Part shown: in pieces, positions 1-64,000 of the stretch
Layout: every line of letters begins with the position of its first letter
Numbering within the stretch: position 1 is the first letter of the stretch
Assembly (NCBI GenBank): GCA_905221605.1
Contig: CAJNDS010002841.1
Coordinates: 62,001 to 126,000 of the forward strand
DNA from: Symbiodinium natans
Lineage: Eukaryota; Sar; Dinophyceae; Suessiales; Symbiodiniaceae
DNA length: 64,000 bases
Direction of reading: 5' to 3'
Position numbers and translations under genes: made by a program
Notes under the pieces: generated by a model
The model's database searches: none
The model's input: the letters and a program-made list of their open reading frames with translations, nothing else
Told to the model about the DNA's origin: nothing

Positions 1-45
1 TCGGTCTCGCACGATCGAAAGTGTCCCATGGGCCCGGACTAATGT

Positions 46-1249
46 TTACCCATCTCCTTCCGAGCAGGACCTCCCGACCCAATAACGACTCTCCTGTACG
101 ACTGCACTTGGCGAAGCAATGCTAAGCATATCTACACACCCAGAGTGCTCAGTGCTAGGAGAAAAGCAGCCTTTGCGACATCCCAAGTCGTCTGCAAGTG
201 ACAGGTACCCAACATTACCCGACCGAGCTGCCCTCACAACACACAGCTTTGGGATAGCCTTGGGATGCTTTGGGCCTCCGCTCGATGGCGAAACAGACGT
301 ATGACACAATAACCGCATACGCAGGCTTCACTCCCTGATGAAGTAGAGAGGTGGTCTTCCAGAGCCCTTTTACCATCTCTTAACTCAACCAACCTCGTAA
401 ACGTTGGTGTAGACCCCCGAAGAAACCGGCCTTGAGCAAGCTCTTGGACGAGTCAGCTGCGTGTCCAGCCGCGCCCTGACGTCTTTGCACTGACATCGTG
501 TGTCTTGGCACAGCTACCACCAGGCCTTGTGGAGGGAAGTTGTATACCCTGCGTTCCTATCACACATTAGATGCACGTGTCTACACATCCTGCGAGCCTC
601 CGCGTCTTCTGGTGTACGGAAGAGGTGGCTCCCTTTGTATGGCACCTGTGCCGATGCTTAAAGGGCTTTGAGGATTGAAGATCTACATGGGCATTCAGAC
701 CAAGGGCCCTGCAACCATCAACGAGCCAAGTAACTCGGAAATACTCAGAAATATGTTGAGCAAGAACAGTGCGAGACCAGAATGGAAGTCGGGTGCTTCC
801 GTTCTCTTAGCAAATTTGGGCCGATCCACCAAAGCCATGTAGTCGCTGCTCGTCAGCTGAGGCGGTGCCACCTCAGGATGGAGATTGGACTTTCATACTT
901 CAAGGCGCAAGGAGTTCAACCAGGTTTCCACAGTTTCCAATGCCGTTTTCCCGGGCATGCATCGTGTTTCGCGAGACTCTCGCTCAAAAACCCTTGAAGG
1001 ACTGGGATCAGGAAAGTTCAGAGGTCAGACCCATGCATATTGCCGAGGCTCAGTTGGTGGCAAGTGTATCGACTCATCGGTGACCTCTATGAACGAGTCC
1101 ACCTGCAAGGAGTTTGTGCCCAGATGGCATTAAACTAACGTTGAACTGTCCGAGCTCAGGTCCCCAGACAGCCCGGCTTTATTTGAGAGTCATGAAACCC
1201 GAATCGCAACACGATCTGGCTCTTGCAAGAACATGGCGGTACACAAACT
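46..1249. other. Left-edge region without a supported gene
   Basis: Only short ORFs lie here on both strands and none shows a family motif or convincing exon borders. A minus-strand frame at 46-318 is open for 90 codons but has no recognisable domain. It may be intron or spacer of the minus-strand gene to its right. Confidence 0.4.
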
Positions 1250-3915
1250 TCACTTCCTACCTGGATCCCTCAAAGCGTCGCAACTGCCGCTGAGCCAACA
1301 TGCGCCTTCACTGGAGGAGACATGTCCGGGCTGGTACGTGTGGCCACCTGCAACTGCGTAGATCCAAGGATGAATGCGACTCAGCGCAGAAGCCAACTCA
1401 CCAAATGGACTGGTGGCCAGGGCTGACGGCATGCTGACAGCACCAGGTCTGTCCAAAACCCCGTCAACCTCTAGGACTCTAGGCAATTCAGGATATGCAG
1501 GCACCTGGTAAGGCTTCCCCATCTCCTCGGCATCCGGAAACCCGCAGCTCGCGGCGCTCGGATCCGCTGCGCTGACTGCGAACACGACTCACACAGGTCT
1601 GGCTGATTGCGATCGGTCAAAGTGCAAGCACCTGCAAGCACCTTCTATCTTCATCATTCTTGATCTGTGCTGTTCGTGCTGTCTGTGTTTACGGCCTGCG
1701 CACTACAAACTGCATGCGCTGTGCCTGGGCCGTCAGTTTGGTTCTGCATGGCTTTGGCAAGCTTGGCCTCCTCGACACGTGGAGGCTATGGAGCTGGGCG
1801 GGTTAACCCGTGTAGGCATACAGGGCCATGTAGTACACATGGCACGTAGAGCCACTGGCTTTGACCTGCAGCTTTGCCAAGCAACAGAACACGTAGCGCT
1901 ACGACGCTACAAGAACCGTCTCCTCGGCAGTGGCCACCGCTGCCGCCAGCTTGACGTCTGCGGCTTGCTTGCTGCGCGAGGTCCGGTCCACCAGCCTCGG
2001 CTTACAGGGCTGTCACAGGCTGTGTTGGGGTCCTGCATCATAGGAGTACAGAAATCTGCCATAGTCTGCCTGAGGGTCTTTTGCTATCGTCTCGCTGTGC
2101 CATCTCGTAAGGGTAGTGGTCGTCTACATGTTGCTGAGCAGCGTCGCAATCGCCGACTGAAGCTCGCCATAGTTGCTTCGGATGAGGTCGCTGTCCTTCT
2201 TCATGGCCTTGTCTTGTGACTGGCATTGCTACCGGTTCTGGAGCGAGGCTTTCACTTTGGCGTAGTGCCTCTGGAATTCTGTCATGATTCAAGGTTCAGT
2301 GGCATGCGAGCATAGGCTGTGCCTCCCCATCGCACGTTGTACCCCCCATCACAAGTCAATGCATGTCGCTGCTTTCAACAGCTGATCCAGGCGGCAGCCA
2401 CCCAGTCCTTGACCATCTCAAGCATGTCGGCCGCCATGGCAGGCTCCTCTCCACTCAACGGACTGAGGGGCAGAGTTCAAACCTGCAGAAGCCCTTCTCC
2501 AGCCCGGCACCTGCTCTTCGACGGCCAGCTGGAGGTCGGGCAACACATGCTCGCTCACCTTTCTCGCTCTCATTCTTTTGAGCTTCGGTCTAAGGAGCAA
2601 GCAAGCCTATGCTTGCCTCTGCACCATATGGTGGGGGGCCCTGCAGTTTACCCGTGGCTTCAGCTCCGGGGCCCCACTCTTCTCTTCGCATCTCTCTCTC
2701 TCTTGATGTCTCTGGGATTTAAGTTCGCGGGTCTTCTCAAACAGCGTCCCAAGGGGGTGACCCGACTTGAACCGTCCGCACTCCTGATTTCGAGCTCCAA
2801 AACGCCTTTTCCCCTCCTCGCCTGCTTTGCCACGTCGGCATAGCGTGAAACCACGTCTGCGGCTTTCTTGAAAAGGTCCCGCGCCTTCCACCACGGGCCA
2901 CCATGTGAGCAATGTAGGCACAGTCCTAACATGTCCAAGCATGTCCTGCTCCCAATCCTAACGAGAAGTTTGCTTCAATGTCTATATCGCTTTTTGATTT
3001 CAAGCTTCTGCGCAGAATCTCAGAAAGGTGGCCTGTAGCTTTGATGAAGCTTGTTGACATCCCGCCTGCTCGTATGCATTGCGCGTCGCCTCCGCGAGCT
3101 CTCCATCCACATGGCGGACAGCAAGGTTCGCCATCTGCAAGGAGCCTACCCGGAGGGACCACGACAAGAGCGCTTCACTCTGCTTTTGGGTCTGCTCCCA
3201 ACACATGCTATGTCGATCCATTCCTCCTCAGGACATGGGCGACGAGCTACGAAGGCACTCTCGAGAGAGCGAGGTCGCCTGCGATGGCCACCTGGCTACG
3301 CAGCATCTCAATGAGTTGGAAGATGCTCTTCCTTGGCATCGAGGCTTCAGGATTTAGGATTCAAGCTGAAAAGCCTCACCGGTTGGGTACAGCTAGTTCT
3401 GTGGTATGGGGTCAAGGAGCATTGGGGGATGCCGGGGATGCATTGAAGCATCAGGTCGGGGTCGCCAGAATTCTGGGGCTTTGGAGAGGGTTGAAAATAG
3501 GGACTTCTTCCCCCACCAGGGCTCTGTTTGTACGACTCTGGTGACGCTTCCAGCAGCAAGGTTTCCTCGGTTGTGGCGGGGTTTGGAGGGCGAGTTCGCG
3601 GGGCAATAGCGGTGATAACCTCTGACGACCTTGGGCTTCTGAGGTTGGCTGCCCGGAATGCCGCAGGAAGCTCGAAACGCGAACTGAACATGCCAAGAAT
3701 CGGCAGCACCTCGATGCATGCCACCCAAGTAATACCTGGGCTGAGAAGTGCAGGCGCTGGCGCTGGAAGGTGGTCTTGGGATGTTTGGGGAGGGGACTAC
3801 ATGGGTTTTGTACAAGCGACTCGATGCAGCTTAGGTGCAAGGGCGTCTGCATGTCAAGCGCCGCCAGCATGCTCTTCTCATCTCCATCCCCGCTGAGATT
3901 CCTTGCGCGTGCCAT
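1250..3915 (-). CDS. Multi-exon gene fragments, helix-rich protein of unknown function
   Basis: I do not recognise this gene. A chain of short minus-strand segments reads as protein, many rich in A, E, K, R, D and L as in amphipathic helices or coiled coils. Approximate segments: 3840-3910 (NLSGDGDEKSMLAALDMQ), 3060-3137 (RHVDGELAEATRNAYEQAG), 2780-2890 (FKKAADVVSRYADVAKQARR), 2505-2560 (HVLPDLQLAVEEQ), 2385-2460 (EEPAMAADMLEMVKDWVAAA), 2240-2285 (EFQRHYAKVKASLQN), 2130-2222 (KKDSDLIRSNYGELQSAIAT), 1915-2010 (KQAADVKLAAAVATAEETVL) and 1370-1585 (EEMGKPYQVPAYPELPRVLE). Spacing fits the short-exon style of the better resolved genes. I could not chain splice phases here, so start, stop and gene unity are inference. 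The 2130-2285 stretch carries an in-frame TAG between two good segments, which must be intronic or a lesion. Confidence 0.45.
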
Positions 3916-6900
3916 CTCAGCAGACCCCTAGAAAAGTCTTCGACCGACGTCTTCCAAGCCATGCCTGAAGCAGAAATCTATCTCCTCACATGTGACATGC
4001 AACGAAACACATACGAATGCGTGTCGGTGAAGAACCTCAGCATCATGTCGCTGAAAGTCGGAATGGTGTTGAGGGGTAAAAAAGGAAGTGTTGCTGTTAC
4101 TTAAACCAAACCACCAGGGCTGAACCCTACTTAGTCCTACTTCACATGTCAGTGGACTCAGCAGGCACTTTGTGCCTCGGCCCCACGCAGGAACCAAACA
4201 AGATTAGGAAGGGCTTGGACGTTGGGATGTAGGGCGGCCAGGTCAGGGGATGTCAGGGGCAAAGTCTTTGCAGCACAGTGGCGAGGAGTAGCCGGCCGAT
4301 TGCTTGTCCAAGCTCATTGTGGGCAGCTGGGCAGGATGCGAGGGCTGCGCTTAGAGGGCACAGACTGTCTTGGGGGCATGTAGGCTGCCACTGCAAGAAA
4401 CTGCGCTTCCTCACTCACGTTGCACTTACGTTCAAGGGTTCGTCATCCAGGTCGTCGTCCCTTAACCGCATAAAGCCTGACAACACTTGGGCACAATGTT
4501 CCTTCCCGCCTTTCTCCCTTCCCCACTTCTGCCCCCCCCCCTTCTCCCCTGACCCGTACACAGGCCTCGCCAGGCACCAGCGGCTCACGTCGTAAGCGGC
4601 ACCGCCAAAGTGCCAGACCCAGGATTCTCGGCCCAGCAAGGGATTTGGGACTGCAAGTTCAAAGGCTCCTGAAACTCCAGTTGTCTTGGCGATGCGGCTT
4701 TAACGGCGCGGCAAGATTGCCCCACGCTACCTAACATTGCAAGATCTCGCTGGACCAGCACTTCATTCGGGGCCCAACCATGCCCAACCTGAAACAAAAG
4801 CCAGCAGAAGCCTAGGCACACAATGAGAAGCCAATACCAGCGACCAAAACGAAGGTTCTTGCCTGGCGGCTTGATGACTCCTCATGATGCTATGCTTGAC
4901 CCGGCGTGTGTCACAATCGCACGTTTCTCACTTCCTAAGGCTACAGAGGCAGCCGAAGTTTGCTACTTTGTACAACTTGATGCCTTGATGCATCCTGAAC
5001 CCGTAACGCGCCTGCCATGAAGGAGGCGACCTTCAGCGAAGGTCCGCTATGTCCGCTTGCCATCGACAAAAGAGAGCCGCTGTTGAAATCGACTTGAGAC
5101 GCGAGGCTCAAGCTTGGCGGGGCAGCATTCTACTGTAAACACCTTTCGTGTTGACTCCAGCTTCGAACGACCTGCGCTTCCCCCTTGAACTCCCTCCCTC
5201 CCCCTCCCTCCCCCTCCCCCGCCTGCAAACTTTGCGCCTCCTCATCTGGGCTGCTGGGCGTACTTGCCTGCAATCGGTTCCGCGATTGGGCTTGAAGGCG
5301 CGAGCTAGGATACCGCAGCAGGATCCGATTCTCGGACCCAAACTCGACCACAGGCCAACAATTTCAAACCCGCTCGAGACAACTTCAGGCAACTCTCCCA
5401 AACCCCTGAACCACCTGAACCGCCTGAGCGACGGAATCTCAAACAGAGTTGGCTGAGAGCGTCCAAGGTGCGACGCGGCTGCAGCTCTTCCCCAGATCCT
5501 GTGTCTCATCGGTGTTGTGAACAGTGTCATGCCCTCTCAGCTCCGTTCTTGCTGGGAGTCATCCATTCAACAGAACCAACGGGTAAACATGATTGCTCAT
5601 TTTTTGCTGCACACTGCACTTTCGACCGGGCGTCCGAGTCTGACACGCTGCAGCAGCTCGTGGATGGGGCGCGCCTGTAGATTTGGGGCTGCAATTCAAG
5701 AAAGGAAGCGAAGCTAGCGAGGCTAGCGAAGCTAGCGAAGCTCCGGCACTAAAGCAAAGTTTACGAGGGCCTATGGCCTCCAAAACACTCAAACATCGGC
5801 CCCTGAACCGTCAAACTCGCATATGAACCCTGAAGCCCAACAAGCCTCCCCTTTGAAGTGGGGAGTTTGAGGAATCGCAGCCACAGTGCTCTGCCACCCG
5901 GTCTGACTCGAAGCTGGTAGAGTTCCGGATGTCCTGCTTTGGGGCTTCTTTTTCGGGACTTCGGGGGGCCTGGTAATCTAAGAAGAAAAAAACCGTCTCG
6001 TAAGGTGTTTTAAAGGAGGTTTTGAACTTCGAGGGTGCCACCTCCCCGCCTCGTTGGCAAACTGTTCGGGACCTGATAGGCACCCCAAGCCGAGGACTTC
6101 CCACCTTGCACACGGCTCTGAACCTGGAAAATCAGCCGTAAAAGTCTTCAGCCTTCGTAGAGCCTCAGGTCTTGCAAACCAACACCGGCCAACACAAAAG
6201 CCCAGCTATCCAGGCTATGTAAAACGCATGAATACCCTAAACCGGTCCTCTGGGCCACTCCTGCCGTCGTCCCCTGAAGGAGACTCGGCGATGACAGCCA
6301 TCCTTGCGGCGGAGAGGTTTGGACATGCACATCTCAGGGCATATCGGCCTATCCCTGTCTCTATATCTGGCTTGCCCGTCCAGGGAACTACAGAAGCAAA
6401 CGAAACGAACCAGGATCGTTTGCTACCTGCATTTATGCACATACTTCCCGCGCTTGCCAATGCGAGCATGAGTCAATGCAATGCAGTAACAACAGTATTC
6501 AACTCGTACCAAACCCACAACTTGTTAACCCCTTAGTTTCCAGGATTCTGTAATCTTTAGGATTCTCTCCGTGCTCCCTGTCACACCGTGAGACCCTGTT
6601 GGCGCCTGGTCTGGATGACACTCGTCTTTTCATGAGTCTGCAGCTGGAACTAAAAACACATGAGTCTTGTGTCTTCATCTCCAAGTCTAGAGCTTTTGTC
6701 TGGTGGTAACTACGCACTTACTGCAAGGACTGTTGAATGGTGAACGCAAGACGAGGTCTAAAAATCCAAAACTTGAAAATTGCACTAAAGCATTCAAAAG
6801 AGCAGCTCCCGAGAATGAACTGGAAAACAGGGTTCCGGACAGCAACTGGTACGTAGTTGTTGGGAGTGAACACGTTTGCTCAAGCAGAAAAAGCCTGAAC

Positions 6901-7345
6901 CCGCAGCCCGCTGGGCTGTATGCGGCTAAACCCGTCGGAGCATCTTCTGCTGTGCGAGGTCCGCTTGTTGTGCCAGTTCCTGCCAGGGTGTACAAGCTCG
7001 ATGCGAGACCGATAGGGTTCCAGCCGAGTACCACTCTCACCCATGCACAAAGGTGCACAGGTTTTGCTAAGCGCTACCAGATGATAGCAATCCACACAAG
7101 AGCAAAAGCAACACAAAATCAGGTGCTTGAGTGAAGCCCCTGAAGCCCCTGAAGCCCACACACACACATCTATTCCTACGAGTGCACCGGGCGTACCGCA
7201 ACCAAAATCCAATCCAAGCGGCTAGGCACTTCTTGCCCGAAGCAGGCACCTTTGGCTGCAAGGTGTAAGGAGAAAATGGCTTCAGCAGATGCTTAAGCAG
7301 ATGCTTGGCACTTTGGATGTTTCAAAACCCCGATATGAAGACACT
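3916..7345. other. Stretch without a supported gene
   Basis: Downstream of the kinase on the minus strand. It holds only short ORFs without motifs, a CT-rich run at 5185-5222, a 9-bp GCTAGC-containing tandem repeat at 5711-5742 and a short CCTGAAG repeat near 7136-7156. I see no exon chain on either strand. Confidence 0.4.
5711..5742. repeat. 9-bp tandem repeat, unit GCTAGCGAA
   Basis: Three near-perfect copies of a 9-nt unit containing the palindrome GCTAGC. A second 9-bp array built on the same GCTAGC core lies at 35277-35325. Confidence 0.7.
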
Positions 7346-10300
7346 TTAAAGAAGCCCAGCGGCAGCAGGTGTGAGGGGCAGCCGTCGAGGCAGTGGCATG
7401 GGTTCGCCAGTGACCCACGGATGGCTAAGGCAATCATCCAAAGAGAGCCTGTCCGGTGGCTGCATTTTGCACCATTCAACCCTCAATTCAGAACACTTGT
7501 CGCACACTTACAGTACTAGTAGTACCTGCTAGTTTTCCCCAAGGTAGCTCGCCCCATGCCTGTCCACCGGGTTCACCCGTAGAAGTCCACGCACGAGGCT
7601 CTTGCCAGCTTCGGAGATGTTCCGCCACCGCGAGCCTTCCCGAAAAGTTGAAGTCTAAAGTAACTCTCCATACGGTACTTGACTGTCCCCAAGGCTTAGC
7701 TCGAGGTCACGCATTGCCACACACCACTTTGCATCCCCCAGCACTGCAGCATGTACCAAAAAAGGCTCCGCCTGTCATGCTGTATGAGGCAGTTCGGATT
7801 TGGTCATCCAGCGCTTGCTTCTGGCCGTCAAAAGGATACCTGCCACAAAGCATCACCTTGGCATCTTGGTGCGGACTTCGCTTCAGTTTGCATGTTGCCG
7901 GCCTGGGGCTTGTCTGAATTTGACAAGGACTTGCAAATACTTGCAAGGGAACCATGTGGAACCCATTCACGCGAATTAATAAAAGAGAAAGAGCGCCCAA
8001 AAAAAGAAACGTGTGCCCCCGTGTGGACTCCGAGGGGCGAAGAGCACCGCACCCAGGCCCCAAAAGTCCGCCGCTTGGTCGTAGGAACCTCTGGGGGCAT
8101 TGCTGCGATTCTCTGCTTTTCCCCTAGCCACACCCCGTAGTGCCCTAGTGACCTACTCTTAGAGCCACTCTCGGGTTTTGAGGTCTGGAACAGCGCTGAG
8201 GTTACATGGATTGTGGACAGCAAGTGCACGCTCAATGCTTGCTAAACCCGGAACCCTAAACTCTGGAATATGCCAACGCATCATCGAAACACATCAAACA
8301 CCCTCAACCCTCCAATCGTCCGAGCCACCACCCCGCTTCTGCACGTCCAGGACCTTCGAGGATTGTGGGTTTGGGGCCTAGAGATGGTTCCGCGTCGCCA
8401 TGTCAGTAGTTTTCAGTGTATCCCCCCCAACTCCCCTCCCCACCTAAACCCGAAACCCTCACGCAAACCCCAAACCCTAAGCCCTGAACAGTACGGTAGC
8501 ACCCTAAGCCCGAAACCCAAGAACCCAAAAACCCTAAACCCTAAAACTTGCAACCCCAAACCCTTAACCCTGAAAACAATTTAAAACTATTTAACACCCC
8601 TCAAAAACCTATGCAAACCCGCAAAACCTTGAAAACCTTCAGCCCTAAAATCCTGAAACCCATAAGCCCCAAAACCCCTGAACCCTGAGCTCTAAACCCT
8701 GAAACCCTACAACCTAAACCCCCCACCCACCCACCACCCCAACCACAGGGGCAGACCACAACTACAGGGGCAAACCACAACCACGCGGACCACCACAGGG
8801 GCCGACCACAGGGGCGGAGGGGGGATGCCTTGGGCGGGGGAACCGACCTTGGGGCAACAGGGTGAGGAAAGACAGGGGTAAATCTTGAAGGAGCATCTTC
8901 ATCCAACTCTATGGCTGCAAGGATCTAAGGCAAGCGACTCCGAGTACTGAATCTTAAGAGTAATGAATCCCAGGACACAACAAGCGGAAGTAGGCCTCCG
9001 GGGCCCAGTACTGAGGCGTTCCCACACGCGTCCTCGCTAAAGAGGCGCCGCCACCGATGGCCTTCGCACGAGTTTAGCTCGAGGTGTCCCTCAGGTACAG
9101 GTTGTTGGGACGCTTTGCGACGTATACGTTTATGTCGCGGAGGATGCATGAGTAGCTCTTGCAATCTAGCTGAGTCTGAGACACGCCTAGCTTTACGCAA
9201 AAGACATGCGAGCGTTTCAAAACACTGTTGCAACTGTAGCTTAGAGTTCGCTGTGCCATTGCTGCTCACAACTGGGGCCGTATTGAGATCAACCCAGCTT
9301 CACCATGACTCGACATGGCTCAAACTAAAGAGCACAGGCGGCTGTGCTGTCACCTTTCTCCCACCTGCGAATCGTGACGAACTGCGGTGCCCAATAATTG
9401 TCAATGCTTCAACAGCTGTCACAAGATGACCCAATAGCCTTGGAGAGCCCGAAGTCTGCAATTTTCACGTCATACAGCTGCCCCGAAGCTGGCGGCTCAG
9501 CAGGCCTCCGTGCATCGTCTTTGCCATCATGTAACTTCAGCTACTCCGGGGAGAAAGGCAGTGGTGCAGCTGGTGGCGGCTTCGGCGCCAAGTAGATAGA
9601 CACGGCTGTGGATGCAAAGTGGCAGAGAAGGCCTGGCCTTCTCTCTACAACTTGCATGGGTTTAGGGTTTAGTGTCGGGTTCAATTGAAGAAATGCCTTC
9701 GGCCTGGGGCAAACTGGGAAGTGGCTTCGGCTAAAAGTCTGTTGAAGCTCTGAAGACCCAAAAAAACATCAACTTTTGGCCCCTCTTGCAGAAGCCCCCT
9801 CTCAGAGCGGTGCCCCCACATTGTAAAAGAGGTTGAACGAGTCTCAGTTCGACACTAACGGCTACTTTGAGGGCGGTGTGAGAACAAAATGACCTCTCTC
9901 CTCCTCGTGCCTGGACCCAGCCACAAGGATGTTCTCCGGCTTCAGGTCCCGGTGCAGCACCCCTAAGAGGGACTTGCACAAAGAAAGAGAGAAGAACAAG
10001 GAACAGACACAGAAAGAGAGAGGAGAGAGAGAGAGAGAATGAGAGTCCTGAGAAGAAGAGGATCTACAGAACCCCTCTCTCTCTACCAAAAACCCAATGA
10101 TAAACTGACTTGACCCCTCGGCCTCGTGCGTGCATGTAGCCAACGCCTTCCAGCAGCTGTAGAAAGATATGTCCTTGGATGCTTCTTTCAGAGGCTCACA
10201 GGTACTTTACATGGGAGCCTGCGATTGCGGCCGCACGCAGAAGGGAACTTCGGTCCCAGTAGGTTGTAGCCGGTAGGTTGTACCCGGTACCCCAAGGCTC

Positions 10301-13300
10301 ACTTACAACTGTGCGTGGGCAAACCAGCAGTGTGCTCAGGCGTTCGGAATGCAGCAAGCCGCTTGAAGGCCTCCGTTTTTCGAAGCGGTTGTGGTCATCA
10401 TTACCCGTTATTGTGTGAGGAGCTAGTGCAAGTCCTGAATATTGTGTTCAGTTGCTGACTGTTGAGGAACTGTTGTTGCATGTTGTTGCTACCGCTCCGT
10501 GCCGGTTCTGCAGCCTTGTGACTCGCTTCAGACTCACTGAGCGATTTGTTGCGGACGATCAAATCGAAGAGCTCTCCTGGCACCGAAGGGCGCTGACGGT
10601 CTCTGGGCTGAGAAGCCGTCAGGCCATCAGGACAAACCAAGCAAAAGATTCGTGAGAACACAACGATGATGACCCCTACACAATTGACGATCAACGGCAG
10701 CAGCAACAGCGACGACCACAACACTTCAACAGCGGTACATAGGCAAAAAAAGTTCATGCAGCTTCCAGCTTGGAGACACAGCTTCTCTACAAGTTCCCAT
10801 TTCATGCAGGATCTGCCCGAAGAGCAATTGTAAGCCGTATTGCGGCGGTTCTTGAAAGGGCAAGGGCAAGGTTCCGCAAGGCTTATGAAGAACATCAGAG
10901 AGAGCTGTGGCAGGTTTGGTTTCGCGCTACATCTATCTTCCGTGTGAGGCTGTACTGGCCGTGCGCACCATGAACTCACAACCACCTCAATCTCCAGTGC
11001 TCCTCCGCCAACTAACTCCATCACGAGGAAATACCAGTTGTCTGTCCTTGAGTCCACACGGGCTCTACAAGCTGAAGTCCAGGTAACATGGTCGGAATCA
11101 CTTCGGAAGCAGGCCTGAGAAGACAGAATTCCCAAACCCTTTCAGGCCACAAGCCCGGAAACATCCGGTAACCCTAACCGGGTCGATGACTCTTGAGCAC
11201 CAGCGCAGCTGCGCGCCGCAATACTGCCAAGGAACTTGTGGAACCCTTGGAGATTGACAATCCTCTCCTGAGGTCTGATTCTAGCTTTCTGGTGTTCGCA
11301 CGTTTTGGTGCTCCACGCCGCTTGGGAAGGGCGTCAACCACCCATCTGCGTTTAGCCAAAGAATGCCCCTTTCCTCACATAAAGTTGCTTCGGCCCCTTG
11401 CATGAATCAACGCGGCAACGACGGCAACCAATACGGGCAAGAACATGCATCCAAGGCGTCGGAGATGTAGTTAGATGCCGCTGAGACGCGTGTCTCAGCT
11501 CGTGGAGGATACCAACTTCGCTGTCTAAGCGTGTCATCTGGTCCTGGAGGTCGCCCAGCAGGCCTGGGCTCCAACAAGACTTTGCAAAGTCCTTACAAAG
11601 ACCTCAAGTCATCTATCTTTTTGGGCTCGATCGCGGCTCAACACCGCTCTGTGCCGCCCTGGTCCATTCTTGTCTTATTTACAACTATGAGCACCGCGAC
11701 CCTGAGAATTCTTAGTATTGTCGACCGGTAATGCCGTGATCATGTTCAAGTCCTTGTAGTGAGATCCATGACCAAAATAGCGTGCTGCGAAAGGAAAAAA
11801 CTCTAGTCTAACCTTGTTGTTGTACGTGCTTTCGGACACACCGTATCATGTCCTGCTATGCTACTGCAATGCGCAGTTGCCGGTTCTTTGGACGACGAGC
11901 AATGACAAGGTCAGATACTGGTCAGAAAGCTACGGTGGAACTTTGTGTTAAGAAATTTTATGAAGCAAGAAATTAGACTCTCGAATTGAGAAAAATAATT
12001 ATATTCAGAGTCTGAATCGCAACCCAAACGTAATTACAAATTGAATGGCCTTTTTGCAAGGCTCCAGCCCTCCAGCCCTCCAGCCCTCCAGCCCTCCAGG
12101 ATTAAGCCCTCCAGCCCTCCAGCCCTCCAGCAGCCCTCCAGCCCTCCAGCTCCAGCCCTCCAGCCCTCCAGCCCTCCAGCCCTCCAGCCCTCCAGCCCTC
12201 CAGGATTAAGCCCTGCAGGATTAAGCCCTCTTCCAGCCCTCCAGCCCTCCAGCCCTCCAGCAGCCCTCCAGCCCTCCAGCCCTCCAGCCCTCCAGCCCTC
12301 CAGCCCAGCCCTCCAGCCCTCCAGCAGCCCTCCAGCCCTCCAGCCTCCAGCCCTCCAGCCTCCAGCCCTCCAGCCCTCCAGCCCTCCAGCCCTCCAGCCC
12401 TCCAGCCCTCCAGCCCTCCAGCCCTCCAGCCCTCCAGCCCTCCAGCCCTCCAGCCCTCCAGCCCTCCAGCCCTCCAGCCCTCCAGCCCTCCGCAGGGCAG
12501 CCTTCCAGCAGGGCAGCCCTGGCTGGAGGGCTGGAGGGCTGGAGGGCTGGAGGGCTGGAGGGCTGGAGGGCTGGAGGGCTGGAGGGCTGGAGGGCTGGAG
12601 GGCTGGAGGGCTGGAGGGCTGGAGGGCTGGAGGGCTGGAGGGCTGGAGGGCTGGAGGGCTGGAGGGCTGGAGGGCTGGAGGGCTGGAGGGCTGGAGGGCT
12701 GGAGGCTGGAGGGCTGGAGGGCTGGAGGGCTGGAGGGCTGGAGGGCTGGAGGGCTTAAAAAAAACTACAGGGCTGGAGGGCTGGAGGGCTGGAGGGCTGG
12801 AGGGCTGCTGGAGGGCTGCTGGAGGGCTGCTGGAGGGCTGGAGGGCTGGAGGGCTGGAGGGCTTAATCCTGGAGGGCTGGAGGGCTGGAGGGCTGGAGGG
12901 CTTAATCCTGGAGGGCTGGAGGGCTGGAGGGCTGGAGGGCTCTGGAGGGCGGAGAAAGCAAAGGGTTGGTCAGGTTGAATAAGAAATGTTTTCAAGACTC
13001 TCGCCTCAAATCTACCTTTCTTAATACATCTGCCTGGTTAAGAAATGTCCCAGACTCTGGTGGACCTTCGAACCTTTCTTATCATAAGTTTTGACCGTAC
13101 GCCAGCACCTTCTGACGGCACTACTTCATGGCGCATGATGCCACACCTTGGGGGCATTCTTGCTGCAATTGTCCGACACATGCAGTTGAATGGCACAAGC
13201 GTCGCAGGTCCACGGCTTTGACTGCTAGCTGCTCGTTGGTGTTCCGACGCCTGGATCTGGCAGTCTTCGCTTCGACTAGGCTGACAGGCCCCAAACGGCC

Positions 13301-13665
13301 CCTGAGGAGGTTTGGCGTTTGGGTTTGGGGATGTTTGGGGTGAGTGCTTACAGTCCACAGATCTCTTTTGCAGGCAGGGCTAAGCCCAAACATGCGCCTG
13401 CAAGCAAAGACTCTCGAAGCGGCTCCATTGCCCAGCTGTTTTCCGATCTCGTACCTCAGGCGCCGAGCTCAGGGGCATGGCTCAATCAGATCTGACATTG
13501 GCACTGATTCCCAAGTCCTACTGTAAACGTGTTCGGCATCTGCTGGACTGCAGCAGAGGTTCTGGTGGACAGAAGACTCAGGGATTCCTTGCCAAGGCGC
13601 TCGTCACCCGGCGGTCCAAACGTCGCGCCTGGCGAGACCTCTGCGGCGGCGTCATCTGCGGCCAT
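7346..13665 (-). CDS. CaMK/CHK2-like Ser/Thr protein kinase, 15 exons
   Basis: A protein kinase phosphorylating Ser/Thr residues. Exons: 13541-13667 (ATG 13665), 13398-13454, 13201-13250, 11490-11563, 11236-11267, 11003-11064, 10525-10576, 10123-10181, 9901-9962, 9423-9540, 8977-9036, 8039-8115, 7757-7856, 7560-7635, 7346-7448 (TAA 7346-7348). Spliced length 1107 nt gives 368 residues in one frame. Motifs in order: glycine loop LGNGAASRV, catalytic lysine in LAVKAV, helix-C glutamate in DSEVGIL, hinge FLVMELVGGGELF, catalytic loop HRDLKPEN, metal-binding DFG, VGTPQYWAPE, subdomain IX YDQAADFWGLG, CGRYPFDG, and C-lobe end LSHPWV. All key catalytic residues are present. The short N-terminal tail and lack of EF hands argue against a CDPK; the CaMK/CHK2-like assignment rests on the C lobe. 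Donors are GT at 4 introns, GC at 6 and GA at 4. TTTGCAG lies directly before the start exon and could be a spliced-leader acceptor. Borders of the exons at 8977 and 8115 have one equally good alternative. Confidence 0.9.
8429..8720. repeat. Degenerate telomere-like block, C-rich on plus
   Basis: Many imperfect CCCTAAACC and CCTGAAACC units. It lies in the kinase intron between exons 8977-9036 and 8039-8115, so it is an interstitial array and not a chromosome end. Confidence 0.8.
9968..10054 (-). promoter_or_regulatory. Long polypyrimidine tract upstream of a kinase exon acceptor
   Basis: The plus strand is nearly pure purine (AGAAAGAGAG type, ending in a GAGAGAGA run). Read on the minus strand it is a CT-rich tract just before the acceptor CTTAG of the exon at 9901-9962, which carries the HRDLKPEN loop. 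The intron has a GC donor, and the tract probably helps define its 3' end. Confidence 0.5.
12053..12945. repeat. Giant palindrome of an 8-bp satellite
   Basis: The left arm (12053-12490) is about 50 copies of CCAGCCCT. The right arm (12520-12945) is about 50 copies of its reverse complement AGGGCTGG. A spacer of about 30 bp separates them. Each arm carries two rare GGATTAAG interruptions (near 12099 and 12202-12225 on the left, 12861 and 12901 on the right, reverse-complemented), so the arms mirror each other beyond the simple unit. The block lies inside the 1.6-kb kinase intron between exons 13201-13250 and 11490-11563. The 313-codon ORF across it is a by-product of the 8-bp period. Confidence 0.95.
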
Positions 13666-13680
13666 TCCTGCAAACAGATT
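13663..13680 (-). promoter_or_regulatory. Candidate spliced-leader trans-splice acceptor
   Basis: On the minus strand a pyrimidine-leaning stretch ends in TTTGCAG two bases before the kinase ATG. Dinoflagellate mRNAs commonly receive a spliced leader at an AG in the 5' UTR (established). That this AG is used is inference; it could equally be an ordinary acceptor of an internal exon. Confidence 0.3.
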
Positions 13681-14629
13681 TTATTTGCGGGGGGGGCGAT
13701 GTACTAGCCTGAGTTACACAGACCCTCCCCTGGCCTGTACACGCGGCGCAGTGCTCCAAGTTGGCATGGGTTGGGGAAGGGATCGTGCGCGGGCTATTTG
13801 GTTTGGAGTTCGTGGGTGTGGCCATGCAAAGGGGCGGTTAATGGCTAGCTGCTGGCTCGACTCCATGTCGGGGGGCCTTTATCCGTACGGAAGCATGCTA
13901 TGGGATGCCAAGCGCAAATTTCGTGGGCATTCAAGCATCGCCTTAATGACTTCATGCGCTGTCATGCCATGAGTCTTTTCAGCGGCGATGGGCCCTAGGC
14001 AATCTCCTACGGGGGGCTGGGCAAAAATGCACAACCTCGACCCGCAAATCCTGCAGCGAAACCTCGAGATCCGCTCACCGTCACACAATATGGACAGCAG
14101 GCCATCCAAACCCACCAGTCCGAAAACTAATCCCTCTAATCCCACCTAGGACAACTCACCTGAAACACCAAAGGCTCATCAAAATGCTATACGAGAAGAC
14201 CCGCCGCCTGGGGGCCAATCCCAGACCCTTGAAAGCGTGCAGACGGTTGAACGAGAAAATGGATGGAAATCACCAGGGTTCGTGAGAGGAGGCCTGACAC
14301 AAAAGTGTGCGAGAGATATTTGTTGATGACATGCCTTCGCAGAGCAGTTCTGCAGCCGATACCTCGCAAGATGCATCTTGACTCTTATCCAGTCGAAATG
14401 CTTTTGAGAAGCCATCTTTCAAACTAAAGCCTGCGCTGTCGGGGAGTATCCACGCCCCGTTTGGGGGACAAGGAGTAGAGCTGCAACTGGGATGCCTGCA
14501 AAAGTAGAAGAGGGGCTGTGCCCTGCACAGTAGCAGGGATGTTGCCATGTACCAGTTCTGGCAGATGCTTCGTGGAGGAGGACCAACGTCTTAAAAGCCT
14601 GACAAATTTTGATTTTTGGGGGGACTTTG

Positions 14630-17290
14630 GGGGCTAAAGCCTGGAGGCCGCATCTCCAAGGTCCAGATGCACGTGTGAGAAGTGAGACGAAAGGTCAGGG
14701 TTCCGGTCCCCTGGTCCCTTTCCATCACTGGATACAGAGCGCCGTCGGCTCAGAGAATCGTAATCTGCCTGGCGGCAGAATTCACAGCGCTGGGATTGAA
14801 CTGCATTTCCCATGCAAACATCGCCAAACTCATCGAAACTCAGCGAGCATCTGCAAGCCACATGTATGACTTGCAATCATTCAGCAACCACGTCGGCCGG
14901 ACTCGTTGTGTTCTGGCTCCGGCTCCTGCACTGCCAGCGGCCAGCGCATGCTAATAGACTTCTGGTGCAAGGTTGGCATGGCACTATGATTCGCAGAAGA
15001 AATGCAAGTAGAGAAAACAGCCTGGAATCCTGGAATGTAGTGCACTAGAACTAGCACAGCCTAAAGGCTGATATCCTCAAACGCGACCACTTTCCCCTGC
15101 ATCTGCAGACATCCGGCATCATACCCGACCCCCCGCCGCACCGCAATGCGTCGAACCGGGGGCGGCGGCTTCTGCTTGTTCCCTGTGCGGGTGTGGGCAG
15201 ACGGCAGGATCTCCGGACTTTTTCGGGTCAAGACTACGGCATACCCAAATCAGCATCCCAAATTCCTGGAAAAGGAACCCTCAATGCGCAAAATGCACAT
15301 CTGAACGTGCGAGATCCTGGGTGGGCAGCAGTCCATTTTCCGGCGGTGGTGCTCACATATGCTGGTGATTTTGCAGGCTTTCACCGCCCGCTCCTACTTG
15401 AACAATCAAGTCGAAATACCGAGTCACCAAGCCCTGGAAGTGATCTCGTACTTCAGCCTGAACTTTATCTGATCGCCAAAGGCCCCTGAATTTGAAACTC
15501 ACGTCGAGAAACAAGAGACTGAGCTGGCGCCCCCAGGGTAGCGAAAGAGGTGCCGAAACTCACGCCTCGGCTGCGCAAATCTGTTGAGCACCCCAAACTA
15601 CACCTCCAAAGCACCTGAACGCACAATTTTCCGGATTGATCCCAAAAAGTGGGCTCCTGGCATGAACGCCTCATGCCGCAACTCCATCAGAGGCGTCTTC
15701 GCTCCGTAGTCCTTCCAAGTGAGACAACAGCCTTTCGAGACCTGAAGCGCCCTTCGGCTCGAAACCTTCGGCGCCCCTCTGCACCTTCAACATCCTTCAA
15801 CTCCCAACAGCACGGCAGGGCCCTTAAATTCTCCTCGTGGCTGCGAGCGATGGAGTCCAGGGCATCATCATGGGGGCTCTTCCACCTGGAGCCGATGGGT
15901 GGAACAACTAGCGTTTATACTATGCTGTTTTTGCAGCACACAGTGCTCAAGCTTGGTGACCGGAGGTGAACACCGCGTAAGAAGCAACAATTGTTAACGA
16001 TGCACATGGACATGGCCCAAGTATGCTAAGTATACCTTACGCGGTTGTTGTGTGAAGGCATTCGCGTTTTCGAGGATCACGCCGAAACGATGAAACGGCA
16101 GGCTTCTCGAATTCGGTCCTGCTTGAGGCAAGGCAAGATTGAAGGGGAGAAGGAGCATCAGAAAGGATGCCAAACGCACACCGTCGCCTGCCGCTGCCTC
16201 TTGCAGCTTAAAGCCTACATGTTCCCCGATGTTTCTGAGCTCCGGGCCTGAAACCACGCATAGGATCCTCAGCAGGGTTTAGGGTTTGGGGTTTGCACTG
16301 TAGGCTTTGGACGCTTTAGACTGTCTCTAGACTCTTTAGACAGCTTCAGGCTTTAGGCTTCGGGGTGGATTGAAGGGGAGCCTGTCATGGTCGATCCTTG
16401 TCTTCGCGAAATTGGGTTGCCATCTCAAGGGCGGCAACCACTTTACTAAACCTCAAGAGGACCATGACACAGATTCAGCCAAGAGTCGTGGTAGGGGAAG
16501 GTGTAATTGCCAGGCGGCGCAGACGCTGACGAAACAGAGTACCTACCACTTGGGGATGAGTTTGCCATAGTTTGCCTCCAGTTCACTGTTCTGAGGGCAA
16601 CTGCTGCTTCGGCTATGCTACGCTGAAGAACACACAAAGGATGCTCAAACAAGTCCAAGAGAGTTTTCTGTCAGGCGCACAGAAGTACTGATGAACCCCA
16701 CTCCTCAACAGAATGAAACTGTGCTAGAATCCGTGACTTCTGTGATGGCAGCATCCCAGCAGACCATGTAGGCTTACGTCTTTGGTTCTCCGAATGCAGC
16801 CCTGGGCACCACCAGTACTCCGCCACAGTCCCCCAAGCCTGTCGCATTCTTTTGAGCTGGGAGGGCATCCACACGTCCTGAAATATTGCACTGCTGGAAG
16901 CCATCCGACAAACTAGCCAACCGCATCCAACCACCAACCCTGCTTGGAAGCTCATGTGTCGATTGATGGGTGGCTGTAGGGTATCTCCAACAACCCCAAC
17001 TTGGGCTCATGGAATATCTCTGAGAATGCCGAATTCCTGAACTACTCTCAAGCTTCGGCATCGAAGCAATCCATGCTGACATAGTTTGCACATGGGAATC
17101 CCGGACTTCAGATTCGATCTCTTCATCCCATCCCGACGGTGGATGCCCGGAACATCCAAGGAACTTGGGCAACTTGGGTCTTTCTTCCCTTGGTTCCCGT
17201 TCGGTGCCACATCCTTTTCGCTGCCACAGGAAGCAGGTGAAAGCGCCGGCCCTTCGGGTCGATCTGCTTCCGGCAACATCATGAACTTCC
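14630..17290 (-). CDS. Exon fragments of an unidentified minus-strand gene
   Basis: I do not recognise this gene. Protein-like minus-strand segments include 17160-17288 (FMMLPEADRPEGPALSPAS, preceded by the acceptor CTTACAG), about 16205-16250 (PELRNIGEHV, with acceptor TTTCAG and a possible GC donor), 15786-15872 (DDALDSIARSHEENLRAL) and 15362-15470 (QAEVRDHFQGLVTRYFDLIV). A further open frame covers 14634-14876. Phases were not chained, so this may be one gene or two. The plus-strand frame at 16045-16251 is also protein-like, so the strand of that piece is less certain. Same orientation as the flanking kinase and helicase. Confidence 0.4.
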
Positions 17291-17391
17291 TGTAAGGAAT
17301 AAAGGCATCAGAACTCCGCAGAGCCCCAGTTATGCAACGACCACTTACACAAACGCGGGCCAGCTCTCCTAAACCAACTTTCTCCCTCCTG

Positions 17392-17412
17392 TATATATAT
17401 ATATATATATAT
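17392..17412. repeat. (TA)n microsatellite
   Basis: About ten TA units. Confidence 0.9.
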
Positions 17413-17649
17413 CAATTTACAACATGAGCACGTAGACCAACATCCTCACATCACTCCAATTTGCAACATCCTACGACTCTCTCGGCGCTGCCACGACGTA
17501 GACGCAAGGATCCTCGATGTCGGCTACCTGGGCACGCAGTTTCAAATGACAAACACTCCGACAAACTCTCTCGAAATAGAGAAGGATCGACCAAAGTCAA
17601 GGCAGGCATCCTCGGGCTAAACGATGAGGCTCCAGGCGGAAGCACGCTT

Positions 17650-18890
17650 AGTTGTAACGTTATTCTTTGCTTACCTGTAACTTTCTGTGTTTTGCTACAT
17701 TTACTTGCTTGTAACTTCTTTTTTTGCTTACTCGTAACTTTGTCCGTGCCGTTTCCCGACGAGGGGTGCCAAAACCCTTGCTTGCCTGTAACCTTTTCTT
17801 CGGCCTCAAACTGCGAATGCTGTGAATTACAGCATATGCAGTCCGTTACAGGCTTCAAGTCTTGCAACTTGCAGTCTTGCGGGGCTTCTCGCGCTTGGGC
17901 CTTATCCCTTAGGGCTCCCGGGGGGCTTAGGGTTTAGGGTTTAGGGTTATAGGCCCCTGTCCTAACTATGGGAGGTGCCTGTCTATAGGGGTTATTAGGG
18001 CTTAGGTGTTGAGGGTTTTTTGGGGTTTAGGGCTTAAGGATTTTTAGCCCCCCCTCCCATTTGCAAACACAGCACTCGCATGATGGGTTCGAAAAAGAAT
18101 AAAGTTCGTGGTTTTTAGGGTTTAGGGGTTTTAGGGCTTAGGGATTTTTAGGGCTGAGGGTGTTTTTGGGGTCTAGGGTTTAGGGATTTTTAGCCCCCCC
18201 TCCCATTTGCAAACACAACACGCACATGATGGGTTCGTAAGAGAATAAAGCGGGGGGGTTGGGGGGTCGCAGCCCCCCCCACCCAATTTGCAAACACAAA
18301 TGCTCGCATGATGAGAACGGAAGAAACATGCCTATGTTTAGGGGCTTTTAGGGTTTAGGGCTTAGGGATTTTTAAGTTTTGGGGTTTAGGGCTTAGAGTT
18401 TTTTGGGGTTGCGGGTTTTTTTGGTTTAGGGCTCAGGGGTTCTTAGGGTGTATAGGGCTTAGGGCTTTTAGGGTTTAGGGGTTTTTAGGGTTTAGGGTTT
18501 AGGGTTTATGAAGGTTTAGCTTTTTAGTGTTTACGGCCAGGTTTTTGGGGTTTAGGCTCAGGGGTTTGAGGGTTTAGAGCGTAGGGCTTTTAGGGTTTAA
18601 GGGTTATTAGGGTTTAGGGTTTCGGGCTTTTGAGGTTTAGGGCTTTGGGTTTAGGGCCAGGTTTTAGGGTTTAGGGTTCAAGGGTGTTGAGGGTTTAGGG
18701 TTGTTGGGGTTTAGGGTTTTTAAGGATTTAGGGTTTAGGGGTCTTTAGGGTTTAGGGGTTTTTTGAGTTTGATTGGGGTTGACCCAATTCCCTTATATTT
18801 ACTGCGTGTGCCAACAGTCCAGGTACCAAAAGTCACGACTAAGCAAAAACAAAAGTTACAACTAAGCAAAAACAAGTTACAACTACCCTA
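17650..18890. repeat. TTTAGGG-like block bracketed by inverted GTAAC/TTGC motifs
   Basis: From about 17925 to 18775 the plus strand is dense in imperfect GGGTTTAGGG units. Inside are three copies of a 55-60 bp element (18046-18105, 18192-18250, 18271-18325) running from a C-tract through TTGCAAACACA to an ATGATG-type end. The left flank (17650-17800) has three or four copies of TTGCTTACTTGTAAC-like words. The right flank (18838-18890) has the same word reverse-complemented (GTTACAACTAAGCAAAAAC) twice. No gene seen. Confidence 0.8.
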
Positions 18891-20690
18891 GCTACCCTCC
18901 AGGCTCCACTACTGAATCACAACCCCTGAAGAAGAAGCGATCCGGAGTAACTTGAACAAGCTCTAATTGCGTTTTTCTCTCCTGCGACTGGTTCAAGCAA
19001 TGATCTGAACCTTGGGCCTTGTCTGACATGAAGGTGGGTCCTGAGGCCTTGCATCTACGAAGCCACTTGCCACCCCACTGCAAGCCACGCAAAAAGGAAC
19101 CGCCATGCTGCGCCCATCTTCTCCGCATTCTCGCGCGTGATTTCCGGCGGGCGTCCCTCGCAAAAGCATGGAAATTGGATCAGTTGGCTTGTAGCCTCCC
19201 CCCCCTTGCAAACTACTATCCATGTGTGGGCAGAACCTCATCCAGCGCCCCGATCGACGCGGCAAAACGCTTTGCCTTTCCAGGTTGGAATGGCGGTTTG
19301 GTCACTCGATCCACACAAGACCTGGCTTGAAAATCCTAAGTCTCAAAACTCCTTTTTCCACATCACAACTAAGCCTACTCACCCTAACCCTAGAGACTCT
19401 GACCCCAAATAGTAAACCTCAACCCTAGTTAGATAGGCCCCAGATCCAAAACACCTTCAACCCTGACCGTAGCCCTCCCTGAACCCTACCCTACAGGTGC
19501 AGCTTTCTTCGCGTCCTGAGCAGGTCGTCTTGGTGAACTGCGTTCGGCTTTTGGTTCTTGATTGTGGGCGTGGTCACTGAGCAAGACTAATTCCAAAAAC
19601 TCACGGGTCGCACGGTACCTCGCGTGAGAAGAGAGTGTGGAGTTTCGAGCTTGGTTGGTTCTCGACTCGGCGGCATGCTGAGTGAACGGATACCTTTGCA
19701 AAAGCTCTGGAAGCCCGCTGTCGGCAACGAAAGCAAAAGCTAAAGCAAAAGTAAGCAACTGCGCCCTTCATTTGCACCCTTCCTCCTGGCCTCACGCATG
19801 ATTTCCAGCTTGCTGAGGCTCGAGTTGCGCATTACATGGTTGATCCTTGGGTTCGGAAAGCCTACCACCAACTTGCAATAGCTTGCATGTCCTTAGAAGG
19901 GTTCGGCTTTCAGACTAAGGCTTTGGTGAACTTGCAGTTGCTTGCCAGGCTTGGAAATCCTCAGATCGATGTGAGACGTTGAGGCTCTGAGCGACAATGG
20001 CACCAATCGTGCTTAGATCAGCTCCATCTGCCTATACACCTTTGTGCACACACCCATGTGTACATTCGCTCGTGTGTGTCTGTGTGTGCTTCAGCAAGTT
20101 GCATATGTACGTGAGGTCGCACCTTGATGTTGTGCACGCCGACCATCAACCCAATGTTTCGAAACTGACCTACCGTCCCCGAAAGCCTACAGGCGTGTGC
20201 GGGCGTCGCCTCGCAGATATCAGTAAGGGGTTTTGGGCAAGGCTACAAGCCTTAGACTCCCAAACCATCCCAAACTGAGGCTTGCAGCCTTGCAGGCAGA
20301 TCCCACGCGTTCTCACACAGAATGTCTGTGCGATTCTTTCTATTGGAATGCCTGCCTGACATCCGAGGATAACCGAGGAGAGTTTTGAGTTAAACCCTGT
20401 CGGCCGAGTGGCCGAGAGTAGTAGGCTTGAGCCTTGACGTTCTTGGCGATGGGCATGCTGACAAAGTCTGGCATCACCTAAACTGTCTGACTCGGGATGA
20501 ATACTTAGGGCTAAGTGGATGCTAAGTGGAGAGTAGGCAGTTGAGCAGTTCACGGGTGCAGATTTGGCAGATCTTGGTGAGAGGCAAGCGAGTGCTGCAT
20601 CGTCTCCCCTTAGGACAGCCAGGAGCCCAAACCGTCGATGCCACCCCCCACCCCCCCACCCTTCCGGATTCCTGTACGCATCTGCAATAT
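18891..20690. other. Stretch without a supported gene
   Basis: A minus-strand frame at 19486-19758 is open for 90 codons with an alanine/arginine/lysine-rich end but no recognised family. Short telomere-like remnants occur at 19375-19500. Nothing else can be supported. Confidence 0.35.
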
Positions 20691-20704
20691 TCCGTACAGA
20701 GTTT

Positions 20705-20845
20705 GTACGATTCTGGCAGGGGTCTCGGGTTTGGGATTCTTGGGCACCAAGATGTTCCGCGCCTCCTTCGTAGTGGGTACTGGAGCCTCAATGAGGCCCA
20801 GGTCCGCCACGTCGGCCAGAAAGCCTGGCAGCGGTTTGCTGGCTC
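20705..20845 (-). CDS. Orphan exon, possible C-terminal part of the helicase gene
   Basis: The minus frame reads as globular protein with the core FLADVADLGLIEAPVPTTKE followed by ARNILVPKNPKPE. It lies about 0.8 kb downstream of the helicase motif VI exon in the same orientation, so it may be a later exon of that gene or the start of the next one. No family recognised. Confidence 0.4.
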
Positions 20846-21624
20846 CGGGTTTCTGGGGTTTAGAGTCTTATTTTGCCTAAAGTGAAAGTTCGGCGGTGTT
20901 GAGTTTCTGGGCAGGTTGAGAGTGTGATCGGCGCCACTGCAGGAACTAAGTACGACATCCATATGTTGCGGCTGGATTCTGTTCTGTTCTGGGAGACGGG
21001 CGGGTAAAAAAGGCTGTGTGTTGAAGCACGACTCGCCGGAAGGGGTTTGGGGTGGGTGAGAAAGTCGGAGGATTTCCTAAACCAGCAAGCCGCGAGAACA
21101 AAGACCTGGTTCTTGCCCGCACCCAGATTGTGTACCCTGAGTTGTGCACACATGCACTTCCGAAATTACTGCAGAGTGCTGCCTCTTACAAGTGCCGTCA
21201 CCCGATTTCAGTGTCTTTCACGAATGCCATTTAATTCCTCACTGTCTGCACGGTGACCTGCAAGTGGGAGCAGGATCCGCACTTGAGCTTGCTAATCCCA
21301 AAACGTTGAGGCCCCTCACGTTGCGGCATTCCTGTGGGGGCGGGGGGGGGCGGGCGCTCAGCTCTCCCGAATGTGCTTGCCATCTTGAAGTCTCAACTTG
21401 TCTCAACCTTATCGGGCCTAGTCACTACACTCCCGAGTTCCCAAAGGTTGCGAAAGAACTCCGGCCTTGCTCGAAGTCGTGGAGAAGGAGCAACCTTGAG
21501 GCCGAGGGCAAGAACAGCTCTGGTCGAATTCGGGCCTTCAACACCCAATGACTTTCAATGCACCAATAGCCCCAATCATTTGCCAAACACGAAGCACCTC
21601 GCCCGAAACTTCCTGGAACTCCTT

Positions 21625-24600
21625 TTGCCCAGCAGCCCTTGGCCCTCGCGGCCCGCGCGGCCGGTACGGCCAAGGCGATGCACATACTCCTCAGATTACT
21701 TCGGGAGGTCAGGAAGAGTTTTCGCTGTGTTTTGCCGATTGGCGAGAAAAGACATGTTTGGATAGACGGATGGAATGGAAGAAGGGGGTCTGCTTTTTCG
21801 TGGCTTCACTGGGTTCCCTGCGAAAAAAGTTTGGGCAGACACGTCGGCATATGCCGACAAAAAGGGCGTTTGGGGCTTCGCGGGGTTTCACGGGGCCTGC
21901 AATCTGATGGCAACAACAGAAAGGCTCGAGGTTCAAACGCTTCGAGGGAGCAACCAACACTGGAATCTTTCCTGGAGCTTCGTGCAATGCTGTGTGGTTG
22001 GAAATGCATGGACTAGCAATGAAGCCTGAGAGCCTCTTGTGCAACCACATACGTCACATAAGACAGAAACCACCCGAAATGAACTTCATGCTGAATGTTA
22101 CGACCTACAGCGGTCTAGCACAACCTTTGAGTAGCTTCCGCATCTTGGCGCGAGGCCTCTTTGGAATGGGCTGCTCCCATCTGTATCACATGCGTGACAC
22201 CTGGAAAATTGCTGTCACGAAATCTGCTTATTCGACCCTGTTCCCCTCGGGCTCCGCACCAGAATCCATCTCCTTCTCCCTCCCCCTGTCCCTCCCCCTG
22301 CGCCCCAAACGTCTGGCCACCCCGCGCCCCTCCCCTGTGTGTAGAGCTGCCAGATTTGGTTGGGGCAATCTGGTGTCGTGCGGGGAGGGGTGGAAAGTGT
22401 GAAGAAGCTGTTCTTGGTGCGAATTTGACTTGGGGCCCGACTCTTATGGGCACCATGAGGACCCCCGAAAACCGCGGTCGGAGAACCATCACTTTGCTCA
22501 ACAAATCTTCCCAGCAACCCCACACGTCCTCCAAGCTCACGTACGCAATCAGTTTAAGGATGTTCAAGGTTTTGGGTTTATGGGTCGGCTGCTCCGCGGC
22601 GTCTTTTTCCTGGGCCTGCAGTTTGTTTTCCGTATCTGCACCCCATCCATGCGGAACCTCCGAGGCGCAACGCTTGGACCGCCGACACGCACGTCCCGTG
22701 GCTTGGGCCGGCTCCCAGTCCGCGCAAGCGCTTCATTATCAAAGCAAGGAAGGCATGGAGCAAAATAGCATGTGCGGAACTCTGCACAAAAATCAACAGG
22801 CCTGGGTAGTCCAAACCACGGGCGGAAACGTCGCTGGTGAAAAGCCTTGACCATGCTTGTCTCATTCGGTCTCCAAGGACACGCAGGGTGCTATGCTTCC
22901 GAGGTCATGTTTACAGGAATGGAAAGATCGCAGGGAGGAGTGCAGGACCTAGATGAAAGGTTGCGGGTCAAGCGACACCAAAGGCGAAATCCATGCATGG
23001 AATTCCCATGCCAAGGACATTCGGCGAACGACTTGCTCTCAAAGCTTTCAGAACCAGAGCGCGAACCAACAATAACTCACGAGGACCAAGTGCCTAAGGG
23101 CCCTAAACCCTACAACCCTCCCCAATTGAACCGCCGCCGCAGGGCACCCCGCTCGCTGCCCCGCGAAAGCGCTCAGACTCCTCCGTCCTGCTTGGCCGCG
23201 CAGCTGCAGTCAAAAGCTACTTTGGCTGGGCTGCGGAGCTCGGTACAAGTTGAAGTAGAAAATGCAGCGGCAAATGCTCGCACTCCAAGGATTCCGAGGA
23301 AGACACTTAGCGCATCTCACGCTGGCACGCAGAAGTGCACCACACCCAGCAGAAGTGTCGGTTCTAGCTGCGTCTCAAAGGTCCTCTGATTCTGCTTTCT
23401 GCGCGCATGAATCTCGAAAACCGGCAGGTCAGTGCCTGCACAGGCAGCTGCACAAGACTGCTCAACATAGTTCAGGTCTTAAAAGCTGAGCGCCCCGAGC
23501 AGGGCCGGTGATTTTGGCGCATTCTACGAAGATCGATTCCACCCGCCAAAGCCCGCCAAGCTCAAGACTCAAGATCGGACAAACTCTGAAATCCAAGAGT
23601 CCACAAGAGGCTCGCCTGACTTCCGAAAAGCCTCGGCATAGTAGGCAGCGATACGGCCCGTCATGAAGATCACCACCTGAGGGGCTCCAGGGCTGCTTTC
23701 TTCTTTCACATTTGTTCTTTGAAACTTTTTGGGACTTTAGACACACACAAATTTTGTGAGAACAAGGAAATCGAACATGAGATCGAGCGGCGACTTTTGA
23801 GTCCACCTCTGCGGCCGCCAGCGTGAGGGATGCCCAAAGGCCTGTCTCAGACTGCCGATGAGGTCGGAACTAGTCGGAACCCATCCCCAAACCCCTAAGA
23901 TCCCCCAAAACCGCCCAAAACCGTTAAAACGAACCTTGAGCGATCTGAACGTATCCCAAAGGCCCCCGGCACATGGCACAACTATGCACAACTATGCACA
24001 ACTGATAAAGTCCAGGAGTCATTCCGTCATACGTTCTGTTGGCAAGACCTGGAAAGCAAGAGATTTGGAGGATGAGTGAGTAAAGGTTTCTGGGCAGTTG
24101 AAGGCTTCGGTGGTGGCATCGGTGATGGCTTTCACGACTCCACACATCTGAGGGCAAGGCAGCATAGGTCTGGCAGATATGCTCAGGCACCAAGGCATCA
24201 TCAGAGTGAATGACCTTGCGACCCGCTGCCCACCAACGAGAAATCGCTTTGAAGCTAGGGCTGACTTTCGTACTTTAGGTGCAACTTCCAAGGCCAGAAC
24301 CTTCCTTGAAAAAAACACACTACTAAACCATGCAGCATCAGGAATGCGAAGCAGGATTCTCTGCTTCACATCTCCTGAGGGCCAGTCATTAGAAGTGCAG
24401 TACAAGACTGCGGTCGCAGTGTCAATCAGATACAGATAGACTCAGAAACGTTGACGGAGGACGGAGGACGCCGTGGACAGCCAAGTGGCAAAGTGCCACC
24501 ACCGCACCAGATCACGCTCGCAGAGTGCTAAGCGCAAGAGAAGACCAATGAAAGCCAAGCCACATCCACATACATGTGATCCGGTTTGCCAATCTGGCTG

Positions 24601-27600
24601 ACCTGTGCGAGTCGAAGCAAAAATGCGCCTTGATGCGGGGTCTTTGCATGAAAGTAGACGGGCAACACTCTGTAGTGCAGCGAAAAGCTTTTGATAGCTT
24701 TTGCATGCCGACAGGGCACTAGATTCGTGACAGCATCGCCCATGGTGGCAGAGTAGAACCTCGAAGGGGGCTGCTATGATGTTTGATGTTGCCGTCCACA
24801 CCCTAATTAGTTCGGCTCCTGGTCGCTTTGTGGCCAGGGCTAGTTCAGCGATCTCCTCATCACCAAAGCACTCGTTTCTTGTTTTTGGAGCACGGCTCTA
24901 GCTTGCAGCTACAAGCCCTCAAAAAACATATCTTGCTCATAAAGCTCGATGGGGCTGACGCCTTCAGGTCTGAGCACCCTGGTAGCTGTTAGCCCTGGTA
25001 TCTGCTTATTGTCCCAACCCTGTGCAACCAGAGAAGCAGGCTTTGGCGATGGCTTGCTGCTGGAAGGGTTTTCACAATGTCCTCCAGAGTGTTGCTTCAC
25101 AGACTGCAAGTTCGGAAGGTCACAACGAACATCCTGATCTACGCCCTGTCTCAGCTCGTGTGTACACTTAGCACTTCACGCTCCGGAACTGAAGTTCCCT
25201 TAAAGAGGGAGGGTTCCGACGTTGTTCTACAGCCAGGTCAGCCACGCTGTCTTCTTCCGATAGAGATACTCGTGCAGGCAATCAGGGCAGCCAAACATCA
25301 GCCGGCCCTAACTTTGGAAAAAGGATAAGCCCCCGAGTCCAGCGTCGCTTGCCGGAAGACATCCTGGGATTCATATGCAATTTTTGGGTTGGGGCGTTGG
25401 TGGAACGGGAAGGGGGGGGACGATTCTTTGAAGATGCTCAGGTACAATGGGTTAGCGGACGTAGGGCCAGGCAGCTCCCTTGAGACGTCGTGAGCAGTGC
25501 AGAACAAGCATGTGCCTATGCTAGTGATTGATTTGTTCAAGGATTCACTGGGTGCGCCTAGAGACGCTGGCCAACTGATCCACCTCATCCAAAACGAGGA
25601 TCCTCACCGCATCGATTTACATTGTAGAATCTGAGCACGGGTCCGTACTCCTCTAGGCGCTGTCGAAAGTCTCCCTCACTCTCTTTGGGGCTTGCCTAAT
25701 CAGGGGCATTGTTTGGCAGGGCAGGATTGGCCGAGTATGCGCCCTGCAATGACCACGCCATTACACTGCACATGTACAGGTCGACATCGTGCCCCCACAA
25801 TGCCGCCCCTGCTGCTCTAATGCCAAGCAGCTGAACTTTGCTCAAGCGATCCACGAAGCCCTCCGTCTTCGCCGCCTTTGGCTGTTAAGAAGCCGGGAAT
25901 CACAAACCTGATGAAACCTGATGAAACCTGAAGCCCTTGAAGATGCCAGGTACAGATCCAAGTCGAAGACTCTCTAGCAACCTTCTGACACCTTTTCAGG
26001 GTCTTGCGGGCTTCTTGAGCTTGAAACGGCTTGCTTAAGACGATATGTACGAGTTCCATAACTGGCTGGTTCTACATCTACGGGAAACGGCGGTGCCGGC
26101 AAGAGGCGTGGCTTTGTAGCCGGCCTGGGGTGGCAACCAGGATCCTTGGAAGCAACGATCCCAAGGCCAAAACTGGTTCAACGGCTGAAGCATGTGGAAC
26201 AAGCATACCAAGGACTAGTCTCGGCTGCCGACTTCCCTTGGAAAAAACCCTGGGACCACCTTTGGGACAAGCCCCCTGCAACCCATTGAAACGTCCGCTG
26301 AAGTCCTCTAAACTCCCGCGCACAGACAGCAGAACATCGTTGCCAGCTTGCCGTGGAGGCCCATGTGGCTTTCGGCTTGGGAAACGTGGGGGAGTCCAAT
26401 GTTTTCGCATTTAGGGTCTGAGCATGCAGACAACCTGGAAAAAGTAACTTGAAATTGATTGAAATGCTATTTGAAAATCACGATAGAAATATTAGAAATC
26501 CGATTAAAATGGACCTTTGGACCCTCAAAGGTCCCAGCCTTGAAGCTAGGCGCCTGTCAATACACCCTTGCAAAGCCAGTCAAGAGTAAGTTTAAGGGCT
26601 CGGACGCACAATTGCTTGGCGTCCTCAAGTTAGTATAAGGGGGAACACCCCAAGTAGGATTCTATGTACCCAAAAAGGTTAAAGGTGACCCACCCAGTCC
26701 CTAAGAACCTTTGGTACAGGTGCCTGCCTTGCTGCTCAATCAATGGGGTGTTTAGGGCTTGATGCAAGTTATGCATTGGCCTAGCCTAATGACAATGACA
26801 ATCTGTATTCTCAAGAATATTCAACAAGTTCTGATGGCTTGCTATTTCACAAAAAACCCCTTTTGTTATCATACATGATAAAGAATAACTCACAATAGTC
26901 GAGATCTATTTCATACTTCTTCGAGTATCATACCCATCCATTAAGCAGTTAAGCAGTTTTAACCCACTGTATCTTGCCAAAATTTACACGACCAATGTCA
27001 CTTGCATCATAAACATTGAATATCACATATTTACATATTTCGATTTCCATATTATTCTTGCAAAGACAATCACGAAATTGATGCTCCCGCGAAATTGAAT
27101 ACCATGAAGATGTAATGGCAAAAATCATATTAATATGCTCCAAATTAGTTCTCAAAGAACAAGTCAAATATTTTGACGATGAAAAAGGTAGTATCTTCAA
27201 AAGCCGTATGTTGGTACTGATTTGGTTTGCATTTTCAGAAGGTATACACTAAAATATTGTGATATTGAGAAGCACCGTGTTTTTCACTTCGTCAGCCGGC
27301 AAGCCCTTTGATGATTTGTGGACGCAAAGGGGGCAGTTGCGGAGCACTTTGCGTGCGCGGGTGTGTTCAGATTGGATACGCTCCGGGACTTGAAATTTAG
27401 GGCCTGCGGATCTGCAGAGGTTGTCGGCACCCTGAAGTCCCAAAGCCTTACAAGAGAACATGGGCAGCTACATCGGGTTCAAACCCGCCGCACGAACGTC
27501 TGAACCTCCCAAGCTCCGAGGCAATTCTCTGGTTTCAAAGGACTCAAGAAGGGAGACAAGACAGACAAGACAGGAGGCGCGGCACTGTTTCCGCTCTGGT

Positions 27601-29745
27601 TCCGAAACAGAGACCCAAACACCAACTTGTCGAAGCGACAGAACAGTTTCAAAGCGAGGCAGGCAAAGCAACGACCTCCACACGTTCAAGGCGATCCAAG
27701 GCGCACAGTTCCTTTGGCTGCAGTCAACGACTCCAGGTCCTGGACACTCAGCACTTCCAATCTTTCCACGCGAAAGTCCGAAGAAAGTGCACAGGTTTGA
27801 CTAATATGTTGTACATCTCCATGCTCTGGAGTCTGGGCTTTGGTGCGTCGGTCAAGCTCGAACCACCAGATCGCGCCTAACATGGCCTCTCACGGACTGC
27901 AACGACACTCCCTACCGGCAGCATGGAATCAAAGATGATGCTGCCTCCTCCCAGGGAACGCCGCCGGTCATGCAAACCATACCTCACAAGGCCGCTTAGT
28001 TCCACTCCCGCGCATTGCTTGGTAGGTCTGCTGAAACACGTGGCAGCAAGACACCCATGAAAACGGAAATGATCCTGAATCCCAGGCCTCAACATGCCTC
28101 AACACTCCACAGAAACCAAATCGACAAGCAAAGCTCAAGACCCCCATACCTTACTCCGTGCAACTCCACCACTGCAGCTTGTTCGTGATCTGCACACCCG
28201 CGTAGACCTACCTACGTCCAAACAAGCTCCCACAACAGCAGAAGTCAAAGACCGCAACAAGGTGCTGCAGCTGCTGTAGTACTTCGTCAGCTTCTCTGCT
28301 TCAGCAGCGACCTTCTGCGCATGGAACCGTGTGAGTCTAGCGCGCCCACAGTCTCTCCTGCTAGTCACGGATATTGCCAGCAACGGGCCAAACAATAACA
28401 ACTACTCGGCCCTACTATCTGAGAAACGAGAGCCTGCATCGACAGCTCCCGAACCGGTGTAAGAACCAGGAGTGCCAGTTCTCCTTACAGAATCGTCGAC
28501 TTGGGCTGGAGGGCTGGAGTCTCTTCCCATCTAGGTTCTTCCTAACAGCTGACCTTCTGGCAGGCTTGTAGCAGCTTATGATGCACTTTAGGCTTGTAGC
28601 TTATGCTGAACCTCAGGCTGCTTGACAGCTGCGTCATGCTAGGACCCGCAGCAACCCTCTGACCCTCCAGCCTGGGACGACCGGCTGGCTGTGCAGCCTG
28701 CGATTGTCATGAACATTGGGTCCTAAGCCACAACCCTGCAAACCTAGACTTACACCCTTCAAACTCTTCTTGAGCCTGTTGCCTGAAACCATGGGATGCT
28801 CAGCACATGGTTAATCCTTGGGGTGAACTATGCCTCCTGTGTGTCGGCGCGCGCACGTGGACGGGGTCTGGCTCTCTTCTTCTTCGTAAAGTCGTCTTCT
28901 ACACAGCAAAGAGGGTGCAGGGGGCTTGGGCCGGGAGGCACCCCGACCCGCAGCATCGTCTCGCTCCAGGGAGCATTTGACAGGCACCGGCCTTGCTGCA
29001 CGCCAGGTTCATCTCGTGTGCCAACTTTACCAGATGCTACTGGAAGCCTTTTCGCTGTGCAGCGGTCGTTGATGTTTGTCCGGAGACATGACATGGCTCC
29101 GGTGTGAGTCCGAAACTGAGGTTTCGTAGAGGAAGGGAACTCTCAGGTCAGAGCAACTGAACTACACGAAGCCAAAGCAGGCCTCTACAACCTACGTCCC
29201 TGCATCGGCCTATCCAGGCAGGGGAGGAGGAAGCTGAGCGTCTTGCCAGAACCTGTCCACTCACGGGCAAGGTTGGCCCAATCCCACTCAGAATTACCAT
29301 GAGACTATAAGCCTCCATCCTCCCTCATACCCTGCCTGTCTTTGCCCGGGCCACAACCTCTGCACCGCCACGGATGGATTCGTAGGTCTTCTGCTGGATC
29401 TCCGTCCTTGTGCTCAGAACTATTTTAGGGCGGATCTCTGAGTCTCTGAGCTTGGTCTCCGCAAGGAAGTGATCATGAGCTAACAACAATAGTTGGGAAC
29501 ATTCACGTTGCAACTCTTCTCCGGGTAGGCAAACTAAACAGGTATATGGCTTTGCGCTTAAGGTGCAAAAAAGGATTTTCACTGTAGCTCCCAAAGCTTG
29601 GCTCTTCGGGCTTTGCGGTGTTTAAGACACTCAAAACATCTCAAAACTTAACTTTGATGGCATTGATGTACGACTCTTGCCACGAGTCCAGGAACCGAAC
29701 TTTCTTCGATTGCTTTCCGCATGCAGCTTAGGGTCAAGAACTCGT
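21625..29745 (-). CDS. DEAD-box RNA helicase, multi-exon
   Basis: An ATP-dependent RNA helicase. Exons in coding order: about 29670-29745 (FKYEFLTLSCMRKAIEE, N-terminal, tentative); 29336-about 29530 (Q-motif region TEIQQKT and the start of motif I, ARAKTG); 29199-29252 (SGKTLSFLLP, completing AKTGSGKT); 28434-28483 (motif Ia, LVLTPVREL); about 28265-28314 (KVAAEAEKLTKYY); about 27925-27982 (GG motif, VCMTGGVPW); 26113-26144 (motif Ib, ILVATPGRL); 25568-25602 (motif II, LVLDEVDQL); about 25030-25092 (LEDIVKTLPAASHRQSLLL); 24802-about 24860 (DEEIAELALATKRPGAELIR); 24149-24214 (VIHSDDALVPEHICQTYAAL); 22802-22845 (motif V, SDVSARGLDYP); 22157-22200 (VTHVIQMGAAHSKE); about 21625-21689 (motif VI, YVHRLGRTGRAGR). 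Splice phases match at every join I could test. Motif II reads DEVD instead of DEAD. I did not place motifs III and IV. Overall length and both termini are unresolved. Confidence 0.88.
26440..27260. other. AT-rich island inside a helicase intron
   Basis: Much richer in A and T than its surroundings, especially 26800-27250. It lies between the helicase GG-motif exon (27925-27982) and the motif Ib exon (26113-26144). A minus-strand frame at 26949-27200 is open for 83 codons and rich in I, N, F and S, with no recognised family. Composition suggests inserted DNA of different origin; that is inference. Confidence 0.6.
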
Positions 29746-29759
29746 ACTTAAAGGCCTTG

Positions 29760-30180
29760 GCAGTGCCAGAGAATGAGATTCTGGCTGCCTACCAGGCCTG
29801 CTGTGATTGACAAACTTGGGCCAGTTGGGTCAACTTAAGGAGGACGAAAGCTTACGCCACAAAAGGCACTGCGAACTGTGCAGGAGTTGTTTGCTGAGGC
29901 AAGAAGCAGGATCACGACTTGTACCACATGCATGATTGCCGCAAACCATGTTATCCGTCGGTGGTCGGTGCAAATCTTGCAAGTTCAGATCTCTCTCGGA
30001 TACGTGCTTTCTTCAAGGCTACGCTGGCACCGCTGCAGTGCACTCTGTATCCCAACTTCAACCCTGGACCTCCGAGCTTCTTTTTTTCGGGCCAACCTCA
30101 AGGCCCGAGCTCAACCCGAATGACGGCTCAACCGGTGACGGAGATCCAACCACCGAGTGTCTGAATCAGGGAGGCATTCT

Positions 30181-30225
<45 letters not shown>

Positions 30226-31400
30226 ACCTAAAAGCGGCGTCAGTTCGACTTCAACTCACCGAAACTTCCTCCCCTCCTCCCCAACCCGCTGCCTCCTGCA
30301 TGGCCTTCTTTCCCTCTGCTGCTAGGCACAGCTCTGAAAACCGCACCTTCGGCGCCTTGGGGCGACAGTCTGCATTCTCATGCAATCTCGCTGATAACCT
30401 GTAACCGGTCCAGGTTCACATGGCTTGCACTGTTGTTTATGTGCTCAGCAAAGAGAAGGTTGCACGTACGGCGCAAACTGTGTTTGGCTGAGCCCGCAAG
30501 TCTCTGATGAACACGCACATGAAGCTTGACGTTATAACATTCGGCACGCACTCCGAGGCAAGCTGTGATTGCCAAGGAGGCAAAAGAGGCTGAAGTACAG
30601 CAAGCTCAATTAGGAGACGTACGTGGCACTCATGTAAGACGTGCAACTCTCTGAAGATCATTACAAGCAGGTGTGGCCCTCTCAGAACTGAAGTTTCGTT
30701 GCGCAACGTGCCCCCAAACCCGCAGGCCTCCGAGGCCTCAGCTGGAGCATAACCATTCGCCATGGCTGCGGGGAGCCCCCCGCTTCGGCGTCGCCGCTCT
30801 GTAAGGGCCCTACACATAGAAAACTGCCAAATCTGCCAAAAACCGTTGCGTTGATGTTTTCGGCCCGGTGGGCTCTTGTGATGCTCTGTTTGCTACAACT
30901 GCGACAGGCCAAGCCCACTAAACAACAAAGCTCAGCGCAGAGCAACCAGCGACGATGCGGGGCAAACGGCGTCAGCTTTCAAGACTTGAGATCTGATTGA
31001 GTTGATGCTTGGAAGAGTGCGGCATTTGGAGCTTGGGGTCCACGCGTTTGGGGCTCGGGATGGGCTTGCGAGCGTGTGTTGAGTGTCTTTTGAGTCCACT
31101 TTCAAGGGTTGTTCCCGACATGTGCCCTGCCTGCACCGGTGCCGTCGCCGGCGCGGGGCCGAAGGCCTCAAGGGACTGAGCAACACTAGCTATGCGAAAC
31201 ATCACATTGTTACCGTGGCAAACCAGGCGCCAGTCATTGGTGTTGGTCCCGCCGGTTCCGCTCGGAATCAGCCCTGAGGCACGCGATGCAGGTGCCTGGA
31301 TGATATTGCGGCGCCCACACCAAGACTGCAGCTGCATCTCGAAGAGAGAGAAAGAATAAAAGAACACGGTTTTCTTTGCCACAGCGACCTGATGTAAGAG
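29760..31400. other. Region between helicase and proline-rich repeats
   Basis: It contains a (AC)n(AT)n microsatellite and minus-strand open frames (30378-30575 and 30437-30817) that look partly protein-like but carry no recognised motif. Upstream helicase exons could lie here. Confidence 0.35.
30180..30226. repeat. (AC)n(AT)n compound microsatellite
   Basis: About a dozen AC units run directly into about ten AT units. Confidence 0.95.
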
Positions 31401-31682
31401 TACGAGGCCGGCTTCCCTGGGGGTGGGTACTCCAAGTAGACTCGGCGGGTCTCTCTGCGGGACTGACTGGGCTCCAGGAATACTCTGATTGATGCTCGAC
31501 GGGGCTCTCTGCCGGCGCCGGCTTCTCGGCGGGTGGGCACCCCAGGGGTACTCAGCAGGATTTTCTGTGGGCTTCTCTGGCGGCGGGCACCGATAACTCG
31601 GCGGGACCGTCGGACGGCTTCTCTGTGCAAGGGGCACCTCTAGAAGCGGGGGTTTCAAAACATTTCCAACGGCCACCTCCAA
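31400..31682 (-). repeat. Degenerate GC-rich tandem repeat with a proline-rich open frame
   Basis: Three to four imperfect copies of a unit running roughly GGCTTCTC-GGCGGGTGGGCACC-GTACTCGGCGGG (near 31410, 31520, 31575 and 31618). The minus frame stays open from an ATG at 31682 for 236 codons and reads as proline-rich peptide (ENPAEYPWGAHPP, DPPSLLGVPTPREAG), but a second frame is also open through most of it. It could be a proline-rich exon or a minisatellite. Confidence 0.5.
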
Positions 31683-32224
31683 AGCTAAGTCTAACTGCCT
31701 ACATCGTTTGTATACACACTGCGCATGTAACGCATAATCTGCTCGACTTCTGATCCTGCGGAGCCAAGCTCAAGAAGAGCGGCGCCTGCATCTTCGCCAT
31801 CTTCAGGAAGCTATTGCGTGTGAACGTTCAACTTTGGTGGATCACTTGAGCTTCCCAAGATTATACAATGACAATGTGCGTTCGCCTGCGCAAAATCGCA
31901 CCTGCTCGTGAAGCTCCAAACCTTGAGCACGAACGGCACAGGCCGCCAAATCCGACTTCAAGCTGCCCAGCACACGAGGCTTACCCATGCTTTTTCAAAG
32001 TCAAAGGCCATGGCAGTTTTCAGACAATGCGCCTTGCAAGGCCCTTGGAGCCCAATTCCGGAAACCCCCAACACAAACCAAGAACGTTCCATGCATGGAC
32101 AATCTTGCACATGCAAGTGTCCGTTTGCGTGACACACAAGCGCGTGGACACGAGCCCAGTAAACCCGGCTCCGGAGCCAGGGTATTCAACGCAGGAAACC
32201 CAAGTTGGCCCTAGTTGAATGCCG

Positions 32225-34859
32225 TTATACGAAAGGGCACTCTTCCAAGCGCTGTTCAAACCAGCACTTTGCGTTGTGGGCTTTTTGGTTTCGGGCTTGG
32301 GGCTTTGGATTGAAGGAGGTAGGGGGCTTCTCCAAGCCAGAAGGCAGCACTGCTTTCGTTTTTCCAGGATCTGGCAAGGCTTTGAACCACTCCATCTTCT
32401 CCATTCGACCGGCCGCGGTGTCTGCCAGGTACGCTTGCTGCCGTGCCTGCCCGAGAAAACCCGCAACCCCACACCAATCTTCGGACCAGAACTTTCTTGA
32501 CAAAACCGTCTTCAAGATTGAGACTTCAGGCTTCAGCTTTCTGCAGGGGGTTCATAGGAGGGAACCTTCCGCGCCGCCGGTGCGTCGTCCAGGGCTGCAA
32601 GGAAGCGCTGAGAGGCAGTGTTCCCCATCGCCCTGGAGTCCTCTAGCCCAGCACGAAAGGAGATGGGGAGATGTTGACAAATTCGTCAATTTCATGCTCC
32701 ATCTTGAACATGCCATTCCTGTTTAGTGGCGTGAGCAGATCAGCATTTGGGAAGGACCAGGACACGGAGGTGAACAGACCCAGCAGAGTCACCAGCTGGA
32801 AACAAACCCTCACCCCGACATCGTACTAACCCCTCCTAATGCCACTCATCTCAGGATTGTCCGCATGACATCGCAGTCACATGCAATCGCCAAGCCATGA
32901 GCACTGAACCAAAAGGTCCTCCACCGCCAGAAAGGAGCCGCCGGTGGCGCCAGCCAGGGCCTCGTAGCGCTTCCTCTCGGAGTCGTGGAAGTGGCCAAGG
33001 ATGATCTCTGCGCTTGCGATGCTTGCAGCAGGGAAGGGATAAGTTTCACACTGTGGGGGCACTGCAGGGCTCTTGGGCTGGTGATTGTGGCAACCCTCCT
33101 CAAACAGAAAAGACTGAAGATGTGCTCAAAAAAGGCCAAAGGGCTATGTGCCACTCCACATCGAAGCCCTGATTGTGTAGCTCCTCCGTCAATCCGAACA
33201 CTTGTGTCTTCAACTGAAAAATTGTCACACACACACACACAAGCACACAGAACCTTCGGGCAAGTTCCGCAACTCCAAATCTCCTTCATCAACGGATCCA
33301 TGCCCCGGATGCCACAGTAATCACCTTGACAGGTCTTGGAATGTTCGAGGGTTCACTGGTTCACGGGTGCTGGCTCCTCTGCCTGGTGAATGGGTGTCCT
33401 GGCCGTCCGTGATAACCTTAGTTGATATCAGGCAGTTCTTGTGTGAGCAACCCGTTAGGTCTCCATGTGTTTCGCTACCTGTGGAGGTATTGCTCCTCGC
33501 GTTTGCCACTTGCTCAACATGAACCGGAGGCACGTGAAGTCTGCGCATGTGCTCGTTTCATTCTGACTTCACTTCTGTTCTCTTTCTCGCATGAGGGGCA
33601 GGAGGGCTCCTCTCTCTCTGCCTTTCCCTGCTGCTCTCTGCCGTTGGCAAAAATCTTCCTGTATTTACTGGGTGCTTCTTGACTAGCTTTTTCGGCAGTG
33701 GCCACTGGGCTGAGAATCAGGGTTATGAACGGAATGCTTGAGATCAGCGCGCGAATGCGCATAACTGAGGTAATGACGATCAGGCGCAGCCTGCCCTGCC
33801 CGGGGGTATACCTTGTGGACACATCCTCTTCGATCATCTTCCACAGGTAGGTGCCGCCAGAGGTTCCATTCCACTGCGCAGCCACCACGCTACTGTCAAA
33901 AGGAGGGAGTTTGCAGAGTTTCCAATATTTATCTATGTACTGAAACAATACAGAGGACCTTCACTTTGCAGCACTTTGAGCGCACAATGCAAACAAAGCT
34001 CTGGAGCAGCGTCGCTGTCGCAGTCAGCTCTTGCGACTTGGAGAGCTCCTCCCTCGGGAGCAGCACTTTGGGAAGGGAGCCGAACTTCAGAATGCGTGTC
34101 GGCCCTTGCAGCAGTGGGGCCACCTGATCCAAGACTTGCTGCGGCGTGGGATTTGGGAAGTCTAGGGAGATCTAGATTGACAGAAGCTGGGGGAGTCTGG
34201 GTTCGGGTTCAGCGTTTAGGCTTCAGGGCCTGATCCAAGACATCCTGGCCCAATTGAAGTCCGGACTTTCCGAAGACACCCCTCACCGAAGAGCGCATGG
34301 AGCCAGAGTCGTCCAAGTAGAGGATGGTCTCAAGGCCGTCCACTGTAACAGAAGCTGTCAGGGAATCCGTGACATCGGCCATCGACCTAAGAGCCCCTCC
34401 CAGCATTCGCAACGCGGGGTGCCTTGCCCCATCAAGGGCGTCCCCCACCACCGGCGCTAGTCTCTTGCAAACCGACCAGGCTGCCCCTGCTGCCCCACTC
34501 CAAAGGCCGCCACCAACCGTCAAGGCAGAAACTGCGGAAGCCTTTGTTTCGTGGGCGCCCTCAGCGGTGTCAACATCGTTAGCCTTGGAGTGGCTAAGGA
34601 TCCTGAGCTTCTCCCAGCTCTCCTCGTGAAGCTGGAGGCCATGTTTGGCTGCAGCCTGCTGGTGTGCTTGCAGCTCACTCCAGCGAGGGAGCGGCCTCGG
34701 CGGCCTCGGGTTCTGATGCCAGGCCTTGCCATACCCCAGCACTTCCCATGCTGCACGCTCCGGTTCAGACAGCTCTGTCCAAGGCTTCAGTCCACCGGAG
34801 GCACCCCGACATCCCCGACAAAATGCCCGCAGAGGCCATCGAAGGTGCCGGAAAGCCAT
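32225..34859 (-). CDS. von Willebrand factor A domain protein, 8 exons
   Basis: VWA domains bind protein ligands through a metal-ion-dependent adhesion site (MIDAS). Exons: 34230-34859, 34035-34123, 33778-33892, 33383-33416, 33274-33324, 32910-33007, 32542-32607, 32225-32446 (TAA 32225-32227). They join in one frame to 1305 nt, 434 residues, if the first in-frame ATG is used; further 5' exons are possible. The N-terminal part has two W-x-ELS helical repeats (PWTELSEPERAAWEVLGY and PRWSELQAHQQAAA). The VWA domain follows: strand 1 with MIDAS motif ILYLDDSGSM, then RILKFGSLPKVLLP, GTSGGTYLWKMIEEDV, the acidic MIDAS residue in VITDGQDT, GIRGMDPLMKEI, and RYEALAGATGGSFLAV. The tail is charged (MEKMEWFKALPDP). 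No signal peptide seen, so probably intracellular. Donors: GC at 3 introns, GA at 1, GT at 3. Intron 1 lies between two copies of a 13-nt direct repeat. Partner and process cannot be told from sequence. Confidence 0.9.
33226..33247. repeat. (CA)n microsatellite in a VWA-gene intron
   Basis: A short CA run just downstream of the exon at 33274-33324 on the minus strand. Confidence 0.8.
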
Positions 34860-35199
34860 CCGGGCCCACTCCCGAGTTCATCCGGAGAGATGGAAAGAGA
34901 CAAGTGGACAAAGATGGACCAATAGTGGTTAGATACACGCGCCTAGATGCCCGCATCTTAAAGTTGCCCTCGTTCTCGCTTCGCATGTGCAGACAACTAC
35001 GCCGTGTGCCATCGAGCCTTCACGCTGCGGATATACTCGGCTCATGAACAGCCGGAACAAGTAGCTAAGTAGCTAAAGCAGAACCAAAACCAAACCTTGA
35101 TACAACTAGAGCGCCCCTACTTGCACCCAGCGGAAGGAAGTGTACCTACCCATGAATAACGGGTGGTCCTTGGAGAAGGGGGCTTGAGCTCCTTGCACT

Positions 35200-37090
35200 C
35201 TTGCGATGTCACGATCGAGGCCTGCGATGCGAAGCATCGGCTGCAGCCTTTGGGAGAAAATGACCATTGGAGCTCGCTAGCTTTGCTAGCTTTGCTAGCT
35301 TTGCTAGCTTTGCTAGCTTTGCCAGCCTGCCAAAACGCCCGTATGCCTCACATACGCACGCACACTGCCCCACCGGCTTGCTACACGAATGTGCAGTTGC
35401 TTAGGGCTGAAGCAACCAAAGGCACGTCGTCTCACTACAAGTGGTTGCAGTTGCATGTCTAGCCTCGAGATCCTCAAGGCACGGGCACGTCAATTCCTAC
35501 ATCTGTGGAGCCATATTGGAGCCACCACTCTGATTCACTCTCACTGAGGCTCGTAGTACAGGTGGACCTGACATCTGCCACGGTACTAGGAGTCTCTTCA
35601 GCAAAAAGATCGTCTTGGTCAACGTGCGTAGCTCCTGTCCTTCGTCATCTCATGGGTTTCTGCATGTTTGTATTCTGTCTTCGACTGAGGAGCTCCCTCG
35701 CTTTTCAATGAATGAAAAGTCGTAATTTTGCACATCCTGCCGGCAGCGTTTTTGCCGTGAGAATTGTCACAAAGATCCCGTTTGCAAACCATTGCCATCA
35801 AACCCGACATAGAAACCCTGCATTGCCCCGCACTGCCCCGCACTGCCCCGCACTGCCCTGCACTGCCCTGCACTGCCCTGCACGGCCTCGTAGGTGAAGT
35901 CGACCAGGCCATTGTCCTTCATCTTGCCCTGTACGCAGGAGCGAAAGCAGGCACTAAGCTTTTTCTGAGCCGCTGTGAGCTAAAAATCTTGTCTGAAGCA
36001 GTGGCGAAGTTTCTGGGTACTGAGCCTGTACGAAATGCAAGAAAAAGTGGGGCCAAGAAAAGGTGGCGGGAGGGGGTGCCCTTGGAGCTTAGCATGTTTG
36101 AAGCGGATTGCAGGAAACGAATGCATGCCGGGGAGGTTGGGACAGAAAGCGACGGGAAAAGGACTTGCAAGCAGCATAAGGAAAGGAGGGCACTGTCGGT
36201 GTCAAGCATGTATTCAAAACAAGAGCAGTCTTGGCGCCCGCAGCATGCAAATACGTGGCAAGCGTGTGCGGCTGCACATAATGCAGAGGGATTGAGGGGT
36301 GCTCGAGAACCCAACCATGTACGCTTTCAAGCGAGCAGCATCGAGCAGCAAGAGAGGGGAGGTTTGGCGGAGAAAAGGTCTAGCAGACCACAAGTAGTAG
36401 AGCCCCGCTACCAGCCCTCTCCCTCCCAGCCCCCCCCCCCCCGCGCCCCCCCGCTTCACAAAAAACAAGAGCACTCCCCAAAGATGTGTAGATGCATCGT
36501 CCGTGTATCCGACAAGGACGGGGCCGTTTCCAGGCAAAGTATGAGCATGTCAAAACTGACACTCCGAGCATCGCTAAATGATGTGAGCATATGTGAGCAT
36601 ATGTGAGCCTTCAGCGGGCCCGCTTCCTCATCTTCGGAGTTGTAGATCCTGTCGGAGTTCGGGGTTTCGACAACATATGAAATAGTCACAAAGCAAAACG
36701 CCCAACTGCAAGTGCCCGCAAGAACTGAATTGCTGCGCTACGTTTTTAACTCCTGTAGGCTCCCTTCCTTCCTCTCAGTTGAAGAAGCCGAGGCGCTTGA
36801 AGTCGGAGTCTGGCATCCAGGCCTGGTCGAAACCGAGCCTCTTGCGGCCTTCAGACAGCACCTGACGGACTCGTGGTTTAGGTTGGTTGGGCTGTACGGC
36901 GCTTGGGCTGATGATACATGCAAAGCTTGATCATCCAAGAACCTTGCTTTAAGGCGAGCTGGAAAGGGGCTGAAAGGGGCTGAAAGGGGCTGCAGGGGTT
37001 TCAGGACGACCCTTTTGGAGCCCTACCATTCCGAAGCACTAAGCAGACGTGGCAGGACAAGGCCTCGCTGACATCTGCATCAGCCTGGAA
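35200..37090 (-). CDS. Unidentified gene, copy A (diverged tandem duplicate)
   Basis: I do not recognise the family. Exons in coding order: about 37060-37084 (ADADVSEA), 36797-36861 (VLSEGRKRLGFDQAWMPDSD), about 36620-36649 (RIYNSEDEEAG) and 35887-35928 (GKMKDNGLVDFTYE, 42 nt). Further conserved blocks lie at about 35540-35570 and 35215-35265. The same blocks occur in the same order at 41.19-42.17 kb, which is the best evidence that they are exons. Acceptors are AG before G; donors of the 42-nt and 65-nt exons are GC. The peptides are acidic and hydrophilic. It lies upstream of the VWA gene in the same orientation. Confidence 0.55.
35277..35325. repeat. 9-bp tandem repeat, unit GCTAGCTTT
   Basis: Five near-perfect copies with the GCTAGC core also seen in the array at 5711-5742. 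Confidence 0.85.
35814..35886. repeat. 10-bp tandem repeat, unit CACTGCCCCG/CACTGCCCTG
   Basis: Seven units, the first four ending in CCCCG and the last three in CCCTG. The array touches the 3' end of the 42-nt exon at 35887-35928, so it begins at the intron donor. The duplicate exon at 41712-41753 has no such array. Confidence 0.9.
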
Positions 37091-37399
37091 AAACACAAGC
37101 AACAAGATGTATGTATTGTTAAGACACATTAAAATGTGTGCATACAGATCACGCACCGGTGCCTTACCCATGGTCAAGGATCGGGGGGCTTTAAGGTTCA
37201 GCTTTTTGGGGTTTTTGGACGGTTTAAAGCTTCAAGTTGAGCGTCTCGCTGAGGAAGGGTAGTCCCATTCACTGGCGTGGGGGAGGCGACAAATAAACAT
37301 AAACATAAACACGAGGCATAAACATATAAGCATGAAAACAGAAGTTATGGTATGAAGATGCATATACATGTACATACACATGTACATCTCCATGTACAT

Positions 37400-39890
37400 A
37401 TAGTGCCGTATGGCTATGGTCCATCGGGATGGGCAATTTTGACAACACACCGGGACCTGCATGGGTGCTGTTCACTTTGTATGATGTGATACCAACACAT
37501 GTCAACATATAGACAATAAGGTGCCATCACGCTGTCCCCCGGCGCAACGTTCACGGCAAGAGGGAGGGACGGGAGCGGCCGTGCTTGAGGTCCACAGCGT
37601 TCCCTGGGCTAGTCTTAGCAGGTTCCGCTTCCATAGCAGAAGATATCGCTTCGTCGACCGCCGCTTGTCGGACTGTCTTGCCGGCTGAACAAACGGATCG
37701 CGAATCCTGATGCTATAGCAATCCTTTCAACCCTTTCCTCCCGAACTCCATGCCCGACGCGCGTTCATCAAAGTGAGCATCGTGGCGAGCAATGTGCGAA
37801 CCAGCAATGTGTGAACCATCGCTTTCAGCTGAGTTGACTAGCCTGAAACATGGTCTGCTTGTGCTGATAGTAGTTTGTCCTCCATTGCCGTCCTCCCCCA
37901 CACTCCGCAGCTTCCACCAGCAAATTGATACCATCCTTCTTTCGAAGTTTTCTCTGGCGATGTCCGGCTCACTTTCTGGAAGGCCATGCCCTCAACTTGA
38001 AGTGCCCTCGACCAAGCTCCCGAAGGAACTCCAAGGCGCTGTACCCAAAAGCACGGGATCTGCTTCCATGGAAGGTGAGCAAACGTGACCAAGGTTTTGA
38101 CCTGGTTGCCGGCCAGATGGTTCGACCATGTGGAGGGCAACGTCAGGCTGCCCTTGTGTGGCTGCCCTAGACCTGATATCTTGAAGGTCTTCTCTGAGGA
38201 CTTGTCCTTACCGGCCACACTTGAGCATGACCAGATTGCCCGGCTCCGGACATCTTCGCGTGTTCTGGCTGACAGTGACTACGAACAGGATAGAGTTGCA
38301 ATTGTCCAGGCTGAGAAGGAACTCTCATATCGAACGGCTTTGCTGGGGAGATCGCGGCCAGCGTGTCAGAAATTGAACCTGGCGACTGGGTCCTGTACTG
38401 GAGGCGCCATGAGAATGGATCGAGTAAGGTCATATGTTCAGATCCTAAGGTGGTATTGCTGAGTCGCTGCGGGCGCGTCACGCGTGCGGCACCGGAGCAA
38501 CTTCGCTCTGCATCCAAGAGGGAATGGCAGTCCACAGTGAAGGGTTCAACGGGTCCGGCTGTAGAAGGTCAGGGTGCTACGGGTGTTGGCCTGGTGGAAC
38601 AAGGCGAGCTTCCGAGCATGGACGTTGATAGTCTGGAACAGGTCCTATTCCTGTGCCAGAGGGTGTGGAGGCAGTCTTAAGTCTTAGCGACCTAGCTTGG
38701 GGGTACAGATTGTTGCTGTTGTCCACCCGGATCAGGCAGGGGAGCTTGCGCTCATGATACTGATATACCATGTCATTTGCCTTCAAAGAGTCAGGCGTTT
38801 CACTAGGTTGCGTTGGCCTCGAAGGAAAGAAAGAAACGAGTCGAGGTGCGCATCAAAGACTGTAGTGGGTGCAACTTAAGCAGGCCAAAGCGAAGGAAGT
38901 CGCGGCACGGATGGACCACAGGACTGTCAAGACAGTAGCTGGAAGCACTTTCGACGAGAGTCAGCTTACGCGTTGTCGCTGGATTCTTGCATGCAAACCA
39001 CCTGAGAAGTGCGGATGTCCTGCGGAGCTAAGGCTCGGCTAGCGGTCTTGGGTTTCGAGGGTCCCGACCTGCAAAGTATCCCAAATCACAACAAGGCAAC
39101 CCTAGGCACAGATGCTAGACAGCGGATGCGGCCTTCAACAAATGTATGCTGATTAGTTGTGATGTCTCCACGGCGTTCCTGCAGGGCACAGGGGCTGGCA
39201 TTCTATGAGATTTATCCAAAGTCCCTTGGGCACATGTACCTTCAAAGACCGGTCACTCCCAGAACCCAACCGCAAGCCCAAGGCGAATGGGGTCTTAGGG
39301 GTTCATGCTGTGACGGCATAGGAGGGCGAGATGCTGAGAAGCTTCCAAGTAACAACAGCTTTGAGCCCCACGAGGTGAGTGCACGTTCACAGGGATCCGC
39401 TTTCGGCTGTGGGATGAAATGTGCGATGCTCGCAGAGACTTTGGAGCAGGCGCTCAGTCTCAACACCAGGGCTGTCCCCGGACCGGGCCGGCAGGCAGCC
39501 TGCCAGCGTTCGCCACGTGTCCGTGGCAGTGGGGAGAGCCTTTTGCCGCGGGAGCGTCTTCAAGAGACGTGTGAGCTGGTTCACCCAAACGATATTGGCA
39601 GACAGTCTAATCAAAGAAATGGACAGAGAGGGATCGAGTGCTCTATTGGATAAAGAGACAATCGCAACAATGGCTTCACGAGGCTAAACACAAGCGATTC
39701 CCAAATTACTTAACTAAAAGGCTTTTGAGCTGTCCCAAACGAATCACTTCGCGATATGGCTATCGCCCATCTGGATGGACAACGCACCGAGGTGCACGTT
39801 AAGGACGTGGATGCGTGTTGTTCACTGCGTACGATGTCATTGCCTCCATATTGCAAACGTATGGGACATAACGTCACCGTGGCCACCTAG
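37400..39890 (+). mobile_element. Decayed Ty1/copia-type LTR retroelement
   Basis: Plus-strand pol remnants in copia order. 38159-38330 reads like the pre-integrase-tail region (DYEQDRVAIVQAEKEL). 38363-38530 has the integrase C-terminal GDWVLYW followed by RVTRAAPEQLRSAS. 38880-39010 reads into the start of reverse transcriptase (CRWILACK). 39030-39130 has KARLAVLGFEGPDLQSIP, a typical start of copia reverse transcriptase, in another frame. 39150-39190 has CDVSTAFLQG, and 39570-39685 an RNase H tail (TQTILADSLIKEMDREG). Frame changes and stops between blocks, and an internal region far shorter than a full element, make it non-functional. Two stretches of about 130 bp resembling each other lie in the same orientation at about 37406-37535 and 39757-39890 and may be LTR remnants. 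It is the only recognisable coding material on the plus strand. Confidence 0.75.
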
Positions 39891-40177
39891 GACATGTCTT
39901 CAGAAGAGGACCTTGAAGGATATCAGGCCCAGGTCATAGGCAAGGATGGAGGTTCCCGGAGATCGGGGATACCAGTGCGGGAAATCCACACCAAGACCGG
40001 AGTCTCAGAATCCGAGATCCAATGATCTTGGATGCTTGGGCTTGGATCGTGGATCTTGGATAGTTAGTTGGGCTTGAGAATATTGAATCTTGGATCTGGG
40101 ATCGTCGTAAATCTCTGTCGAGGTAGGTCGGGGAGACAAAAGGGGATTAGCGCATGTGACGCATTTACATGTATCTA

Positions 40178-40292
40178 CATATATATATATATACATATAT
40201 ATATATATCCTACTTATGTGTTTATATGTACGTCTATACATGCAGCACGTGTGTATAAATAAATATATATATATATATATGTATGTATGTAT
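40178..40292. repeat. AT microsatellite cluster
   Basis: Runs of AT/TA, with a short GTAT run at the end, separated by about 45 bp of mixed sequence. Confidence 0.9.
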
Positions 40293-40329
40293 GGCCTCGA
40301 AGCAATCTTGGACAGTGAGAAGTGCGACC

Positions 40330-41090
40330 GAGAGAGGAACCTGCCTTGATCATGAACCGGCAGCGGGCACCCTGCGCAGGGGCTGTGAACCTGGAGAAAG
40401 GCGCAGCGTTGTGGCAAAGTGCTTGGTTTTGCGGCACATTCCACCAAAGAAACTATATACTGCAGCAAGGGTTAATGAATCAGCACGGCGCTCGATCTCC
40501 ACCACGTCACGGCTGAGGACTGGCGTCCTCGCGGTTTGCGGGGTTTGCGTCTCATGAGACGATTGTCATCCGGAGCAGTGGGGGGGGGGGAGGTGCCACT
40601 GCCATCAAACAACAAATGATCCCAATGCCCGTGCCGAGGTGCCATGGCGTGGCAGAGGCGCCGGCTTGTCCCCGCAGCGCCGTGCGGCTCTCCTGTCTGA
40701 TAATCTCTGAGACAAGTCCCTGACAGCCACCTTGTTGCAGCCCTTTACGTTTGGCAACAGCGTCTCGCCTGGCGGGGCGCCGAGCGCAGGCCCACGAAGG
40801 AGAGGGTGGAGCCCAAAAATGCGACCAGCAGGACCTGAGCCGTTGTGAACGGATCTTCTTTAGATGTGGACAGCTTCACCGCTGCTTGGAGAACGCCCCC
40901 ACCCCCAACCCACGCCCCAATCATAGCAAACTTCTGCTTAGATGCGGCAGATAGCAAGTTGGACCGGGCCATGGCGACGAAGCGCGGAGGTGGCTGAGAG
41001 ACGATGCCGGTGCCTGAGCCTCCTGGCTGCAGCATCGGCCGTGATGGCGCCAACTTCCAAACACGACAGGAGAGACCAGTGCTCAAGTCG
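40330..41090 (-). pseudogene. Partial duplicate of the membrane-segment gene (downstream copy)
   Basis: The minus strand carries an exon with a hydrophobic segment (VLLVAFLGSTLSFVGLRSAP, acceptor AG before GTCCTG, about 40760-40835), then the start of the exon ETQTPQTARTPVLSRDVVEI, which breaks into unrelated sequence and a stop soon after EIERRA near 40488. A weak copy of the next exon (FTAPAQGARCRFMIK) is at about 40345-40395. Upstream it has its own sequence (MARSNLLSAASKQKFAMIGA, about 40840-40970). Loss of the exon end makes this a truncated copy or pseudogene of the gene at 42.5-43.1 kb. Confidence 0.5.
40488..40838. repeat. 350-bp direct duplication, copy 1
   Basis: Almost identical to 42631-42981. 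The only clear difference is the length and purity of one G tract. It spans the two exons of the membrane-segment gene and the intron between them. Confidence 0.95.
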
Positions 41091-41179
41091 AGCAGCAGTC
41101 AGCCAGAGACTGTTTCCCTATTTTGGGTCTGGGAGGGATCTAAATGGGGCCTAGGGCAGAGCGGAGTTCCCCCCTTTTC

Positions 41180-42175
41180 CTGCCGCTGGAGGCCTGCGAT
41201 GCAATGCATCCACTTGCAGCCTTCTCTGGGAGAAAGACACAACCACATATCTACTGTACCCTGCCAAATTGCCCGTAGAAGCCTCGACCAAACCTGTAGC
41301 ACTCGCAAACATGGACGACAGTTTGTGCGATGCCTGTGCCGCATCAATGTTATTTGCAGTCGCTGTGTGCCACCAAAACATCCACAGCTTACCCTCAGGG
41401 CCATATGCTAACCGCCTCACTGAGGTTCGTAGTACAGGTGGACCTGGGCTTCGGCAGTCATGCTCACTCTGGCTTTAGCTCTACCCAAGGTGACAAACGA
41501 GCACAGACAAACTACTCTAGGCAAACCTCCACTCCGAGGAAGGACGAACATAATACAACAAATATACTACAAACATACAACGAATACAACGAACACAGCG
41601 GGTGTCACAACGAGTGTCACAACGAGACAAGGCCACGACCACCTCCAACAGCTGAAGTCCCGGACGTCTAAAACGGCCACAGTCTAGAATGCCAATCAAG
41701 CTCAACATGGCCTCGTAAGTGAAGTCGACAAGGCCATTGTCCTTCATCTTGCCCTGCAAGGGATTAGAGTCTAGGGTTTAAGTTGTAGGCTTTGGGATGG
41801 AGGGGTCAGGGTTCTTGGGGGTTTCCCAGTTCACCGCCGGTCTCCCCTCGCCCCGCTCCTTCAAAGGGCCGGCTTCCTCATCCTCGGAGTTGTAGATCCT
41901 TGGGCTATGACCCTGCTATGACCTTCAACCATAAACCCGAGGCCTTTGGGAATCCCAAGAACCGGAAGTCGGGAAAGCTGGACAGACCGCAGCCTGGGCA
42001 CTTGAAGTCGGAGTCCGGCATCCAGGCCTGGTCAAAGCCCAGCCTCTTGCGGCCCTCGGACAGCACCTTCGTACTGACATCCGGGCTTTGGGACATTTTG
42101 GGATGTTGAGGGCATCAGACGGTTGCAGCCAACAACCGGCCTCGCTCACATCTGCATCAGCCTCCGAGTGTCCAA
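41180..42175 (-). CDS. Unidentified gene, copy B (diverged tandem duplicate)
   Basis: The counterpart of the gene at 35.2-37.1 kb with the same exon order: about 42140-42170 (ADADVSEA), about 41998-42064 (VLSEGRKRLGFDQAWMPDSD, with acceptor AAG), about 41880-41905 (IYNSEDEEAG), 41712-41753 (GKMKDNGLVDFTYE, 42 nt as in copy A), about 41415-41445 and about 41190-41245. Exons are well conserved and introns are not, which indicates old duplication under coding constraint. Function unknown. Confidence 0.55.
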
Positions 42176-42479
42176 GCGAATAATCAGGAACCAACCGACA
42201 GAGTGCACAAGAGATCCAGACACAATACTGGAGAACTCTTGCGACCTAAGGATCACAGCACCAGACTGGCGCTTTGAAGAGTTGTGAAGGTGGTGAGAGA
42301 ACTCTGCATAGTACAGCCATGTCAATCATTTCGAAGCATCCAATATGTCTGGCCATTGCGGCTAATTGAAATCCTACTACCGACAACCGCAGCTATCAAC
42401 CCTGAACCCCAAATGGCGAGCCGTGCCCCTCAAACCGTAAATCCCTGTGTCATCAGCATAAACACTTAGACACGCTTGA

Positions 42480-43113
42480 AGCACTGAATGAAGGAGGCAA
42501 TTTGTGCTCCTTGATCATGAAGCGGCAGCGAGCCCCTTGCGCAGGAGCGGTAAACCTGCAGTATCATGTTGGAATTCTGGTTCTTGAGGTCCTGCGATCC
42601 ATCTTTGAGGGCCTGTTTCTCCTGAGCCCGGCGCTCGATCTCCACCACGTCACGGCTGAGGACTGGCGTCCTCGCGGTTTGCGGGGTTTGCGTCTCATGA
42701 GACGATTGTCATCCGGAGCAGTGGCGGGGGGGGGGAGGTGCCACTGCCATCAAACAACAAATGATCCCAATGCCCGTGCCGAGGTGCCATGGCGTGGCAG
42801 AGGCGCCGGCTTGTCCCCGCAGCGCCGTGCGGCTCTCCTGTCTGATAATCTCTGAGACAAGTCCCTGACAGCCACCTTGTTGCAGCCCTTTACGTTTGGC
42901 AACAGCGTCTCGCCTGGCGGGGCGCCGAGCGCAGGCCCACGAAGGAGAGGGTGGAGCCCAAAAATGCGACCAGCAGGACCTTGGGTATCGGGGTCGAGGG
43001 AGGCTCCCGACAAAAACTGCCACCATCCACCTCAAGATGCCATGGAACGAAATGTCACGGAATGCCAGGCTGAGAGCTGCAGGAGCTGCAGTCAACAGTA
43101 ACCCTACGGCCAT
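42480..43113 (-). CDS. Gene fragment with membrane segments and a charged helix
   Basis: I do not recognise the family. Minus-strand segments in order: 43000-43113 (MAVGLLLTAAPAALSLAF, hydrophobic), about 42905-42980 (VLLVAFLGSTLSFVGLRSAP, a second hydrophobic stretch, acceptor AAG before GTCCTG), 42570-42705 (TARTPVLSRDVVEIERRAQE, continuing as a charged helix to DLKNQNSNMI) and about 42505-42555 (FTAPAQGARCRFMIKEHK). The first part suggests a membrane anchor or organelle-targeting leader, the second a soluble helix. It adjoins copy B of the duplicated gene in the same orientation and may be part of the same transcription unit. Confidence 0.5.
42631..42981. repeat. 350-bp direct duplication, copy 2
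   Basis: Near-identical to 40488-40838. This copy has the intact downstream exon and is probably the parent. Confidence 0.95.
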
Positions 43114-43321
43114 GGCTGGAAAACACGGAGTTGAGCTGCGTGCTGAATTCTTCCGGGGATGCGGCAGAAAGGATGCTCGACTTCGCCATGGCGAAAGACT
43201 TGAAGGGGCTGGGAGATGCCGAGTATGTCGAGTCCTTTGAGCCTCCTTGTGAATTTTTTCAAACGGACTCCAATGTCATGCGAAGGGCTGAGGCCACTTG
43301 GCCACACCTGTGGAGGGCAGG

Positions 43322-43341
43322 GGCGGGGGGGGGGGGGGGAA
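43322..43341. repeat. G homopolymer-like tract
   Basis: About 20 bases, nearly all G. Confidence 0.9.
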
Positions 43342-43498
43342 TTCTCAAGCGCAATGCTCTCTCCAGCGCGTGCATGCCTTGAGGAACTCAGGATGACAGC
43401 GTGCATGCAAATGACTCGAGAACTCGCTTTACGCCGATACGTCACTCCCCTCGGCGCGGGCCTATCGGCGTATCGGGCGGGCGCGCGCCGCTGTTTAA

Positions 43499-43620
43499 AC
43501 TCGGCTTTAATGCCTAAATTCTACACCCTAAACCTTTAAACCTTAACCCCATAGGGTTTAAGCTTAAGGGTTTAGGTTCAACTGCCGGCCAAGGTGCAAA
43601 TGCCCAAAGCTTAAACCCTA
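43499..43620. repeat. Short inverted telomere-like block
   Basis: CCCTAAACC-type units (43525-43555) are followed at once by GGGTTTA-type units (43555-43580), then by a few CCCTAA units. The two orientations meet back to back. Confidence 0.7.
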
Positions 43621-43746
43621 ACAAGATTTACCCATTCAACCTGAATCGGCCCGATTCAGGGTGAGTCGGGTTGAATCGGCCCGGAACCCGAATCCAAGAT
43701 CCTGAACTCTGGTCAGACCTGGGTTCTTGGAAAGGGGGGGAGTTAC

Positions 43747-43960
43747 CTCATATGTATATTTATATGTATTTTTTTACCTTTATATATACATATATATATA
43801 TGTATATCTATATATATATATATACTTATTGCTAATTATATTTATATACTTATATGTACTTGTGTATTTACAGATATACATATCTGTGTATACAAATTTA
43901 TACACAAATATGTGTATGTGCGTACGTATATACGCGCATGTCTTTTTTATACATGCGTGT
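43747..43960. repeat. AT/TATG low-complexity tract
   Basis: Interrupted TATATA and TATG/TACA runs. The 105-codon ORF here is a by-product of the repeat. Confidence 0.85.
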
Positions 43961-44351
43961 CTATGTATCTGTGTGAATATCATACAATTTTCGCTTATCC
44001 TGCAGATCCATGAAGACAAGTATCTTGAGTGCTCGTGGTGGTAACTCAAATCGACATCCAACAAGCAGCCCAAGAATCAATTTCATAGGTGGCGGACTTT
44101 GACATGAGCAAAGGTCTGAACGCTGCTGGGTCGCTATTCGCGTTACCCATGGTAGTGGCAAGCTAAGATCTTCTCAGCGACCGTTACATTTGCACATATG
44201 CACACATGGAACACACGCAGGTTTGAGCAAGAACATCCATTTCCTCATAATCAGTCGCGTTCGTTTATCATGAAATGGATTGTGCTTGCCCGTGACCGAT
44301 GCTGCTGATTCCAAGATTTATGTACTGGGAGCTAGCTGTGCCCTTTCATCT

Positions 44352-47300
44352 TCAAATTGAGAATCTGCATCTGATAATCCTCGGTGATTTCCTGTGGCAA
44401 ACACGTGCGCAATAACCAGTGCATCTCGAATTTTGTTTGGCCTTCAAGTGCTTCTGCAACTGCTTCAACTGCTCTTCTGCCACCGTTGCCCGCACCAACA
44501 GCGCCGACCTGCACAGTGTGGGACCTCTGTCTAGCTCAAACATGTTGCTAATCGAATCTAATTCCCACACATCCACACGCCTCTCAGCCTCCAGGTCACG
44601 GACACTCTTTTCAAAAAAGGCCAAACGCTGAGCCTGACACGTGAGAATTCCCAGAAATCTGCCTCTGTCTCGCAAACTCCCCCAGATCCCCCTCAATGCA
44701 TCGGCATAGGCATAGAGCCTGCACACGCCTGTCCGCAGGACTTTGCTGCTCCAGGAATGCCACACGCGCCTAAGGCGGCGGATACGCACAAGATCTTTCA
44801 CACTTCTGCTCCCGAGTACAGAAGCAGTCTGGCCTGCAATGCTCGATTTTGTTCTTGCAGATCTGCCTGGCGGGTCGGCTCTTTGAAAGCTCTTAGCCTC
44901 CACACTTTTAACAAGAAGGTGCGGACATTTGCAGATGCATTGGCGGCGAAGGTGCCGGCATTTCGCAGCGCTTGCACCTGCAGCAGACGATGGATTTTCT
45001 GTTCCACATGTTGAAAATTCCCATCAGCCTCTTCAATGAGTCGATCCTGCATCCTGGCCACCGAGGCAACGAGATCAGAAGGACTTGGAAGCTTCAACAA
45101 GCCGGAACATTTCGTGCGAGTGAACCCAAATGACTTGGTCAAGCGATGCTGCAGCATGAATGCTCAGCACAGGCAAACACGTGGAACAGACAACAACAGC
45201 TTGAGCAACTAGAAGGAACAAAGCTGAAATAGCACAACAAATAGGTTTGAGCCCATTGTAGCATGATGTCACATGCCGGTGCGACTTCGTCAATCGCCCA
45301 GTCTCGAGGGCTTCGTGAGCGTCAGGCCTCAGTCAGAAATTGCACCGAAATTCCCACTACGAAGCTCGAAGCCAAAAGCACTGTCACAGAGATCCGTTTA
45401 TCTTTGTCTAAACCACCTTCCTGGGACGGATCCGTAAGCCCTAAGCTTGACGCTGTACACTTTCCAGGGGCTTAAACCTCCTGGCAGGCTTCGTAGGCTT
45501 TGTCACACGAACTATTTGACAGTTTCTCACACCCGCGACTTTCTTATCAGGCACTAAAGCCTGCGGACACTCTGCGGGCTGAAATTCTGCAAACAAACGC
45601 GGGGAAAAAAACTAAGAAAAGGTGGACTGAATCTGCAGTTGCGAAAAGATGACAGATCCTAAGGCTTCAAGTTGTTCCGTGCTCCCCTTGATGACCGAAT
45701 CAATCGGTTGTCGACATTGAGATTGTTTGTGCTAAGGCACTCAACGAGCTTGGTTCTCTCCATGACTTTGTTCAGGCTTTCATGACGTCGGTTTCTATCC
45801 ACCTGTCCCTTGTCGGTGGGTGGGAGCTTTCTGACAGCCGTCCAGTAGTATGGATGGCCGCACTGCTCTCCCTTGGGTCTCCAAAGAGACTCGCGAAGAT
45901 CTGCGATCTCATCGTGGTCCCATGTGTTGACACTTGGTTACACACCCACACGAGAACTCGATTGCCGATCGTTGCTGAATGCCATGGATGCCACAGAAGA
46001 TCTTTGGAGGGCTTGTACACGGTATGGGCAAGCAAATGCGCAACCTCCTTCTCCTTACACACTATGCCAGGTTTCATGAATCGGCATCACACAACAGTAC
46101 ATCTCGCTCTCCTTTCCCGCGTCGCTCAGATGTGAACTGCAAAAGGTCATGGCAGGAACAGCAAAGTTGACAAGTAAAGGCTGCGGGATGATACAAACAT
46201 ATACAGGCCATACATACCCTTTTTACAATCGTTTACCTGTCTTCGTTGATCAAAGAACCGAAGGGACATCGTTGCCCGTGAGTTTATCTTCAACTAGAAG
46301 GCCCCAATCCAAAAGCTGGGGTTAGAGCCAGCAGCGCCACAACCCTGCTATAACCTGTTTCAACTTGTTGCATCACGGACGCTTGACTTCTTGGTCTTTT
46401 GCCACCTGCCGCCTGGCACGAGTTTCCGCTCCAACTCCGAGAACGGCAAATGTGCTCGCAAGAGGGCTGCACCTCTGCACCTCCGCAAGCTCTTTGCGCG
46501 CTTCGACCAGCTCGGCTTCCCTGGTCGACTCCAGATGTTGAAGCTCCTCGAAACTGGATTGCATGGAATTTCATGGAACTAGCAAGCCAGCTGTGGGTCC
46601 TGCTTCGCCAGAAATGCAGCTTGCGCCGTCCTTGCAGGCATGCAGTTTCAACTCATCAATATGCTTCGTAGAATGGTTGAACGAATAATGTGATGTCATG
46701 CGGCTCTTCTTGGAACTGGTGGCGAACACGCATCATTTCCAGCTGCCCCTCATCAATGATCTGTCTCGTGCGGCTGCGCTCGTCTTCCAAAGACTGCCTG
46801 GGAGGAGTGTTGAGGAGCTGAGAACGGAGGACTCTGTGCAAGCAAACGATCACATATTTGTGTCGGGTAAACCCACCTGAGTCGTTCAACTTCTCCTCTC
46901 ATCGTCTCTTGAATCTTGCCACGCTCCTCTGACCAAGATACCAGAGATAGCGCGTTCACTCCTGTTCACTCCTGTTTCAGTGGGGCAGCCACTGGTCTGT
47001 TCTCCTCGGCGTGCTGCACTGAATCTGCCAGGTGCCCTTCTCGAAGCTCCAGTCGAAGTGCCTGAACACGATTCTCCAGGTCACCTGCAGGGTCATATGC
47101 CGTCGTATGCACTTGCATTGAATGTCCCCATCCTCGGATGCAAGCACAACCCACGAGACCCAGCATCCATCACCAGCCTCTTTCTACCTCTTTCTGAATC
47201 TCAGCCTGGATTTTTGCTTCTGATGCGGCATCTAACCGCATTCGTAGATCCTCGCATCTTTGCAGTCGGGACATGCAAGCAAGTGAGATGAGGTGCAGGC

Positions 47301-49610
47301 GTTCATCCAAGTTTCCTCGGCCACCACCTCTGCATCGTGTAGTTGCCTAGCCTGCCACAACCATGTTCAGAAGAAGCATCCCTTCATTGATTGTCACGTT
47401 GCACCTGCTCCCCTGTGAAGTCGGCGGTTGTCTTCTCAGCAGATTCCTAGAGAGATAGCCTACTGTGACCACATGTCGAAACATTACCAGTGATCTGTCT
47501 TCACGATAAAACGGCGCCGATTCTCCCAGACGTGCATCACGGTGGCGGTGAAACCCCAAACATTGTAGACCATAACTTTTCTAACATGAATGAGAGAATG
47601 GGATACAAGGGGAGCCGCAAGCCACGGAAAATCAGGCAGACCAATCCACCGCAACCCGGAAGGCCTATCTGGACCAGCCGGAAATCCTTGAGGACCCCAG
47701 CAGTCTACTGGTGTACTGGCTGGTTCATGGGCGTGATAATTAGTAAACAAATCCGTGTGAAAATATCTCTGATATTCACACATGTAAAGTTTCCAAGATA
47801 TTCAGTAGCGAGCCCACAAAAGGGCAAAAAGGTAAGGAATAAGAGGAATGAACTTCAGTGATCCATGGGTTTGATCATGTCAACACTTTCCAGATCCTCG
47901 TTCGTTTATTACTAGACACACACACAGACGATGAGGATGGTGTCCGAAGTATCCTGAGAATCCAACTTTCCTGTTTTTTCAAGGTGACATGTATGCCAAG
48001 CTCAAACTGTGACCGAAGCGCAAGTCTCACAAAGCAGCCAATCCAAGGCACAAAAAGTTGCAGACTTGGCGGGTGTTTCGGGATTGCACAGCGAAGATAT
48101 GCGAAGATATCACAGGATGCGAACCATGCACAGCTTGCATGATGACCATGAAAACATTCAGCAGGTACACAAGATGGCGTCCCATCTTGCTTCCTCGGCA
48201 ACTGCAGCCAGCTTCGTCGGGCAGGCAACTGCAGCACCGTCCTGACCCCCTGCATGAAATGAGTTCAAGCTTCAATGGCAGTCAAGTCCTCCAAAAGTCG
48301 TTGGCTTAGAATCAGGGCTTACACACACACAACTGTTCATGCTATGAATGCTTTGGGTCCTGGGATGAACGAAATGAGAGTGATATGAAACTGGTGAAAA
48401 GCTCTAAAGGACATGGTAGTTACATGCAATACATCTACAAAGCACACATGACAACGACAACAATTTATAGGGAGGTCTGCTGTTTGACAGCTATGGTTCT
48501 TTGATTGATGTGTGCTCCGGAGGAGCACGCTACCTTGCAAGGAGACATAGCTTTTCTGCCACGCCATGTCTTTCAGAGGGAGTGTTTAAGCCGCGAGAGT
48601 GACGCACTGCGGTTGCAGCCTCATCATGAACTAATTTTTGAGGGTGGAGAAGACGGCCATTCAAAGTCCCTGAAGTCTTGACGGGTGCCCGATACACGCA
48701 CCGCACCCATGTCCTTCAACTCTGCCACCTCTTGCTCCAACATCATCAGAAGAACATTGTCTGTGTACTGCATTTCACCTCTCAGGGCATGTGTGCATGC
48801 AGCTTGCAGTCAGCTCTAAGAATCTGCGGTGGCACAACGAAATCGCTGCCACAGCAAGTTTCGCGTCCAGGCCACTGAACTCATCTTTAAGCTCGGATGC
48901 CTCCATTTGTGCCTCGACCTGAGCAAACATTGCCGAAACATCGCTCGGCAAGGCTGCAGGAGACCGCGAGCGAAACACAGCATACCACCATCACGCTGAT
49001 ATGTGAAGTTCACAGCTCGGGCCGTGGCCAGCGACTGCATGGCCTTCAACTGCTCCTCTTCGGAGGCCATGAGCTTTTCATTCATCGCTTCCTGGAGCAG
49101 GCGGAAAGCGATTGCAGGAGACTGCGTGGCACAAACTCAAACGACAACCTCAGGACGACAGCTCCCGATCCTGATTCTCTAGGGCAGAGACGTACCTGTC
49201 CTGCATAAGGGTATGGTGCAGCGCAACAAAAGTTCGGGTCACCTTCGACTTCATAAACAAAAATCCCAGCACGCTTGTTTCAAACAGGGCTTCGCGCCGT
49301 CCTGGAAATTGTTTGCTCGGTCTTGGCGGGCCTAAGATGAAAGCAACACAGTTGTGTTGGGGAGGTTCCCAAGATTTAAAACTACGAAGCATTGATAATG
49401 GTTCCAAATCACATCAGCCGTGCGCTGGGCTTCTTCCTTCTGCCTGCCCGTCGCAATGAAGTGTTTTTGGCATTGTTGCGCTTTGCGAGTTGGTTCTTGC
49501 ATGCAAAGCGCCTCTCGGCGTTGGCCAGCCGCTTCTCCAGCTCCAGGACGAGGCTCCTTGTGTCGCGATCCACACTGCCCGCTCCTCGCTCAAGCGCCTG
49601 CCCACGCTAG
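44352..49610 (-). CDS. Long coiled-coil protein, multi-exon
   Basis: I do not recognise the family. A series of minus-strand exons reads as heptad-like charged helix: 49497-49610 (RSLVLELEKRLANAERRFAC), about 49000-49085 (MASEEEQLKAMQSLATARAV), about 48840-48950 (VSAMFAQVEAQMEASELKDE), 47189-47276 (LQRCEDLRMRLDAASEAKIQ), about 46975-47095 (DLENRVQALRLELREGHLAD), about 46870-46945 (EERGKIQETMRGEVERLR), about 46715-46800 (LEDERSRTRQIIDEGQLEMM), about 46485-46565 (LQHLESTREAELVEARKELA), about 44920-45080 (DLVASVARMQDRLIEEADGN) and about 44430-44660 (FFEKSVRDLEAERRVDVWEL). Such a protein is likely a scaffold, cytoskeletal or basal-body component; that is inference from the coiled coil alone. Phases were not all resolved. 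The 49.1-49.4 kb piece and the ends are uncertain. Confidence 0.6.
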
Positions 49611-49989
49611 ACAGATGATGCCACAAGTGCCTTCCAATCTTCTGGGTTCTTTTAAACAACGAATCTCATCTCAATTTGTTCTCAACACGTGGAAGACACT
49701 GAAGACATTGTGGATCGCCTGCTTCCACATCAGCCGTTCAGATCGCACTGCTCTTGCCCATCCTGCAACTCGATGGTCCTGCGTTACCTTAGGTTGCCAC
49801 ACGACAACATGTCTGAACAATGGAAAGTTTTACACTAAATTTGAACCAACCTGACATGCACGATCTACCAGCCAGGCACGGTTGGATCGTCTTCGCTTAC
49901 CAAGAGGCTGGATTTGTATATACCTTGCCAAAATCTTCCATGAACTCCATCAGCGCTATGCCTTGAATGATTGTTGAATGTATTGTGGG

Positions 49990-52490
49990 TCTTGCAAGGT
50001 CTTGGCCTTTACAGGGCCTTGTTGATGAGCCTCAGATACCACACAGTCAAAGTATGCCAGGTTGCTTATTGCAGGCTTCCCCTGAGCTACGCAGAACAGC
50101 AGATGAACTTCAATGCTGCCACCTGACGGTTGGAGAACGATTGAAATGAGGCAAAAACTGAGAAACTCACAAACCATCCACTGATTCCCTTAAACCGGTG
50201 TCCTGTGAAAACATCTCGAAGAAGCCAAGTCAAATAGGAGCCGTTGACATCTCCCGGCTCGCCACTTCTCCATGACTTGACCAAGCTGCGCATGTGGTAG
50301 ACCTCAACGTGCAAAACGTTCAACAACTTGGCGACTGCGAATGAAAAGAAAACAAATCAAGGCAACACCAAAACTAGCAGTCTGTGCAGTCTGTGCAGTC
50401 TGTGCAGTCTGTGCAGTCTGTGCAGTCTGTGCAGTCTGTGCAGTCTGTGCAGTCTGTGCAGTCTGTGCAGTCTGTGCAGTCTGTGCAGTCTGTGCCTGGC
50501 GGAATTTTCGGCCGGGAAGCCCCTCTGTAGCGGTCATAGCCTTCACGAAGCTGGACAAGACCCTTATCCTCGCAGGAATGAATGAACGAACCAAGTCGAT
50601 GTACATTCGATGTGCTCTGGCAAGGATCACAGGCTCCTCTGCCAAACAATCCATGACTGCTGATTCCAGAAGAACAAAGCGTCCGTGGAGACCCCATCCC
50701 TCGTAGTAGTCTGCCTAACAAGGCTTCATTTCGAACGAGCTGCCTTGACAATTTCGTGTGCCTGGCTGCCTGGGTGACATCCATGATGAAAACAGTGCTT
50801 CCTTGATGTCGCTTCTCTGGATCTCGACGTCTTTGGGCAGCTTCAATGTACTTCATGAACTCCTTGGACATGGCGTCCAAGAATCACAGGCAAATCATGA
50901 ACAAGACAAGCACTGCAAATTGCCCACAGATTCCGAGAGCCCACCCACTCAGCCCTGCTTTCATACCAGCAACATCAGCAGATGTAGCGCTGGCAGTTCG
51001 CACACCTGAGAAACGGCACTTGTTGACTTCATCAGTTGAAGGACGCCGTGACTTCGTGATAAGCTCATGCAACGTTCCAATGGGCCTTCGACCACTACAC
51101 CTTGTGGTAAGTCCATCAACCGTGCAGCTTCTGGAGAATCGGCAAGAAGGTCCACAATCGTGTCACCAACAAGTTGAAAACACTGCAGCCTTCAAAGAAA
51201 GCACACTGCCCATGAAACTGCATCTTCGAATCTTCACATGTATCAAGAACCACTGCAGAGTAATTCTGCCTCATATGGAAAGTGTATCCAACAGCCCCGT
51301 TGGCACGATGACTGACCTGCCCGCGTGAGATCGTAAATATTGTGACTCGATGCGAACTACCTCCCGCAATGCAAAATGCAAAATGCGAAGGTAAACATCT
51401 GTCTGAAAGGTCTGCAATGGAGAGCAAACTGCACCCTCCAGCTTGCTGAGAAAGCCCCACATGACATTGTGTGCTTTTGTCTTAAGAGATCGTCATGGGC
51501 CCAAACTGCCTGGCGCTCATGCAACTCCGAGGCCAGCTGCCACACCGACGCCGCTGCAAGCCCTTCAGCTCCATCCATCAAGTCGCCCTGGGGCCAAGTT
51601 ACTTTGGCTTAGCAAGTGTCGCCCCACAAAACATTGCTCTCTTCCAACAATGCCTGCGCTCCATCAGTAACACCCGCCACAAGCAGAACAGCATCTGTAC
51701 CTCAGTTTCGCAAATGGGAAAGTGGCGTGCTCGCAAGAGTGTGATGAAACATTGCACCTTGGGCCCCTTGCCGTTCAATACAGCTTCCAATGTTGGAGCT
51801 AAATCGCACATGATCACATCCTCACGACTCAACAAGCCGACAGATGGACATACATGGACGTTGTCCATGTACTCAACGCCGACTAACGCTCTCTGCAAAA
51901 CGCGTTTGCTAGATCCAATATCCTCGTTCGTGGAATCAGGGCCATGGACCATATCTGCACGAAACTCCCTGGGCGCATGGGTTGCATGAGGATACGCTGC
52001 ACTACGATGCTCTGATCTCGGCACTGGCAATTCACTGAAACATCCGACCTGGCCCGCAAAGCTTTCGGATCTTTGACTTCCACAAGGGTGCCCACTGCAA
52101 TGACATCCGGACTTTTCTCGGCATAATCCTCATCACGATGTGCAGAACTCTCCAGAGATGGAAACAAAACCGCAGAGGAACACCCAAAAAAATCTACGAC
52201 TTTTCCTGTTGACCTCTTGGTTGTTCGGCAACTGTTTCGAATCGAATGGGAAAACAATAACCGAACGGAATGTGCACGGTTTAAACGGCAGATGGTCTGT
52301 CCTGCCATTCTTCGTCCCACACCCAGGGCGACCCAATTTTGACGGAACATCGCACCTGAAAAAAGGTCATGCGCCCAAATTCGTCTTAGTGCTTCGTTAG
52401 CCATTGGGGCAAGCTCCTTGGAAGGCTTCAACAAGGCATCATCCATGCAGCGCGCGTCCCGAGCTACAACAATGCTTTCAGAATAACATA
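49990..52490 (-). CDS. Exons of an unidentified globular protein, possibly the 5' part of the coiled-coil gene
   Basis: Minus-strand protein-like segments: about 52375-52480 (MDDALLKPSKELAPMANEAL), about 52050-52125 (DYAEKSPDVIAVGTLVEVKD), about 51855-51960 (DSTNEDIGSSKRVLQRALVG), about 51470-51581 (MDGAEGLAAASVWQLASELH), about 50815-50880 (MDAMSKEFMKYIEAAQRRRD), 50500-50654 (AHRMYIDLVRSFIPARIRVL) and about 50175-50326 (DVNGSYLTWLLRDVFTGHRF). The middle ones are mixed alpha/beta in character. Several two-frame ambiguities remain (for example at 51.9 kb) and no family motif is clear. It runs in the same direction as, and directly upstream of, the coiled-coil exons, so it may belong to that gene. 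Confidence 0.45.
50378..50494. repeat. 9-bp minisatellite, unit CAGTCTGTG
   Basis: About 13 perfect copies. A 9-nt unit without stops leaves several frames open. On the minus strand it continues the frame of the exon at 50500-50654 as an (AQT)n peptide. Confidence 0.95.
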
Positions 52491-52499
52491 GCGTACAAC

Positions 52500-55000
52500 A
52501 TCTCAGGTCGTTGCAAACAATGGCAGGTCAAAACATGCTACCCATGCTTACCATTGAAGGACGACAGCTGTTAACATGGAACCTGATCAGAACATGTTGC
52601 TCGGCATCATAGACGCACATTGCTAGTGTAAGCGCACATTTTAACGTCGAACCCTTGCACAAGAAAAGACGACTAACCGCCTGCCAAGCGTACGCAAACA
52701 TCATGCAAAAAAAAACATGGATGAGGAATCCGAGAATCGATTGTCTTCTTTATTCAAGTTGAAGGCTCTCATACGCAAAAATATTGTGCCCGTTCATAAG
52801 GCTGAATATTCTGTACTTGTGCAAAAGAGATGGGAGTGACGTGCTAACTCAAAGAGCTTTGAAGAAAGAATCATCTCGGTAAAGGTTTGCGTTGCAGCTC
52901 AAATCCACTCGGACACAGTGACACAGTGCTTTTTCCGCGTAAGCAATCTGGGGTCGGCGAGTGGCGATTCGCACGACCGAAAAGTTTTGGTAAAAAACCT
53001 GGAAAGCGTCTCGCCTGCTTCATCACTGAGTGGAAAGGACCAAAAGTCCCTCCGCCGCGGCCCTGAGAGGAGCCAGCTGTTCGCGCAAGCCCGTGATCGC
53101 TTACCGGAGCACCAGGTGCTCCGCTACCATAAAAGTCGCGTATCCCTAGCACAAGGGAAATAAAGGCCATCGGCCACTGACTTTTCAGTCGCATGCTCGA
53201 GCAGTCCCGCCCTGCGGAAGGGCCGCGTACGACAAGTCAGAAAAAACATGGGTGCAATCTCTATTCTCACACGTTGAGGGGTTGAGGGTTTAAGGTTTAG
53301 GGTTTAAGGGGTCGAGGGGTTTATTCGAGGGTTAACCTCTGCAACAAGGTGCCCAAAAAAAGTGGAACCCTAATCCAGCAAACTGATCATACATGGGTTT
53401 CAAGGCTTGGGGTTTGGGCAGGGAGTTATGGGGGTTAAGAACAGGGGAATTCCCGGAGAGTACCCGGTAAGTAGGGTGCGGTTTCTTGGCCGCTAAACCC
53501 GAAACCCGAAACCCTAAGCCCCAAACCCGAGACCCTAAACCCGAAACCCATCTCCGCAAGCATGCTTCGAGATGCAGCCTTAAATGACAAGCAGTCACAA
53601 CGAGAAAAAGTGCCCGAACATCGCCTTGCCGCACACATCGCAGACATCATTTTCGCTTGCCGCACGCAGGAAGACAGATGTCTCCTTTCCTGTACGGCTC
53701 AGGAAGCAGTGAGGACAGACTACGCCGAGTTCACACAGCTAATGACGGCCAACCGAAAGCCATGACTGATGGACCAGAGCTACTGCCAGCATCAGGGTTC
53801 GGGGTTTTTGTAATTGAGAGCTTTTCCACTCCAGGGGATTCGACAGAAGCTTGGCAATTGCCCGGGCCTCACCCGCACATTGCCACGATTCCTCCAGATA
53901 ACCCCGACTGTTTCCCAGGTTCGAGTTCGCCGGTTTCGCGCTTTAAGGCGGAGGGCTTATCCCCCTGAATCTCCCAACACAAAAGCGGCAATGATCGCGG
54001 ACAAATTTCGATTCGAAAACATGTCTTGGTGGAAAGAAAACTTGCGCTAATCTAAACAGCGCGTTCCAACTGGAGACTTGCCGAACTGCGGCCACCTCCC
54101 AAATCCTTGCATGTGCACCCAGAACTCGCACGGCCTGACAGCACAACTTTACATCAAGTAGACAAACTTTGAAAAATCTGGATCGTAAAAAGCCGAAGGT
54201 CCCTCTGGTACCTTTTCCCTTGAAAGCACGAACCCAACCTATCTAAACCAAGTGCAGACACACTCTTTTTCACTCGCAGGCCTTGAGCCAAAAGTCACGA
54301 AGTGCGCAAACTAAACGAATTCAGTTGTGAGCTTAAACGAGCTTCAGAACACAGTTCCTACTCACTGCACACTCACTCAAAGCAGCGTATTGGGCAAAAA
54401 CATACTCGTATGATTTCCCAGGGAAATCATCGAAGCAAAAACATCGAGGATGGGGTCAAAACGATTCCCAATCACTCCGAAGCAAAACAAATCTATACAA
54501 GCTGATCCAAAATATGACAAAACCATCAACGATCAGCCACGATCTTCCACCCCCCGCATTTTGCTGAGGGTTCATGTCAAAGATCCGAAGTCCAAGCACT
54601 GCTCGGCACTTCAACGCTAAGGGGATGCCCTGGCCACATTCCATTGGTGCGTACTCGCCACCAAAACGAAACAAACGAGACACCAACCGATCTCTGACAT
54701 TTACTTAAACTCATGCAAGTTCCCACCATAAGGCATCCTGGGTCCAACTGGTACCCAAGAGTTCGTTGTCAAAAACACGAATTCAACTTGCATCCACCAG
54801 CACTAGACAGGGAGATCTTGGAAAGTGTCCAAGAGTTCGAGTGGGGCTTACTTGCCTGCTGCCGCTTCAGCGCTTTGGCAGAATGCCACAGCGTGCGAGC
54901 GGAAGCCCCTTATGCTCGTAAGGAAAGGAAGTTATCACTTTGAGAGCAGAGGGCTCTGGCTCTTTGGGTATCGATGGCAATACATCTTTTTCCAAAAGCT
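52500..55000. other. Region without a supported gene
   Basis: Moderately AT-rich in parts, with short ORFs on both strands but no family motif. It includes the telomere-like block at 53270-53555. Confidence 0.4.
53270..53555. repeat. Telomere-like block, G-rich then C-rich
   Basis: GGGTTTAAGG-type units at 53277-53330 face CCCGAAACCC and CCCTAAAC units at 53497-53550, with about 170 bp between them. Confidence 0.75.
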
Positions 55001-56035
55001 GTTAAGACTTTGCTCAGTGGGATGTCTCGATTGGGCAAGCCCTTTGCAAGCGGCCCAGTGCGCCGTAGCAGCGTCGTACCATTCTCGGCGGGCATGATTG
55101 GGCCCCGCATGGTTGGAGGTGCCACCAGCCGTTTCCAGTGGTCATCTTCAAAAGCGGGCAATCGAAAAGGAATGCAAACGTCCACTTCTCGCAAGACAGT
55201 GGTGTGCAGTTTCGCAAAGCGCCAGTCCCTTACTTGTGGCTCAGCATCCTCCATTGCATGCGGCTCCTGGCGTGGTTGCCTTCGACTGGGGAGGCGGCGC
55301 CAGAGGGTCGCTTGCTCCCTTCGCATGCGGCCCGGAGGTGTGCTAAATCGTTCGTGATGCATCCCTGGCTTGGGGCTTGGAGGACGGCGGAACACTCGGA
55401 GGTGGGGTTCTTGTGCGCGGAGCAGGGAGACGGGTCACTCTGCATGCTCGGAGCAGTGGGGTATCATGTCCTCCGCCTGCGGTTGGAGCAGGGTCTTACG
55501 CTGCACTGGAATGGACACGGGGGTCCCTGTACGGCAGCTTAAGGTTTGACGCTGGGGGGAGAAATTGCAACCCCAGCCTCCTCTCCAATGGGGCCGCTAT
55601 TTCCCTGTGAGGGGGCGGCGGCGGGCTGCCACACGTCCCGAGCCGCGCGCTGTCTTTGGGGCAGGCTTGCGCCACAACGCCGCCCATGCGCGGAAGGGGT
55701 GACAGGTTGGGGTTGCTTGGCACCCACGGACTTGTACTTTCTGCGGGCACAGGGCTGTTTCCCGGGGAGTCCAAGTCAATTGCCTTCTCTTGGAGAACGT
55801 TGCCAGCTCTTACTGGAACTGGACGCAGGCCTTGCGGGGCCTGCTCAATGCCCGCCTTGTGTTCAAAGGGAGCATCAACCTGCGGTGCAGGCCCTCTTTT
55901 TGGTGGTGCCAACAGTTTGGCGTCACCAATACTTGGCGGCACCGTCATTTGCCAGCGCCGCTTGATAGAGGGCACGCAGTACACTGCATTGGGCAGAGGC
56001 TCCAGGGTGAGTCCCTGGGCTTGCAATTCTGACAC
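54910..56035 (-). CDS. Uncertain minus-strand open frames downstream of the 388-codon ORF
   Basis: Two minus frames are open here: 55496-56035 (179 codons, proline-rich, with EKAIDLDSPGNSPVPAESTS) and 54910-55395 (161 codons, with VREVD-type and FEDDHWKRLV words). Plus-strand frames over the same stretch are also long (54974-55357, 55138-55542, 55656-56087), so strand is not certain. I favour minus because it continues the direction of the ORF upstream and of nearly all other genes. It could be the downstream part of a retroelement polyprotein; I found no catalytic motif to show that. Confidence 0.3.
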
Positions 56036-56915
56036 GGTGCCCCAATATCTTTTTTTTTGGACTGACGCCTCTTTACTACATCAGTAGCGCAGTAGGCCGG
56101 TCTTGTTGGGCTCGACATAACAGGTGAAACGAAGTCAGCGTGCTCAAACCACCAAACACACCACGCAACCACCCAAGAACCAAAGAAACAGAAGAAACAA
56201 AGCAAGCAAAGGCGCTGAACTACTAGGTAACCCCACGCACTCAGTACTCGAAGTCGTCGTTGAAGTCCCGGTGCAATCATACAGCACAGAGCATGCGGGG
56301 AATCGCAAATTGCGACACTGCCAGATTCTCAAAACCACCATCATGTAGCTACTGGTGCGACATCATTCGAATCGAACCGAGGTCATCACTCGATGGTCAG
56401 GATCACGTACCCATCGTCAAGGACAGATAACAGACCCGCAGTGGCAAAGGGATGTTACAGGTCAGACTCCCCAAAGGAGAGGAAAGACGTGCGTATGCCC
56501 CATGGTGGTCAGCCAGTGGGGACTTAACAGCAAGAACAATCAAGGCAAGACCGGCCCAGGGCACTCCATGGTGGTCAGCCAGTGGAGCAGCCCCGAGCGA
56601 AAGGTCCTCCGCTCACCCTGGCTTGCAGCTGCGCCCACCCGGATAGGTGTCCGCGCACAAGCAAAGTCTCATCAGACGGCCAGAGGGGAGGCCAAGCCTT
56701 CACTGCGTGAGTAGCTACAGCTACCGGGATCGGCGGAGGCGTAGGAATCGCCAACGGTGGAACCGATGGAGGCTCCGGAGTTCCAACCGGCTCCCCCGGC
56801 ACAATGTGGAGGTTCCAATAGTCGGCCCCCGTGATTTCCCGGGGCTCCGATGGCTTTCCCCGAAGCTCGTTGAGGATACTCCGCCCCATCCATCCCAGGT
56901 CCTCGTACGACTTGC

Positions 56916-58082
56916 TCAGGACCACCAAACCACCTGAGGAGGACGACTCCGACCATCCGGAGGTCGGGCTGCCGCCTTGGAGCGGGCAGCTTTTGTCGAC
57001 GCCCGATACTCCTCCATGGAGTAATGCTCCTTGGCTTCGTTCTTTATCACATTCCCAATAACTTCCCAGACGCACCTCTGGATCCACATCGGAGTGTTTT
57101 CCGACGTCACCCTTTCCGCATGGCCAATGTCGTACTTCTCGTTGTACTCCTGGTACAGGTTCACCAACCCAAGGAGGTACAGGGCAAAGGTGTGGCCCTG
57201 CTGAAGGTGGTACGACATAGGGAGCAGCTTGGGGTGAACGGACTTGTTCGAGGTCAAGGATTCTTGAAGTTGATCCACAACAATGGTAATGACCTTCAAG
57301 CTGCACCCAAAATCCACGGCCGACGCAGCCTGGGTAAGTTGGGAAAGGATATGCTCGTGGGAGTTCTCCAACTCGGTGGTCATACATCCCACCGATGCCA
57401 TCTTGATCGGGCGTTCGGGGTGTTCCAAAGGAGGTTCGCAAAGCAACCACCTGAGCTCTTGTTCCTTCTGAGGGAGACAACCATGAGCCCAGGGAACATC
57501 CTCGGTGGATCCATAAGGACAGAAGACGACTTCTCCATCTTCCAAAGGAAGGGCAGGCACGGCACTTCCCACCACCATTGCCTCCAAGTACCCCGGAACC
57601 GTCATAGCCTTGCTCAAAAGATTCAAAGGCTCGCCAATCAAATCCCTGCACAAGGGGATGGGCTGCTGCTCCTTTTTGTGCCACCAATAGGTCCAGCTTT
57701 GGCCCTGTTCGGCATACAGCTCTTCTTGTCGCCGCACAAACGTGCGCACTCGAGAGTGGCTGGCCCAATCGCCCCAAGAGTCCTCCTCCATATCGTAACT
57801 CTTGGTCGAAATCAAAGGAAATTCCCTCTCCATCGAGGGCAACATTCGAGAGCGGGCCGCCAGAGCAATTGACATACGTATGCCTTCTTTGCCCTCTCCA
57901 TGGCGCTGCTCTTCTTCGGCAGCTTCCATCCTGGCCCTTTCTCCCTCCTCGATCTCCTCTTGTTCTAGCCTTTCGGCTTCTGCAAGACGATGGTAAAACT
58001 CCGGTGTCGGTGACCGAGCCGGCGTAGGAGAGCGCGCAAAATGTTGAGGAGCGTCGTCCCCCGAGGCAGCACGCGCCCCCAT
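56916..58082 (-). CDS. Uncharacterised 388-residue protein, possible retroelement gag-like ORF
   Basis: The longest convincingly protein-like ORF in the window and intron-free. ATG at 58082-58080, stop at 56918-56916. Order: an N-terminal SPTP repeat (ARSPTPARSPTPEFYHRL), an acidic coiled segment (LEQEEIEEGERARMEAAEEE), then a globular part with many W, Y and H residues (WTYWWHKKEQQPIPLC, HPKLLPMSYHLQQGHTFALY) and a basic tail (KAARSKAAARPPDGR). A second minus frame is open over the whole region (56575-58458); its end past 56950 reads as a proline-rich extension (PEPPSVPPLAIPTPPPIPVA), so a frameshift or splice near 56940-56985 could join the two. An intronless ORF among intron-dense genes suggests a retrocopy or mobile-element origin (inference). 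No zinc knuckle or protease motif seen. Confidence 0.55.
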   Translation of the reverse strand: MGARAASGDDAPQHFARSPTPARSPTPEFYHRLAEAERLEQEEIEEGERARMEAAEEEQRHGEGKEGIRMSIALAARSRMLPSMEREFPLISTKSYDMEEDSWGDWASHSRVRTFVRRQEELYAEQGQSWTYWWHKKEQQPIPLCRDLIGEPLNLLSKAMTVPGYLEAMVVGSAVPALPLEDGEVVFCPYGSTEDVPWAHGCLPQKEQELRWLLCEPPLEHPERPIKMASVGCMTTELENSHEHILSQLTQAASAVDFGCSLKVITIVVDQLQESLTSNKSVHPKLLPMSYHLQQGHTFALYLLGLVNLYQEYNEKYDIGHAERVTSENTPMWIQRCVWEVIGNVIKNEAKEHYSMEEYRASTKAARSKAAARPPDGRSRPPQVVWWS

Positions 58083-58459
58083 GATTTCTACCAAAAGACA
58101 ATTGGGACAGTCCAAAATACTGTTCGGCCAAAGCTTGCTCCATGCGTTCAAAATCAACAAGTGCAAAACACCATGCCGAAAAACATGCCGCACCACATGC
58201 TAATAAACATGCCACAAAACATGCCAATAAACATGCCACCAAACATGCCAAGGGCCTTTCAACAGGCTTCCTAATGAGTTGAGGGGTTCGTTTGGGCTGT
58301 TCTTTGTGCACTTCTTTGGGCATTTCGGGCAATTTAAGGGTGTTCTCGGGCACTTTCGGGGTGTGTTCGGTGCATTCTTGAGGCACTTTAGGGACCACTT
58401 TCGGGGATACTTCGGCTCTAAGCCCTCGCAACAAGAAAGCAAACGGAGTCTCAAGCAAA

Positions 58460-59270
58460 GCATGCCGGCAATCACCGCTCTCTCTTCCTTGTGGCTTCTC
58501 GACTTCTTCCGCCTTCTTTCCTCCAGTCGTCGCTTTCTTGAGGATGCTCGGTCCTGGCTGGTAAATTGCGTGAGGGGGGGGGTCGGTCCCCCAGGATCCC
58601 CCGAACAGAGTGGGGCATGTCGACGGACAATGATGGGGGGAACTCGCAGGCTACAGTGTAGGCTACAGTGGCACAGGGGCAGTTCAAAGTTGGCTGTAGC
58701 ACGCACAAATGCACCCAAACGGACCCAAACTAAGCTCAATTGAAGTTCAATTATCTGAGTCATCTGGATCATCTGAGGCCTTGTTTTAAAACGCCCGGTG
58801 CTGACGCCGGCTGACTCCACATCGGCGGCAAGAAAAACAATAGCTACGCTGGCGAATATGTCAAATAAGGGGCCAGGGCAGCCCAGGCCAGGCCAGGCCA
58901 GGGGGCTGTTTTCAACTTTTCAGGAAGAAAAAACTAAACGGGGCCCAGGCCCAGGGGATAAGGCCGTTGGCCGTTGACGGTAATAACACACAAGACAAGC
59001 GGCTTAAGCAGCTTGAGGCGTGAGTCGGCGTGAGGTTTCGGTTTCGGGCTTTCGGGCTACGCTTGCACCGCTTGCGCGGCACAACACATAATATCACTTG
59101 TGACTTGTGCACCATTGTTTGTCTCGCGGCAGCACTGCGGCACCACTCTCGAGTCGCGCCGCGCAACGCCTTGGAAGAGTTGGCGAGCTGAGCAGCTGAG
59201 CTCGGCGCAGCACAGTCAGCACAGCCAGCACTACAGCACTGGTTGGGTTCTAGTTTACTCTACCACTCTA
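58460..59270. other. Stretch without a supported gene
   Basis: Open frames on both strands without motifs, a short CAGGC repeat at 58874-58911, and SV-like CAGCACAG words near 59208-59240. Nothing can be assigned. Confidence 0.35.
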
Positions 59271-59281
59271 TGGGCCGGCGT

Positions 59282-59432
59282 TTATTGTCTAGGGTTTATA
59301 GGGCTTAGGGAGTTAAGGGTTTAGGGTCTTAAGGCCCTAAACTCTAAGCCCTAAACCCTAAGGCCCTAAAGTTAGGCCCCAAGGTCGCCCTAAACCCTAA
59401 ACCCTAAACTCCTAAACCCTATAGGCCCTAGA
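59282..59432. repeat. Telomere-like block with a strand switch
   Basis: AGGGTTTAGGG-type units run to about 59326, then switch directly to CCCTAAAC-type units through 59430. The junction GGTCTTAAGGCCC is close to a perfect palindrome. Confidence 0.85.
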
Positions 59433-59697
59433 CGGGGAGTAGCAGTACGAGCAGTTCTATGTCAGGACTGTCGGCTGTAGGCTGTGGCTGTGGCTGCCAG
59501 ACTGCCCGGCTGCTGTACAAAAATCAAAGCCGCTGGGCCGCTGGGCTGGCTGCTTGCCAGGCGGTCCCAGTCAGGCTGGGTGAGTCAGGCGTCTATGTAT
59601 AGCGCTGGCCGCTGGCTGCTTGCCAGGCCAGGCCGGTGGTGAGTCAGGCGTCTATGTCTATGACTTGCGGTATCGCTTTGCGATTGGTGGCTTAGGT

Positions 59698-62600
59698 TCA
59701 CAGTCGCCGTCGCCGTCGCCGTGGTGCCCGTGGGGGGGCTCCGGCTCCGTCGGCGGCTTCGGGTTTTGCTGCGTCGCCTTCGCCTGCATTGCATGCCCAA
59801 ACACATGGCCCAAACCCAGATAGCATCACAATCACAATCACAAGAATCACAATCAATTTCAATCAATGTCAATTCAATCAATGGACTCGTCGACTCGACT
59901 CCAACCGGCTGCAGCCCGGCCTCCCCGAGTCGGAACTTGGCACGCTTGCTACTTGGCTGCTCCGGGTCGTCCTGATCATCCTTACCCTGATCTGCTCCGC
60001 CGCCGCCAGAGGCAACTCCGGCACCGGCACTGCCAAAGGCAAACGCAAGAGCCATAGCCTCAGATGTGGAAGGAATCGAAGGCTGAGGCTGAGGGGATTG
60101 AGGGGATGAAGGCTGATGAAGGCTGACGGCTGAAGTGCTGAAGGGTTTGTTTTGCACACTTCTGCACTGCAAGACTGGGTCGTACGATGCCTAACCCCAA
60201 TTCTGCTCATTCTGCTCTGTGGACACGTGCACATCGCTTCGGTTTCTTCTGTCACCTGCAACGGAAGCCCAACCTACCCTGGATTTCTGCCTCCAAGCCT
60301 CCAAGCCCGCAAAACCGGAAACAGTAGACGCAGGCGGCAGAACAAACACCAGAACTCCAAACTCTAAACCCAGCCATCCCCCGACTCCGAGCTGGCAAAC
60401 CTTGGATTCTTGGATATTCCCCCCTCCCAACCCTACAACAAGCGCGCACAAAGGGTGTAACGGTAAACCAGCAAGCCCCTGCAACACCTTTAAGGTTTAG
60501 GGTTTATAGGGTTTAGGGTTGATTAAGGTTGAGTTTAGAGTTTAGGGTTTAGGGTTTATAGGGTTTGGGTTTAGGGTTTAGGGCCAGGCTTGGCCGCAGG
60601 CGGCCGCAGGACTTTCTGTTTTCTCCGCTGCGCAAAAGGTTGCTATGCTGATGATGCCGCCTGCCACCTGATGCCTGACACCTGACACCTGACCCATATA
60701 AATATATAATGCCCAGAATGCGCCAATCCAAGTAATCCATACCATATCCCCCCGTGACCCCGTGTCAGCGCAGCAGCGGCATGCGCGCCCAAAAGTTTCA
60801 GCTGAGGCTGAGGCTGAGACTGAGTTTCCGCTCGTGGCTCGTGGCCCCGAACAAATCAGGGCTTATAGGCTTACAGGCCAGGCTTTTAGGGTTTAGGGTT
60901 TAGGGTTTAGGGCCTTAGGGTTTATAGGGTTTAGGGCTTAGGGCCAGGCTTAGCCTTAGCCTTAGGTTTTTGAGTTGAGCAGGACTGCGGGACTGTACGC
61001 TGTAGGACCGTCTCTAGGACTAGGACTCTAGGAACGGTTGACTGTAGGCTAGGCTGCAGGACTGTACGCTGTAGGACCGTCTCTAGGACTAGGACTCTAT
61101 AGGAACAGGAACGGTTGACTGTAGGCTAGGCTGCAGGGTGAAGGAATTGGCCATCCTCTCAGACTCGCAGCCTCAGACTAACGCCACTATTGCCCGCAGA
61201 CTCGCAGCACGCTAAACCCGTGTGGGACATGCAGTGACAAGCAAGCCGCGGGCAAGCCGGCAGCCCGGCAGCCAGCCAGCTCAGCCAGCTACTACTGCTG
61301 CCACTACTGCAGCACTGCAAACTACGAACTGGCTTGAGGTTAGGGTTTAGGTTTAGGGCTTAGGGTTTAGAGTTTAGGGTTTTAGGGCTTATAAGGGTTT
61401 AGGGTTTAGTTTAGGGTTTCGAGTCTAGAGTCTAGATTGTAGGGCAGTTTAGGAAAGTTTCGGGTTTAGGAGTTTGGGAGTGTAGGGCAGTGGCGGCATT
61501 GTAGTGTAGGGCTTAGGGTTTAGGATGAAGGGCTACGAACTTCTACGAACTACGAACTGTACGAACTACAAAACATTGGGCCTTTGCCCAGCTCGGCCCA
61601 GCCCGGGCCCTGGCCGCTGTGGCACTGTGGCCTGCGGCTCGGCCAGCACCCGATCCGATCATCACCCGGCCATCTCCGAGTCTCCGAATTCGAATCTCCG
61701 TCACTCAGCACTCAGCCCTCAGCGGGACTCTGGGCTCTGGCCTCTGCCCAGCCTGGCCAGCTCAGACTGGATGCACTCCTTGAAGCACGAATCCTGCTGC
61801 TCGAGGGCCACCCGCGCGGTCTTGAAGACTCGGATAATCTCGTGGTCGTGGCCGGGCAAGAACGCCGTCTCCTCCATCTCGGTCAGAAACGTCGCCGCTT
61901 CCCTGGCCAGTTTCATTGCATCAACCAGCTTGGAAAGAGGCCCGCCGATGAGCGCTGTGTTGACTGTCCCAGGCGATGGCGACGATGACGGCACTGGCTC
62001 GGTCTCGAAGGACATCGACCAGTGTACGCCAGTCATTTGCTGGAACTCGCCGTCGGGCTGCATGGTTTTGAGCATTTCGTGTATGGCCTGCGCCGTCATG
62101 GCCGAGGCTTGGCCATGGTCACAACACAACGAAAGCGAGGGATGAGACAAGACAAGGCAGGGCCGAACAAAACTGGCTGCGCGGCGAGAAGTCGACATGT
62201 CGAGTTGTCGAGAAGGGCGGGAAGGGAGCAACTTGGCCCTTGACTCCCTTGACTCCCTTGGCCCTTGACCCCTTCCTAATCTCGGAGAATGGATTAACAG
62301 TTTCACTTGATCTGAATCTGAATCGATTGCTCCGAGAAACATTCTTGTTCGTCTGCTTCTTTGCCTCCATTTCGGCTCTTTTGGCTGTCGACAGCGCCGC
62401 CTTTTTCGGAGCTGCGGTGGATGAAGTCGAAGAAGAGGCAGGGGCCCTGGCGGCCCTAGCAGCCTGGCAGTGGCAGAGGATGGCAACTGACAACTGGCAA
62501 CTGGGACTTGGGACAGGGACTTCAACTTCAACTGTCAACAGTTTCAAGTTTCAACAGCAGCAATGTCAGGCCAGAACAATATTATAGTAACAATGTGACT

Positions 62601-63605
62601 GGCTTGCTGAGCTGACTGACATTGACTGACACCGAGCTTTCAAGTTAAAGGTTAAAACTTCACTTCGTTACATTATGAATTATAAAAAGGGGCCTTTCCA
62701 ACACTGACACTATTCACTCACACTCGTAGAAACAACCAAATAATGCTGCAAACCCAGCGAATGAATCCTGTAAACCTTGTAGAACCAAAAAGTAACAGAA
62801 TATGGCTATGGCGAGAGAAATTCATCATCACGAATCACCGTATTGGCTGGCCTCCTCGTTCACGTTCTTCTCGGGGATCTCTTGGCCCGGCTTCGGCTCA
62901 GCAGCATTTGGCAGTTTTGCTTCTGCCTGCAGTGTGACATGTCTGACATGGAGGTTTCAACTTCAAAAAAAACGACACCTCATTGACTCAGTGACTCATT
63001 GACTCATTGACCTCATTCATCATTCACATTAGTCACATTCTCATTCATCACAAGAGAAATTCATCATCACTCATCACCGTATCGGCTGGCCTCCTCGTTC
63101 ACGTTCTCGGGGATCTTGTGGTGGTTCGGCTTCGGCTCAGGAGCAACTGGTGGCACTGGTGGCGATGCTTCTGCCTGACAGTCTGTCTGACATGGAGCTT
63201 TCAAATGAAAAAACGTACACCTCATTCCATTCAAATTATCATTCATCACAAGAGAATTCATCATCACTCATCACCTTATCGGCTGGCCTCCTCGTTCACG
63301 TTCTCGGGGATCTCTTGGTCCGGCTTCGGCTCAGCAGCATTTGGCGGTTTTGCTTCTGCCTGCAGTGTGACATGTCTGACATGGAGGTTTCAACTTCAGA
63401 AAAAAACGACACCTCATTGACTCATTGACTCATTGATTCACATTAGTCACATTCTCATTCATCACAAGAGAATTCACCATCACTCATCACCGTATCGGCT
63501 GGCCTCCTCGTTCACGTTCTCGGGGATCTTGTGGTGGTTCGGCTTCGGCTCAGCAGCAACTGGTGGTGGCACTGGCACTGGTGGCGATGCTTCTGCCTGA
63601 CAGTC
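59698..63605 (-). CDS. Gene with a tandem exon array, product unknown
   Basis: I do not recognise the product. Minus-strand exons in coding order: four short homologous exons at about 63500-63600, 63285-63360, 63090-63175 and 62850-62925 (each beginning AEA, with EPKP, IPE and NVNEE); 62333-62463 (ALSTAKRAEMEAKKQTNKNV, alanine/lysine-rich); 61719-62107 (AIHEMLKTMQPDGEFQQMTG, later LREAATFLTEMEETAF-like helix), the main globular part; about 59930-60095 (GKDDQDDPEQPSSKRAKF, acidic with a small basic cluster); and 59698-59783 (GEGDAAKPEAADGAGAPP, ending in a run of arginines before TGA). The arginine and SSKRAKF clusters may direct it to the nucleus (inference). Phases were tested only for the array and the last exon. 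The stretch between 59930 and 61719 is filled with telomere-like repeats. Confidence 0.55.
60487..60595. repeat. Telomere-like block, G-rich on plus
   Basis: TTTAGGGTTTATAGGG-type units within the presumed intron of the right-end gene. Confidence 0.8.
60885..60965. repeat. Telomere-like block, G-rich on plus
   Basis: Several consecutive GGGTTTA units with one GGGCTTA variant. Confidence 0.85.
60981..61140. repeat. 75-80 bp direct tandem duplication
   Basis: The word from GGACTGTACGCTGTAGGACC to GACTGTAGGCTAGGCTGCAG occurs twice in a row. The second copy has a short insertion (TATAGGAACA). Confidence 0.9.
61338..61530. repeat. Telomere-like block, G-rich on plus
   Basis: Imperfect GGTTTAGGG and GGCTTAGGG units ending just before the exon at 61719-62107. 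Confidence 0.85.
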
Positions 63606-63610
63606 TGACA
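62836..63610 (-). repeat. Tandem exon array, type order K-S-K-S
   Basis: Four copies of an exon-plus-intron unit. Types alternate along the plus strand: 62850 (K type, AEAKLPNAAEPKPGQE), 63090 (S type, AEASPPVPPVAPEPKP), 63285 (K type), 63500 (S type). K to K and S to S spacing is about 420 bp, so a two-exon block was duplicated. Each exon starts after AG with GCAGAAGC and ends in GAGGAG before a GC donor, giving phase-0 exons of 25, 28, 24 and 30 codons. Introns include CATCACAAGAGAAATTC and CATTGACTCA words repeated in each unit. Confidence 0.9.
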
Positions 63611-63908
63611 GTCTGACATGGAGCTTTCAAATGAAAAAACTGACAGCTCATTGAATCATTCACATTCACATTCACATTCACAGTCACACTCATTACTGAT
63701 TACATCAGACGTCCAAGGATCCGGATCTGAGTCAGCGACGCTATCTGCATGGTGCTTGGCGACCGCTGATCCGGCTGATACCCTGCATTGTTCGTCAGGG
63801 ATGATTTGCTCCCAAAATCTTTTCGCACACTCCCTAACCCCCCAAACCTAAATGGCCCGAAACCAATTCAGCCCCAGCCATGGGAGAAAGCCTGAACATA
63901 TGTTATGG

Positions 63909-63950
63909 GCCCGGGGCCCGGGGGGGCCCGGAAAGGCCGGGGGGGGGGTC
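63909..63950. repeat. GGGCCC/poly-G rich right edge
   Basis: Runs of GGGCCC and G10. It may be a low-confidence assembly end. Confidence 0.7.
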
Positions 63951-64000
63951 GCCGTGACATCGCGTGCGAACTTTCCCCGCAACCCTGTCTGCAACGCTTT

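Follow-up and report, generated by a model that had tools for sequence, protein, structure and literature searches.

A palindromic minisatellite in a kinase intron of Symbiodinium natans is very probably the interior of a young foldback-like DNA transposon

Inverted arms and interiors built from tandem repeats have been described in several mobile elements, and the features given here are those set out in the portions of the published accounts on which we draw. Tm1 of root-knot nematodes (Mutator/Foldback) has inverted arms made of variable numbers of short tandem repeats with a unit of 13–15 bp, the arms being unequal within and between copies, and it carries unlike motifs of 7 bp at its ends outside the inverted repeat; a Mutator-type transposase occurs in the family, and foldback arms have been termed hot spots of ectopic recombination (PMC3169594). 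Tetris of Drosophila virilis is a non-autonomous, foldback-like element with tandem repeats of ~220-bp units within its inverted arms. It occurs in numerous rearranged forms, its account reports no autonomous copy, its repeats seeded long satellite arrays, and its authors suggest a Mutator affiliation from target-site duplications of 8–10 bp (PMC4079207). Galileo, a foldback-like member of the P superfamily classed via its transposase, combines long terminal inverted repeats (TIRs) and 7–8 bp duplications with dynamic inverted repeats that recruited non-TIR sequence, and one D. willistoni copy holds internal tandem repeats (PMC4168063). The BrickBuilt MITE of the bacterium Porphyromonas gingivalis has a minisatellite interior, a simple tandem array with a unit of 23 bp, between a leader and a tail, with small inverted-repeat ends, and its abstract mentions no palindrome (PMC4596501). 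In the dinoflagellate Amoebophrya, introners are repeated intronic sequences with inverted and short direct repeats, and they define the ends of their introns (PMC7789003).

The element that we describe here was recognised in a 64,000-nucleotide stretch of Symbiodinium natans DNA (the window). It resembles Tm1 in its inverted arms of short tandem repeats, unequal within and between copies, and in the unlike sequences outside them; it differs in that these ends measure 123 and 155 bp and include a short true TIR, in its 2-bp duplication, and in that no transposase was found for it (PMC3169594). As in Tetris, the tandem repeats lie within inverted arms and many rearranged forms exist, whereas the unit is of 8 bp, the duplication of 2 bp, and the repeat is almost wholly inside the element (PMC4079207). 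Dynamic inverted repeats, recruited sequence and internal tandem repeats are shared with Galileo, which differs in its longer duplications and TIRs (PMC4168063), and the minisatellite interior between distinct ends is shared with BrickBuilt (PMC4596501). The Amoebophrya introners are similar in their inverted and direct repeats, but the present element is shorter than the intron that contains it, and at another site it breaks up an exon (PMC7789003). In the titles and abstracts listed from the open-access literature, a body of text that lies mostly outside subscription papers, no such element is described in dinoflagellates.

An earlier note on the window had described a near-perfect palindromic satellite within a kinase intron, able to fold as RNA into a long hairpin. 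Tandem Repeats Finder bears out the inverted minisatellite, with ~53 units and a further ~53 separated by 29 bp (12062–12954; Table 1). Both arms consist of the 8-bp unit CCAGCCCT, which lies on the minus strand in the right arm, and the last bases of the right arm (to 12954) overlap the unique sequence at the right end of the element (from 12945). The window contains 73 occurrences of the 14-mer AGCCCTCCAGCCCT (34 on the plus and 39 on the minus strand), all within the palindrome, and 100 dinucleotide shuffles contained none. With up to one mismatch allowed, GGATTAAGCCCT was found three times in the left arm, twice in the right arm and nowhere in the rest of the window. The very strong hairpin also stands as a prediction: the minus-strand RNA of the palindrome is predicted to fold at −999.8 kcal/mol, compared to a mean of −579.7 kcal/mol for 20 shuffles (z −47). 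The window gave no match when scanned for Rfam families and tRNAs. To call the palindrome near-perfect was too strong, the two arms being 82% identical in a global alignment (401/490 columns).

The palindrome is thus real, but the feature extends beyond it, since the palindrome forms the middle of an insertion bounded by TA dinucleotides, with unique sequence on either side (11931–13099; Table 1). The outermost 25 bases of the two ends, TA included, form an inverted repeat with 19/25 positions identical in an ungapped comparison, and the TIR, of the form CGGT...TAAGAAA, is short and imperfect. A 25-mer pattern covering both forms found 103 matches in the genome at up to two mismatches and none when reversed as a control. 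Outside the TIR the left and right ends are unlike each other. They do have six 8-mers in common on the same strand, clustered around TTAAGAAA and AGACTCTC, against 0.40 in letter shuffles (p 0.0015); judged by their sequence, these may be binding sites of a transposase. A related end was located on C1783 (L073).

Table 1. Coordinates of the element, its parts and the surrounding kinase gene in the window.
Feature	Position	Strand	Description	Basis
Whole insertion including both TA copies	11931-13099	+	1169 bp	both ends recur in other copies
Element proper, without TA copies	11933-13097	+		both ends recur
Left TA of target-site duplication	11931-11932	.		TA/TA in 33/34 copies
Right TA of target-site duplication	13098-13099	.		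TA/TA in 33/34 copies
Left terminal inverted repeat	11933-11955	+	CGGTGGAACTTTGTGTTAAGAAA, imperfect	TIR pattern search
Right terminal inverted repeat	13075-13097	-	CGGTCAAAACTTATGATAAGAAA	TIR pattern search
Left unique end	11931-12053	+	123 bp	98-100% identity to other young copies
Right unique end	12945-13099	+	155 bp	99-100% identity to other young copies
Left arm	12062-12491	+	array of CTCCAGCC, 53.5 copies	Tandem Repeats Finder
Spacer between arms	12492-12520		29 bp	Tandem Repeats Finder boundaries
Right arm	12521-12954	-	array of GGCTGGAG, 53.0 copies	Tandem Repeats Finder
Host intron	11564-13194	-	1631 bp, GC donor, AG acceptor	joins by eye
Kinase exon with AVK motif, just upstream of intron	13195-13280	-		by-eye join, PF00069
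Kinase exon with EVGILHELRH, just downstream of intron	11490-11563	-		by-eye join, PF00069

The same ends recur throughout the genome. The sequence adjoining the array equalled that of the window at six other places, on both sides in four and on the right only in two; an array on C700 (L013), with few units and neither end, was left out of the family. A search with the left end gave at least 40 matches, at least 35 of them at 98–100% identity and at least five more diverged at 85–89%, these being lower bounds from the 40 of 49 candidates that were scored. The right end likewise gave at least 40 matches (40 of 56 candidates scored, again a lower bound), with at least 35 at 99–100% and at least five at 85–92% identity. 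At least 34 complete copies could be read. They occupy 33 separate sites, because C2045 and C1292 represent one duplicated locus, with flanks identical over 1000/1000 bases on each side. The copies are 423–2567 bp long (median 906 bp), and part of the right unique end is missing in C2091 and C2006. Partial loci outside the 34 are C574 and C1935, both with the right end only, and C2339:147, where the contig end cuts the copy.

The ends of these copies are very similar. Among 31 of the 34 copies (C1292, C2091 and C2006 dropped) they diverge by 0.73% on average and by 1.9% at most; the comparison covered 265 bp, over which 46 of 465 pairs show no difference. The repeat itself is nearly confined to the family: 1033 of its 1141 24-mer matches in the genome belong to the 34 copies, and the partial copies C574 and C2339:147 account for a further 18. 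It is therefore hardly a free satellite, and a classification as satellite DNA, with its large free-standing arrays, was set aside. There are also older relatives, seven diverged copies with ends ~83–97% identical over the aligned parts. By eye, both arms survive, at least in remnant form, in C125, C2238, C1829 and C1966; in C2256 and C1739 the arms are almost gone, and at C2067:775814 an array is not recognisable. Judging from these diverged copies, the two-arm interior seems to be older than the present burst. Viral contigs contained no exact match to a 46-mer of the right end, and a search of plasmids with the right end gave no match.

Insertion occurs at a dinucleotide. The flanks read TA...TA in 33 of the 34 copies and CA...CA in the remaining one (C2006), which argues for a copied target rather than element sequence; by eye, no duplication longer than 2 bp was seen in the flanks of 29 copies. 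The base following the right TA is C or G at 30/34 sites. As a raw count, the heptamers TTTAGGG or CCCTAAA lie within 150 bp of 16/29 copies. At C2067, joining the two flanks with a single TA yields a frame that stays open for 354 aa or more and has 11 database protein matches, five of them named Symbiodinium. The best match (75% identity over 97% of the query) aligns without a gap across the insertion point, and in a paralogue on C2345 the frame runs uninterrupted across the same position; another aligned protein, P0002, is very similar upstream and its resemblance ends shortly before the insertion point. Of the 29 copies flanked on each side by 200 bp or more of sequence, one lies in a spanning frame of at least 150 codons, compared to 7.8% of control positions. 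The sites thus show no evident preference for coding exons, and the empty-site proof comes from one locus since just one of the 29 usable sites interrupts a long frame.

We conclude that the feature very probably forms the inner part of a foldback-like DNA transposon, young and non-autonomous, whose insertion target was a TA in a kinase intron. The ends of the element would be recognised by a transposase encoded elsewhere, which would move the element and insert it at TA. Profile searches of the genome (PF13358, PF03184 and PF01359) found no transposase tied to the ends. They returned 19 matches for DDE_3, 27 for DDE_1 and none for Transposase_1, a zero that shows nothing because the same search had no match in any control genome. 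None of the 46 DDE_3 and DDE_1 matches is on a TIR-bearing contig, among the TIR matches listed (of 103), and the 12 of 19 DDE_3 loci that were inspected have no TIR-like sequence at up to six mismatches. The interiors read as arrays between the ends, with no transposase gene apparent; in the five of 34 copies richest in foreign DNA, the longest 10 of 22 frames of at least 70 codons look low-complexity or repeat-like.

The copies are MITE-like in their conserved TIRs, their target-site duplication with one restored frame, and their make-up of ends and arrays. A TA target duplication is a mark of the Tc1/mariner (IS630) superfamily; the element has this duplication and no transposase was tied to its ends, so that we take the assignment to Tc1/mariner as a lead. 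Long, variable inverted arms of tandem repeats, present in all 34 copies, are characteristic of foldback elements. However, the arms do not reach the termini, stopping 123 and 155 bp short of them, and the duplication is of 2 bp where Mutator foldback elements have a long one (8–10 bp in Tetris), and for these reasons we do not file the element in the Mutator foldback group. The description that suits it best is that of a foldback-like element of unusual layout.

While the ends are nearly constant, the interiors are different at every separate site. In each of the 34 copies the 8-bp unit starts the interior at the left and its complement closes it at the right, and between these limits no two sites have interiors of equal length, the duplicated locus aside; the smallest has 7 + 9 units. 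A core of at least 14 nt lies between the arms in forward orientation in 12 copies and inverted in three; 19 have neither, among them the window copy, whose spacer is without the ~50-bp core present in other copies. Nested palindromes are seen in C2332, C2339 and C1191, and in C1191 a stretch of 31 bp of the right end is repeated internally in inverted orientation. By eye, foreign DNA is contained in C2143, C1812, C496, C2091 and C2514. Capture of host DNA as a special function of the element was lowered as a candidate, because the C2143 insert is built from dispersed repeats (525 matches).

Exact, variant-rich blocks of at least 50 nt are shared in the same orientation by 42 of 528 copy pairs and in inverted orientation by 28 of 528; for example, 259 nt of the left arm of C761 are found reversed in C2023. 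Read at the level of sequence, these blocks show flips and exchange between copies. Within a single copy, a variant-rich inverted block was found in 1/33 copies (C2514, in its foreign 21-bp array), which leaves transfer from one arm to the other within a copy a hypothesis. The similarity between the arms of one copy (0.060) lies slightly above that obtained by permutation (0.038, p 0.0196; 27/34 copies, leaving out the duplicate C1292, the nested C2332, C2339 and C1191, and C2143, C496 and C1812 with foreign DNA), which allows for some exchange between the arms of one copy. At the level of the family, the inverted blocks between copies, the inverted cores and the nested palindromes support an exchange between arms. 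The duplicated locus C2045/C1292, which differs by one mismatch in 423 bp, located in the right end, has identical interiors, so turnover is invisible on that scale. A second dispersed palindromic minisatellite family, with a 21-bp unit in three alternating arrays, was also noted in the genome.

These end products suggest how the interior could be rewritten. The inverted minisatellite arms would pair, when single-stranded or extruded, and the resulting hairpin or cruciform would favour rewriting by strand slippage, template switching and recombination, both between arms and between copies. The outcome would be flipped cores, blocks swapped between arms, nested palindromes and the admission of other DNA. 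We propose that two circumstances keep the ends constant, the transposase's need for them and the youth of the copies.

Rewriting may alternatively happen mainly at transposition, when the gap left by excision is repaired from another copy. Repair synthesis would enter from both ends and err in the repeats, so that the ends stay and the middles change. We regard this scenario, a version of the transposon explanation and compatible with it, as a possibility to be held tentatively. It agrees with the kept ends and altered centre at every separate site, with the foreign DNA in five copies and with the blocks common to copies on different contigs in both orientations. However, slippage and recombination between arms without excision predict equal end products, and the insert of dispersed repeats in C2143 is equally explained by nested insertion.

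The setting of the window copy bears on a second alternative. On the minus strand, pieces read by eye carry the glycine loop, AVK, EVGILHELRH, VMEL, HRDLKPEN and DFG motifs of a kinase. Joined by eye (13454–13398, 13280–13195, 11563–11490, 11267–11232 and four more conserved pieces), they match Pfam PF00069 with E 1.3e-23, which upholds the placing of the palindrome in an intron of a kinase gene; the exons named in the earlier note (13201–13250 and 11490–11563) fit the two exons that we read on either side of the intron. When stop-to-stop frames were scanned singly, one of six matched PF00069 (the HRDLKPEN frame), with an E of 4.9e-4 that is below the cut-off, and a ninth kinase piece was not found with the query string used. 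The host intron exceeds the element plus one TA by 464 bp, so the element lies inside a longer intron.

The hairpin might then be a functional device of the intron, drawing the splice sites together or feeding double-stranded RNA to a small-RNA pathway, or the element might be an introner. The strength of the predicted RNA fold speaks for such a role, as does the proposal that the short inverted repeats of Amoebophrya introners draw exon ends together (PMC7789003). Against it, the excess length of the intron means that the ends of the element are not those of the intron (13194–11564), and an introner was rejected here for this reason. By eye, the ends TACGG...CCGTA give no standard splice sites for exact removal, the element interrupts a coding frame at C2067, and its sites are not enriched in long frames. 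We consider an explanation of this kind highly improbable.

The earlier note had argued from interruptions mirrored between the arms that one arm was probably copied from the other, for instance by snap-back (hairpin-primed) synthesis; on that reading the palindrome would be a local event. Some observations fit this. Units of GGATTAAG are present in both window arms; the right arm of the window is, among 27, the closest to its own left arm (Jaccard 0.25), a value that the right arm of C2116 also reaches; and C1191 shows that inverted copies reaching into a unique end do occur in the family. Nevertheless, when the 48 right-arm units were put in random order, 20 of 200 shuffles scored at least as well as the real alignment to the left arm, and the unit strings of the two arms differ clearly in order and in kind, so that their mirroring is not beyond chance. 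Nor is the interruption private to the locus: at least 23 of the 34 copies have GGATTAAG in one arm or in both. The left arm shares exact blocks, with interruptions in order, with the left arms of C2067 (176 nt) and C2356 (155 nt), and a block of 97 nt is common to the right arms of the window copy and of C206. Between the window's own arms, the longest variant-containing block (148 nt) is of standard units nearly throughout, and a variant-rich inverted block is absent. Since the blocks are common to same-side arms elsewhere, and with ends and a two-arm layout identical in kind across the 34 copies, comparison of the copies makes it most likely that the window arms came along as arms with the element. 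We rate an origin of the palindrome by local snap-back as very improbable and regard that reading as already largely refuted.

Long inverted repeats are known to trouble sequencing, but an assembly or long-read foldback artefact is exceedingly improbable, because it would mirror its own flank, while here two different unique ends stand together on the sides of the palindrome at 33 sites with separate surroundings, and the duplicated locus shows an equal interior.

With the transposon explanation, a single puzzling palindrome becomes a mobile family in which ends ~0.7% apart frame interiors of different make-up. The family offers a natural experiment in the mutation of long inverted repeats, with 33 insertions that have near-equal ends and an outcome of their own each; expansion, inversion of the core, swapping of arms, nesting of palindromes and uptake of other DNA are all on view. 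It also places a foldback-like design together with a TA duplication, beyond the usual Mutator setting.

Long palindromes are generally unstable. Despite this instability, none of the 34 young copies read has lost its palindrome, which raises the idea that the element may benefit from it; folding, for example, could bring the two transposase-binding ends together whatever the length of the interior. That dinoflagellates have a class of transposon with a self-rewriting inverted minisatellite in its middle, the palindrome possibly being of use to the element, is a speculation that we think rather unlikely to hold in full. The 21-bp palindromic family in the same genome suggests that the design arose more than once. 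If the idea is true, the price that the element pays for its palindrome would be constant flipping, expansion and uptake of foreign DNA.

A second palindromic minisatellite, with a unit of 21 bp (ACCTTGCCCGCTAAATATATG), is dispersed in the genome assembly searched (G000). It is laid out as three alternating arrays in the orientation +,−,+, flanked by a G-rich tract on one side and a TTTAGGG run on the other, and the arrays are almost alike among the three loci that were aligned. A 45-mer of this minisatellite gave 179 forward and 154 reverse matches in the genome (control, 0). The element's insertion on C2528 is adjoined by a similar palindrome of three arrays (L053:2230-2640), whose unit, GGCCTTGCCCACGAATATTTG, is related to the 21-bp one.

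At G000:C2089:542145-542405 and C47:36885-37158, both termini of the foreign DNA held by copy C2143 lie side by side in reversed order, as though by circular permutation.

The telomere-like arrays of the window (see table) are internal to the contig, the window starting 62 kb into it.

Coordinates of arrays and transposase-like frames
Feature	Location	Detail
Degenerate telomere-like TTTAGGG/CCCTAAA array	window 18336-18770	
Degenerate telomere-like TTTAGGG/CCCTAAA array	window 59330-59421	
Degenerate telomere-like TTTAGGG/CCCTAAA array	window 60489-60945	
Degenerate telomere-like TTTAGGG/CCCTAAA array	window 61340-61445	
Perfect tandem array of GCAGTCTGT	window 50377-50495	13.2 copies, 100%
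21-bp palindromic minisatellite	G000:C2514:225955-227694 (L075/L039); also L092, L093, L094	
DDE_1 transposase-like frames in series	G000:C2292:216781-236085	interval about 6.3 kb
DDE_1 transposase-like frames in series	G000 C855:9384-51958	interval mostly about 10 kb

Besides the DDE_1 series, DDE_3 transposase-like frames of about 230–630 aa were found on contigs C1056, C1535, C2105 and C2205; many follow one another at intervals of about 3.5–3.6 kb, as though arrayed in tandem. An end related to that of the main element, TACGGTCGAACTTTATGTTAAGAAA, lies on contig C1783 (L073, G000:C1783:486800-488950). Its motif layout is similar by eye to that of the main element's end and it carries no array; it may be part of an autonomous partner or of a sister family.
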